Shown here: positions 1 to 64,000 of the stretch, in pieces | Layout of the letters: each line of letters starts with the position of its first letter | Position numbering within the stretch: the stretch's first letter is position 1 | Assembly (NCBI RefSeq): GCF_028583425.1 | Contig: NC_072791.1 | Location: 30,697,368-30,761,367, forward strand | DNA: 64,000 nt | Direction of reading: 5' to 3' | Source of the DNA: Eublepharis macularius | Taxonomy: Eukaryota; Chordata; Lepidosauria; Squamata; Eublepharidae | The notes under the pieces: generated by a model | The model's input: the letters and a program-made list of their open reading frames with translations, nothing else | Told to the model about the DNA's origin: nothing | The model's database searches: none | Translations under genes and position numbers: made by a program

Positions 1-727
1 CATTAAAACATTATATCAAAACAATTAAAATTGGTAGGTATAAAATATTAAAATACAGCATTTTCCTGCATGGGTGGTGGAAGGTCTTCAGTGGTATGGC
101 CGGCGAGAGGACAGCCTAGCCCCCATCAAATGCCTGGCAGAACATCTCCGTCTTGCAGGCCCGGCAGAAAGATAACAAATCCTGCCGGGCCCTAGTTTCC
201 TCAGACAGAGAGTTCCACCAGGTCGGAGCCAGGACCAAAAAGGCCCTGGCTCTGGAAGAGGCCAGGCGGACCTCCCTGGGGCCAGGGACCATCAGCAAGT
301 GCTTAGTGGCCGATCGAAGCAACCTCTGGGGAACATATGGGGAGAGGCAGTCCCGAAGGTATGCTGGGCCCAGTCCGCATAGGGTTTTATAGGTCAGCAC
401 CAAAACCTTGAACCGGACCTGGTACTCAACCGGTAACCAGTGCAGCTGACGGAGGATAGGTGTTATACGAGCCATGATGGGTGCTCTGGCAACCACCCAT
501 GCAGCTGCATTCTGAACCAGCTGCAGTTTCCGGATCAAGCCCAAGGGAAGCCCTGCGTAGTGATGTTGCAGACCACGTCTCCCTATGTATCTGGCACATT
601 TCCGCAGTGCCAGGAGATACACATTGGTCACTTCCACATGCTCCGATTTTTTCAGGTTTTCCCTGTCCCAAAGCCGTGTCTTCCTGATCCACTTCGAGAA
701 CTCACCTTCCACATGCATTGTCCTCAT
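1..727 (-). mobile_element. L2/CR1-like LINE, C-terminal ORF2 and 3' end
   Basis: The minus strand is open from 727 to 116 and reads LVQNAAAWVVARAP, LHWLPVEYQVRFKVLVLTYK, GLGPAYLRDCLSPYVPQRLL and APTWWNSLSEETRA. This is the end of the reverse-transcriptase protein of L2-type LINEs. The remaining 115 bases are the AT-rich 3' end. The copy is 5' truncated, yet its frame is still open over 200 codons, so it is fairly young. Confidence 0.8.
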
Positions 728-1019
728 GCATGTTTTGTGGGTGTTTGTTGAAGGGAAAAAAGGTCCAAAACACGTTCTTTATCTGCACTTCATCACAAAT
801 GACATTGGTGCATTCCTGCTCAACTTTCCTTTTTTTCTTTTTCTTTTTTTTTGACCGCATGCGGGATTGCACTATACAGTTGTCCTGTCTTTCAACTTCT
901 GTAGAACCTGAGTATGCGCAGTACTCCATTCTCTACCGTTGATTTACCACTCAAAGTTTTAAATGCAAAAGTGTTTAATAAATATGCGAACTGTAGAGTA
1001 GCATGATCGTGTGATTCCA

Positions 1020-1390
1020 TATCCTACTATATAAAAAGCAAACCGTGTTCCCCACCACTCATCCCCATGGAGGTGCAGTATGCAGGGATAAGAAGCGAGT
1101 CACATTGGTGGGGCCCTCCCAAGGTCTCACAGCAGCAGGGGCAGGGCTCCCCACCACGTCTGCAGGGCCTTGGGAGGGCCACACACATGCCAAGGAGCTG
1201 CCGAGGCATTGGAGAAGGAGGGAGCCCCTGCTCTCTTCCCCGATCCCCCCTTTGACTGATGCCACGGGGAGAGGGGGGTAGCGCTGCTAGGGCCCATTGT
1301 ATTTTCCCAAACAATGCCAAGACCACGGCAATACAGCCCGGAAAACCCACAACAACCATCGTTCTCTGGCCGTGAAAGCCTTCGACAATA
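1020..1390. repeat. GC-rich repeat of uncertain class
   Basis: A GC-rich block starts with CCTACTATATAAAAAGC and ends near 1385 with a conserved-looking GGCCGTGAAAGCCTTCGACA. The start resembles the 5' tip of some Helitrons, but no 3' hairpin with CTRR was found. The class is left open. Confidence 0.3.
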
Positions 1391-1399
1391 CATCGGCCT

Positions 1400-2120
1400 T
1401 ATTGATAGTTTGAAATTAAATCAGAAACAGCATTCTGTTCTCAGTGTTGATCCTAGACTGATACTCTGATTGTTGAGTGATACAATGTAGCAAGTAGGGG
1501 TGTGTGCTTCGGGTTCCCAGTTCATAAAAAAAAACTAACCAACTACTGTAATGCACCCTGTATAGGTGTCAGTCAATGGATGACAGGCTATGGCAGATAG
1601 ACCCCTGTACCCTCACAGCAAGAAATCCACGATCTTGGTTGAAAGGCTTTATTCAGGAATCCAGTCATATCCACAGATATGTCCATAGGATTGCTCAGAA
1701 GAAAAGCAAGCATACAAGCAAGTTGACAGGAATACCTAAATGTGTGAAAACCATTCTTCTTATAGAGCACAATTACTCATCCCCCCTCCCAACAATAAAA
1801 CATAACTTTTGGCACGAAGCTGTCTTGAGTACTTTTTGCATAGTTTACATAACCAGTCTGGACACTAGGAAGGCATAAGATTAAAGTTGAAACACAGTGA
1901 TTCATGAGAACGGACAGTTTACAAGGTCAGAAGCTCTGGGAGCTTCAAAGCAGCTGCGGCTTCAGCAGGCCTGTGAAAACAAGGCAATTTATGGCACTGG
2001 CAATATGACATTAAGGAGCAGCATCAATAATGGTTCACAGTAACAGCAATGGCTCATTGTAACAGCTCAGCTTAAAATAATGGCATGGATGAGGTGCAGG
2101 CATGACAAATGATCTCCCCT
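1400..2120. other. No recognisable feature
   Basis: This stretch has AT-rich unique-looking sequence and short open frames without family marks. Parts (1560-1780) look like old repeat DNA, but I could not assign them. Confidence 0.4.
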
Positions 2121-2129
2121 CAAAATCAA

Positions 2130-2500
2130 CTTAGGAACTCCAGTTAGTGCAGAATGCTGCAGCTTGATTATTATGTGTAGTGCACACATATTACATCCAT
2201 TCGGCAGTCACTCCACTGCCTACCCATCAGTTTATTGGGCTCAATTCAAATACAAATTTATGGCCTTGGAGCCTCATATCTGCAGGACCACCTCTCCACC
2301 TATGCTCCACCACGACAACTTCACTCATCTGAACAGGGCCTTCTACGGGTGTCACCCCACATACAGGCAAGATCAACAACTGCCACATGTGTCCTCTGTA
2401 GTGGCCCAGTGGCTCTTGCCCTACGGGATGGCCTGCCTGAGGAAGTCAGGCGCTGTGATGTACATCCTCCTGTCTCCTAAACTATATGTACGAAGGAGAA
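2130..2500 (+). mobile_element. L2-like LINE fragment
   Basis: On the plus strand, pieces of the same C-terminal region appear in mixed frames: QNAA, SLHCLPISLLGSIQIQIYG, LSTYAPPRQLHSSEQGLL, and the WNSLPEEVRR-like block near 2430. It is old and frame-broken. Confidence 0.65.
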
Positions 2501-2519
2501 AAGGTTAATGGTGCACTAG

Positions 2520-3500
2520 AATTCAAGAAGAATAAAAAACTAAAATACAGTTAATCTTTAACAATACAAATGCAAATTCTTAAAATAACTAGGATAACTT
2601 ACATATTCCGCATTGTTTGGTTGCACTCTAGGAAAATGCAGTGATCTTTGCTGCCAATGTAGCCCAGGTGAAACATGTCTAACTTTCCCACTTTGAAATC
2701 AATGGGAATTTACACAAGAGTGCAGCACTATTATCTGTCTCCAGCATCAATCTTCTGCATTTTCTTATAGGATTAATTTGTACGCCACCTCAGTGCCTTG
2801 ATTGCCACTTTCTTGAGGCTCTGTGACTCACACAGTCTGCTGCATTGTTAAAAAAAAAAGCAAGCAGGCAAACTAGTTTTGCCCTGGTGGCCTTCATCTG
2901 GAGAAATGAGGACTTCCCGGACACCTAGAGGTTCCCGCTAGACGTGGAAAAGCATTCTGCTTTTCTGTTCCAGTACCTGAAACAATTCCAAATTGTTAAT
3001 CATTCATCATTAATGTTTTTCTAAGGGAGAGGGAGAGACAAGATTTCTTGTATTCTTGTGTTAATTGTTGCCAGCCCTAAATCCAAACTTTGTACCAGTG
3101 TATAGAAAAGCAATTTCACCACATTATACCTGTGATTAAGAGTGCATTAAATATCTGAACTGCTTCTGGAGATGCTTCTCTCCTTAGATGATGTAAAGCT
3201 GTGATTATTTTTGTTTTGTCCGCTAACTTTAGGAAAGTGCAATAATCTATATGGCGAGCACAGCAGTGGTCTGGGTATTTAAATGCATGCTTTTGGAAAG
3301 GAACTGCAGAATATGATTGAACTCAGGGCAATTTTAAGAACTATAGAAGTTCAGTTTCCGTAGAAACTGGGTGAGCTTAAAAACAAGGCATAACTAGTGG
3401 CATTTAAAGTGGCATATCCAGCTGTTCTCCAAACATTATTCTCCCCACACCTATAAATGGCATTCATCTTAAAGCTTTAGGAGTATATGGCCTCTCTCAC
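2520..3500. other. No recognisable feature
   Basis: AT-rich sequence with no long open frame, tRNA-like head or clear terminal repeat that I can see. Confidence 0.4.
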
Positions 3501-3510
3501 TAGCTGACAT

Positions 3511-3650
3511 TAGACATGGGCACGAACAGGGGAAAAAACCCGAACATGGTGTTCGTTGTTCATTGCCACCCACAAACAACGAACATTGACGAACATGACC
3601 TGTTCACGAACATGTTCGTTATTCATTGTTCGGGGGAGCCAGCAGGCTCT
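3511..3650 (+). mobile_element. hAT-type element end (TAGA-ATGGGCACGAA family), truncated
   Basis: It starts TAGACATGGGCACGAAC and is rich in the GTTCGT/ACGAAC motif of the larger elements at 36971 and 57611. The other end was not found before 4000, so the copy is cut or strongly diverged. Confidence 0.5.
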
Positions 3651-4249
3651 CCTCCAGCCATCAAGATCCCTACCGCACCACTCCCAGAAACCCTACCTGA
3701 GCAGGCAGCAGGAAAGGTACCAGTAATAAATAATAGCTTGGCCCAGAGCCTGGCAGCTGCCCTGGAACTTGAAGAGGTAGATCCCTATCAAGCCTTCACC
3801 CTTTTGCCATAAACAAAGATCTGGGTGTGCTGGTAAATAAAGAAGGCTCTTGAAATTTCCTTTACAAATGCAAGTGCCAGATGATTCAATCCTAAACTCA
3901 GAGTTCCTGGACCCTGGACCTTGTAACCAAGATCCCTTCTTTCATGCAATTCTCCAAGGTGCATTTAGGGTAACCCAATGTTGGGCAGTTTAATAACTTG
4001 ATTTGACAAATGCATCTACCCTGTTAAAGGGAGAACAGGCATATAGAAGAGCCATACCCAAACCGATTCCAAAGCCTGAGGATCAACTGCTAAGAAAATC
4101 AGGAATATGTCAAGTGTGCAGAAAAGGCAATAATTTACAAAATTTCCAACTGTGCCATCTTTTTTCTTCTTCTTTGCTTTGATTCTGCATTGGTGTAGCC
4201 TTCTTTTTTGCACTTTGGAATTACAGTTGCCAGCACTCCCTCAGCAAAG

Positions 4250-4500
4250 TCCAACAGATATTGAGGGTGGTGCCTGGAGAGTGTAGAGTTTGAGGAGGAT
4301 GTGGCGTCATTTCTGGGTAACACTCTAGGAATTTCCACAATCTCTATGGTAAAGTCTATAGAGAGAATTCCTACAGCATCACTATGGAGACCATTTTCCA
4401 CCTGTTTTTTTTTCCCTTCCCATCCTTGGTTTCTTGAAGTCAAGGGACTGGGCCGAAGGCGAGTGGCAGTTCCATGCTGCATGGAGTAATTTGCTTTTCA
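4250..4500. repeat. Relic related to the GGTTGCCAAC MITE family
   Basis: Phrases such as GGCGTCATTTCTGGGTAAC and TCTATGGTAAAGTCTATAG resemble internal parts of the longer GGTTGCCAAC-type elements. The ends are not preserved. Confidence 0.3.
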
Positions 4501-5386
4501 GCAGTCTGCTGTTGCAGCTGTAACTATTCAATTGGCTACTATTCATATGTCTTTGAGCAAATTGGTATCTTTTAGTTTTAGTTTCCTGATTGTAAAATGG
4601 GAATAATGGTGATCCACCTAACATGATTGATGAGAGAGAAGCACTATAAAAGTACAAGTTTAAATAGTCAGGACTAGTGACCAACTGGCAGCTTGTAGGC
4701 CACGTTTCCGCCCCCTCCCCCGTCTATAGCAGAAGATTCTTAGGACCTGGTTGTGCATGATCCAAAGGTTCTATTCATAATCATTTGAGGAATCTGGGCT
4801 GCATGACTTAGAGGATCACACGCTGCTTCTAAGTAGTCATTTGGGTAGTTTTATCAGTGCAATGGAGCCAGCCATGAGTTAATGACCATTGCAAAATACA
4901 TCTGCTCTGTGTGTCAACCAAAAATATACAGTAATTCAAAGAACATGGGCAGGAATCTCAACTTTAAGTTATCTTTCAGATGTACTTGCCTTAGATGTCT
5001 TGAAAGACCTCTCTCTTCTACAGTGTAATGTGGTCCTTGTGGGCATCTGGCTTTTGCAGCATTTATCTTGTCTGAAAAAGCTCATATCCTCCTATTTGTT
5101 GTTCAGTTAATTTACAACAGACAACAATCTGGAGCTATACTTTGGAACAGCAAATATTTGCCTCAGGTTCCCACTCATTTGGTTAGTAACATTGTCACTT
5201 ATTTAGTTTTAGTATACAGGATTCAGCTACATAAGGGACAAGAAGCCTTCCTGGTAAGAGATATCCAGTTTAAAGAATATATTGAAAGAAGATAGATTCC
5301 GATAGATCACTGATTAACATGTGATGGTGTTTGAAATGTGGAGAGGTTTTTTTGCAGCATTTAAAAATGTTTCTCTTATTTATTAT

Positions 5387-5620
5387 GAGAACTGGTATGG
5401 TGTAGTGGTTAGAGTGTTGGACTGGGATCTTTGGGACCCAGGTTCGAATCCCCATTCTGCCATGGAAGCTTCCTGGGAGATCTTGGGCCAGTGAAACACT
5501 CTTCTCCTAACCTACCTCACAGGATTGTTGTGAGGATAAAGTAGAGGAGAGGAGAACAATATAAGCCCCTTTGGGCCCCTATTGGGAAGATAGGCAGGGT
5601 ATAAACAAAGTAAATGTGTT
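5387..5620 (+). mobile_element. tRNA-derived SINE
   Basis: The head holds an A box (TGGTGTAGTGGTTAGAGTG) and a B box (GGTTCGAATCCCC), followed by the body phrase CTCACAGGATTGTTGTGAGG and a tail GCAGGGTATAAACAAAG shared with L2-type LINEs. It is about 230 bp and well preserved. Confidence 0.8.
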
Positions 5621-5739
5621 TTACTATACTAGGAAAATGTTAATAGATTCATGGAAGTTAGATTTTTTTTTAAAAAAAGATCTCTATATTTGACTCTTCG
5701 TGTTGCAAAAAGCTATATCTTACATCAATATTTATGTCT

Positions 5740-6180
5740 TTTTAAAGAGACCTTAGTTTTTCAAGGAATGGTAGTGTTTTCCAGGCTGTGAAGACAGATG
5801 TTTTGGGAATAAAAAAGTCAAATGTTTTCATAGCTGAGGAAGTGATCTGTGACTCACAATAGCTCATATTGAAATAAATGTAGAAAAGATCAAGAGCCCA
5901 GGAACCCATATAAGCAGGGCTTTTTTTCAGCAGGAACGCGGTGGAACAGAGCGGCGTGGAGGGCAATCTAAACTCCCCTCTGTCTGGAGATCAGGGGGCG
6001 GGGCCACCAGCCATGTGACCATTTTCTCTGAGGGCAACCCACTGAGTACCACCACCTCTTTTCCCAGAAAAAAAGCCCTGCATATAAGTCTAACAAAATT
6101 TATGGTAGGGTATGAGCGTTCATGAGTCACAGCTCACTTCTTCAGATATAAATATTAGTCTTTAAGGTGCCATTGGGTTT
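5740..6180 (-). mobile_element. Penelope-like retroelement fragment, split by a hAT element
   Basis: The minus strand reads ATAAATTTTGTTAGACTTAT and CTCTTGATCTTTTCTAC, the same phrase family as the palindrome at 59.1-59.5 kb. A hAT element (5915-6080) sits inside it. At 6127-6175 a plus-oriented piece (TTAGTCTTTAAGGTGCC) follows, so the fragment is itself in inverted halves. Confidence 0.5.
5915..6080. mobile_element. Non-autonomous hAT element, 166 bp, perfect 8-bp TSD
   Basis: Its ends are CAGGGCTTTTTTT and AAAAAAAGCCCTG. It is flanked by CATATAAG at 5907-5914 and 6081-6088, a perfect 8-bp target duplication, the hallmark of hAT elements. No transposase is present. Confidence 0.85.
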
Positions 6181-6189
6181 TCAGGAAAT

Positions 6190-6790
6190 CAAAAGAGATT
6201 CAATAAAAGTAGGGAAATTTCTCAAAGGGTTCCACACACCTGCAAGTCATCATCAGATTTTTTTCTTTAGTAAAAAAAAAAATGGAAGTTGGAATTAGCC
6301 TGAGTATTTAGCCTAATAACATTTGTTGGGGAAGGAGTGTTTCACTTATCCATATGTTATCTGCAGAGATGATAAAGCCTCTTCAGTCAAGTTCTTCTTT
6401 ATTCTAGATATATCTACCAACCTCATATGAAGCTGTGTTATACTGAGCCAAAGAAAATTTGCTAAGCATTTTAAAAAGAAGTTACCTCAACTACATAGTT
6501 GCAGATTCCCCAAATAGTGCAAGAACCAGGGAATAGAATTTGAAATATGTCGTTATTTATACAGGGCCATCAGTCAATTAACGGTGTTCTACAGCGCTTC
6601 ATAAGCAGAAGAAAAAGGCTCCTCCTTTCTCCTAAAATGTTTATAATCTAAATTTGAAGGACAGGAGACCATAGAGGGAAGGGAAAGCAGGGAAGGGAAA
6701 GAAGGTTTCTGAGCCGGTTCTTACTCTAAAATTCTTCTCTATAATAATGACTACAGAAATATAATTATGTGGGGAAAGACTACTGTTAAC
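6190..6790. other. No recognisable feature
   Basis: No tRNA-like head, terminal repeats or coding frame could be recognised. There is a purine-rich run near 6660-6710. Confidence 0.4.
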
Positions 6791-6802
6791 CAGACTACAC
6801 AA

Positions 6803-7006
6803 GGCCATTTCCACATGGCTTACCTTCCCTCGGAACAACCCGGAACATCATGCAAAAAAATGCGGACGATCGCGTTTTCTCACGTGAGATTTGCGCGAAG
6901 TTGTGCAACGTCGTGCAAATCTCACACGAGAAAATGCGATCTTCTGCATTTTTTTGCGCGATGTTCCGGGTCATTCCGAGGGAAGGTAAGCCGTGTGGAA
7001 ATGGCC
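6803..7006. mobile_element. Foldback MITE, about 204 bp, 3-bp TSD
   Basis: The left half (GGCCATTTCCACATGGCTTA onward) is the inverted complement of the right half over nearly its full length, with small differences and a short centre near 6900. CAA flanks it on both sides, a 3-bp duplication as in PIF/Harbinger elements. It is CpG-rich inside, unlike its surroundings. Confidence 0.75.
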
Positions 7007-7614
7007 CAAATGGGAAGTTAGGAACAGAGCACTTTTTCTTGCCCACTTCCTTTTATTTGCACAAAGATTTCTTGTTAGTGCAGACACTGTGACATACATG
7101 CTTGTCGAATTCTCCCACACATTTCCCGAAATGGTAAGATAATAGATAGTTTTGTAGTTACAACCAATTTCAAGAGGCAGAGGGTTGGATCCAGGGGGAA
7201 ATGTTTGCTAGTGGAAGAAGAGGCTGGTTGTGCCAGTTCATGCTTTTCTGGGGAGGGGGGCATTCTAGTTCCTCAGAAGCAGCCTTGGGGGAACATTTTG
7301 GATGCTGGAAGAGGGGGGAGGTGGGGAAGTCCCTTCTGTCAGTGGAGACTTTTCCATGGGATCCGTCCAGCCCATGTTTTTCTGTCAGTCATGCTCAATG
7401 TCCAGTCTCATTGTGCTCCTTTCCTTATTAAGGTGAAGAATTTCTAATGGGAATATCAATTATTTTTCTATCCATGTGGAAGAAATTGAGGGTCCTGAAC
7501 TCTATGTGTCGCTGTACTTGTTACATGTGGATGTAACATCTGCAAGTGGTTCATGATGGTCTCCGTTTGGCTGTGGGCAAATTGCTAGCTTACCTCCATA
7601 GGTTGTTCTGAGGA

Positions 7615-7825
7615 TTAGAGAGAGAAAATAAAGCTGCCTTTTACTGAATGAGACTATCAAAGTCAGCATTGTCTACTCAGACTGGCAGTGGCTCTCGAGG
7701 AACTCAGGTGAGGTCTTTCACATCACCTACTGCCTAGTCCTTTTAACTGGAGATGCCAGGGACTGAACTTGGGACCTTCTGCATGCAAAGCAGAGACTCT
7801 TCCACTGAGCCACAGCCCCTGCCCA
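7615..7825 (-). mobile_element. tRNA-derived SINE with Ala-tRNA-like head
   Basis: Read on the minus strand it begins GGGGCTGTGGCTCAGTGGAA, followed by GCATGCAGAAGGTCCC and a B-box-like part, and ends in the phrase on adding up to AAGGCAGCTT. The head resembles tRNA-Ala (anticodon region TTTGCATGC), but it is a SINE, not a working tRNA. Confidence 0.75.
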
Positions 7826-7958
7826 AGTGGTAAGTAAATGATATGTGGAATTATAATGGGCCATTTTATGGGTCCTCAAATCCCCTCTCTCTAGTCTTTC
7901 AATGACAAGAATGAAGTCTTTTCAGACATAGACATATAATTCTTTCTCTGTTCCTCAG

Positions 7959-8687
7959 AAAGAAGTTCATTGCCAGATTCCAGCATGAAAGCTGGGAGTT
8001 TTCTTATCGTATTGGAACTGTGTGGCAAAATGTTTTTATCCAATGCAGACGGTGGGATTTCAAGAGATCAAGAACAGCAGAGTTTCTTACACAATTCTTG
8101 GCCTTTCAATGACTCTGATAAACAATATCCACATCAAAACGTATCAGATCCAGCTGGTGAAGAAGAATCCACACCAGCCTTTTCAATGCACAACTTCACT
8201 GAGAGGAATGCCGATTTTGGATTTGATCTTTATCGGAAAATATCTCTGACACATGACAACAATATGTTTATCTCTCCTTTGTCACTGTCATTCATTTTGG
8301 CAGTTTTTACGCAGGCTTCCAGAGGGGAAACGCACAATCAAATTGTTAAAGCTCTAAACCTCCATGAGTTGGATATTGAAGGAAATCGGCTCCCAGCTTT
8401 TTTCCGCCAGCTGAAAAGCAATATCACCAAGAACAAGGAATTCACGCTTTTGCATGAAACCACCTCTTTCATCCAGAAAGACTTCGGGATAAACGACATC
8501 TTCCATAACATGTCAAAGCAATACTTTGACATGGAATTCCTGAAGGTTGATTTCCATAACTCTACTTTAGCTAAAAACATCATCAACCAGCACATTAAAC
8601 TAAAGACCAGAGGGAAAATCCCCACATTGTTTGATAAATTAGATCAGCAAGCTAAAATCGTTCTGGTGGATTACATTCATTTTAAAG
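7959..8687 (+). CDS. SERPINA10: SERPINA10 coding exon 1 (signal peptide, helices A to F)
   Basis: The acceptor AG is at 7957-7958 and the donor GT at 8688-8689. The start taken is ATG 7985, giving 234 codons plus one base (phase 1). Reading begins MKAGSFLIVLELCGKMF, a weak secretion signal broken by Glu and Lys. A short acidic stretch (GEEEST) stands where human ZPI has a long acidic tail. The serpin body follows from about residue 70 (FGFDLYRKISLTHDNNMFIS) and runs to VDYIHFKG. Six N-glycosylation sequons are visible (NDS, NVS, NFT, NIT, NMS, NST), fitting a secreted plasma protein. A TTG-initiated extension (MPDSS) is not needed. The exon is fully open. Confidence 0.88.
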
Positions 8688-8934
8688 GTAACATCTTATA
8701 CCACCCTGGGAGAGAGAGACTAGGGCATCAGAGTTAACAGTTTTATAACAGGGATTCTTTGAGGAGGGGGTGGAGAGTTGCAGGCAAGTCCCCTTACTGC
8801 TCCCCATACCCCAACTGTCTCAATGATACAGGCTTCTAGTCTTTCTACACATTTTTATTTTTTCCACGTTTGGTACTCTAAGGCCCAATTTTTGCAATCG
8901 AATGGGCAGATTTCACCCTGGATCTTCTAGTTCA

Positions 8935-9235
8935 GGGTCCCCAACATTTTTAGAAAGTGGGCAGGGCCAGGTAGCGCTTTGGTCCATCAGAGCTTTTGAC
9001 TGGCCATTGGAGATTTGATTGGATGTGCAAATCTTTAATGATGTTGCTTTGGCGGCAGCAGGTACCTACACATGTTGCAGCAGCACAAGGAACTTCGCTG
9101 CATGACTGAAAGTGACCTGTGTGTATGTATTGAAGAAAATAAGACAGTGTGTTCATTTTAAAAGGCTTAAACAGATCCTCTGCCTGGAATGCTGAAAAGT
9201 TATGCAAACCTAACTCCCTGACATTTTGTAAATTA
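8935..9235. mobile_element. hAT-like fragment in SERPINA10 intron 1
   Basis: It begins CAGGGTCCCCAACATTTTTAG, close to the hAT tip CAGGGGTCCCCAACC known in vertebrates. No matching end or duplication was found. Confidence 0.3.
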
Positions 9236-9320
9236 GCAAGCTTTGAATCCGGTGCCGCCTTAAACACCAACAAGATTTTCAGGGAATAAGCTTTTGGGAG
9301 TTAGAGCTCCCTTTGTCAGA
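9235..9320 (-). mobile_element. Penelope-like fragment
   Basis: The minus strand reads GGGAGCTCTAACTCCCAAAA, GCTTATTCCCTGAAAATC and TTGTTGGTGTTTAAGG, which match the copy at 59.92-60.07 kb. It is degenerate and short. Confidence 0.45.
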
Positions 9321-9574
9321 TTCTATGTCTTGATGAAACACAGGGCCTGCCCCCTGCCCCTCACATGCTGCCCCCTGGCCCACTCACCTGGGGAAGGAAT
9401 GGGGGGAGAAGTGATGTCATTTTATGGCACAACAGGGAAACTGCGGGTCATGCTGAAGCCCAATTCATTAAAAATTGCCTTCAAATGGTTGTTTTTTAAT
9501 CAATTGGGCATCCCACAGCTCCCCCCAACACACCAGAGGATGTCATTTTGTGGCACAACTGGGGAGCATGGGAG

Positions 9575-9575
9575 C

Positions 9576-9607
<32 letters not shown>

Positions 9608-9720
9608 ATTGATCGATTGATTGATTGATTGATTGATTGGATTTTTAGCCCTCCCTCCCTGCAAGCAGGCTCAGGGCGGGTTACAATCATATATAAATTA
9701 CAACAAATAAATTACAAGCA
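9575..9720 (-). mobile_element. L2-type LINE 3' end with TTGA/TCAA microsatellite tail
   Basis: The microsatellite (TTGA)n at 9575-9643 adjoins CTCAGGGCGGGTTACAATC, the inverted 3' end typical of L2-like LINEs. The microsatellite is the LINE tail. Confidence 0.65.
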
Positions 9721-10391
9721 TGCAGACAAAGGGTGCTCACGGAAGGTGAGTACCCCACTGGGGGATCTGGCAACCCTAATCCCAGTGCAATGGATTCCAT
9801 GGGCCAGATCTGTCCTTCCCCATTCTTCCAATCTCAATAGTGCCCAGAAACAGTCAGTTGGTCTCAAGGAAGGATCTTTTGCCCTAGAAACTGGACTTCG
9901 ATTGGTGGGTTGGTCCTCTCATGTAGTCCATGGCATGATTCAAGGTGGCTTGGTCATATTAGTGGTGCATTTGATTTCAGAACAGGGCTAAGTAAAATAA
10001 TGGGCCAGAAAAGAGGAAGAATGATTATACCTTAATTACTGCTTTTTGGTCTTCAAATTTTTATTGATAAATGTATACTATTTGTATAACAGCTTGTACA
10101 CCATATTGATAAACATATACCAATTTCCCACCCACCCCAGTTGCCAAAAAAAAAAATTGGGCTATGGTGCAGGTAGGATTCCAAGATGACGTCTGGAACA
10201 ATATCGGATCCTGGGGAGGTGCAGGAGGGGGAGAAGGGAGGACTTACATTTTTAAAAAAAAATTTACATGCATGCAGAGCTTGCACATGCTCCTGCTCCA
10301 GCACGATGATGTCAGGAAGCCAGGCATCTGGGCTGGTTGGCCACTCTCAGGCAGCACTGTGTCCCCACAGGAGGCTCTGTGGGCAGACTGG

Positions 10392-10474
10392 CCAGGTGTC
10401 TGGTATTTGGAGAACATTTTCCCTGGACAGTCCTCAAAAATACTGGACTGTTGGGGTGAATACCAGACACCTGG
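10392..10474. repeat. Inverted repeat, 16-bp perfect arms
   Basis: CCAGGTGTCTGGTATT at 10392-10407 is the exact complement of the end at 10459-10474, with a 51-base centre. It forms one side of a larger GGCAACCCTAGG-ended repeat, related to the element ending at 14693. Confidence 0.7.
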
Positions 10475-10609
10475 CAACCCTAGGTGCAGTTACTAAGATT
10501 TCTTGCAAAAGATCCCCAGTCTCTGTTCTCACACATAGAACGACAATTCCCAGGGATCCTTTGAGAAAAAGAAGAATAAAACCTATATATCTAAGAGAGG
10601 AGACTAAGG

Positions 10610-10759
10610 CTGATTCTGCACACGTTGGATAATGCACTTCCAATCCTCCTTAGAGATCATTTGGAACTGAATTTTTCGTGTGTGAAACAAAAATCCACTT
10701 CTAAACGATTGCTAAAGTGCATTGAAAGTGCATTATCCAACGTGTGTGGAATCAGCCTA
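10610..10759. mobile_element. Foldback MITE, about 150 bp
   Basis: AGGCTGATTCTGCACACGTT and the right end AACGTGTGTGGAATCAGCCT are inverted complements, and pairing goes on inward (GGATAATGCACTT with AAGTGCATTATCC). Flanking TAA/TAC may be a worn 3-bp duplication, as in PIF/Harbinger MITEs. Confidence 0.7.
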
Positions 10760-10989
10760 CGAAGAAAATATGTTAAAACATTACACTGGGATCATTTTTA
10801 CATGAACTTGAATCCAGCAAAATATACATGCTGGCCCATTTACATTCTGCCTGAAGGCACAAGCTTGCAGAATGAAAAAAATACAGACAGCCCATAGCTC
10901 CTCCCCCCACCCATGGAATCGGGGGCTCCATGCCATTGTTGAACTTTATATACCAGCTAAACCTGCCTAAAGGAGTAGAAAGAAGCATT

Positions 10990-12270
10990 TCCAGGGGTTG
11001 GTCTTTTGCTTGTCAGAAATATTTTTAAAAGGCTCCATGGCAACCCAAAGATATTGCAATTAAATCTCCTCTAATTTATCTTCTATATTTTTAGCTCTGG
11101 TTCTGATTTTTCACTCCTTCACTAACTGTCGAGTTGCAGTTAAAATGTGCTCAGGAAAAGGAAGCGTGGCTGCAGCACAGCACAGAGAGACATTGCAGAG
11201 ATCAGATGAGATCTAAGCAGCCTAGCAGTGCGCAGTATGGCAGCCTTTAATAAGCAAGCCTGGGAGATATTGGATGGTGGTGCCCAAAAAGAGAGAGAGA
11301 GAGAGAGAGAGCCACATGAGGGAAATGGTGTTGATTCAACTGGAAAGTGATAATTGTTTCTGACTTGATGATTTTTTGGTACAGCCATGAAGACAGAAAT
11401 GTTGCACCTTGCTTCTCCTGTAATTTCTGGTCAAACAGAAAATCTGTATGACCAGAACCAACAATGGGAGGAGCACATACTTTGCAAACTGCTATACTTT
11501 GATTGTCTTGTCACCTCTTGCTCTCTAGTGAATCATCTTCTGCCTGAGCCACACTCCAGTGCAATCTGCTTTCACAAGTATTGAATAATGCACTTTCCAC
11601 ACAGTTGAGCAATTGTTTGCAACTGGGTTTTCCTGCTTTATCCAACATGCACGAAAGGATAACTCCAGCCTAAATCCATGATCAGAAACTTCAGTAACTC
11701 TGCACTGTTAATATAGGAGCTACTCATCATGGGGTGAGCTCCCTCCAATTTGATTTGGAAATGAGTCAGCAATTAGGCACATCATTGAAGAATGATAAAA
11801 ATGCTTTTTTCCTCCAAGAGTTCTAAATTGACTCCTAATGTAAAATGAGATTCTGTGCTTGTGCTAAATCCAAGTTAGGGACATCAAAGAGCATTTTTCG
11901 TGCAGATTTAGATCACTATCCCCATCTAACAGCATAGATTTTTCTGGTCTGCCAAAAAGCAGAGCACCTAGCATAGTTGTGATTCTATGGGGAACGGATA
12001 CACAACTAGCCTTGTTTTGAAAAGTGTGCGTCTCTGGCGTGAGAGTGTTGTGTACACACAACAGATAAGATGCTCAGTTCCAAATATTCTAATGTAAACC
12101 AGAACAGTGGCCTCAAAAATATTGCTGGGGGTTTTCTGCAGAGGCTGCTCCATGAAGTACGGAGATGCAGAAAATCAGCAGCAGAGCTGGTCTTCTCTTT
12201 GAGAGGCAATGTGTAAGGGGAATCTGGATTTAGATCCTCCCCACTGGACAACTAATAGTGTAACCCCGTG
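10990..12270. other. SERPINA10 intron 1, mostly featureless
   Basis: A (GA)n run at 11291-11310 is the only clear feature; otherwise unassigned intron DNA. Confidence 0.4.
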
Positions 12271-12408
12271 CAACGTTGTTCTACTCTAAACTCATTGATT
12301 TCAGTCTGTATAGGATTATGCTGTAATTGGCACAATTAAGCACACTGTCATTATGATTGACGACTGCTTTTCTAACAGGGTTGCAATCCAGCAACTGGAC
12401 AGGACATT

Positions 12409-12628
12409 AGGGTTGCCAACTTCCAGGTGGAGCCTGCAGATCTCCTGGAACTGCAAATTAGAATCTCCAGGCTAGAGATCAGTTACCATGGAGAAAAGGG
12501 CAGCTTTGGAGGGTGGGCTGTTCAGGATAACATCCCTGCTGATCTCCCTCTGCTCCCCCAAATGCCACCCTCCCTGGCACTGCCCCCAAATCCCCAGAAA
12601 TTTCCCAACCTGGAGTTGGCAACCCCTA
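12409..12628. mobile_element. MITE with GGGTTGCCAAC ends, TA duplication
   Basis: Its left end GGGTTGCCAACTTCCAGG and right end CCTGGAGTTGGCAACCCC are inverted repeats, and TA flanks both. It has the size and TA target of a Tc1/mariner-like MITE. It lies 290 bases before the broken SERPINA10 exon 2. Confidence 0.6.
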
Positions 12629-12915
12629 AGACTGGGGCAGAAACCTGAAGCACAGCGCACACATTTCAAAGTTTATTGAATTGGGGGCAGAGGATTTCAC
12701 ATCCTTTCCTTTTTTTATGCTATCCAGCCAAAGTTAAGCCCCATTAATTTCACTGGGAGTGCTAAGCACATGTTTACATTGTAATAAATGGGTGAAGACT
12801 CCTTTATTAGCTTTAAATCTTAGCTTTAGCTGGGTTGTGCGTAACATATTTGTCAGTCAATATGAATAACCTTCAGTACAATGCAATAAGCGATTTCATT
12901 TCTGTATATCCTCAG

Positions 12916-13188
12916 GCAAATGGCTGCACCCATTTTCTACTACGTTCACAGAACTAGAAACCTTCTATGTAGACAATTACAATACTGTCCAAGTGCCCAT
13001 GGATGTTCAAGACAATAAGCATTGCCTCTACTTTTGATAAGATTTGCACTGTGTTGTGCTAAAGATTCCCATACAGAGGGATGTGCGCACATGCTGATTG
13101 CCATGCCTCGGGAAGGAGATTTCATTTCCCTGGAAGATCACTTATCGGCTGCCCTTGTGGAGTCTTGGCTTAGAAGCATGAGAACCAG
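12916..13188 (+). pseudogene. SERPINA10: SERPINA10 exon 2, disrupted by three frame breaks
   Basis: The acceptor is AG 12914-12915 and the donor GT 13189-13190. Frame from exon 1 reads KWLHPFSTTFTELETFYVDN and goes on to NKHC, then meets TGA TAA at 13034-13039. Relative to human ZPI there is one extra base near 13026 (STFDK follows in the next frame), one base missing near 13042 (LHCVVLKIPIQ returns to the first frame), and a third shift before 13091, after which MLIAMPREGDFISLEDHL and SWLRSMRT read to the donor in the phase exon 3 needs. All the normal exon is present, so this is decay by small indels, not loss. Confidence 0.82.
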
Positions 13189-13375
13189 GTACCATTGAGA
13201 GCATGTTTTTCATTGCTTAGATACTAGATTCCAAATGTTTTGATACAAACCAAAATGGTGGGTTAAAGGTGTTGCTGGGGATAGGAAGGGGGAGGAAGCA
13301 ACAAGGCACTTAAGGAGGGAAAGGGGCATAGCAGGTTAGAAGCTGAAACTTTGCCACCTCTTTCTCAAAGATAAG

Positions 13376-13405
13376 CCTCTTCCTTCCTTCCTTCCTTCCT
13401 TCCTT
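13376..13405. repeat. (TTCC)n microsatellite
   Basis: Seven or so TTCC units in SERPINA10 intron 2. Confidence 0.85.
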
Positions 13406-13562
13406 CAATCCATACCCCTTCGCTTCAGCAATCTGCTTCTTCTTCAGGTTTTATCAGGTTTTGGGAACAAGAGAACCCTTTTCCTAACACTAGGATCAAT
13501 TTCAGGGGCCAGTGATATTGAGGGGCAATTGAGGGAGCTAGCTCTCTCATGGTTTCAGTTAC

Positions 13563-14693
13563 GGTTGCCAGATGATGTCAGAAAAAAGTACTGGACACAA
13601 TTCCCCACCACCCCTACTCACTAGAGGAAGTTCTTCACAAGCACTCTCCCGGCCCTGGAGCGATGACATTACTTCTGGAATGGAAGAGCAGACATGCTTA
13701 GGATTGCTCCCACAACACTTCCCTGGTAGTAAGCCCAGTGGGGTTTATTTCAGAGTAGATGTGCTTAGAATTGCTCCCACAGTCATGGGCTTGTGCTCTC
13801 TCTCTCTCTCTCAACTTGTTGTTGTTATTAATATTATAATTTATTAATATTAACAACAACTTCCTCCATCGCTTGTCCCTCAAGCCTTACAGTCGTACTG
13901 TGTGTGAGAGAACAAATTTCTCCAGCTACTTCACCCAGGCCTTTCTCCCTACTGCCTGGTGGACCTGACTCACTCATGCAGATGGCCACTAGCGGCCCCA
14001 GTGTGCCTGGTGACCAGAGCTCTGTGGCCTTCACATCCATGGTGGGTCCCTTCGTCCTTCGCCAGGGGAAGCAAAATACCCTCCAGAGATGTGTTGCGGC
14101 TCACGACCACTGTTCCCCAACCAAACTTGTGGGGAGGAGGAGCCATTAGCCCTCGGCCAGGTTGTGGGGCAGTGGAGTATCCCATTGCCTCCCCATGGCC
14201 TCCGGTCTCATTGCACTGCTGGAGACAGGAGACTGTAAGATGAGTGCTGGCCAGCCTCTGCCAAGGCTTGTCTCCGTGTTGTGACGGCATGGCTCTGAGG
14301 GGGCCAGCAGATGGCAGGCCTGGCCTGGGAAGAGGTGAGAAGAAGTGAGAGGGCACCTGAGCTGGCTGGGCCTCCCGCAGCTCCACCCTGCCATGAGGGC
14401 TACTTCAGGGAGCCCGGTATTGGCAGCCTCCAGCTGATTCGTTGGCTTGTGCTGGAAGCACAGGGGGTAAGGGGGGGAGGAGACAGGGAGGGCTACTTTC
14501 CTCAGTGAGGGTCTGCTGGTACTGCTGGCCAGCTTGTGTACACTCAGGTGCTGCAGCAGCAGCCTTCGCCAACCATTCCAACCCAAGCACAAAAATACTG
14601 AAAATTTATGTCTGGTATTTCCCTTCCATTTCCCCAGACAGTCCAAGAAAATTCCAGATTGTCCAGATGAAAACTGAACACCTGGCAACCCTA
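13563..14693. mobile_element. Long element with GGTTGCCAG ends
   Basis: The left end ACGGTTGCCAGATGATGTC and right end CACCTGGCAACCCT are inverted relatives. The inside is GC-rich with no transposase frame. A (TC)n run and an ATTAATATTA/TAATATTAAC hairpin lie at 13795-13860. It could be two adjacent elements. Confidence 0.4.
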
Positions 14694-15041
14694 TTTCCAG
14701 TATCCTTCCATTTTGCATGGTACCATTTAGAGCTTCAGTCCATACAATGGTATCTTCACAAAGACTAGACTACTCCCTAATACAAACAATGGTATGGGAA
14801 GGCCAGAGATTCCCAGGCATGGGGTACATTTTATACCAAGGCCCATTCTTCTCCAGACCCAATTCAGCTTCTAGATCAAAGTTTTTTACTATCAGGAAAA
14901 TATCAATACAGGATAATATACCAAATCCCTTGTTGGTAATGTTCATTTGTGCACAGTTTCCAAACTATCATGGTGCACATGCACAACAAATGTTTTAGTA
15001 CATAATATTCATTCAATTCTTGCCTATTGTTTGTGTTACAG

Positions 15042-15189
15042 AAAAACGGATATTTACTTTCCAAAGTTCAAACTAGACCAAAAATACAACATGCATCAAT
15101 TGCTTCAAGATCTGGGAATTAAAGATCTTTTCTCTAACAAAGCGGACTTGAGCCCACTCACAGATCAGACATATGTAAAAGTGTCACAG
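15042..15189 (+). CDS. SERPINA10: SERPINA10 exon 3
   Basis: The acceptor is AG 15040-15041 and the donor GT 15190-15191. The exon is 148 bases: one base completes an Arg codon, then 49 codons in phase 0 at the end. It reads KTDIYFPKFKLDQKYNMHQL, then LLQDLGIKDLFSNKADLSPL and QTYVKVSQ. This is the conserved serpin stretch before the reactive loop (human FPKFKLDQKYEMHELL). It is open, with no odd codons, and contrasts with the broken exon 2. Confidence 0.9.
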
Positions 15190-15307
15190 GTAAATATTAT
15201 TTATTGCAGAAATGTTGCGTTTTTCACTGATACATACTAGATTCCAAATGCTCCAGTACAAATCAAAATCATAGCTGAGGACATGATAGAGAGCAGCGTA
15301 GCATAGT

Positions 15308-15470
15308 GATTGTTTGTTTATTTATTGATTTGATTTGATTTATACCCTGTCCTCCACACAAATGGGCTCAGGGTGGCTACCAACATTAAAACATACATTA
15401 AAATCACAAAAACATAAAATCAACAACTGAACAAAATCAACAATTGAACAAAAACTGCCAAAGTCATCAG
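15308..15470 (-). mobile_element. L2-type LINE 3' end
   Basis: TTGATTTGATTTATACCCTG and GGGCTCAGGGTGGCTACCAA are the inverted 3' end phrase of L2-like LINEs, followed by an A-rich stretch. It is 5' truncated. Confidence 0.6.
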
Positions 15471-15779
15471 CAGGAATGATGACTTTGGCAGTTTTGGTCA
15501 TCACGCCTGCACCACTGTTTTCATTATTCTGGATCTGCTACATTTTCATGACCAGAGCTCTGTGGCCCTCACATCCATGGTGGGTCTTTGATGGGATGCC
15601 TACATTTCCCATCAAAACTTGAGGGAAGCTGACAAGTGTCCAATCTGTGTAAGGCATCACTTGTAGCTTGGCTCTTAACCAGCATACACAGCTTTACTCA
15701 GCGTCATTGTGACACCTTAAGAGGAAATCTGCTAAGGTGTTGTCCTTTTCTCTGTTACAGGCAACATCAAAAGACAGAT

Positions 15780-16130
15780 TTTGTAAGGATAGAGGTGCAA
15801 TGATATCACTTCTGGGATGTGACATCATCGCACCAGCCATGGACATGCTCCCGCACTTTGCATGAGGTTAATTCTGACCTGTTTGGGGTCAAAATTGGCC
15901 CCAGTGAAGTACAAGAGCATGCCCCTGGCCGGCGCAATAACATCACTTCCTGGAAGTGATGTCGCACCCTGCCGGGTGCTTGCCCAATGCGCACTTTTCC
16001 CGATTGCCTGCTGGTGGGGGGGGGATTGACAGGGGGCAGATCGCCAGCGATTGGCAAGCAATGGGGCAAATGCCTGGGAGATTGCCTCCCACTGGCAGGT
16101 AACTGGTAAGCCTATCCAGAGTTGTAGAAG
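15780..16130. repeat. GC-rich DNA-element relic in SERPINA10 intron 3
   Basis: It has repeated TCACTTC-TGGAAGTGA palindromes and an end GGCAGGTAACTGGTAAGCC. It resembles the GC-rich element at 43520-43891. Borders are unclear. Confidence 0.35.
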
Positions 16131-16275
16131 AAAGGCCTAAGAATAGCATTCAGCAGACAGACAAGGAAAAGCCCCTTTTGAAGAAGGTACCCTCCCTACA
16201 GCCCTGTATACCTAGAGCTTGCTGCTCCCTGCAGGATATTCTCCTTTTCTTCTTTGTATACAAGACACTGCTTAC

Positions 16276-16825
16276 TCCAGCAGTGGTTAGAGCAGTGTTT
16301 CCCAACCTTCTTTTTCCATGAAGGAACCCCTAACTTAATTTTTCTAATCCCAAGGAACCCCTACCTATGAAAATGTTTGCAGGCCGGGTCAGAAAAGTTG
16401 GTTGCAGGGACCACAGTTCAATTACTAATATATTAATGTATTTGTACATCTCACTCTCATACACACACACACCCCACATCAGTTTACATAACCTTTATCC
16501 CCGATGTTTTGAGGGATATTTGGAATTTTTCGTGGTATTTCATTTATTTATTTATTTATTCAACAACTTTTCATGCAACCTGGAACCCTGGCTGGGAAAC
16601 ACTGAGTTAGACTGTCCAACTAAAATCTGGGAGACCCAGATTTGAATCTTCACTTTTGCATGGAGCTCACTTGGTAACCTTGGGCCAGCGGCTCTCTTTC
16701 AGCCTAGCCTGCCTTATGGGGTTGTTGTTGGGAGCATGTAATGAAAGGAAAGAGAACAATATAAGCTGCTTTGAGTCCCTGCTGGGGAGAAAGGCAGGGT
16801 AAAACAAACAAACAAACAAATAAAA
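16276..16825 (+). mobile_element. tRNA-derived SINE split by a hAT element
   Basis: The A-box part (GCAGTGGTTAGA) lies left of 16292 and the rest of the SINE right of 16605, starting GTTAGACTGTCC and going through AGACCCAGATTTGAATC (B box) to a tail ending in AAAC repeats. The hAT element 16293-16604 separates them. Confidence 0.7.
16293..16604. mobile_element. Non-autonomous hAT element, 312 bp
   Basis: Ends are CAGTGTTTCCCAACC and GGCTGGGAAACACTG. The flanks GGTTAGAG and AGTTAGAC agree at six of eight bases, fitting a worn 8-bp duplication inside a SINE head. The inside holds AC and TTTA runs and no coding frame. Confidence 0.7.
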
Positions 16826-17049
16826 TATTGCTTGTGCAGCACTACAAAATCCTGTCCTACTTCAACCTATATAGCGGGTACAGTGGCCCCATTCTGGAGA
16901 TTATTATGTACAGCAGCATGATACAGTCTCTTATACTGACAGCTGGCACTCTCAGCTCTAGATAATTCTGACCACCCATTTGGGAGCAGAGAAGTCAGAT
17001 GCTCACAATTAACATACCGCTGACTTCTGTCATCACATCTGCTGGGGCT

Positions 17050-17285
17050 TGCCAATTGTTTCAGAAATTGCCAGGTTGCAATCCTTCAGGTGGGGGCCTG
17101 GCGATCTCTCAGAATTACAACCAATCTCGAGACTACAGAGATCAGTTTCCCTGGAGAAAATGGCTGCTTCCAAGGGCAGACACTTTGGTCTTACACCACA
17201 TTGTGTTCTCTCCCCTCCCCAAATCCCACCCTCCCCAGGCTCCAACCCCAATCTCTATGAATTTCCTTAGAAATTGCTGACAGTA
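17050..17285. mobile_element. GGTTGCCAAC-family MITE relic
   Basis: It holds the family phrases CTGGCGATCTCTCAGAATTA, GAGATCAGTTTCCCTGGAG and CCCACCCTCCCCAGGC. The ends are eroded. It lies just upstream of SERPINA10 exon 4. Confidence 0.5.
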
Positions 17286-17362
17286 TATGTTACCACATGA
17301 AATCCTTGACCAGAAATGCAGTCCCATTGCTATGAATCCTCATACATGTTCAAACTTCTCAG

Positions 17363-17554
17363 GTCCTCCAAAGAGCATGTGTTGAAGTAGATGAGGCAGG
17401 AACCGAAGCTGCAGCTGCCACGGGATCAGATATCATAGCCTATTCGATGCCTCACATCATCCATGTGAATCGGCCATTCATTTTTATGATCTATGAAGAG
17501 TTCACAAAGGCCTTGCTGTTTGTGGGTAGAGTTGCCAACCCTACGGAATTCTGA
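17363..17554 (+). CDS. SERPINA10: SERPINA10 exon 4 with reactive-centre loop and stop
   Basis: The acceptor is AG 17361-17362. There are 64 codons including TGA at 17552-17554. It reads VLQRACVEVDEAGTEAAAAT, then GSDIIAYSMPHIIHVNRPF and EEFTKALLFVGRVANPTEF. The hinge EAGTEAAAAT is that of an inhibitory serpin. P1-P1' is Tyr-Ser as in human ZPI (ITAYSMPP), which sets it apart from other clade A serpins such as alpha-1-antitrypsin (Met-Ser). The C-terminal FVGRVANP block is canonical. Confidence 0.92.
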   Translation, partial: VLQRACVEVDEAGTEAAAATGSDIIAYSMPHIIHVNRPFIFMIYEEFTKALLFVGRVANPTEF

Positions 17555-17647
17555 GGTACCAAAGCATCTGTTCGATGGGCTTCTAACAATTCATTTAAAG
17601 CTGGAAAGCACTGTTTTGGAAATCCAAAGATGTATTTGTTCTGAAGC

Positions 17648-17653
17648 AATAAA
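17648..17653 (+). other. SERPINA10: Candidate SERPINA10 polyadenylation signal
   Basis: AATAAA lies 93 bases after the stop codon. It is the first such signal downstream and would give a short 3' UTR, as is usual for serpins. No transcript evidence is available. Confidence 0.5.
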
Positions 17654-17806
17654 AAGGATTTATGAAGATATTACAAGAACAAAGAATGTCACTGAGCCCC
17701 AAGCAGGATTTGTTCATCTTCAGATCTTCTACTTTATTGCCCTGTTAGCTTGTGTTGTCCAGAAAGGTGTTTCCCGCCTATGATCCTTTCCTTTGACATG
17801 CCAAAA

Positions 17807-17836
17807 ACTATCTGACACTGGATAGTGTCAGATAGT
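17807..17836. repeat. Hairpin, 12-bp perfect arms, 6-base loop
   Basis: ACTATCTGACAC, a TGGATA loop, then GTGTCAGATAGT. It lies 150 bases past the SERPINA10 poly(A) signal. It may be the core of a small MITE or a chance structure. Confidence 0.7.
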
Positions 17837-18564
17837 GAATTCTGGATAGTGAAATAGACACTGGAGTTGAGTTGTATATACAGAAGGCAAAAGGCACCAG
17901 ATTGTTGTATTAAAACTCCCTCCTGATCCAGCTCACACATACACACATCGATTCTAAATGAAAAGGTAAGGGAGATCGTATAGCAGATCTCCAACGTCTC
18001 ATCCAATCTGGCCTTCAGACACACGAAAACTTCATGTGCACACCTATTTTACTGTATGCACACTAAACAATCAACAGTAAGCAAGCGTACTATTTACTTA
18101 CTTTCATTTCACATTTCAATAATTTAACTATTATGCTGCCTGTTAATTAATCTGATCTAAACACTATCGAGCTTCTGTATACTATCATTAAATTAGACCA
18201 GACTTCCCATTTCACCTGATATCTTGAAAAAAAGTGAGTGGTTCCTAGAATGTCATCCTTGACTCTATGATGTCACTTCTGGTTTTTCCTGGAAGTGAGG
18301 TTGTGCACTGGCAGCCCCCTGCCCAGCCCAGTTTTTCTCCTGCCAGCTTGAAAATGCTGGTAGGGAACAACATTAAGAGGCTATAGTAGGAGAAAAGTCA
18401 ATTCTAACAGACTCCTCCGTGGACCTTCCATAATTGCTGCAAATGCCTCTGCATTTACAGCAGCAAAACATGTGCAACAGGGAATTGTCTGTGTGTGGAT
18501 GGAGCTAGAGGGGCAATGCTAGTTCATAGAGTGGATGGATATTATCTTGACGGCTACCTCATGA

Positions 18565-18760
18565 ACACATGAAACTGCCCAGTGGACCGTTGATCTTTCA
18601 CAGCTAGTACGGTCTACTCAGACTGGCAGTGGCTCTCTGGGGTCTTAGGTCACTAATCTACCTGATCCTTTTTACTGCAGATGCCAGGGATTGAACCCTG
18701 GACCTTCTGCATGCCAAGCAGATGCTCTACCATTGAGCCATTGCCCAAACAGCTGAACCT
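18565..18760 (-). mobile_element. tRNA-derived SINE with Ala-tRNA-like head
   Basis: The minus strand reads GGGCAATGGCTCAATGGTAG, AGCATCTGCTTGGCATGC and AGGTCCAGGGTTCAATCC. It is the same family as at 7615-7825. Confidence 0.8.
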
Positions 18761-19479
18761 CTCAATGTTCACCCCAGTAGGACTGTTAATTGTAGAGCGG
18801 AAAGCAAGGCTGAAACATAGAACTGTTGTAAAGAATTGAAGAGCATCTGGGCAGGGGGTGGCACCATTTTTCACCCTTCCTAATGAGGGCTTAATCAGAT
18901 GTACTATGTATTGCAGCTGCCACCTATTACTTATTACCACCTTCATGTCTCGCATCTCCCCACAGAAACCAGGCAACAGTTCAACATGCAGAGAGCCAAA
19001 GACATTTTTCATGTGCAGAGAAGTCAAAGCTGCCTTAGAGGGCACCAATGGGGAGAACCCAGATGAAACAAGGTGGAGAAATAGGTTGGGGAAACCATGG
19101 CTGCTTCATCTATCTAGTCAGCCAAGAATAAGAGAGGGAAGGACTCTCCAGGTTGTAATCTGGCACAGTGTTTTCAGATTTATAGTTGGTTGGCATTTGG
19201 CAAGAATTGATCTGTGCCCTGAAGGGAAGGCAAGAGAAGGCAAGCCCAGGCAAAGGAGCTTTTGTCATCAGCTTTTTTAATTTTCCAAAAATACAGTAAC
19301 TTTCAACAATTAACATAGTGCAATATTGCTATTAGAGTTTCACAACAGTCATTGGCTCTTGAATGAACCAAGGGCCTGAGATAAAGCTGCTGGGGCAGCC
19401 CCTCTCCTGCCTTCCCTGGGGTTATCTTCAAGACCTGTGAGCCCTAAAAAGAAGGCAGGATTCTCACTCTTCATAGATC

Positions 19480-19605
19480 CTAAGAAGACAGCCAATATCC
19501 TGAGACTTTTATTACTTTGTTTTTCTTTGCCAAATTTTAATTGGTAAACTGTCTTGGATGCCTTGACAGAATGATGGCTTATAAATGTATTAAATAAATA
19601 ATAGC
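19480..19605 (+). mobile_element. L2-type LINE 3' end
   Basis: AATTGGTAAACTGTCTTGGA followed by TGATGGCTTATAAATG and an AATAAATAAT tail is the L2-type 3' end. Confidence 0.5.
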
Positions 19606-20429
19606 AGGAGTGACCAAATAGATTTCCTCCAATGAAGGCCAACTTTTTTTTCTACCAGTGCTCCTGTACTTTTCCAGAATTTCTCACAGAATGCAGTACG
19701 GAAATGGCATGCTGAGTCTGCAGTTCTTCTGTTGCGGCACTTTCAAAAGGCACATGAACAGAACTTGGCAACTCCATTCCTCTGTAACGGTGTTGTTACC
19801 TAACCATTACAGACTTCAGTAACAGCTTTGACTGTTGTTTTTGTTCTCACAATGGAGAGCAGATAGGCCACTGCCCTCTTGGTACTTACCTCAGATGTTC
19901 TCACAACAGTGCGCACATTCTGGGAAGATGAAAAGTGGACTCTTGAGGATTGAGGGTCCAGGACCTTGCTGCTGGGGCACTAACAAGGTTATATGGGAAG
20001 AGATTCCTCCACCCCCACCCCCACCCCCAAATTTCTGCCAGTGTGATAACAGATGCAATAATTGGACTGCCAGAAAGGAAGGGGGAAAGCAGTGTTGCAC
20101 TTACCTGTAACTGTTGTTCATTGACTTCTGTACAGGCACACATATGCCTACACATGCCCAGTCCCATGTGGGACCGCACAGAAGCCACAAAGACGAACAA
20201 TTGACAACTAGCACAATACACTGGAAATCATCATTCTGAATAGGGGGAGGGGAATTGCAGAACATGTCTTCCCAACGGAGAAAACATAAGCAAGAATTAA
20301 ACCCATGACTTAAGTTCATCATGTGCTTTAATTCTGCATAGGCTGTGCTATTCCAACTTTTCATGAAATGCAGTTCTTCACTGTTGTCTGTAAAAGTTTT
20401 CATAAAAAATGACCTGTTAATAATAGTAA

Positions 20430-20675
20430 TATTTGATTAATATACTGCCCTTCAGGACAACTTAATGTCCACTCAGAGCAGTATACAAAGTATGTTATTA
20501 TTATAATCCTCAAGACAATCACGCTGTGAGGTGGGTGGGGCTGAGAGAGCTCTAAGAAGCTGTGACTGACCAAAGGTCACCCAGCTGGCTTCAAGTGGAG
20601 GAGTGGGGAATCAGACTCGGGTCTCCAGATTAGAGTTCTGTTGCTCTTAACCAGTACACCAAAGTGGCTCTCAGT
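20430..20675 (-). mobile_element. tRNA-derived SINE
   Basis: The minus strand starts GAGAGCCACTTTGGTGTACT, with the body GTGGGGAATCAGACTCGGG inverted and a tail TTAAGTTGTCCTGAAGGGC. It is the same family as at 34345-34590 and 37797-38056. Confidence 0.75.
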
Positions 20676-20754
20676 TGTTGAGGAACTTTTAAAACATCTT
20701 TGAAGGCAACTTCTTAAGGTTAGATTAATAGCTCCCAATGGGATAGGGTCTATT

Positions 20755-20966
20755 CTGTGGTGGTGGAGAGTGCCCTCAAGTCATAGCTGACCCTAGGTGA
20801 CTCCTGGGTTTTCATGACAAGAGACTAACAGAGATGGTTTGTCATTGTCTGTCTCTGCAACCCAGGTTTTCATTGGAGGTCTCCCATCCAATTACTAACC
20901 AAAGCTGACCCTGCGTAGCTTCTGAGATCTGATGAGATCGGCTCACCTGGGCTATCCAGGTCAGGA
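20755..20966 (-). mobile_element. 5S rRNA-derived SINE
   Basis: The minus strand holds TCAGATCTCAGAAGCTACGC, AGGGTCAGC and GGATGGGAGACC, close to the 3' half of 5S rRNA with its internal promoter. It is followed by a non-5S tail with GGCACTCTCCACC. It is a SINE3-type element, not a 5S gene. Confidence 0.75.
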
Positions 20967-20967
20967 A

Positions 20968-22214
20968 TAGAGATGAGCATGAACCGGGAAAATGGTGGTT
21001 TGTGGTTCATGAAAAGTGACGAACCACCATGAATTTGCCCAGTTTGCGAACTGGTTCATTTGGTTCATGGTTTGTCACTTCGGGGCAGCTGCAGCCCTTT
21101 TCTGTTTGCATTTGCAACCAGCAAGAAAAGTTTCAAACTTCCCACCCTGCTGCTTTTTTCACCCAATGGGAGGGGGAGGAGGGAACCCCCTCCATTGAGT
21201 GAAAAAAAGAGGCCTGGATGTTGCTTTCAAATGACAGCCACTTTTCAGCTAATGAGAGGGGGATCCCCCAACAGCTGTAAAAAGTTGCCGGCATTTGAAA
21301 ACAGCTCCCATTTGCTGAAAAAAGCTACCAGCATTCAAAAGCAGCAACACTATTCTTGAATGCTAAGGAGTTTGGAAGAGCTTTTTTCAGCAGAAAAAAG
21401 CTGCTTTCAAACCCCTCAGAAGCTGCTTTCAAACCCCTCAGAAAAAAGCAGAAATAAGCTGCTTTCAAACCCCTCAGCTGAAAAAAGTGGGGGTGTTTGA
21501 AAGTAGTGGGGTGGGGGTGTTTGCTGCACAAGAACAGTGTTGCTGCTTTCAAACGCTGGCAGCTTTTTTCAGCTGATGGGGGATCCCCCTCCCATCAGGG
21601 GCAAAGTGGCTGGTGTTTGAAAGCAATACTTTTTTTGCCATTTGCAAACAGCAAGAAAAGTGCTGCATTGTGCTTTGATAAACCCAAAGCAGGAAACCCG
21701 AGTGGGTGCACACCTCTAGTGACAAACTGAAAAATGAACCAAAAGAACCAGCCTAAAATTTGTCACGGTTCGTCAGAAATGGGAAGTGATGAACCACTGG
21801 TTCACGAACCCCTCCTCCAGCGTTGGAAAGCAGCTTTTTTCAGCTGATCCTCCTGTCTGCTGAAAAAAATCTGCTTTCAAATGCTGGCCGCTTTTTTCAG
21901 CAAAGGGGAGGGGGAGGAGGGACCCCTCCTCCCCCTCCCATCAGCTGAAGAGTGGCTGGCATTTGAAAGCAACACTTTTCTTGCTGTTTGCAAATGGCAA
22001 AAAAGTGCTGCTTTGAGCTTCTGTAGACCCAAAGCGAGAAACTCAAGGGGTTGCACACCTCTAGTAACAAACCAAAAAGCAAACCAAATGAACCGGTCTA
22101 AAATTCATCACGGTTCATCAGAAATGGGCTCTGATGAACTGCCAGTTCACAAACCACGAACAGGCTTGGCTCGTGATTAACTTTTGTTCGTATTTCGGTT
22201 CATGCACATCTCTA
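20968..22214. mobile_element. Non-autonomous hAT element, 1.25 kb, near-perfect 8-bp TSD
   Basis: Ends TAGAGATGAGCATGAACC and GGTTCATGCACATCTCTA. Flanks GTCAGGAA (20960-20967) and GTCAGGAT (22215-22222) agree at seven of eight. Inside are GCTGCTTTCAAACCCCTCAG repeats (about 21410-21480) and a duplicated right part (about 21600-21815 and 21960-22160). It has no transposase frame. It landed at the end of the 5S-derived SINE. Confidence 0.85.
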
Positions 22215-22349
22215 GTCAGGATCTATTCTCTGGTAGCCCCTTACTTATGGAACACTTCCTACCTGGCAACCTACTTTTGTGACCTTGGGGCACCTGTTAA
22301 AAGTACATTAATTAATCCATCTTTGTTGTAGCTTTTTCTTTCTTCACAG

Positions 22350-22430
22350 TTGACTCATTTTAGAATCATTTGTTGCTAATAGCTTGTAAGCTGCCTTGAG
22401 TTGGAAGGTAGGTTGTAAACATTTTAAACG
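22350..22430 (+). mobile_element. L2-type LINE 3' tip
   Basis: AGCTTGTAAGCTGCCTTGAG and GGTAGGTTGTAAAC match the LINE 3' tip. It is very short. Confidence 0.4.
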
Positions 22431-22462
22431 AACATTTTTCGCTATCCTGTTTTTGTTTCCAG

Positions 22463-22572
22463 AGACTCGATGGGGAGTGTCCATGGGTGATACTACGTTA
22501 GCTTTTGATGATAAAGCTGCTGTTCAGCTACTGGATCTGCTGCTGATTGGGCAGAGGATCATTACTGTGTAA
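22463..22572 (+). other. Exon-like open stretch of unknown origin
   Basis: A good acceptor (TATCCTGTTTTTGTTTCCAG) precedes an open frame TRWGVSMGDTTLAFDDKAAV, then QLLDLLLIGQRIITV and TAA at 22570-22572. I do not recognise the peptide. It may be a fragment of a repeat or chance. It sits between the 3' ends of the two genes. Confidence 0.2.
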
Positions 22573-22689
22573 TACCTAGACTAACAGCTGCTGGCAGAGC
22601 CACCCTAGGATCAGCTTTCCCATTATCTCTTAATCTAATATAAAACTTATAAAAATTAGATTTCCCCACCCCCTTAAAACATGCAAGTA

Positions 22690-23823
22690 CTTTAACATCC
22701 TACGTTTTATTGTGCGCAAAGCGGTCATTAATTCACATTGTAAGAAGTAACCACACACATTTTCATTCACAAAGTAGATTATCTTTATCATACACCAATA
22801 TATTTTAAAAAACAGATTTCTGATATCAATATAATTTTGCTGATTGCATTTGTGAAATAGAGAAGCTGACAATAGCTTCATACAGTCTCTCAAGTATTGG
22901 CATAAATATAACTTCTTAAATAGAACTGCATGTTATCTGCAGGCAAATTTTGATAGAAATGTGAGCATGAATACAAACAAAAATGCTGTTGATGACACTA
23001 AAAAGCATGATAGCTTGAAAGAACAACGGATTACAAACTGGATTCATCATTTTCTAAAGTGTTGGATAAAGAGAAAACTACAACCTGAAATACTAGAAGT
23101 TAAAACGAAGTATTTATACAATGAAATTGCGATATGAAACCCAAGAAATTGTTTTGTATGCTATTTGGAGGTATTTGTTCTTATTAAAAGGTAAAAGGAA
23201 AACCTATCAGCGAGTATTGTACACTAAATAAGCAATCTTGTTCAAAATCATAGCACAATCGTATGTTGGACTACTTCTGAATACTTCTTTGTCCATGTGT
23301 CCAGGTTCCACACTAGAGTCGATCTGATGTTCAACAGCTTTTCTGAGCGAGGAAAAACCTAACTTGTTCAATTCATCTTGTATGCAGAGCCGATTCACTT
23401 ATATTGCCCTATTGCCATAGCAAAGTCACGTTAGGAATTCTTAAGCTCAAAAATAGGTATGCTTTAAAGTAGAGGGCACTTGTATTCCAAATCAAATAAC
23501 CTGAACTATAAAAAGGCATAATTGAGAGGAAGAAAAAAAAACCCTGTCTCTTTAGCTGCAGCAGTTTTTAAGCACATTGCTAAAGTAACATTGAATTAAA
23601 CACTTCACTTACAACATTGGAATTCTGCACATATTACATTATTTCTATGAAGATATTTTACAACATAGGAATTTATTTAACTGACGGAGGATGTTAACAA
23701 TGCAAGATGCAGGTAAGTCTCTCTTCGCCACTCCTTATGGTTAAGTTCCACTCCAGCTTCCACTGATCTTTCATCCATGTTGCCTCCAGCGGTCTTTGGT
23801 TTGCATCCTTTCTTTTACCCACT
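22690..23823 (-). other. PPP4R4: Probable PPP4R4 3' UTR
   Basis: The stretch after the PPP4R4 stop is AT-rich and free of the repeats that fill its surroundings, as expected of a 3' UTR. AATAAA on the minus strand occurs at 23677-23672 (short UTR) and 22711-22706 (long UTR, about 1.1 kb). The right and left borders are inferred. Confidence 0.5.
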
Positions 23824-26800
23824 CTAGGAATTTGACTTTCTGTTTTTCCTTTAGGCAAACAAAGAGACTCAAATCACACTCAGACCAATGGGGAGTGACA
23901 TTACATAGAACTGCTAAAGGTCATGGCTCTTGGGTATACTATGCAAAAGGATTGACACAATTCAATCACAAATTCAAGCTTCTTTTCAGTGATCCAAAAT
24001 ACATCTGTTGCAAATAAAAAAGCCAAAATATCTCACCACCACCACAATGCCCCTAATAATACAGGAACAGAATTTGAAAATCTGGCTGATAGAAAACAAT
24101 AATAGATGGGAGGGAGAATTTAAAGTTTTGGCACTGTGACAAAGAAAACTTTTCTCAGGTTGCCACTTGTTTAGCCTCAGATGGCAGGGGAACCTGAAAC
24201 AGCACGTCCAAACATGATCTGAGTAGATGGATAGGTTCATATGGGAGAAGGTATGCTGGCCTCAAGCCATATAGAGCTTTAAGGGCCAATAACAGCACCT
24301 TGAATTGGACCTGAAAGTAAATTGTGAGCCAATCTAGATGGAACAAGAGTGGAGTGATAGGGTCCCTATGACCCACTCCAGTCAACATTCTGGCCACAGC
24401 ATTCTGGGCCAACTACAGTCTCCAGATAGCCTTCAAGGGCAGCCCCATGTAGTGCACATTACAGTAATCTAATCTATATGTTACCAGGGCATGCACCACA
24501 GGGGCAAGAGCTTTCCCGCCCAAGAAGAGCCACAGCTGGCTCACCAGCCAAAGCTGATAAAAGGCATCTTTGGCCATCACTGTCACCTGTTTATCCAACA
24601 AGAGGCCCGGGTCCAGAAGCATCCCAAGGCTACAAATTTACTCTTTTTAGGGGAAGGGCAACCACATCCAGAACAAGACACAGCCCATTTCTTGGTCAAA
24701 CCTTCCCCCCACCACTAGCAGCTCTGTTTTGTTGGGATTATCTTTCATCTGTTCCAAAACTGCCTCCAGGCAGCTGTTCATACATTCCACTCTGGGATCT
24801 GCTGGAAGTGCAAGCTAGACATGTGACAACAATATGCGGCAAACTGCTTTGGAGATCCAAACTTTGGAAAGCCACTGCCAGTCAGAATTGAAAAGTGGGA
24901 AGGACTTGGACCCAGCTTTAGACCCTAGGAACATGGGATCCATGAAGCTGTAATCACATGATATCATGGTCATATGACAGGAGGAAGGGGAATCACAGTG
25001 ATCGCTTTACTGGTATCAAGGTCAGTGCCATGGGCAGTAGACCAAGAGAACCAGAGGCAGAAAGCACAAGCCATAATCCAAGAGATGTACCATAGTGTGG
25101 AACAAGCCAAAGGTCATATCCATGGAGGAATCCTCTCCGTCGCTGAGTGGTCTGGCCTTGCCATCTTGCTGCTTTTCTCAGTCTGCTTGCAAAAAGAAGC
25201 AGCCCTTGCTGTCTATACATGGACACTAACAGCAAGTCCTTCCAAAGTGCAGGCCATGGAGGCTGACAACCAGCAGCTGAGGCTCAGCCAAAGGGTTGAG
25301 GGTGACGACCACTGGATTAGACAATGCTGAGTTAAATGGGCCAGTGATCAGACTTGATATAAGGCAGTTTCATGTATTCTCATGGCATGCAAAGTTGATT
25401 TTTCAAAGTGGGGGAGGGGTTTACAAAGTCAAAAATTCCAATGGACATGTCCAAGCCCTTGAGTTTACTAAGTTTGTGCTTTGGATCATGACTAAATTTA
25501 TTTAAATTCATTTTAACGCCCCCTCCCAACACTGCTTGAAAACAGCCTAATCCTGCACAGTGGAACCATCCCAGTGGGATCATCCAACCATCCAGCAGTA
25601 GTTGTGGACCTTCTTGAAATGTAAGACCAAAAGTAGGTACACTCTATTCCTGGCTTTGGGTCAGGTTCTGCTTCCATTTATATAAGAATGAGAATATCTG
25701 TAAGCAAACCAGCAGCATGCCACCTTAGGCCTATAGAGACAGCTAGGCTACAAATTCAAGACTGTCCAGTTCTTGACATAATGCTTAGCCTGTAATGGAA
25801 GCAGTGACAGTGGCAAGAATTCCAGAGCACTGTGGAGAGGCTTTAATATCTTGTGCCCTCAGTGCCTCTGTTAGCTGCTCTGCCACTGAGAGACAAGCCA
25901 GGAGCCACCTTCTACCTGCAGCCATGTGCCTTGTATTGTTTGTATTTCTTGAAAGCCACTTCAGAGATCATGTGATTGAAAAGTGGGGGTGTGACTCTTG
26001 TAAGGCCAAAACGTGTGTGTCAAAACATAATATTATTGATTGCTTATAGGTTGATGCCTGACTTGACCTACAGGTATCTGCCTTTTGGGAATTGATGATG
26101 AATTCCTGGAATTAATTACATGATTGCCATGTAGTTTCATCATCTGTACGCTCAATGTAGTAAATTGTTATACTTGTTCTGACCCACATTGCAATGATTC
26201 ATTTTAGAAAGTAAAGACACCTGATTCCTCTCCATATACATCTTTTAAATCTGTTGCAATGTAGGAGGCTAAGCATAAGCTATTATGCTGAGAGAAAATT
26301 TCTAAAAGCACCTCACAATGAGCAGGCATGTAGAGGATAATAAAACAAAACCCAGCATAAAACAGCATAATAGTAGCAGAACAGATTCTTTTGTTATTCC
26401 TAATGTTTATGATTCATGCCTACTGTTTCTCCTAGGATGACTCATTTTACAGTGTTTGTTTGGAAGCAGTGGATTTATACATGTTTTTTCATTAAATCTC
26501 ACATGGGGAGGGTCTCCTGTGGGTTGAGGTGCTTAGTGGATGAAATTCTTCCACATTCTACATTGCGTTGCAAATTAAATCCATAGGCCTTCCATAACTG
26601 AAGGCTGATTTAGATATCCAAGGATTCCCATCACTGCCAGCTAAGCCGCATTAAAACCCACACCAGGGTGCCAATGTGTGTGGCATTACTCAGATTTTCA
26701 GGCAGAAGTGGCATTCAGTGAGGAAGATGCACAGCAGTCCAATCGCACGTGTATACACAAAGGGGATAGCTATCCCATAAACATCTATTAGCTTTTCTCA

Positions 26801-29800
26801 AGAATTCTTGAGAACTCCAGTTTAAAATTGTAGTTGGTGAGGGGGTGATTAGGATTCTGCTGGAGATCCCAATCAACTACAGTACCTAGGTGGAGATTAT
26901 GCCTTGGATGCTATGAACAAATTCCATACACTCTAGATAGTCTCTGCAATGGAGTGCACTTCCTTTTCTGCTACAATTTCCGTTTCTGCAAGGGCTCATT
27001 GAAAACCAACAATGTTAAGTAAATGGGAGTTTTAGTGGAAGAGGAAGTATATTCCACAGCAGAGACTATGTAGCACACACATAACTTGTTCATAGGATCC
27101 AAGCTAATTAGTATTTGTTTATATTGTGATCATCACATATATTCTCATGAACAGAATTCAGTTCTCTGTTTGCTGTCACCGGTTTCATAGTTTAATTTGC
27201 ATTGTGTGTGCATGTTGCATTTTTATATGTAATTCATATGGGGTGGGACCAAACCAGCTTTTCTGCAAGTGGAAAAGGGAATAGGAGGTCCCCTTTGACC
27301 ATCAAAAAGATTATGTGGAGGATAATGAGAACTCTGTTTCAAAAAGCCAGACGAGGGATAAGAGGTTGTAAGATGTAGGAGAATTAATCAAGAGTGAGCA
27401 AAAAGGATGGCTTGATCCAACCTATGGTATTTATATGTACAGTGTATGTTATTTATAGTTATAGCATACTTATAACGAATAATATGGACTTATTGACAAA
27501 CAAATAATATTGAAAAATGGGCCCATTTTACAGGCAACATAAAATGGTGTGAAAATAAGAATCATGAGTTCCGTCAGCACTAAAAGGAGAAGCTAAACAG
27601 AAATGATAATTTGGGGGATGAAAAAAGCAGGTATGAGAAATGCGAAAAGATTTATCTAACATGTTTTTACATTGCCCCTCCTCCAAGGAGCTCAGGTTGC
27701 TTTACATGATTCTCCTCTCCTCCCTTTTATCCTTACAGCAACCTTGTGAGGCAGGTTAAGTTGAGTGAGTACCTGGACCAAGTCACTCAGTGAGTTTTGT
27801 GGTAATGTGGAGATTTGAAGCTGGGTCTTCCTCATCCTAGCCCAATACTCTTAGCCACTGGGAACAGAAAGATTAGCAGTGTAGATACACCTAGAGCATC
27901 GTATTCCTGAAATCTTCTGCCTTACAGACAGTATTCTAGTATTCCTGTTGGCCAGGCTACCCCATTTCTAAATTTTGTTACAGCAGGATGATGTAGAGCA
28001 GGATGATTCCAGCATCTTCAGAATCCATTCCAAGGATCACAGAAGGCACAGGACAAGCTCCACAATTGAAAATCCCAGGTAATGCTCTTACAGCGTGTGA
28101 GGTGGTGGTGGATTTTTTACTTATTCTGCAAGTTCAGTGGCCCAGTTAATGAATTAATTGAACGACTGTAGATGTCTGATTGTGTAAATATGTGAATGTT
28201 TACAAATATAGATGCATGTAAAAAAGATGCATGTAAAAAGCGCCATTTTGGAAGTCCGTCGGGCTACTTCAAAATATGCAATGAAGCGTCAGCTGCCTCG
28301 CGAGATCATCATTGATTTTCATCTAAGAGGATCCGGGACACTATCCTATATAATTCATACAATGCAGATTTGGACTTTTGGGGTAATAAAGTTAAGATAT
28401 TGAAAGACGTCCCATTTCTAGTTCGGAAAAGACGTTTTAAGTATAAAAAGTTCGCAGCTCTTCTGAGAGAACGTGGAATAAAGTACAAATGGTTATTTCT
28501 GGAAGGAATCTGGTTCAGTCACAAAGATCAAGCTTTCAAGATATTATCAGAAGATCAACTAAGGGATTTTGAGGATAAAAATCCGGAATTTCAGTGCACC
28601 AAGCAAGACGAAAAGGAGAAGTCTGAGGGGGGGGGGAGGAAACGAGCACTGCGGCTGCAGTTGCTCAGAGAGAATTGCGTCCGGGACCCAGGAGGGGAAG
28701 GAAAACTTAATTTGAATTTAAATTGTAATTTGCATTTAGTAAGGTCAACCACTCCATCAATATAACATAAAGCTTTAACTTTTGAATAATGGCAGTATGA
28801 AGGGAAAACATTTTGTGTAGCATAGTTGTTACATGTTGTAGTTGTTGTGTTTTTTTTCCTTCCTCCCCTTGTTCCCTTTCTTCCCTTTGTATTGTTAGTT
28901 AATGTAGTTAATATAAAAAATAAAAAAAAATAAAAAAGATTTTCTCTGTTCATCTTTTATAATAGAAAACATGTAAGAAATCTGAGAATACAAAATTAAC
29001 CTTGCATTTTATAAACTACATAGTATTACATGTAAATTCTGCCCTATCTTTAGATGATCACTTACAAGCTAACCTTCCGCGAATGGCTTTCTTTACTCCC
29101 ATTGTTTTTTTGATCAACTGAGTTGCTTGAATTACGAGAGGAAGATGGTAAAGTGGAAGTAGAGGAAAAGGCAGCAGTCCCACTGGAGTTGCTGGAACGA
29201 GTACGGAAAGAATCATCTGAAAGACAAGGGACAGAAGTTAGGCAGTAATTTGAAATAACTGGGTATTTCCACTGGATTCTGGTAATTCCACATATTGATT
29301 GATTACAAATCACAATGCATGGCTGCTTATTCATTTATTGCAGCAGACCCTCAATATCTTTGGGTCCACCCATACAAAGAATTTACTTAATTAAAATATT
29401 TCTGCCCCACTCTTCCATCCAGTACAGTATCCCCATGGCAGCTTAACATCAAGCTTAAAATGGTATAAAATAGTAAAGCAAAAGGAACAATAATTCCAGG
29501 AGGGTAACTTACAATGATCCAGCAGAATAAAATCAGTCAGTTGAGGAAACTGTCATTGGTCACATAATTATCAGACAATATCATGCCACCCCAGGTCACA
29601 GTCCAAGAACTCTTTAGAAAGGACCAGCTGCTATTGAAAAAATAAGGTGGACCTCCCTTGACATAGCATTCCAATTTCAATGTGTTCCTATTGAAAAGGC
29701 CACCAGCTATACTTCTAATGATGGGAGCACATAAAGAAGGACCTCTGAAGTTGACCACAGCGGGAGGCAGGTACATATGGGAGGAGATAAGATACACCAG

Positions 29801-32800
29801 ACCATTCAGGGCTTTAAAAGTCAGCACCAGCACTTTGAATATGGCCCAGAAACTAAATGCCTACAAGCACAGAGAAAAAGAAATAGAAGAAACATGCTAG
29901 TGACTTGCCCCATCAGTAATATGGCAGCCATATTCTGGAGCAGTTAGTTTCCAACTTCTCTTCCAAGGCATCTCCGTGCCGAGCATGCTAAAGTAGCCTA
30001 GTTCACCCCCAAATCAGCATGTCTTCAAACACAAGAATCTATGCTTGTCTGAATAAAGTTTCAGTTTGTTCACCCCTATCTGCTTCATCACTAATTTCAG
30101 ATACTGGTTCAGGATTTCTACTGCCACTCAGGATTAGCTAAAAATGAAAAAGAGCTGGGTGTCAACTGTGTAAGTGGTAATATCAGGGGTCATTTCCTAG
30201 AAAACGAACAGCAGGAACTCATTAGCATATCTCATTAGCATATGCCACATACCCTGACATCACCAGAAGTGTGTCAGAAGGCACCATCCACCCCTCAGGC
30301 CCCTTTCCCCAAAAATCTCCAGGTATTTCCTTAAAGCAGAATGAACTCAAAGCAGCTTACCCTCCTCTGGAGAGCCAGCCCTGCTTGCTTGCACGCACAC
30401 ACGCACGCACACACACACACTCTCTCTCTCACAAGTCACAAATGAAAATAAAGCAGCAGAATGAATTCAAAACAGCTTACCCTCCTTTGGAGTCCAGCCC
30501 CACTTGGCTTGCACTCATTCACTCATTTTCTCTCTCTCTCTCTCCCCCCACCCCCTCACGTCACAAATGAAAATAAAGCAAGCAGCAGAGCAGAATGAAT
30601 TCTAAGCAGCTTATGTTCCTTTGGAGCCCAGCCCCACCCGGCTTGCACTCATTCACTCATTTTCTTTCTCTCTCTCTCTCTCTCTCCCTCGAGTCACAAA
30701 TGAAAATAAAGCAAGCAGAGCCTGCTGCTAAAGACGAGGACAGCCAGGAGGAAAAGGAATCACGTGGGCGGGGCCAAAACCCACATGACCTCTTTCCAGA
30801 GCTACCAGAACACCATTCCGGTGCGTTCCGACTCCAAATGAGCCCTGGGTAATATCAATGCCCAAATCTCCAGATAACACTCCAGCACTGGCTTCATGTA
30901 TACACTAGACATAATATGAGACATGACAGTACTCTACACCACTTTGCAAGCTAAAAACCATGCAGTAGAACAGCAGCCCCCCAGCGCCACCTTCTGAGAC
31001 CTACCTTTAGAAAATAACATTTTTTTCTCACCAAGTTGTAGCCAACTTATGAAAACCCCATAGGGTTGCAAGGAAAGAGGTGGTTTGCCATTGCCTACCT
31101 CTGCGTGCCTCTGCATAGCAACCCTGGACTTCCCATCCATGTATTAACCAGGGCTGACCCTGCTTAGCTTTCAAGATCTGATGAAACCTGGCTTACCTGG
31201 GCTATTCAGGTCAGGGCAAAAAAGAACATAGCTACTATAAAATGGAGCCACCAAGTCAACCCAGTTATGAGATCCAGGAAAACAGCATGATCCATGATCC
31301 ACAATCAATGTCACTGACGGTGAGATCCAGAAGAATAACCAGGGATTCACTTACCCTATCCATCTCCTGGTATATATTGTTCAGCAGGATGACCATGACG
31401 GTCTCCATTTCAGAACCAGGGGCAGAAAGCAAAACTAAGGGGGATCAAGATAATTAATATCCTCCTACATTGCTACCACACATTCAAGAACCTTGGCCAA
31501 GAAATGAATATTGGTGAGCTGATCGCAAAGTAAAGGGGAAGTTTCTTCAAGAAAGACCTCAGTGGTGCTTCCTTAACATGATGAGAACCCTATTCTCCCT
31601 TAGACAGCCATTTCTAACTTCTCCAAGACAACTTCTCAGTCCCACTCTGGCAGGTCTAATAATTCAGAATGAGCACGTGTTGAGTATGCAAATGGTAGGC
31701 CTCACTCCTCCAAAGATCCTGTCTGCAACTTCAGCTTGAACAAACTAAAATAGATTTCCAATACAACTGGACAAGTGGAACCCTGATGGGAAATCAGATT
31801 CTTATCTGTAGTCAATGTGGTATCAAGTTTTGGACAAATGCAAGGCATTTCATCTGCTAAATGCCATACAGAATGGTCACAGTGAGCTACTGGAGGCTCC
31901 TCCAACTCCCATCGTAGAGTTTGTTGGAGTAGGCCTCAAACCATTTGGAAAAGCTCCACAAGTTGATTTTTGTAGACAAACATAAAACTGGAGAAGGAGA
32001 GAATTTTGTAAGCCATTCTGGGTACCCACTGGGGGAAAAATGGGGTATAAATGAAGTAAATTTCTTGGGGAAAAAACCATCTTACTTACCTGTAAAAGAG
32101 AACAAAGAACTTTTTCCTACTGTTGGCACAGAACTATATCCTGTTGAGGAACTTTTGCTAAAAGAAAAATAGCAATTGTGTTATATTTCACAATCACGAG
32201 TTTGATTTGGAATGAGCTCAGACAAAGCAAACTATTTTACAAACAAACAAAATCAAAACATAATTTGTGTTATTTCTGAATTAATTCCAAAGTTCAGGCA
32301 TTCTTAAGGATATCACTGGAAACATAACCAAGTGCCCCCCCTCCCACTTGGTAAGACTCCACTGAAGCCTTGAGTCCTCCACCATATCCTTTCTTTTACT
32401 CAAAACACAATGAGGATGGCTGGCAGGAGGACCTTCATCATGCCCAAGAATGCCAGGACTATGGCAATATCCCGAGTAACGCAACTGCAGGGACAGGTGG
32501 CTTTACAGGATTCCCGAGTCCTTAATGAGACATTACAGAGGACGTGAATCCTGAGAAGCACTATTTCTTCGGGGTTCTGCCACAACAGGCATCGACATCA
32601 TACTTTTATCACTACCATTGATGTTGCTTCCAGGTAAATTTTAATGCAAAATGGCACTCAGCTTCATTGATGGGTGGTACCACACAGATTTATGAGCTGA
32701 GTCCAAACTTCTGAGAGGGTTTAGGCTTGGCTTGTAAATTTGGGACCAGGAACTTCAGACTGTGATGCATTGCAAACCCGTCATTCTGAATTTTTCTACC

Positions 32801-35800
32801 CTCACTAAGCATAAGTTAGTGCTTCACTATTTGCACAATTCTACCTTCTAGAATGTCACTTGAAAGTAAAGAAAATGTCCTTAAGAAGGAAAGCCAACTA
32901 CAGCATAATGATCTGGGTTGAAATTTTATGAAGATGATATTTTATGACAGGTGAGAAAAATCACTTCTGTTATTGCAAATGTTCATAGCCATCTGAAGAT
33001 TCTTATGTGGTTCAGGGGCCCCTCAACCTCAGTGATTTTATGGTATTTGAAATGGTATGCTCAATTAGGTGGTTAGGTTTCTTTAACATTTTTATATTTC
33101 ACAACATGAGATTCCCAAGTTCAAATATTTAAACACTAGAATATTTAAAAGATACAACATTTGTTTGACGCACCTTTCCTGTTTGCTCAGATAAATAAAT
33201 TTCCTGTAGCTTCCTATGACTTTGAGCACTTTTGTAACTTCTTCTCTTGCTCATTAAGCTGTGGCACAATTGCCATTAGCTCAAAGGAAAGCTTGCGGGA
33301 CTTGCTGGTTTCCCCAGAAAGTCAAATTCCCCACCCCCTTGGAGTTTGTTTTTAAAATATGGGTTCCATGTTGCCTTCATTCTCATTCTGATCTTGGACT
33401 TGGCAGTTTTCTGCATGGGACTTTCTAGTTAAAGGATGCTGCTTAGATTATCTGTGAAGTTGGGTGAAAATAAGTAGTATTTGTTTTTATTTTTGTCAGT
33501 GCTTTGGGGGGCTGCCTCTTTTATCTGTTGGTTTTATAACATCATTTGCATATGCATGCTATACAGATTTATATCCAATCCATACGGTGTTTATACATTC
33601 AAGATATCGTGTTCATATGTGTCACATACATATAGTGCTGGTTTATTTGGGACATGTGTACATTTTATGGCAACAAAATTTAGGGCAGGAAAAAACAAAA
33701 CAGAAAATTATTTAAAATAAAGAATCAAATTGAGAAATTAAAACTGGATTTTAGAGTGAAAACTTCATGAATGAGAAATTCAAAATCAGCCCTCACATAT
33801 ATAATTGCCCTATGTTTCTGTATTTATTTACATTATTTATAGTCTGCCTTTCCCACAGAGACTCAAGATAGATTTACACAATGTATGTCAATATGGTCAA
33901 TAGCTGAGACATTCAATAAACAATAAACTAGGATCTAGATTGCAGTGATATGAAAACAATATTGAAACAAAATATAAGTAATTTGACATAACATAATAAA
34001 CTAACAGCAATAGCCAATGCACAGTAGTACAGTCTACAGTTTCTATCCCTTTATCAAAGCATCTCTTTGAACAATTTCCTTACAGCACAGCTGTATTAAT
34101 GCCTGTATATGAAAGACCTCCTGAATAATTTGGTTTTAAACCAAACAGTTTGTGGAAAGCCAGGACAGTACGGGCTTTCCTGACCTCTTCGGGCAGGCTG
34201 TTCCATAATGTGGGGACCACTACAGAGAATGCATGTGCTTGGGCAGCTGTTACTGTATACTAGACAAGTACACTGAAGCTCTGAGATGGAGCAACTGCAA
34301 TAGCTCTACAGGATTGCCACCTCTTTCACAAATAACAACAACAACATTCGATTTATACACCACCCTTCAGGACAATTTAATGCCCACTCAGAGCAGTTTA
34401 CAAAGTATGTCATTATTAGCCCCACAACAAAACACCCTGTGAGGTGGGTGGGGCTGAGAGAGCTCCGGAGAACTGTGACTACCCCAAGGTCACCCAGCTG
34501 GCTTCAAGTGGAGGAGTGGGGAATCAAACCCGGCTCTCCAGATTAGAGTCCCACGCTCTTAACCACTACACCAAACTGGCTCTCACATTGCAGAGCTAAA
34601 TGTCACATACCTGGAACATTTATCTATGCTGCCATATTTTGAGTGCAAGGCTTGACTACTGAAAGACTGACTTCGAACCAGCTTTGACTTCTTTACTTCT
34701 TTACCTAAGTGGAGAAAAAAAGATATAGACGGTTTATGACTTTTTTTGTTAAAGCTGACCTTTTACTTCTTTTATTATGGCAGTTTCATTTCCCTTGCGT
34801 ATCCTCCTCATAACATCATATAGCCTGAAACACTGTAACAATTATATCTGTACTTTACTAACAGCGACAAGAGGAACAACTGCAGTAGCGTTCAGGAAGA
34901 ACACTGGGGAGATCTGGCCTTTTACTTTCATCACTGACCTTAGAGGTCCAAGTAGAACAGAATGGAATTTTTAGCAAAAGTTGCAGGCTGCCTTTGTTGG
35001 ATATAAGCTAATACTAATGCAAGCACAGGTGACCAGGATTCACAGAGCTTAGTATGAGCAAGGAGGACTTCAAGGAAAACAATCTGTACCAGATACATGG
35101 GCAGAATGCCAGAGCAATCAGCTGGGAGAGGGAACACAGAAGCAGCAGGCTGAGATGTTTGAAATTCCACGTTGACCTGCTGGCTGAAGGTCAAGTAGAT
35201 GGCACTTGAAATGACTGCAGATTGACAGGGATAGTGGAGACCATGACATCACTACCTGATAGGCTGTGATGAGAAATATGGCAGCTGTGTTTGAAAGAAG
35301 AGCTAGTCCCAGCAGTGGGAGACTACAAGGGCATACATAGGAGCTGGGATATATAGGGCCGTCCTATTGATCACCAGATGTTCTATACTGTGTGAGAAAG
35401 GGGAAGAAAGGGAGACCTGGGAGCCACCGCTTGCATGCAGAATGTTGCAGGTTCAGTCCCTTGACCCTTTCACTTGAAAGGAACACAAGTAATATGTAAT
35501 AGGCAAGCCCTTTCTCTGCCTGAGACTCTGGAGAGCTGCTGCTGGTTAGAGTAGACAACACTAAGCTTAGGCAGACCAAGAGTCTGCTTACGTACCATAT
35601 GACTGGCAATACAAGCACATTTCAGTGCTTTTCTACCCAGGTTTCCTTATGTTCATTGTGCTGTGGAAAATATATGTGGAAGAGATATGTTTCTTACTTG
35701 TTGAAGAACCTGGAGGATTTCCAGAAACAGACATTGGTATGCTTTTGGACAAAGTTGATGACGTTTTACTGTCTCTACCTAAAACAAAGGATATTTTAAG

Positions 35801-38800
35801 CACTGCAACTCAGTTGTAACTGAAGAAATAAAGCACTGCACAAAAGTCTGTGGCACTTAGTGACAGTACTAGTATTTTAAGTTCTACACAACAACTTTCA
35901 GGCTATAAAATAAGTCAGATAGGCTAATAAATGACCCTAGCACAAACCCTGACACCTCATCATGGAATGTCTTTGGGCCTTTCAACCATAGCAGACACAA
36001 TGGAACTGAAGAAGAGAGGGCCAGCATTTGTGCTTGAGATGTGAGGTTATCTGTGACAGCACAGAAACTGGCTTAATAGTGCAATCCTAAGCAGAGTTAC
36101 AACCCTTTAAGCACTCTGAATTCAATAGATATAAAATGGTATGACTCTGCTTAGGATTGCACTGTTAGTGTTTTGGCTTTAAATTGATGTTTGAAGCTCA
36201 TTGAATTGCAAGGCTTGCAAATTAAAAACCATCCTGATGAAAACACATTCCCTCCTCCTCTGTTTGGAGTGATTTCTCCACCCACTTCTTGATTTCAACA
36301 ATGGTTTTGTGCTATGTGTGCAGCAATGCAAATCATAGTTAAGGCAAATCATGTTCTCTCACACCCATGTGTGACGGACTGCACTTAACAGCAGGTTTCC
36401 ACAGTGCAGCAAAATCAGAGAGCTGGGAGGGGAAGGGTTAATTATTCCCCAGAATGGAGAGCTTGAGTGACAGACTGCTTCCTCTTTTCTGATTGGTCAG
36501 TTAAAACCAGTCTGAAGACAGTTGATTTATGACAGGATTTTGAGGTGAGTCTGACAGGAAATATCAGACAGGTTCCCCTTTGGAGTAAGGGGAGAGGACA
36601 CTTTTGCCTTAACTGTAGTATTACTGTCTTGAAGAAGAATAATTCAATCTAATAATTCAGAGTATAAGTGTCAGCATAAACTGAAGCACGCTTTACACAG
36701 ACACAAGGGAACTAGTAGTGTGTTTTGGCGAGAGTGATTAGGTAGTGAGTTGAGACTCCCTTTCAAGCCAAAAAGAAGAAGGGTTATATCTTCTGAGGAG
36801 AAGAAAATTCCTGCCCAGTTTCTAAGGGAGGGTTGCTTCTGAGGAAGACCCCAGGTCTGTTGTGAAGGGGAAATGGTTTTAGACTAACTCCATGGCAGAA
36901 GGAAACTTTCTGAAGAAACATTGTTGCTATAACTAAATTACTAAGTAAAGCATCTCTCACTGTTAAGACCTAGAGATGGGCACGAGCGGGAAAAAACCTG
37001 AACCATGTGGTTTGTGGTTCGTCAAATTTCACGACCCACGAACTTTCATGAACCTGCCCCCCCCCCCGGTTTGTGAACCAGTTTGTTTGGTTCTTGAAAA
37101 TGTCACATCAAGTCAGAAAATTGTCACTTCTGGGCCAGCAGAAGGTCTGCAGGAAATCCATCCCCTGTTGCCTAGGAAACTGATTGATCGGCACCAGGCT
37201 GTCTGCAGTGACGAACCAAAAAATGAACCAAACAAACCAGCCTAAAGTTCGTGGCGGTTAATCAGAAATGGGATCTGATGAACCGCTGGTTCGCAAACCA
37301 CAAAGCCTAGTTCGTCATGAATTTTGGTTCGTATTTTGGTTCATGCCCATCTCTATTAAGAACCAAGGATATACAAAAATAAGTTTCAAGGATACTATTT
37401 TGCCTGTTACAAGAAGTGTATTCTGAAATATCAACAACATTTTGCCTCTGCATTTCCATCCCCTGACTACACTTACTTAATCCTTGCCTGTTAAATAAGA
37501 TTATTTCTCCTTGAATGTTATAAAGTCTCTGGTGCCATTTACAAGCACAAAAGGAAGAGGGCTCCTGCTTTTCCCCATCAAGTTCCTGGGCTCAGCTAAA
37601 AGCCAAAATTCTATCTGCGTATCAGGGTGGAACAAAGAGGCTTTATAAATCACAAATATTAACACGCTACTTGGGGCAGCTCAGTCACAGCAGGGAAATT
37701 GAATTTTGGCAGGAAAACCTGCCTCACCATGGGGAGAGTGAAAGAGGGTCCATCATACCATGATTGTTAACCCCATTTCAAAATGATTTCAATCCCAGTT
37801 TGGTGTAGTGGTTAAGAGCAGTGGGACTCTAATCTGGAGAACTGGGTTTGAATCCTCACTCCGCCACTTGAAGCCAGTTGGATGATCTTGGGTCAATCAC
37901 AGCTCTCTGGAGCTCTCTCAGCCCCACCCACTGCACAGAGTGTTTGTTGTGGGGATAATAATAGCATATTTTGTAAACCACTCTGAGTGGGTATTAAGTT
38001 GTCCTGAAGGGCAGTTTATAAATCAAATGTTGTTGTTGTTGTTGTTGTTGTTGTTATAAGAGAGTGCCATGTACTTCATTAACAACTATTTGCATTAGTG
38101 CTTATGTAGCACAAAACAACAGTCAGTGCCAGGAACTGAAGAGAGGAGAAATCACACTGAAAAGGGGAATGAAAAAATGTGTGGAGTTCAGCCCCAATTT
38201 GCAAACCATGGTTTGTTGGACACTGTGGTTGTGGAAGGCAAGGACACTCCCTACTGGCTGTGGATGCACTGAATCACTTAAGGTGCAGCCCTATAATATG
38301 TCAGCTTCCACAGTTCTAGGCCTGCTTGCACAATAGTGTCTGGAACGTATTTTCAGAATTGAGTTTGCCGTCTTTGCCAAGGAACCAACTCCACTTAAAA
38401 AACACACACAAACGATTGGCACAAGCCAAAATATTTCATAGGACTGTGTTGTACAGTGCTGTGAAATTTACTTTTCACATTAAATTAATAGCAGAAATTC
38501 TCATTAACTGATGCCATCGATACTATTTCCTCATATAACAATGCTGATCCAATTTAGAAATAGCCCTTAACGCCTCCAATTCATCAGTCCTCCATAAAAA
38601 GAAATTAAACTTTGTGTAAAAGAAAGCACCCCGCCCCCCGCCGCCCCTACTTACGCTTCTTTTCATATATTTTATCGCTCACACTGGTAGACCTGGTCTC
38701 ATTTTGCTGTTTCTCTTTTTCTAATTGTTCCTGTTGTGGAAACAATTTAACAAGAGAGGTAATGGAAATCTGACATCTAAATGCAGTTGGCAGAAACACA

Positions 38801-41800
38801 CAGATAAATGTGCTTCCTACCAGATTGTTTCAAAAGAGAGGAAGATGAACACTGAAAACTATTATGTCAATCCTGATTAAAAAGAGGATTGCTCAAACAG
38901 CACTCTAATTACACCAGAAAGTGTACCCCCTCACTTAAAAAAAAAGACTGCTACTCTTCCAGTAACTCCATTTAAAGAATTGTCTTTTCAGTTTTCCTTC
39001 TATCAATCCTGGATGGGAGACCTCCATTGAAGACCAGGGTTGCAGATGCAGGAAATGGCAAACCACCTCTTGCCATGAAAACTTCCCCAGGGGTGGCCAT
39101 AAGTCTGCTATAACTTGACAGCACTCTCCACTCCACTTTGTTAAACTACAAGTATGCCACTTAACAATGGTTCTCCTAACTTAGGCGCTGTATCTCTGGA
39201 TGGTGAACACTGCCCCCAAGCTACCCTGTCCAACTAAACTTAAAGTTAACAGCTTTATCCAGACACATATTGTGAAAAGCTTGGAAATGTTACAAGAAAG
39301 TTCTGATGAAGGGCTCCCATTAAAATGTTGCTGCAGCCATGAATGGCCTTAGACAGATCTCTGGCTTGGATCTAGACTAGACGTTTCTGTGGAGGCAAGG
39401 ATTTCTTGCCTCTGCCCAAGGAGTTTGATTTTCCTGCCTTTCCTCCGAGGCAGCCTGAAATGCCTTCCTCAATTCTGTTACTGTCAGTCCAACACAACAA
39501 TGGCATGGATGCTGGCATACATGACAGTTACTGGGTGTTTCCTCTCTCGCAGGTTTGGGGGGGGGGGTATTTATTTATATTATATTCCGCCTTTCTCACT
39601 GAGACTTAAGGTGGATTACATAGTGTGAGGTTAGTACAATCAGTAGCAAGGACAAGGGCAGGCATTTCCACACGGTGTCAAGAACATTTCCATAAACAAT
39701 GTCATAAGGTAAATGAATACAAGTTTACAAAGACATAGCATTAGCAAGGATCCAACACGGGGCTGAAGAATTGCTGAAACAGAACATAATCAATTTTAGG
39801 ACTGACATTAGACAACATGGAGCACAGGTAGTATACAGGAGTACATATTTAAAGCAACAGATAATATGTAAGGCAACATAATGGTGAAGTCTATGGTTCC
39901 TATCTCATTAGTGAAACATCTGAGACCTCCTCCCTACAATACCACCCCCCTATCTGAGTAAAAAGCCTTTTTGAATAATTCAATTTTGCATTGTTTGTGG
40001 AAAGCCAAGAGCGTGGGAGCTCTCCTAACCTCCTCAGACAGGCTGTTCCATAGAGTAGGGGCCACCACAGAGAAAGCCCGTGTATGTGCTGCTGTTGATT
40101 TTGCCCATGTGCAGGCTGACACCTGCAAGAGACCCTGTTCAGATGAGCGAAGCTGCCACAGAGGAACATAGGGAGGGACGCGGTCCCGTAGGTATGTCAG
40201 GCAAAGGCCGTGAAGAGCTTTGTATGTAATAACCAATACCTTGAATTGAGCATGGTAACTGATAGGTAGCCAATGGAGTGACTGTAGGATGGGAGTGATG
40301 TTCAAGCTCCTGCACACTCCTGATAATAGTCAAGCCACGGTATTTTGTACCAATTGGCGCCTCCTAGTTAATGTAATGCATTACAATAGTCAAGTTTTGA
40401 TGTTACCATAGCATGGATCCAGGTGGCCAGGTCGGCTGTGTCGAGATAAGAAGCCATCTTCTAGGCTAGAGTGAGATTGTAGAAAGCATTTTTTGCAGCT
40501 GCCTTAGCTTGTTTTTCTAGTAGTAGCACTGGATCCAGTATAATCCCTAGGCTCTTAACCGAGTCTGCAAGGGTCAGACGAACTCCATTGAAAGTGGGGA
40601 GTACAATGTCTTTCAAGGTCTCTGACTTCCCGACAAGCATCACTTCAGTCTTGTTTGGGTTCAATTTCAATTTATTTCAGGCTGCTGCAGGAGGGGGGAG
40701 GCCAGAAAATCACACTCCATGGGCAGAAATCCTTGCCTCCATGGAAACATCTAGTCTGGATCCAGCCCATTATTCCTCACACTTGCAACCTGAAGGTAGT
40801 AATACCTCCCTCCTTTTCAGAGTTATCGTATGATAGTGAAGTGCTTAGGACTCTGATCAAGCACTAAATATTATTACAAAAGATACCAACACTCCATTCT
40901 CTCCTGCATGTAATTTTCAAACATCTGTGCATAGAGAAGACTGCAGCAGCTATAGCCTCTACCCCACACATAAAATTCCCTTTAATTCAGGCTTTGCTAC
41001 GTCTAGAAATGTTTTTTCTTTCTTGTGAACCAGTGGGCTGGTTCACAAGTAGGGCAGCTTTCATTGTCTAAGTCATAGGTGGGAGGATGCGGAACAAGCC
41101 CCGCTCTTATTCACACCCTCTTTTATCTTTCCCTTCTTCCTACTTCTTCTTCCACAATTGGTGTAAATTCATTACCATTTGCTTTCAGCAAACTGTAGGT
41201 TATCATTGCATCTGCAGGTTGCCACTGCCTCTGATTTGTGCTTGTTTTACAAACCAGGATTGGCAACCAACTTCAAAACCTGGTTTCCAATACTGATTTG
41301 GAAGGCAAGAAAACCATAATTTGCTAGTACAGATGTAATAGAAAACAATGATCCTGTGCATGTACACAGAAGCCTTGTTCCTAATCCTTCAAAATATGTT
41401 TTCAGAACTAGAAAATACACACATACCAGTCCATTATGTCTTAGATAACAGGTCTGAGAAGCATTTCAAATTTCTGATTTTTAACCCTGCTTTCAGTGAA
41501 AATTAATTTACATCTTTACTCTAGCTCCACTGAGAAATCTCTATGATATTCAGTGGCATATATTTCAATAAACATACCATTTCCAAGAGCAGATGCTCCT
41601 CCCTTTCTTTTTGCTGGTCCAATAAATCATTTTCATAGAATCTCTTCTGAAACTGTTTAAAAATGTAACCAAACAGTCAGAAAGCATTGCCAATGGTTTC
41701 AGGTTGCTCTTTTCCAGTATCATATAAATAGATACTTACAGCATCCACAGATGATTCCATTCTGTCCAGTTCTAGCACCATCTATAAAAATGTATATAAA

Positions 41801-44800
41801 GATCACCTTTAACTTGTAACACATTTTTTTAAAAAAAAATCTATAGCAATTTTTAAACATGAATTCAGGAAATCTCAACAGCAGATACACATTTTCCAAG
41901 CTACAAACTTTTAATCATGTAGGCTTGTCCAGGAGGAGAGAGGGACTGGCTGGCAACATAAGCCAGTTCCTACAGTGCCCCACCTGGGCAGCATTCATGC
42001 AGAAGTGCTGTGTGAAAGAACCAGGGCTGATACATGTGTAGGGATGTGTGCGCACACACAAAAATCCACAAAATCCAGATCTGGGATTTGGGGACCCCCC
42101 CCCCCCACACAAAACCTGGGATTCTCAAAATCCAAGAAAGATTCTCTGATCTGGTTCAGACAGATCAGAGAAATCCGGGTTAATTTGGCTGTTATTCCCT
42201 ATGGGGAAAACTATCCAAGGGCTATCTGAGGGGATGGGGGTATAATTTCCAAGAAACTTTACAAAAATCACAGGGAAACTAATCTTGACTGTCCTCTAAA
42301 GGCCCCCATCACAAGATTCAGGAAAATAGACTCTGGGGTAAATTCTGTGGGCCCCTAAACAAGGTGTGCTCAGCCACTTCATTGTTTCCTATGGGTAAAA
42401 AGTCAAAGTTGACTCCCACTGCAGAAACACACTGGGGGCAAGGCTGCTATGACCAAGGCACACTCCCAAATGAAAGCTCATCTCAAAGAAAGACCTAAAT
42501 AACCAAACTCAAGCAAGGTAATGGGATCTTCCCAGAACCAAAGTGAGTCAAGGGAACCAACATCAAAACAGAACCATGTCAAAACTGAGAATTCCACTCA
42601 AACCATAATGAAGCAAGGTACGCTGCCGCAACTTAGCTCACATTCACAGAAGACAGGTAGACAAGGAGAGCTCCTGCATGGACTGGCCGTTCACTCCCCC
42701 TTCCCTGTCTCATTCCCCCTCCCTCCTGCCTCTGCCTCACTCCCCTTTCTCTGCCTCCTCCCTGCCTCCAAAACAGGCATAAATTGCTGTTCTTCTTTGT
42801 AAGGAAACAGTATGGGAAAGAGCCAAGCTCCATTTCCCAAATTAATCAGGATTTATTCAGAGGTATCTGGGTACTCGGATCGGAACCAGGATTATCTAAT
42901 GTAGTCTGGGAAAGCCAAATTTTCTCAGATCAGCAAAAATCCATCTTTTTTCCAAATACCAGATCTAGATTGCACACCCATATACATGGGTGCTGATCAT
43001 GTAGTCAGTCAGAATTATTTACAGGCCAATGTAATTGTACAACTTTCTATACCTGTATAGCCGCTGTCCAGATGGAGACAATGAATTAATAGGGAAGCCA
43101 AAGAACATGACCTTGGAGTTATGGGAGACTTCAACTTCCCTGATGTGTGCTGGGAGACCAACTCTACCATATGTCCAGGGTCACATATCTTCCTGACCTG
43201 CCTGGCTGATAACATCATTTCTCAGATGGTGAAGGAAGTGGCAAGAGGCTTGGCCACATTGGACTCGTTATTAACCAACAAGAAAGAGTTGGTTGATTTC
43301 TTTTCACTCTTTTCCAATCCATTTTACAAGTCGCTGCACTTTGTCAACACTATGTGAAAACGACTTTTTCTCCAAAATGCCAAATTTTTACTCAAAACCC
43401 ATTCTATCTAAAAAATTCACTATAGTACTAGTTGCTTGGGTTATGGAAATCTTTATACTTTGTTTCTTTATCTGAAGAGCAATTAAGCCCATTACTCACA
43501 TAAATAATGATGACAGAATAGGGATCCCAGACCCCCGGTGGGGGCGGGGGATCCCCCGCCCCCACTCCCCACCCCGCTTACCTGAACAGTGGGGGGGGGC
43601 GCACCTTCCTTGTGTGCTCCCCTGTGGCACTCCTGCGCTCCGCAGTGCCTCAAAAATGGGTCCGATCCGTGGCAAAACGGCCCGTTTCCAGGAATGCTGC
43701 GCAGGAATGCTCCGCAGTGCCCAAATACAGGCCTGCCCAGGGGTCGTGCAATGACATCACTCCTGAAGTGACGTCATCACACCTATGGGGGCATGTGTGT
43801 GCACACTGCGCGCACTCACTCCCTTCTCCCCAAAGGTAGGTGCCAGGCCCCTGTCCCCCGCTGGGAGGTTGAGGGGGGCTGGCAACCATATGATAGAATG
43901 AAAAGCAGAAACAGTTTTCCCCTACCTTCTTCACAATGCTCAGGACATCTTTGTCTTTCTCCTCACACAGAAGTTTCCTGACACACAATTCCAGCTGCTG
44001 CAGTAAATGTTTATCAGTTGGAACCTTGAGAGTAGATTTCACTTTTGGCAACAGGTAGCAAAGCTTCATTCTGTTGCAGGAGGTAGGAGGAGTGGGGTAG
44101 AAAGATGTAATCAAACATGTGAGGAAATATAACATGAAAACTTTTTTTTAAATCACTCTGTGTGTGCGTGTGGCATAGCTTATGGCTTTTTAAAAAAGCA
44201 CTGCCATCTTAGCACACAGCTTCAACCATCACCACCATGATCCAGGTCAAACTATTCTAACTTGAGCTCTCTATGTGCTCCTCCTTTGCCACCTCCTTCA
44301 GCTTAAAACCGCTGGGGACAGAGGCCACACCATTCATGTGTTCTTTTAATATCATGATAGGTACTATACAGTAAAAACATGCTAAAATAACAAAACAGGC
44401 AATCCTGCCCTACCAGTGAATATGCAGGTTGGACTAGATGACCCTGGAGGTACTTTCCAACCCTATGAGTCTATGATTAACCAATTTCTCCTGGCCTGCC
44501 CCTGAATGATCCATTGGTATACATTAGGAAAACAGCCAAGAATAGCCCAAGTGCCAATAAGACCTGTATAGTTTGTTCAAGGATTCCAGGAAACAAGAGA
44601 GGCCTCATTGCCAAACACTTAAGAATGACACTTAAGATACAATGCCTCTTAATATACACCCTTAACATGCTGGCTGTCCTGTGGATAGTGTGTGCATGAG
44701 TGTGCTAACTAGCCCCTATACACTTTTATTAGGGATTTACTGGTTTGTGACACTAATCATTGCTTGCTTTTTCATATGAACATATTTTTATATAGTTCTT

Positions 44801-47800
44801 ATTTGTGAACGAATAGGGTCATTCTATGAAAATAAACAGTGTAGGCTCTTCATGCATACATTGAGCAAAAATTCTATTTTTAAATGGCATCCCATTAATC
44901 ACCTTTCAATTTCAAGAAGTTTGTTTATGCTTCCATGTTATATCATCTAAAAGGGAACACAGAAGCCTTACTTTGTTCCACCTGGAAAATGGTCAGACCC
45001 CTGTCCTCTCAATACCATCCCTCCCCCCCGCCCTCCAGGCAACATCATGTTCCCATTTTTATAAACAATGTGCAGTTTAAACACATTTTTCCGATTCTGG
45101 AGTCATTCAGATGGTGGACTTCACACCAACTAGGCCACACTCAGATAAAATGGACTACTTCTTCTGTTCTACTAGGCCATTTTTTACATCCCATTTTGAT
45201 TTCAATCAGGCAGTGAGGCCCAGGGGCTGCTGTTTCTGTGCTAAAAGAATCAGAGCTGATTTTAGGCAGCAGGCAAAGAAATGCCAGAGAAATTGTATTC
45301 TCCCATTGGAATGCTCTCTGGGCCAGTCACATCTCCAAAAGCAGCACTTCCTCTTCCTCTCGGAGTGAACTGAAGCCTTCAAAGTACATGGGGTGGGGAA
45401 TTAAAAGAGCGTACTCAGGGAAACTTTTGAGATATTCTTGTGGATCTTTCTGTTACAAGACAAAGGTTTCATCCATCTTGTGGAGATTCTGGCCAACTGT
45501 GATCTGTTTTATCACAGAGGATGTAATGGAAGCCAATCCAGCTGGAGCAACACTTGTTGGAGTCTTCCTCTTCCTTGGCTTTGCACAGGGTCTGGTTTCC
45601 TGGACATACTAGAGTGTAACAAAGGGATGAAATTCATGGTGTAATGGTTAGAGTGTTGGACTAGGATCTAGAATACTTGGCCCTAGAAGACCCAGGTTCA
45701 AATCACCACTCTGTTTTGGATCAGTCAAACTCTCTCAGTGTGACCTACCTTACAGGGCTATTGCAAAGATAAACTGGGGAAGGCAGAATGAAGCATTCTT
45801 TCATGAGATTAGTTGGGCTGCAATGCAGAACTTTGCTGTTTCAAATCTCACTACTGCCATGAACTCACTAGGTGGCTTGGGAAAGTCACTCCTTCCAACC
45901 CCAGCTCCCCAGCTGTATTGTGGGGATAACAACATGACTTTGTTCACCACTCTGTGTGGGGCACTAATCTGTCCAGAAGAGTGGTGTACAAATGAACGGT
46001 TGTTGTTATTGTTATTATTTTAAGAAACAGAGGAATAAAATGTAGCAGACAGATAGGCCAACTCTTGAATTCAATCACGTTTATTACTTTTTTATCACAT
46101 TTCTCCACCAAGGAGTGCAGGCAACACGTCATTCTCCTCTCCTCCTCCATTTTATTCTCACAAAAACATTCTAAGATGGGTGAGGCTGAGAGATACCGAC
46201 TGGCCCAAGATCACTCAGTAAGCTTCCGAGGCAGAGCGGGGGATTTGAACCCGGGTCTCCCAAGTCATACTCCAACACTTTAACCACTACACCAAAGTGG
46301 CTCTCTAGTACCTCTGCTGTAGTAGGACCAAGAAACTGAGTTCAGGGCAAAACCAAAAACAAAGGAGACTCTGGACAGAGATAATGCACACATTCTTATA
46401 CAACACAGCTTGTTAATCCATGGGAATTTTAATACAATAGTTATACTTGAGAAATCAAAGGCTACCCAACAATCCTGCATTAAATGACATCTTCATAAAA
46501 CAAGTTCAAGCCATGCAGAGTATTTTTTCAGTCACTTGGTATAGTACCTCACGTTTGCTACTGGATCATGTGTAAGTTCAAGCACCGGTAGAAAGAAGTA
46601 TTCGCAGAAAAAAGATTTGGAAAAGAGTTCTATGATGAATTCACAAGTATCTAAAAACCGCAATCTGTTCCAATAGCTTTTCCCTTGGCCCAGTTCTGGG
46701 GAAAGAATGATGTTTAAAAGAAATGCATAATCATCCTCTGCAGATTTTTCAGACGTGTAAAAATCTCATGTGTAATTATTCTGTGAATACTAATCAATAA
46801 TCTGAGAGCTAATGTAATGGACTGGAGTGAGCTCATTACAGTCATACTGATCCTGAAAAGTGTTTTATATCATTTGCAATGAAGTGGAAGAAAATAGTCA
46901 TAATTCCCATCAAGACAAGTGGCCCCCTGCAGACGTTACCACTGCCAAGCATGGATAATAAGTGTATAAAATCAGGAGTTGGCCGCTGGGCTCCTCCTTC
47001 TTGCCCTCTTTGGTGTAAATTCTCTCAGTATGTTGGGGGCTAACCCTAGTTGCATGTTACATTTGCACCATTACTAACCATGATTTACACTACCCAGAGT
47101 CCATTTTAATGAAATCCTACAAACCAGCTTCAAACACCGGTTTCAAATCTGGCTAAAGACTAGCCATAGTTAGCAAGAACCATGGTTTGTGTTGATGCCT
47201 TATGTAAGACTTAAGTGCAAGCCTAAACAGAGTTACACCCTTCTAAGTCAGCTAAATGGGATTTAAAAGGAGTAACTCTGCTAAGAATTATATGTGGTAG
47301 GCTGACAAGGAAATAAAAAGCAACTCATGTCTGAGAAGATGAAGGGGCGGGAGCCAGCAAGCCCACTTCCAATTTCTTAACCTGGGCTATGAAATTGGCA
47401 GCTTTAGATCTACACTGGACCATCTTGTTTTCTCAGTTTGGAGAGACCACTGGAAAATTACAACTTTTGAGGACTACAGGTAATGCCTGGAATGGAAACT
47501 GACATATATTCCATGCCATTTACCAGGAAATTTAGAAGTGTGAACATTAAGATTCATCAAACGCCTCTCATCCTTTCTGTACTCTTTTGGGTAGACCTAC
47601 AAGTACAGATCAGAAAGTCAGGCTAGTCAACTGTTAATACATTTTTAAAATCTTTTCTACATTATTGATAATTTTTTCCAGGAAGTTTAATATTCAGCAC
47701 TTTTAAACTGAAGCCTCTGATGTTCTACTTCTTGATAGCTATTGTGATTATGCAACAAAGAACCTTGGGCTAAAAATATGAGATCCAGTGACACGGTGTA

Positions 47801-50800
47801 GAATGAGTCTCCTACAAAATAACCATTTTCAAGAATACACTGCAGAACAGAGGCATATATATGTTACTAGTAACAAATCCCATTGTGGGGAAAAATGCAA
47901 CTGGCTCTAGAAAGGGGAGGGCTGGAAAGCGGGCATTGCCTCCTCCTCCATGACTGTTCCTGGTTGGGTGAAGGCGGGGGGCAGACATTGCTGCTTGCAC
48001 CTCTCCTGATCCCGGCTGGGTGAAGGCGGGGGCAAGCACTGCCACCTGCTCCATGCTTGATCCCAGACGTGTGAAGGGGGGTGGGCATTGCTGCCTGCTC
48101 TGCGTCTGATCCCTGGTGGGTGACGGGGGAAGCAGGCATTGCCTCCTGTTCCACATCTGATCCCAGCTGGGTGAAGGTGGGCTGGCGGGTGTTGCCACCT
48201 GCTCCGCTCCTGATTCCAGCTGGGTGAAGGTGGGGGGGGTGCATTGCCACCTGCTCCACTCCTGATCCAGCTGACTGAAGGTGGGAGTGGGCATTGCCAC
48301 TTGCTCTGCTCCTGATCCTAGCTGGGTGAAGGCGGGCTGGCAGGCATTGCCACCTGCTCCGCTCCTGATCCCAGCTGGGTGAAGGTGGGGGGTAGGCATT
48401 GCCATCTGCTCCGCGCCTGATCCCGTCCTGGGCTTCCCACTGCAGTGCGCTCTCTGGAGCGACAGGCTGCCTCATCTGGGCTTCCCTCCACGGCAGCACC
48501 CTCTGGAGGCGCACCAGGGTAGGAAGTGAGTTGTCAGGAATACAGTTAGCCTTTTACATAGTAGGATATATTGGTGGGTTTTCCTGTACCTGCTCAAAGC
48601 TGGTATAATTTCCCCCTTTACCGGGTGTGAATTTGGCCCTGATAATGTCTTCTGATTAATTTAAGTGGATTGAAGTAAAGGAACCTATAAAGCTACCTTA
48701 GACTGAAGGAGACCACTGATCCATTCATTGGCCCATTGTCTACTCTGATAGAATGGGACTTTACAAAATATGAGATAGGCCTTTCCCCACGCAGGTATTC
48801 GAGATTCTTTAACAGAAGATACCAGGGGTTGAGGTTGGGACTGTATTAATGCAAAAGTGTTTGCTCCACCACTCTCCCTTCTTGTACAAAGCTCAATTTG
48901 AAATTAATGCAGGGAGCAAAAATTTACTGTGCAATATTACACATGCCCACTGTCTCTGTTTATATCGAGCTGCTTCACATGCAATGCCACTATGTCTTCA
49001 ATATCAGCACAGCAGCATAATGCCAGCCCGGCTTACTGATCTCTGATGTGCTGTAGCAGCTGGGCAGCCACTCCTAAGATGCTGGGCACATGGAACATCA
49101 GATAGACAAGTTCTTCTTGACTGCCAGCATCATATTTTAAAGCCTAACTCGACCCATAATCACCCTTCTTTTCACTTTAAGTACGTTGCTGTTCTCAGAA
49201 GAAACAGAAAATGACTTACGTTCAATCAGTTTCTGAATGACCTCATGCCTCTGCTCCTGCTTGCGATTGTAACGTAAGTAAATGCATAGGGTTCGAGCAG
49301 CAGCTTTTTGCACAGGCAAGACATTCTTCAGGAAAGAGAGAAAATATATTTAATCCCACTGGTGTCTCTACAAGGATACAAGGATGCGTGTTGTCTTATG
49401 AAGCGTGCACAAATAATTGAAAGTACAGCTAATGGAAAGCAGAAAGCAACTGAGACTTTGATATTGTCTCTTCAGAAACATGAATCCAAATGGGATTCAG
49501 CAAATACACACACACATCCAAAATAAAACAAACAAAATCCCTCATTTTTCAAATGTGAAAAGAATACTGGTGTGGGGAAAAAGTTCTGTGAAGTCAGTGC
49601 AACTTTTTGTTTTCTTCACAAATTAAAAAAGATCAAGGGTGAAGGGGGTGGGGAGCTGTATTAATATGCACTGGCTGACATGCCCCATCTGTTGAAATAA
49701 CTGAAGCACACTTTACAGGTGCTTCACTACATGTAGTCCTGAATCCTAAAACCAGAAGCAACTGGACAGTGCCACTCATAACAGTTTCCTAATATAGAGA
49801 AATAAGCAGATTTCAGATAAAAAAAGTATAATCCTCTGAGAACCAATGTGGTGTAGTGGTTAAAAGTGTCAGACTAGTAACTGGGAGAATCAGGCCTGAA
49901 TCCCCACTCTGGGCCAGTCAAACATTCTCACCCTAACCTATCCCATAGGGTTGCTGTGGGGTAAAATGGAGGAGTGAATTCTGTAAACCACCTTGGGTTC
50001 CCACTTGGTGGAATGGTGAGGCATGAATGAATGAATGAATGAATGAATGAATGAAACAGAGCAACTTGTTTTTGCTGCCCTGAAGTAATCACTGGAGCTT
50101 AAACTATATCTGTGCCCAGGAGAAGAGATCACCCATTTCTTTAATTTCAGTTTAATTTCAGTGATGTTTCTATTAAACAACACAGCGGAAAATATATTTT
50201 CCGATGAATCACACATCTGCATTTCTGAAGAAGGAAGTTTATTTCAATATGTTTTGTACTAAAACAAAAAGTCCTCTTTTGCTACCAGTTCTCTCCTTCC
50301 TTGTGCGTTAGTCCAGCCCCTCAGTGCTGCGAGCCTCACAAGGAGGGAAACTGAAACCTGAACTTCAGAGCAAGCAGATATCTTGCTAATGCCAGCCCTC
50401 TTCTTTTTCTCCTGCAGGAATAAATGCAGTGATCTGCTTCTGCCAAGGAAAAGAAAAAGAGCAGGTTCTGGGAAAAAGAGTGCCTTATCTCATTACCATT
50501 CTGCAACCTGCTGCCCAGAGGGCCTCCTGGGTCCATGTCTCGCATTTCAAACTGATTCATACTTTATTCTTTTATATTATTTATGAAGTGAGAATCAATA
50601 GATTAAGTAGACCTATACTGGCTTAGGTTGGGATAAATTGTAATTGTGAATCATCAATATGACTGCCAGCAATTTGACAGCATGTCTGTGAGAAGCTTTT
50701 TGACTACAGCGTCCTTATGTCAAAGCCCACCCCCTCCCCTGCTCATTTTAAACACAGGAGACGTTCCTGCAGAAGAAACAGGGCCTCTCAAATCCCTTCC

Positions 50801-53800
50801 TCATCTCTCAGCACAGAATTCCTCTTCCCTGCGCAGTAAGTTGTCGTTAATTACTAGCGTGGATCATGCCGGCCAAACAAACCACTTTATATTTTTAGGC
50901 AGCAGCATCACGTTTTTTTCCCCCAAAATATGGTACGTTTAAGAGCATAAGCCATTCTAGAAGATGGTTGTTGGGGGTCTAGAAGACGTTGGAAGGAAAC
51001 CCTCTGAAGGGATTACAATTATTATTTGTGCTAGTCTGAGAAGTGAGATCCAAGGCAACAAGCATGCAAGAAGTGGGAGAACAGAAAATCTAACCAAGCG
51101 GCCTACTTTAACTGGGCAACACTGCATGGGATAGCCTGCCTCAGGAGGTCATGAAGGCTCCCATACTTCTATCATTCCATTAAATGTATAAAACAGAATT
51201 ATTCAGGAGGGTATTTTAATAATTAGAACAGGGCTGAAGTTACTGTCTGTGAAATTGTAGGCAGTATTCATTGCCTTGCTCTATGTATATATTGGGTTGG
51301 ATTCAACCAGTTTTTCCACTGGTGAAAAGGGGAAGCAGGAATCCCCTTTGTCCACCACAGGACCTGCATGGAGAAAATCCATGTAGGATGGGGACTTCCG
51401 TAAGAAGAGGCATAGGCCAAGACTGAGTGAAAAAGCCAGTGGGACCCCACCCATTATACTGCTGTTGCTGCACTGTTCTCCGATTTTGCAATCCTGCTTT
51501 ATTGTAGGTACTATACAGATTCCTATTGCATCCTCTAATTCTGAAATCCAGTTTTTATTCCATTATTGATTGTATATATTACACCATCCCTATTGCATTG
51601 TGACTGTCTATGTAATCTGTCTTGAGCTTCACCAAGAAAGGAAGACTATAACTGATACAAGCAAACAAGCAGTTCAACGGGTAATGTTGCCTTTGCCAAC
51701 TGGTTCAGAAACCAAACAAAATGAATGCTATATGCTAGCACCTACTTCACATGGAATTGCTAAAGTTGTATCTGGTTGTACCCCTTGTGATTGTTAAAAT
51801 TCTATAGTTTTAGTGTTCACTTCTTTCTTGTCATATATCAAACTCAAGAGAGCAAACAGTCATAACTGTACACTACCAAGGGCCTTTGAACAGAAAAGAA
51901 TGAAGATATGATTCTATGATTCTAACCCATTCACTGGTGCAGCCCAGGCACGGGATTACCACTTCAGTGAAAACTATGCCTTGCAGTTGCCATCCCAAAG
52001 CAAAATGAGATATGCTTGAGAAAGAAATACAAATCAATTAACAAGTGGAGGGAGAGTCATACTAGGAGCTCACATTTGTCATAATGATTGTCAACATCCT
52101 GTGCAAAAAACGGTAATAAATCTGATCACTTGAGATGACATGAGGCAGGCAGGCATATTTTTGGAGTAATTTCTCATGAGTCCTCCATTTCAAAGACGTT
52201 GCTGCTCTCTGCTCCGCTCTTGTTAGCGCTGGAATCAACTCTGGGAAATTCAAAAGCTACAAAATATATATAAACGCTCATTATATCATTAAGGAGAGTT
52301 TAAAACAACAATGCTGGTCTGTTGTACAGTGAGCTGTGCTTGCACAAGCAAGATCTGGAGCTTTCTCCCAAATTCTGCCCTGAAATTTCCCGTCCAAACC
52401 ACAACTCTCCGAAGCAGTGATCGAATGGAAAAGGTGTTAGAGGTGATTGGATTCAAGAAAAGATCTGGAAGTAATGATTCCCCCCGCCCCCGCCCCCCCC
52501 ACTGACATGCCACGGTGGTAAGCCTCTCTCTGCTTCCCAGATAGGCAAGAACATCTGGCCTACAAAAGAAGTCCTCTTGCCACATCCCTACCCTCAACTC
52601 TACTGTTTGGTCCTTCATCACTTTGGAAACATTTCTCAGTAGCAGTCCTGCCGATTCATGGGTTAAGAAGCATTTTATCCTCTCTTCTCCTTTTGTTTAC
52701 TGCACTTTTAAAATATATATTTCTTTATACTAATTTCTTTATTCATTGACCACATGCAGCCAGAAGGAACAGAGGTATACTTTCTTAGGTTTTTGTTAAT
52801 AGGTATTTATTTATTGAATGCGTATCATGTCTGTATACTTTGCTTTATTCCATCTTTTAAAAAAACCTCCTACAGATATCTCTTTCAGTCAGTACCCACA
52901 GTATAACTCAATATTGAAAGTTCACTTGGGCTGGTCAAAATTGAAGATGGCTTCTATAAATCTAAATTATGCCTGTTTTGTTACTCATATGAAGTAGGAA
53001 AAATGTTACTTGGTATTTTACAGATAAGGAGCCCAACAACCCCAGTTTTGGATCCCCTGCCTCTTTCCTTTGGCATCCTACCCTCTGAAAGGACTTCTTC
53101 CTCTTGATCACCTTGCTACTTGGCATATTCTTATTAAAATGAATTAGCTGTTTCTTTCCACTCTATTAGCTGAAGGGCCTGAAAACTGAAATGCCAGCTG
53201 ACAGAAAGATCAGTGGGCCATGTGTACTGTTCTTGACATATACTGGAGCTTTTGCGAGGTGAGGGGAGAAAGCATGGAAGGGCATTCAAACTACATTTCC
53301 TTCAGCTTTGAAAGTTCACTCCAACACACCTGGAAAATCTGTGGTGTGATATTTAATGCAGTATGAAGGGCCACAGATGGAAAGGAAAATAGAAATGTGT
53401 GCTTGTGCAAATGTCTTACGGTGCAATACTATGCTTAGTTACTCTAGTCTAAGACCATTCATTTCAATGAACTCAGACTGGAATAATTCTGCATAGGATT
53501 GCACTGCCAGGCATTACATGTGGATCCTTGGATTTCAACCAAATTTGTGACCACATGCCATCACCAGAAAGAGATCATATGGTGTGGATTTGATACTCTC
53601 GGGCCATGCCATCTGAATACCAGAAGAAGTGTTGCTTCCTATTTATTTGGGTCCGTATTGAGAAGATTGTAGTCATATGGCAATATACTAGGTGGTGATA
53701 TACAGAAAGCCAAGAAAAATAAGTGTGGGGTTCAGATATAGTTTTCTCACTCAGAAGAGGGTTCTTTTACCACATCTATCTGCCTTACCTTGCTTTCCGA

Positions 53801-56800
53801 TCCACCACCTTCGCCTCCAGTAGATAACAGTTCAAGAATATCAGGAAGGTGACTTATTACTGCATCTAACACCTGGTTAAAGAAATGATGAATCACTCAT
53901 TTTTCCAACAACTGTTTTAATATTCTCCTTAGTGTGCTACAGTAACACTGTCAGCTTTGCTGTTTAAAACACACACACACAATTTTCTCTACAGAACTAC
54001 AGAGTTAGGAAAGAATCCTGATTTAAATCCATGCTGACAAGCAGGATGCCCTGTCAATTCCTATTTATGTTGTTTGGAAAGGTAGATTCTATTACTGTCC
54101 GAAGTGACTTGATCTGTTCAGTGATTGCACTTGTACCTCTACTTCACACAGCTAAATGCAGCACCTTCCTATCAAAAACCAACAATATTTTATTACAGCA
54201 TAAGCTTTCATGGAACTGATCAGTGGTATGCAGTCTGCAACTTGTAGAAAGCCTCTTTCACAATCACCATTAACCAGAAGGAGTCACATTTACTTCCATC
54301 ACCGGCAGGAGGCTGGTACCTCTGTAAGGCTTGCAATTTACTCATTCCACCAGCAGTAACTCTTTCAAGGTGGGAACCACCTGCAAATCATAAGCCACAT
54401 CAGGCAAAAAGCGCCCACTTTTCTGTAAACATGAGGCAGGTGCCACACTGGGGAATAGTGCTAAGAAGAGCCATGCTTGAAATGTCAAAGAGCCACCTGT
54501 GGCTCCTGAGCCACTAAGTATCACTGCAACAGAGCCCATTTTCATTGCATCTAAAGAATCTAGCCCACAAACGCTTGCGCTGGAATAAAATTTTGTTAGT
54601 CTTTAACTTCCCACTAGACTCCTGTTCATTTTTGTTGTAATAGATCAATGTGGGTAGCCTTCTAGCACACTTTGGTGGGGGTTTTTTGTATAAGGCTTAA
54701 CCTAAATCTACTGCCTTTTAATATTTCTATTTCTTTCCAGCATTTTTGGGAAACTGTCAGCATGAAGACCCCCAGTCCTTTCAGATTTTCTTCCTATCAC
54801 TTGCTTCTACAACTTCCTCTCAATATATGTCCCATTATTTCAAAAATGCAACACAGAAAGCCAAACCCAATACTCCAAATGAGACTGGCACTAAGCACAG
54901 AGCTATTCCTTGAGGAAACTTGAGCATGAGTATTCAGCCTGTCCTGTTAAAAGTTTCCAGCTTTGTCTCATCCACTCCTTTATAAGCTTTGGGTTGTCAG
55001 TGCAAAACATGAGGTGACAGTGTACATGTCGTAATTCATTCATGTACAATGACATTATATCTGATCTTTAGGCATACTAGCTGTTCTGGAAACCCCAAGT
55101 TGTAAACAAAGGTGTTGAATGACACTGAACCCAAGACTGACCTCTCCCCCCATCCCCTCCAGTTTAATATCAGCCCACTAATTACTCCTCTTTGCATGTG
55201 GTTTCTAAAGCTATTTGGTATCCTACCCTCATTGTAGTTCATTTGGCTCTGCATTTCTCAGTATCTCTTGGGAAGGTGTCACATGGGGCTAAATCAAAAG
55301 CCTTCAGTCATCACTTGTAGATACATCTATACCAAACACCTACCTCATTCTTTATGACTCGGAACATGAAGCAAATAGAAATGATTCATCCCTTCGAGGC
55401 TTTCTTATTTTGGATTGTTAGAATGTCATTTAGAATAACTGTAAATGATCTTAACACAAGCAACAAATACAGAACAATAGGCTATTACCTCTAGTGACTC
55501 ATCCTGTAATAGGGCTACCAGTTCTTTATGTACTACATACACATCGGTATTTAAAAGCTTAGCAACCTGAAAGATAAAAAACCAACAAAGCACGGACATT
55601 AGGCCTTTTAAAACTAGTCATGTTTATTTTTTAGCAAGGCTTGAATTGCCCAAAGGAAACACAGGTTCAAAATGGATTGGTAATGCTAACAAACCAACCA
55701 CACAGCTGTTGAGGTGGTCATGCCTTCCACACCTCTAATATTGCTACTGTGCTGTTAGAAGCACAGAAAGTGAACATTCTACCTGCTGCATATCTCTGAA
55801 TTGTGTTCTGGAGTTCTGGGACTGCATTTTGCAAATTTCTGTACTTTAAATTCCCTTTGAACTTTTAGAAACTTTACAGGCTTCTACAGTTGGACAGATA
55901 TATGAAAGATAATTCTGGATAGCCAGATTTTACTGTTTGGGATTCCCACAAAGAGGGCCATTTCAAATATTACTTTGAAGACATGAGTATGCAAATACAT
56001 GCCTTAAGGTGTACAAATGTAACACAGGACGGGGAACATGCATGTTTCTGCTAGTAAAGATACTCCTTCTCTAGGCCTCCTTGCAGAATTTGACCCATTG
56101 TGATTCAGGTTAACACTTGTCTTAAAAAATAACTGTAAAAAAAAAAGCATTGCTTTAATAATCAAGGAAAGCTTCAAAGAGAAGAGAGAAATTTTCTGCA
56201 TGTTCCCGTGTGCATCTGTAATGTGCTGTATCTGGTGTTGACCTCAAAGACAATTCAGATATTTTGGTTGGTACAAAGTGTGATACCCTCTTTGCTAACA
56301 GGCTGTGTCTGCTGGGATCACATTACGCCTATCTTGATTTTTCTTTGCTGGCTACCTGTTTAGTTATGGGTTCAATTTCAGGTGCTGGTGCTTACCTTTA
56401 AAGTTCATGTCTAATTACTTGTTTTAATGATGTGCTGTAATGATTTCAACATCTTATAACTTTGTACTGTGTTTAATGTTATTAGCCTTGGGTCCTGACT
56501 TTATAGGAAGAAAGGTGGGGCACAGAAGTACCCCTAATAAACAAACAAATTAACAATCAAACATGTGCCTGGAAGCAGCAAGATAACCCATATGGCAAAT
56601 GTTGCACCCTGACACCAAAGTTTATGGGAGTTGGGTTGTACAGACAGACAGACAGGCAGCATTAAACAATGTTTTTAAATATATTATTTAATGTTTTTAA
56701 ATGTTTTTAAACATGTTTGTATTTGTTATCCGCCCTGAGCCTGCGAAAGCGGGGAGGGCGGAATATAAATATAATAAATTAAATTAAATTAAATTAAATT

Positions 56801-59800
56801 AAATTTTTTCATTTCCCTTTTGTATACCGGGGATGAATACCGGTTTCAATTGCACAGGGATGGTGAACATAAATCTTAGGACACTGGTAACTTTACAGTG
56901 CAGGATAAGGAATGTTTAGTAATGTATTAGGGCTTTGAAAGGCCCTAATGACGTTCCTTCTCCCACTCAATAGTGAAAGGTACAGGATTCTTCAAATGTA
57001 AGGGTTGACCATCCCTGCAACCGTGCAACATTAATTATTAAAGATTATGTGTACTTGTCCATTAGTACTACGTCCTATGTTACTATGACTATGGTCTCAC
57101 ACTAACTATTAGAGCAGCACTCTCGGATATAGTAGACTAGGATTGTAGCATGCTGCCTTGAACTTAAAATTAAGGATCATAGTCTTTGTATGCTGTATCC
57201 TATAAACCCTAAACAGAAAAAGTTTATGGAACAAACCCTTCTCCTTGTAGCATCACCCCCCTACCCTCCGCAGCTGCTCCTGAGTTTCAGGGAACTCTCA
57301 GATTCAGTAGGAATGGGAAGGGGGTGCTGGCTGCTGCTTCAGAAGAAATGGGCAGAAATCACTCCCCCTCGCCTTCTATGTGAGCTCTTCCATGAGTGTT
57401 CATGCAAAGAAGGGAGGCCACTTCTGCTGTTTCTCCTTCTTGCTATAGCCCCCAATAATGTATTCTACTCTGCTCCCAAGGATCCCCTAATCATCAGGAG
57501 CAGTTTTTTATGGAGGGGATAGTAATCTGTAGAGGGAAGGGGAAGAAATCTCCTCCATGAACTACTGTATATAAATTAGTAGATTACTACACTATGGAAC
57601 AGTTCTATACTAGAGATGGGCACAAACCAAAATACGAACCAAAATTAAGCACAAACCAGACCGGTTCACGGTTCGCGAACCACAGTTCGTCAGATCCCAT
57701 TTCTGACAAACCACCACCAACTTTAGGCTGGTTCATTTTGGCTGGTTTTTTGGTTCGTCACTGCAGACAGCCTGGTGCCAATCAATCAGTTTCCTAGGCA
57801 ACAGGGGATGAACTTCCTGCAGACCTTCTGCTAACTCGGAAGTGAACTCCTGCTGGCCCGGAAGTGAACTCCTGCTGGCCCAGAAGTGATGATTTTCCGA
57901 CCTGGATGTGCCATTTTCACAAACCAAACGAACCAGTTCGTGAACCAGGGGCAGGTTCGTAGATGTTCGTGGTTCGTGAAATTTGATGAACCACGAACCA
58001 CATGGTTCAATTTTTTTCCAGTTCGTGCCCATCTCTATTCTATACTACATTATAGAACAGCCAGTATAAGGCTAAGATAGCAATTAAAAACAAAACAGCA
58101 ATTAAGTCAATATGCCAGAGATCTGTATTTAAAAAGATCAAACAGGTAATTTTTCACTCATATGGAAAGTGGTTCAGATGAGTAAAATTATTGTATGCTA
58201 ACTGCCAATTAAATTGCCAGGTCCTGCAGTCCCTAGGTAGCTTATGTAGAAATTGCCAAGTATTCCATTCCCACCTCTTTTCACATCTGTGTCTAATTCC
58301 CTTTTCCCTTCCAATTTGATTCCCTCTGTCTCCAGTCATGGACTTGCCTTCTATGTGATGACAAGATGACGAATCCTCTGGTCCAGTGTAAATTTCTAGC
58401 CATAATTTGCATTATACTTGCTTTTATTCAATCATCTCGAATCTATCACCTTCTACTTCCAAGTCAACTCAAGTGCCTTCTCCTGGAAAATTTCATACTA
58501 ACAAAACTGAGAGGGGTTTGTTTGTTCTTTTAATCTGTGAAGACTTCAGGAGAGGCTGTAAATAGCCAAGTAGCTGAGCATGCAGAAAGTCACACATTCA
58601 ATCCCTGGTATCTCCAGTTAAAGAATGTCGAGTAACAGATGTTAGAAAAGATTTCCTTTGCTGGAAAGCCCCAGCCAGTCAGACTGGCCAATACAAGAGT
58701 AGGGCCGTTCTGATTGAAGGTGAGTACTGTGGAAATGGCCTAGGTGGGACAATGACCTGTCTTAGGACAAAGACATTTTCAGGTAGTAAATCTTGAGTGG
58801 TCTGTTACAAGCACAACAGCTCTGTGAGAAAAATTCTGACTCCTTACCACAAAATAGGTATATATGCTATCTATGTATAAATGTATATAACATATGCATG
58901 TGTATCTAATAGCCATGTAAAAACTCCTTTTATAGAGGAGGGAAAAACTGCGTAACAAGGTCACACTAGGTTATAGAACAGGATTCTACAACCTGAGAAA
59001 TATCTTAGGCTTGTAAGGGAGAAAAAACAGCAAAATGAGTAATTCCAATGTCTTTGTACATATATGCGGAGAAGTTAGCCGTGTTAGTCTGTAGTAGCAA
59101 AATCAAAAAGAGTCCAGTAGCACCTTTAAGACTAACCAACTTTATTGTAGCATAAGCTTTCGAGAATCACAGTTCTCTTCGTCAGATGCATGGAGGGCAA
59201 GAAGAAACTGGTCAGATATATAGGTGGAGAGGGGAGGGCGGAGTAGATGCAAACAGTAGCTTCTGATATGGAGATCAGTTTGCTTCTGTTAAGGAAGTCA
59301 GAAGCAACAGAAGCAAACTGATCTCCATATCAGAAGCTACTGTTTGCATCTACTCCGCCCTCCCCTCTCCACCTATATATCTGACCAGTTTCTTCTTGCC
59401 CTCCATGCATCTGACGAAGAGAACTGTGATTCTCGAAAGCTTATGCTACAATAAAGTTGGTTAGTCTTAAAGGTGCTACTGGACTCTTTTTGATTTTGTA
59501 CATATAAATGATATAGGGAGGGAGAGAACTTTGGCTTGTATTTTGGGTTGCCAGAACAACCCAGAATGGCACCTGATACCTGGTGTTGTAGTAGGTTACT
59601 GGGGGAATCAGAAGCAGAGGCACAATGGGGGAAAGAACGGAGATATTGTGAGGGCTGAAAAAATAAATAAAAGAGCAAGTGGGTAGGGCAAACAGCCTGA
59701 AAGGAGAAAAAGCCAGAACGGAGGATGGCTCAGGGATGGATAGGAAGGATGATCGGTGGGTTGGAGGGGAAAAAAGAATGATAAAGCGAGGAAGTAAAAA

Positions 59801-62800
59801 CGAAGAAGGGCGGAAGAAAAGGCAGAGGTGCAGCAAGATAGAGGGGAATCGGGGAAGCAGGGATCAGGGAAGTGCCATTTACTCACCCCCATGAATCCTT
59901 TTAGGTCCCTCTCTAGTAAGCTTTCAAGAGTCATAGCTCCCAAGTAGACTCAAGTCAGAAGAAGGGAGCTCTGACTCTTGAAAGCTTACACCCTGAAAAT
60001 CTTGTTGGTCTCTAAGGTGCCACTGGATTCAAATCGTGCTGCTCTACTGCAGACCAACATGGCTACCCACCTAAAACTATGTAGTCCATTTATTACACAT
60101 TAAAAACACAAATACACATGAATTGCGGTAGTACGAAGTAACTCAAGACTACTATCAGTTCCACTCAAGACTACTAATAATCCAGCAAAATGTAATCACT
60201 TGTAGATCACACTGATTTCACTGAGAGTTCATCAGACACTTGCTCTCACAATATTATGGTAACACAAAAGTACCTAAATTTATTTCACAGAGCCCAGTGT
60301 CAGTTTTAACAAGTAATGTGGCTATGTTTAGAAAAATGTGTGGTTGGATCCTCTAATCTAGCAAGAAGAGTTCACAAAAGCACATCCACTTTCTCCGTCC
60401 TTCAGGTGCCTCATGCTTTTCACAAAGAGCCTCTGATAAAGGCTAGGGAACCACAGTGAACAGAACTACGCACAGTTTAGGACCAAGGTCTTCCATACTT
60501 CAGGGAAATCAGACTAAATTACTCCCTTCTGTTCTAGCAGAGGAAATCACAGAGCTAGGACAAGGGCGGCGATTTCGCCCAATTCTCCCTCCTTACTCCT
60601 GCACCACAAGGCATTTTTTTCAAATTCCTTCCAGTCTGCTAAGTATAATACAAGCTAGTACTGAAACATGTAATCCAGTACACAGCACATTAAGGAACAA
60701 ACTTACATATAGTTAAGTAATATTAAAATCAATGGGGATTAAAACTATTTAACTGAACAACTCTGCAGGAATGAATCGCCATCTTTAATGAGAATGGTTA
60801 TTATCTAGCAGTTCATGGAAAGTCCAGTTTAGACAGTATTAAATATCTGAGCAATGACCTTAATTATATTGTTGGAAATGCACAGAAAAAATTTTGGGTA
60901 GAGGGGAACTGGGGTCTTTTTTTCCACTACTGCATGAGAAATATGTAATTGCAAATCACGTAAAAATATTACAGGTGTGTCGAAGGCAAGTATATCCATG
61001 AGTTTTAGTGCATATAACATTCGTTAAAACTAATCCAAAGAGCATTTCTCCAAAGAGGTGTATACAATTCCTGGACTTACTTCATAGAAGCCAATAGCCA
61101 TCGTGTGTCTGACTGGCACTTCTGGGTCATGACAGAGACAGAAGAATGTAGAGTAGAGTTCCAAATTGAAATTTTTTGGATCCACAAATACAATCATGGC
61201 CTAGGAACAAGAAGCGGCACAGCCTTCAATGTAGCTTAGCACAATTAGGTTTTATATGGGCAACTTTTTAAATATTAGTTAAGCCACTAACTGGAGTCAG
61301 AGATCAGTGAATTGCCAACATTTCAAGACTGTATTGCCACCACTCATGAATGTGTTTTTAAAAAACGATTGCTTGCATCTTTAGGTTTCTGATAAATTTT
61401 GCATTGATACAACAATGCAAACCACCACTGTCCAAAAATCTCAGCCTTGATGTAATTGTACTATGAGTGTGTCAAGATTCTTTCTTCTAAAATCCAGGGA
61501 GAAATTCAGATGACAAGAGACTTTTGGAAGCATTCCACTGAAGCATCAAAGTGGTTTTCCTTTTCCCCAGGAGCTGATTGTTCTGTGCCAAATTAACCAC
61601 TCCCACCCAACTCAGCTCTCTGAACTCCTTTTCAGTCATTTTTATCAGTAAAGCAAGGTAAGGGTCATAAGGCTGCTTCTCTGTTGGCTTTCTTCCTTTC
61701 AGATATGCAAGCATTCTCTTATTTTTTTTCCAAAGCTAGGAACGATTCCTAACGTTGCTGCTTATTCCCTGCTGGCTTTAAAAGCTAGGAAAGGGTTAAA
61801 TGGCTGCTTTTTCCTTTCCTCCCTTGGGGTATGCAAACACTCTTTTTTTCCCCCAAAGGCAAGAATGGGTTGTAACAGTGTAATGTTACAGCACATTCCT
61901 CCTGGCTTTAAAAGCCAGAAAAGAATTAAATGTCTGCTTTTCCCTCCCTCCCAGACATGTTTCAGGCTTTGCCAAAGAGGAAAAAACCCAAGCATTTTGC
62001 ACAGCCCTTTGGAAACTAAGCGGCAAGGAAGCTGCTGGGAGGGGATGAAGCAGCAGCATTTTAACCCTTTCCTGGCTTAGCTTTTTTAAAAGGAGAGAGT
62101 GGAACAAGCACAAAAAGTACATGCTTTCCACCAGAACTCCTCCACCAATTGCCTCTCCAGTGGGCACAGGACAGCCCAATCAGCAAATACGGGGGAGATG
62201 GGTTCCAACATTGCAACATTACTATGCCTACTCAATTTTTTTAAAAAGTGTGACATGAATTGCAAAGCCCCAAAAGCCCAAAACTGCACCAAGGCTTCAA
62301 AGCCCATCTAAAATGAAAAAAAAGACGCCACATCAAAACTGCCTCGGACAGTGTGAAACGTGAGGGTGCCATGCCGAAGCCATTGCAATCACAGGGAATG
62401 CTCATAAATGGCAGTTTAAACCGTAAGTGCAAAAAGGGCCCTAGAGTGCATGGAAGAACATTTTCCTAATCAAAAATGATCATAAAGAAGAAACAATAAG
62501 GAAACGAAAATATATATGCAGCCAACATGGTCTGGTTACTCTCAGTGCTGTAGTGCACATGATATAAACTCCTGCAACTACAGAAGAAATATCACCACTT
62601 TAGGAAGCAAGTGTTTCACGGAGAATTCCTTGATCAATACATGGAGTGATTTGTATAAGGCAAGTAGTTTTTCCCATTTGCTAGCAAAATAGGCCCAAAC
62701 TAGACATTACATTTAATGTCACAGGGACTCAGCCAGCAGCAGGAAGTCCTCCATAGGAACACAATTCTGAAGAGCCTCAGGACTTGGATCAGGACTGTGG

Positions 62801-63604
62801 TTCAGGAGAAGGAGCTTCAGCACCCCCCATGCCTTTTTCCCAACCCGAAACGGGCCCAGGGAGGTGCTATCTGTCCCATTGGGGCTACATGTGCAGTGAG
62901 TATAAATACTTGCATATGCAGCCCACCACACACAGAGCAAATGACTCCCCTGGTTTGTTTAAGATCAGAAAAATGGAGCAAGGTGGCCCTCCCCACTTCA
63001 ATCCCAGTCTTTTGGACCCCTGCAAGGTTCAGAATCAAGTTCCCACAGAGAACCCGCAGCTAGTGGATCATGTGTTACATGTAACATTTAGTCTGGTCCA
63101 TGGTAACAGGCTCTTGCGAGCACATCTAAGGCAAATAACAATTAGAGCCATGAGCAGGGGAGCAACAGCCCTTGCTCTTCCTTTCAAAACTATTCTGTGT
63201 TACTGTCACTTGCAACACCAGTTTTAAGAGCCAGAGATGCAGCTCTGATAGCTTCAGGATTCTCGTTCAAGTGTGATTTAGGGGTATCCATCTCTTTAAA
63301 ACCAGGAGAGACAGTTATGGTTTTCAGGGAGACTATAAATTTTGTGATTATTCTGTCCTAGGTTTTTTACTAGACTGCATTGCACAAGGGCTAAAAATGG
63401 ATTTATTTAAGGAGAAAAACAGAAATATACTCACTGGTAAATTGTACGCACAGTTCTTCCTCACTGAGATGTACTTCTTTTCCTGTTCTAAGGTTTGGAG
63501 TTGTACCTGGTTGTCATTGTGTCCGTTTTCCTGTTCTAATCCCAGTGTGCAAAGCTTCTTATAAAATTCCAAAAATCGCAAGTGCTGCTCTGGTGTAAAA
63601 ATCC
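22690..63604 (-). CDS. PPP4R4: PPP4R4, protein phosphatase 4 regulatory subunit 4 (3' part, 16 exons)
   Basis: PPP4R4 is a HEAT-repeat scaffold that binds the PP4 catalytic subunit in the cytosol. Sixteen exons on the minus strand join in frame from GIFTPEQH to KNRKSNS-stop: 1646 coding bases, about 547 residues, against 873 for the whole human protein. Order and phase agree at every junction. The first 11 exons (63.6 to about 41.7 kb) are the HEAT region. The next two (41.6 and 38.7 kb) give a charged coiled coil (DQQKEREEHLLLEMEQLEKE). The last ones give a Ser/Thr-rich tail. The N-terminal exons lie beyond 64000. No frame breaks were seen. The gene runs tail to tail with SERPINA10, as in human 14q32. 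Introns are full of mobile elements, none of which interrupts an exon. Confidence 0.93.
23824..23848 (-). CDS. PPP4R4: PPP4R4 last coding exon (8 residues and stop)
   Basis: After a pyrimidine-rich acceptor ending CCTAAAG at 23849, one base (G) completes Leu, then KNRKSNS and TAG at 23826-23824. Joined to the previous exon this gives VSLKNRKSNS, against human ATLKSRKSNP. The match in length, frame and residues makes this the true C-terminus, even though only 25 bases are coding. Confidence 0.82.
24145..24650 (-). mobile_element. L2-like LINE fragment
   Basis: The minus strand gives KALAPVVHALVTYRLDYCNV, HYMGLPLKAIWRL, LAQNAVARMLTG and QVQFKVLLLALKALYGLRPA in neighbouring frames. This is the C-terminal RT region, frame-broken. 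Confidence 0.75.
25290..25385 (+). mobile_element. SINE 3' end (Ala-tRNA-like family)
   Basis: TTAGACAATGCTGAGTTAAA, TGGGCCAGTGATCAGACTTG and ATAAGGCAGTTTCATGT form the tail of this SINE family. The head is lost. Confidence 0.6.
25390..27650. other. PPP4R4 last intron, largely featureless
   Basis: No coding frame of note and no clear terminal repeats. Around 26800-26890 GTAGTTG and CAACTAC form a loose inverted pair, and 27237-27300 resembles the MITE at 51292-51454. Confidence 0.4.
27660..27870 (-). mobile_element. tRNA-derived SINE
   Basis: The minus strand reads CAGTGGCTAAGAGTATTGGG at the head, then a body with CTCACAAGGTTGCTGTAAGG. It is old and diverged. Confidence 0.6.
28212..28940 (+). 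mobile_element. L1 relic: ORF1 C-terminus joined directly to 3' end
   Basis: The plus strand shows KRQLPREIIIDFHLRG and, after one frame change near 28335, LDFWGNKVKILKDVPFLVRK, FAALLRERGIKYKWLFLEGI and SEDQLRDFEDKNPEF. This is the RRM and C-terminal domain of L1 ORF1p. ORF2 is absent: about 170 bases after the ORF1 stop comes a pyrimidine tract and an A-rich tail (28910-28938). The layout is that of a half-L1 (HAL1) or an internally deleted copy. Confidence 0.7.
29066..29216 (-). CDS. PPP4R4: PPP4R4 penultimate coding exon
   Basis: Two bases finish Asp, then 49 codons: DSFRTRSSNSSGTAAFSSTS, TLPSSSRNSSNSVDQKNNGS, KESHSRKVS, and two bases (TT) start Leu. The acceptor is TTTCAG and the donor is a perfect GTAAGT at 29065-29060. 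If unspliced, the frame reads one Leu and stops at 29062-29064. The human protein has a longer end (ATLKSRKSNP), which the next exon supplies. Confidence 0.9.
30184..30847. mobile_element. Non-autonomous hAT element, 664 bp, perfect 8-bp TSD, inner minisatellite
   Basis: Ends CAGGGGTCATTT and AAATGAGCCCTG. GGTAATAT flanks it at 30176-30183 and 30848-30855. Inside, three units of about 125 bases (30330-30720) repeat AGCAGCTTACCCTCCT and GTCACAAATGAAAATAAAGC, each with its own CA/CT run. It shares the CAGGGC tip with the element at 5915. Confidence 0.85.
31020..31225 (-). mobile_element. 5S rRNA-derived SINE
   Basis: The minus strand reads CATCAGATCTTGAAAGCTAA, GCAGGGTCAGCCCTGGTTAA and ATGGATGGGAAGTCC, aligned to 5S rRNA, followed by a tail with GGCAATGGCAAACCACC. 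Confidence 0.8.
32090..32157 (-). CDS. PPP4R4: PPP4R4 exon, Ser-rich tail
   Basis: It is 68 bases with 22 full codons: KSSSTGYSSVPTVGKSSLFS then FT. The acceptor is TTTTAG and the donor GTAAGT. Human reads KSSTTGYTTSVSGLGKTSVL, so the exon is less conserved but the phases fit exactly. Confidence 0.88.
32165..33815. other. PPP4R4 intron, no recognisable feature
   Basis: AT-rich intron sequence without clear repeats or open frames of note. Confidence 0.4.
33820..34260 (-). mobile_element. L2-like LINE C-terminal fragment and 3' end
   Basis: The minus strand reads VVPTLWNSLPEEVRKA near 34200 and the 3' phrase GTCTGCCTTTCCCACAGAGA inverted near 33840. It is the same family as 39560-40680. Confidence 0.65.
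34345..34590 (-). mobile_element. tRNA-derived SINE, 20 bases from a PPP4R4 exon
   Basis: The minus strand starts GAGAGCCAGTTTGGTGTAGT, GGTTAAGAGCGTGGGACTC, and ends with AATTGTCCTGAAGGGTGG. It lies about 20 bases inside the intron from the donor of exon 34611-34704. Confidence 0.8.
34611..34704 (-). CDS. PPP4R4: PPP4R4 exon, basic and Ser-rich tail
   Basis: It is 94 bases with 30 full codons: KEVKKSKLVRSQSFSSQALH then SKYGSIDKCS. The acceptor is ACTTAG and the donor GTATGT. Human reads KEIKKSKLIRSQSFNNQAFH. The RSQSF box looks like a phosphorylation or 14-3-3 type site (inference). Confidence 0.93.
35420..35625 (+). mobile_element. tRNA-derived SINE with Ala-tRNA-like head
   Basis: CTTGCATGCAGAATGTTGCA, GGTTCAGTCCC, CTCTGCCTGAGACTCTGGAG and TAGAGTAGACAACACTAAGC are family phrases. 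It ends about 75 bases from exon 35698-35778. Confidence 0.7.
35698..35778 (-). CDS. PPP4R4: PPP4R4 exon, Ser-rich tail
   Basis: It is 81 bases: two to finish Arg, 26 codons, one to start Ser. It reads RDSKTSSTLSKSIPMSVSGN then PPGSST. The acceptor is TTTTAG and the donor GTAAGA. It matches human RDTKTPTQSLPKNIPISVPG. The opposite strand is also open here by chance. Confidence 0.88.
36078..36170. mobile_element. Short palindromic MITE
   Basis: AGTGCAATCCTAAGCAGAGT and CTCTGCTTAGGATTGCACT are inverted arms around a 45-base centre. Diverged copies occur at 12275-12335, 47217-47292 and 53420-53505. Confidence 0.65.
36971..37355. mobile_element. Non-autonomous hAT element, 385 bp
   Basis: Ends TAGAGATGGGCACGA and TCATGCCCATCTCTA. 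Flanks TTAAGACC (36963-36970) and TTAAGAAC (37356-37363) agree at seven of eight. The inner sequence matches the copy at 57611 in inverted orientation. Confidence 0.85.
37797..38056 (+). mobile_element. tRNA-derived SINE with GTT tail
   Basis: Head CAGTTTGGTGTAGTGGTTAA, B box GGGTTTGAATCCTCACTC, tail TTGTCCTGAAGGGCAGTTTA followed by (GTT)n. It is a well preserved full-length copy. Confidence 0.85.
38655..38730 (-). CDS. PPP4R4: PPP4R4 exon, coiled coil
   Basis: It has 25 codons plus one base: EQLEKEKQQNETRSTSVSDK then IYEKK. The acceptor is CAACAG and the donor GTAAGT. It is two residues longer than human (QQNDGRPMSDKMFEKK) in the linker. Confidence 0.92.
38995..39135 (+). mobile_element. 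5S rRNA-derived SINE, 3' part
   Basis: CCTGGATGGGAGACCTCCAT is the 5S-like end, followed by the SINE tail GCAAACCACCTCTTGCCATG and ATAACTTGACAGCACTCTCC. The promoter part is missing. Confidence 0.65.
39560..40680 (-). mobile_element. L2-like LINE, RT C-terminus and 3' end
   Basis: The minus strand from 40670 reads MKLNPNKTEVMLVGKSETLK and LADSVKSLGIILDPVLLLEK, then SLHWLPISYHAQFKVLVITY, YLRDRVPPYVPLWQLRSSEQ and APTLWNSLSEEVRRAP. It ends with the 3' phrase at 39570-39640. It has two or three frame changes and no ORF1 or endonuclease. Confidence 0.85.
41578..41652 (-). CDS. PPP4R4: PPP4R4 exon, start of coiled coil
   Basis: It has 25 codons in phase 0: FQKRFYENDLLDQQKEREEH then LLLEM. The acceptor is AAACAG and the donor GTATGT. 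Human reads FQKKFYEKDLLDQEKEREEL. The charged heptad pattern suggests a coiled coil that goes on in the next exon. Confidence 0.93.
41740..41781 (-). CDS. PPP4R4: PPP4R4 micro-exon (42 bases)
   Basis: It has 14 codons in phase 0: MVLELDRMESSVDA, against human TVLELDRMEMSMDA. The acceptor is TTATAG and the donor GTAAGT. It lies only 87 bases upstream of the next exon. Confidence 0.92.
42039..42982. mobile_element. Non-autonomous hAT element, 944 bp
   Basis: Ends TAGGGATGTGTGCGCAC and ATTGCACACCCATA. Flanks TACATGTG (42031-42038) and TACATGGG (42983-42990) agree at seven of eight. No transposase is visible; short open frames inside are not family-like. Confidence 0.65.
43040..43290 (+). mobile_element. 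CR1-type LINE endonuclease fragment
   Basis: The plus strand at 43121 reads MGDFNFPDVCWETNSTICPG and LADNIISQMVKEVARGLATL, ending DSLLTNKKELV. GDFNFPD is the APE endonuclease motif and the following block is CR1-like. Confidence 0.8.
43520..43891. mobile_element. GC-rich DNA element, TA flanks
   Basis: It begins GGGATCCCAGACCCCCGG and ends GGGGGGCTGGCAACC, which are approximate inverted repeats flanked by TA. It holds CATCACTCCTGAAGTGACGT. It lies 34 bases from the donor side of exon 43926-44070. Confidence 0.45.
43926..44070 (-). CDS. PPP4R4: PPP4R4 exon, last HEAT block
   Basis: One base completes Arg, then 48 codons: MKLCYLLPKVKSTLKVPTDK, HLLQQLELCVRKLLCEEKDK, DVLSIVKK. The acceptor is GCAACAG and the donor GTAGGG. 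It is close to human throughout. Confidence 0.95.
44410..44478 (+). mobile_element. CR1 3' end
   Basis: GGTTGGACTAGATGACCCTG, TTCCAACCCTATGAGTCTAT. This is the CR1 3' tip with its ATTCTATG-type repeat. Confidence 0.8.
45640..46025 (+). mobile_element. Two adjoining tRNA-derived SINE pieces
   Basis: 45640-45800 has GTGTAATGGTTAGAGTGTTG and GGTTCAAATCACC. 45840-46025 has a SINE tail, CTGTCCAGAAGAGTGGTGTA with a GTT/ATT run. They may be two copies or one with an insertion. Confidence 0.6.
46080..46308 (-). mobile_element. tRNA-derived SINE
   Basis: The minus strand starts GAGAGCCACTTTGGTGTAGT, GGTTAAAGTGTTGGAGTATG, then GGGTTCAAATCC. It is full length and preserved. Confidence 0.75.
46548..46695 (-). 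CDS. PPP4R4: PPP4R4 exon, HEAT region
   Basis: It is 148 bases: two to finish Gln, 48 codons, two to start Arg. It reads LGQGKSYWNRLRFLDTCEFI, then IELFSKSFFCEYFFLPVLEL and THDPVANV. The acceptor is CCCCAG and the donor GTACTA. Human reads GQGKSYWNRLRFLDTCEFII. Confidence 0.95.
47935..48425. repeat. Minisatellite, 49-54-bp units, about 9 copies
   Basis: The phrase CTGATCCCAGCTGGGTGAAG recurs with starts near 48006, 48057, 48106, 48157, 48210, 48262, 48312, 48365 and 48417. Units are GC-rich, G on the plus strand. Because many units are near 51 bases, the minus strand stays open in two frames over 190 codons with a 17-residue period. This is not a gene. Confidence 0.9.
48680..48850 (-). mobile_element. 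SINE fragment (Ala-tRNA-like family)
   Basis: The minus strand body includes the GTAGACAATGGGCCAATGAA phrase and the tail AAGGTAGCTTTATAGG. The head is diverged. Confidence 0.5.
49220..49325 (-). CDS. PPP4R4: PPP4R4 exon, HEAT region
   Basis: It has 35 codons plus one base (phase 1): NVLPVQKAAARTLCIYLRYN then RKQEQRHEVIQKLIE. The acceptor is CTGAAG and the donor GTAAGT. It matches human with two or three changes. Confidence 0.95.
49845..50058 (+). mobile_element. tRNA-derived SINE with ATGA tail
   Basis: Head CCAATGTGGTGTAGTGGTTA, body CATAGGGTTGCTGTGGGGTA, tail TTGGGTTCCCACTTGGTGGA and (ATGA)n at 50023-50055. Confidence 0.8.
50060..51100. other. PPP4R4 intron, no recognisable feature
   Basis: Unassigned intron DNA. 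A short ACGTTTTTTTCCCCCAAAA stretch at 50909 and modest open frames carry no family signal. Confidence 0.4.
51110..51190 (+). mobile_element. L2-like LINE scrap
   Basis: ATGGGATAGCCTGCCTCAGG AGGTCATGAAGGC encodes the WDSLPQEVMKAP-like block of the LINE C-terminus. Confidence 0.5.
51292..51454. mobile_element. MITE with TGGGTTGGATTC/CCCACCCA ends
   Basis: TGGGTTGGATTCAACCAGT and the right end GCCAGTGGGACCCCACCCA are rough inverted repeats, with a second inverted pair inside (CTGCATGGAGAAAATCCATG). A relative lies at 27237-27300. Confidence 0.4.
52074..52256 (-). CDS. PPP4R4: PPP4R4 exon, conserved HEAT block
   Basis: It has 61 codons in phase 0, from LLNFPELIPALTRAEQRAAT to RFLHRMLTIIMTN. 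It holds the highly conserved SLKWRTHEKLLQKYACLPHV. The donor is GTGAGC. It is one of the best conserved parts of the protein. Confidence 0.95.
53789..53872 (-). CDS. PPP4R4: PPP4R4 exon, HEAT region
   Basis: It has 28 codons in phase 0: VLDAVISHLPDILELLSTGG then EGGGSESK. The acceptor is AACCAG and the donor GTAAGG. The Gly-rich end replaces human GESSVQENK, a variable linker. Confidence 0.92.
54000..55480. other. PPP4R4 intron, no recognisable feature
   Basis: No clear repeat heads, terminal repeats or coding frames. Confidence 0.4.
55489..55566 (-). CDS. PPP4R4: PPP4R4 exon, HEAT region
   Basis: It has 26 codons in phase 0: VAKLLNTDVYVVHKELVALL ending QDESLE. The acceptor is TTTCAG and the donor GTAATA. 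It matches human VSKLLNSGVYLIHKELITLL. It is too short to be found as a long open frame. Confidence 0.93.
56290..56560 (+). mobile_element. L2-like LINE 3' end, old
   Basis: The phrase order (TCACATTACGCCTATCTTGA, TGGCTACCTGTTTAGTTATG, then CCTTTAAAGTTCATG and the tail GGAAGAAAGGTGGGGCAC) follows the LINE C-terminus and 3' end seen elsewhere. It is heavily decayed. Confidence 0.55.
56650..56808 (+). mobile_element. L2-type LINE 3' tip with AAATT microsatellite
   Basis: TATCCGCCCTGAGCCTGCGA, AGGGCGGAATATAAATA, then (AAATT)n at 56779-56806. It is young-looking and very short. Confidence 0.7.
57611..58037. mobile_element. Non-autonomous hAT element, 427 bp, perfect 8-bp TSD
   Basis: Ends TAGAGATGGGCACAAACC and CAGTTCGTGCCCATCTCTA. 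TTCTATAC stands on both sides (57603-57610 and 58038-58045). It is dense in GGTTCGT/ACGAACC motifs and shares its core (CAGTTTCCTAGGCAACAGGG) with the copy at 36971. Confidence 0.92.
58525..58725 (+). mobile_element. tRNA-derived SINE with Ala-tRNA-like head, diverged
   Basis: GCTGAGCATGCAGAAAGTCA, TTCAATCCCTGGTATCTCCA and GAAAGCCCCAGCCAGTCAGA are family phrases. Confidence 0.55.
59065..59498. mobile_element. Palindromic Penelope-like insertion, 193-bp perfect arms
   Basis: Bases 59098-59290 are the exact inverted complement of 59306-59498, with a 15-base centre. Outside the left arm, 59065-59097 continues the unit (GTTAGCCGTGTTAGTCTGTA inverted). TACATATA flanks both ends. The unit (TTAGTCTTAAAGGTGCTACT and GAAAGCTTATGC) belongs to a repeat widespread in reptiles that I take to be Penelope-like; the class is less sure than the structure. 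Confidence 0.75.
59411..59448 (+). ncRNA. Hammerhead-like ribozyme motif (relic)
   Basis: CTGACGA (59411-59417), then a 5-bp stem GAGAA/TTCTC around CTGTGA, GAAA (59435-59438), and a small AGC/GCT stem with a TTAT loop. This has the order of a hammerhead core with a short stem III. One extra A precedes stem II and no clear stem I is visible, so activity is doubtful. A mirror copy lies in the other arm. Confidence 0.3.
59915..60075 (+). mobile_element. Penelope-like fragment with inverted 5' part
   Basis: GGGAGCTCTGACTCTTGAAA and GCTTACACCCTGAAAATC, then TTGGTCTCTAAGGTGCCACT and GACCAACATGGCTACCCACC. Left of it, 59920-59945 (GTAAGCTTTCAAGAGTCATA) is the inverted copy of its start, so it too has a foldback layout. 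Confidence 0.55.
61081..61200 (-). CDS. PPP4R4: PPP4R4 exon, HEAT region
   Basis: It has 40 codons in phase 0: AMIVFVDPKNFNLELYSTFF, then CLCHDPEVPVRHTMAIGFYE. The acceptor is CCTAG and the donor GTAAGT. Human differs at only a few residues (FHMELYS, VRYTIAICFYE). Confidence 0.95.
61600..62095. repeat. About 130-bp tandem repeat, three diverged units
   Basis: The phrase GCTTTAAAAGCTAGGAAAGG at 61773 recurs as GCTTTAAAAGCCAGAAAAGA at 61902, each followed by TTAAATG-CTGCTTTT, a C/T-rich tract and a run of T. A more diverged unit starts near 61640. It probably belongs to a non-autonomous element, but its ends were not found. Confidence 0.6.
62697..63098. repeat. Possible MITE with worn inverted ends
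   Basis: CTAGACATTACATTTAATGT and ACATGTAACATTTAGTCTGG are loosely inverted. Between them is moderately GC-rich DNA with chance open frames. Low confidence. Confidence 0.3.
63435..63604 (-). CDS. PPP4R4: PPP4R4 exon, GIFTPEQH block (first in window)
   Basis: Its acceptor lies at 63606-63605 and its donor GTGAGT begins at 63434. The exon is 170 bases: two bases finish a Gly codon, then 56 codons. It reads IFTPEQHLRFLEFYKKLCTL and ends KKYISVRKNCAYNLP. It is near identical to human PPP4R4 (GIFTPDQHLRFLEFYKKLCT). Some 325 residues of the usual protein lie upstream, outside the window. Confidence 0.95.
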
Positions 63605-63659
63605 CTTCAAACAAAAGAGACATTTTACTTTCATACAACAGCACAGATAATCTCTTTCA

Positions 63660-64000
63660 AGGTAGCCTATATGATATAGCAGACAGAGCTGCTAGACCTG
63701 AACCGTCAATACTGATGTTTAAATCCACACTCAGCCATGAAGATCACTGAGTCATTTTAGGCAAATCACCCTTTTGGCCTAGCCTACCACATGGGGCTAT
63801 GTATAGGATGATGATTCAGTAGTAAAGCACTTGCTTTGTGTGCAAAAGGTTCACTGTTTACCTTGTAGCAGGTGTCAGAAAAGAACTTTCTCTGCCTGAG
63901 ACCTTGGAAAGCCACTGCCAAGTCAGAGCGGAGAATATTAGCGAGTTAGATGGACCAAAGGTCTGCATATATAAGGATAACATGGGATAAGTCCCGGCTC
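63660..64000 (+). mobile_element. Two SINE pieces at the window edge
   Basis: 63660-63800 is a diverged tRNA-type SINE (AAATCCACACTCAGCCATGA). From 63800 an Ala-tRNA-like SINE follows: TTCAGTAGTAAAGCACTTGC, TTTGTGTGCAAAAGG, CTGCCTGAGACCTTGGAAAG and ATGGACCAAAGGTCTGCATA, running to the edge. Confidence 0.65.

Follow-up and report, generated by a model that had tools for sequence, protein, structure and literature searches.

Clustered frame breaks in exon 2 of the only SERPINA10 copy found in the gecko Eublepharis macularius: a possible recent null or a local consensus error

Introduction

The locus considered here raises a simple question: does this gecko still possess a working SERPINA10 gene, the gene of the anticoagulant serpin ZPI (protein Z-dependent protease inhibitor), when one of its four coding exons cannot be read in a single frame and the other three carry no defect? 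The question was followed in a stretch of 64,000 nucleotides (C2:30697368-30761367), termed here the window. The preliminary description of this DNA had offered a choice between a recent loss and a local sequence error. Both possibilities still stand and were narrowed by a search for further copies, by controls of base accuracy, by the conservation of the damaged exon and by the state of the partner gene PROZ, while old decay has become unlikely.

The SERPINA10 Locus

Positions below are those of the window.

7959 to 7984, plus strand: the first coding exon probably begins here with 5′ untranslated sequence (AG acceptor at 7957-7958; from the sequence and by analogy with human SERPINA10)
7985 to 8687, plus strand: SERPINA10 coding exon 1, intact (703 nt, 234 codons and one base, donor GTAACA; Pfam Serpin E 4.4e-35)
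12916 to 13188, plus strand: SERPINA10 coding exon 2, disabled (length 273 nt against a required 274, net frame shift −1; AG/GT sites)
15042 to 15189, plus strand: SERPINA10 coding exon 3, intact (148 nt; Pfam Serpin E 1.1e-11)
17363 to 17554, plus strand: SERPINA10 coding exon 4, intact, with the hinge, the Tyr-Ser reactive bond and the stop TGA (192 nt; Pfam Serpin E 2.9e-18)

In human SERPINA10 the first exon is non-coding. All four coding exons of the gecko gene are bounded by AG/GT sites, and exons 1, 3 and 4 score above the cut-off of the Pfam serpin model (PF00079), whereas the two open pieces of exon 2 stay below it (E 0.0003 and 0.038). The spliced read-through protein, with X placed at the three breaks, was compared with the sequences of solved structures, and the top four matches are all ZPI (4ajt, 3h5c, 3f1s and 4afx; 387-329 bits), with lower scores for Conserpin, the best non-ZPI structure (258 bits), and alpha-1-antitrypsin (211 bits) against the 387 bits of 4ajt. 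Exon 4 reads AYSMP, aligned to the AYSMP of ZPI, in which we take Tyr-Ser to be the P1-P1′ reactive bond. The hinge and this bond are common to the gecko gene and the solved ZPI structures (3h5c, 3f1s, 4ajt), from which it differs in that its exon 2 is not translatable throughout. As judged from its serpin fold, its best match, its Tyr-Ser bond and its cluster position, the gene is the SERPINA10 (ZPI) orthologue, in agreement with the strong ZPI similarity that had been described for its exon 2. The start of the protein reaches a best 8-residue hydropathy of 2.74 as compared with 2.96-3.56 in three paralogs, which is only somewhat lower, and a defective signal peptide is not claimed.

On this contig the run of clade A serpin matches (C2:30.28-30.71 Mb) has SERPINA10 at its downstream end; PPP4R4 would be the expected flanking gene. 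Several other members of the cluster were recorded. About 18 kb upstream of the window lies a clade A serpin (L066, C2:30679100-30679800, together with L034) in which exon 1 is broken in frame and a piece of the last exon is recognisable; it is a probable pseudogene near SERPINA10. Another member (L058, C2:30547400-30548250) carries one in-frame stop in exon 1. The last codons of exon 1 of L059 depart from the family and no donor was found at the expected exon 2 end of L046, these two (spanning C2:30517400-30524410) probably being the same gene. Three nearly identical tandem clade A serpin copies (L003, L004 and L001; C2:30640703, 30621081 and 30597716) are apparently recent duplications. A second serpin cluster is present at C7:34.58-35.24 Mb, where at least 16 matches, located on both strands, cover the profile from its middle to its end. 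Inside the window there are also a minisatellite at 47965-48424 (51-base unit, about 9 copies), where the minus strand is open for more than 200 codons, and at 43088-43357 a below-cut-off match to an endonuclease-reverse transcriptase domain, which may be a piece of a retroelement.

Frame Breaks in Exon 2

Since exons 1, 3 and 4 measure 703, 148 and 192 nt, exon 2 must be 274 nt long; it is 273. Its native frame runs for 39 codons, all but the last few of them ZPI-like, and then meets TGA TAA. Frame-shift-tolerant alignment of the exon to two ZPI rows places the damage as follows.

13002 to 13026, plus strand: range of the first frame break, +1 (the human row places it near 13020, the second ZPI row at 13002)
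13035 to 13040, plus strand: TGA TAA in the native frame; the open frame ends after 274 codons
13040 to 13044, plus strand: range of the second frame break, −1 (near 13042 by alignment)
13062 to 13078, plus strand: range of the third frame break, −1 (near 13077 by alignment; range taken by eye from the reading frames)

The complete exon with correct splice sites (AG/GT at 12916-13188), its three changes of frame and the absence of any defect from exons 1, 3 and 4 had all been described earlier and were confirmed here, as was the kept Tyr-Ser bond. The two stops had been correctly noticed as well, at 13034-13039, and actually lie one base downstream of that position.

The net −1 and the stops are independent of the alignment, whereas the +1/−1 pair depends on it, being supported by the shifted-frame peptide STFDK, which is identical to human ZPI. 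In the two comparisons the score rises by 44 and 45 units when three shifts rather than one are permitted, 16 of these units coming from avoidance of the two stops. In a control, two cost-free shifts gained 7-17 units in 11 paralogous exons that are open without any shift. A fourth shift adds 12 units in both ZPI comparisons and is read as noise, because it falls within what free shifts gain in these open exons. Three single-base shifts within about 60 nt explain the alignment of exon 2 to ZPI best. Exons 1, 3 and 4 (1,043 nt) have neither stop nor shift, and the roughly 100 nt of exon 2 on each side of the lesion cluster are unbroken. Under uniform placement, three lesions fall within 60 nt of the 1316-nt coding sequence with P about 0.006, and all three fall in exon 2 with P 0.009.

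Search for Other Copies and Rescue Routes

The preliminary description had named an intact second copy as the observation that would overturn its reading. DNA searches of the whole 2.24-Gb assembly (72 contigs) with exon 1 and exon 2, in which the best candidates were scored, returned this locus alone and gave no second copy of either exon. A serpin family search of the genome listed at least 112 matches, 111 of the 222 first-look candidates being scored, and the matches of the C2 cluster, read by eye, are other clade A serpins. The SERPINA10 gene described here is the only copy found, and it is this copy that carries the disabling lesions.

Could an alternative splice form or a hidden exon keep the gene working in spite of the breaks? 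The reactive-loop exon and the splice sites are intact, which speaks for such a route. Against it, tblastn with exon 2 gave no other match below E 0.2 in the window; rescue by skipping of exon 2 was rejected, since exon 1 joined to exon 3 is out of frame and runs into stops. From general knowledge of the serpin fold, a serpin deprived of the exon 2 strands is not expected to fold either. A gene that functions in this way is very unlikely.

Accuracy of the Assembly

How often does this assembly break a reading frame that should be open? Cadherin_2 is a protocadherin domain, and protocadherins have long single exons. Of the 88 listed Cadherin_2 matches, 82 sit within open frames that are 675 codons long or more and sum to 212,601 nt; the remaining 6 lie in shorter frames and may be pseudogenes, partial exons or errors. 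Counting all six as indel errors still leaves a probability of about 8e-10 that a given stretch of 60 nt would contain three independent errors. The second control comprised all clade A exons listed in the C2 cluster by the serpin family search, hence paralogs from the same contig, and here exon 2 was clean in 11 of 11 cases, exon 3 in 7 of 7, exon 4 in 6 of 6 and exon 1 in 10 of 13. The stops that this search flagged in some paralogous exons are located outside the exon, in the intron edge. Because 82 of the 88 Cadherin_2 matches lie in such long frames and all 11 paralogous copies of exon 2 are open, background error does not explain the breaks of exon 2: three of them within 60 nt are very unlikely to have arisen as independent random errors, while a local failure could still have produced them, as these controls do not make it improbable. 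The stretch is no obvious trouble spot, since it has an ordinary GC content (41-46%), no inverted repeat of 10 nt or more was found in 12850-13260 and there are no N bases in the 64-kb window.

Conservation of the Gene and of PROZ

Identity to human ZPI amounts to 66/164 in the serpin part of exon 1, 42/88 in exon 2, 25/49 in exon 3 and 40/61 in exon 4. Exon 2 is in line with exons 1 and 3, therefore it gives no sign of relaxed constraint, which is compatible with a very recent loss, where none would show.

PROZ was located at C3:46813287-46822706, after two other Gla genes on C3, which from their Gla sequence and order are presumably F7 and F10. Its reading covered six exons, namely the Gla exon, a pair of EGF exons, a pair of middle exons and the last one; all six look open, with splice sites read by eye. 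The EGF and trypsin domains were named by Pfam, the second EGF being below the cut-off, whereas the identity of the Gla exon and of the two middle exons is assumed from likeness and place. The last exon has protein Z as its best match (3f1s_B, E 1.4e-38). With these exons open, a co-loss of PROZ was not supported.

Explanations of the Lesion Cluster

Three breaks in 60 nt, with their P of about 0.006, argue against stepwise decay and for a single cause, which would be one complex mutation or a stretch of faulty consensus. Gene conversion and template switching were considered and set aside, as exon 2 has no other genomic match and no inverted repeat around it; a 16-nt direct repeat of 81% (12876-12891 and 13005-13020) ends just at the first break, and being so short it is probably due to chance. 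That SERPINA10 was lost long ago and the loss became fixed in the lineage is highly improbable. Such a history would agree with the fact that the lesions disable the only copy found, and losses do occur in this cluster, where the serpin upstream of the window and two other members are damaged. It is contradicted by the 1,043 nt of sound coding sequence in the neighbouring exons, by good splice sites, by a conserved reactive bond, by an exon 2 that is itself still conserved and by a PROZ gene that looks open.

This leaves the two single causes. According to one of them, the animal has an intact gene, but poor or few reads over a short part of exon 2 left one-base indels in the consensus. We consider this quite possible, if short of probable. 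In its favour, the three one-base lesions lie close together, are separated by conserved residues and sit in a gene otherwise free of defects; exon 2 also matches its neighbours in conservation, and PROZ is open in the six exons examined. On the other side stand the general accuracy of the assembly, the ordinary base composition of the stretch and the lack of an inverted repeat, and an error density of this kind should extend into the exon 2 flanks of about 100 nt, which are unbroken. We lean towards the other cause, a real and very recent unitary null of SERPINA10 in the sequenced haplotype, which is favoured over the consensus error, the weights given to these two being a matter of judgement and not of computation. 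The recent null has its own difficulties: neutral decay is unlikely to place three one-base lesions in about 60 nt and to spare the remaining ~1,250 nt, and the lack of relaxed constraint, the open PROZ and the lack of any repeat that could serve one template-switch event, except the 16-nt direct repeat, also count against it.

Consequences of a Recent Null

If the null is real, the breaks of exon 2 would cut the protein short after 274 codons, ahead of the reactive loop, and no working inhibitor would be possible. Between the stop and the exon 2-3 junction downstream of it there are 151 nt, therefore by the established rule nonsense-mediated decay is expected, and the SERPINA10 message is predicted to be removed by it. 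The lesion would be too young for decay elsewhere in the gene to have set in, and the sequenced animal or its stock may carry the null as a polymorphism and not as a fixed loss. We infer lesions present in the DNA of the animal, decay of the mRNA and lost control of factors Xa and XIa.

A loss of SERPINA10, even if real, would not be without precedent, since a loss in the dog and null alleles in humans are known. In the dog, SERPINA10 and PROZ are both given among 28 canine-specific losses, and the loss of SERPINA10 was called from coding lesions among other criteria (PMC2644713). Lesions in SERPINA10 are likewise present here; for the dog, however, PROZ is listed as lost too (PMC2644713), whereas in the gecko PROZ looks open and no lesion falls outside a single stretch of exon 2. 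Human nonsense alleles, e.g., R67X and W303X, are null alleles of the same gene, and according to one review not all studies confirmed their link with venous thrombosis (PMC9110684). They are single nonsense changes that segregate in people, in contrast to the several shifts found together in the gecko. A literature search for SERPINA10 together with squamate retrieved no paper, and a loss of ZPI with protein Z kept may be new. That a reptile lineage has recently and truly lost ZPI while keeping its partner protein Z as an orphan cofactor is, at present, an unlikely proposition.

What would either outcome mean? If the breaks are a consensus error, they are a warning that an assembly with more than 200 kb of clean long frames can contain a local patch that mimics gene loss. 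If they are real, the gecko would carry a ZPI null with protein Z retained, and the separate roles of the two proteins could be examined in a living vertebrate. Such an animal would offer a natural test of whether protein Z acts in the absence of ZPI, and of the way in which ZPI-free blood keeps factors Xa and XIa under control.
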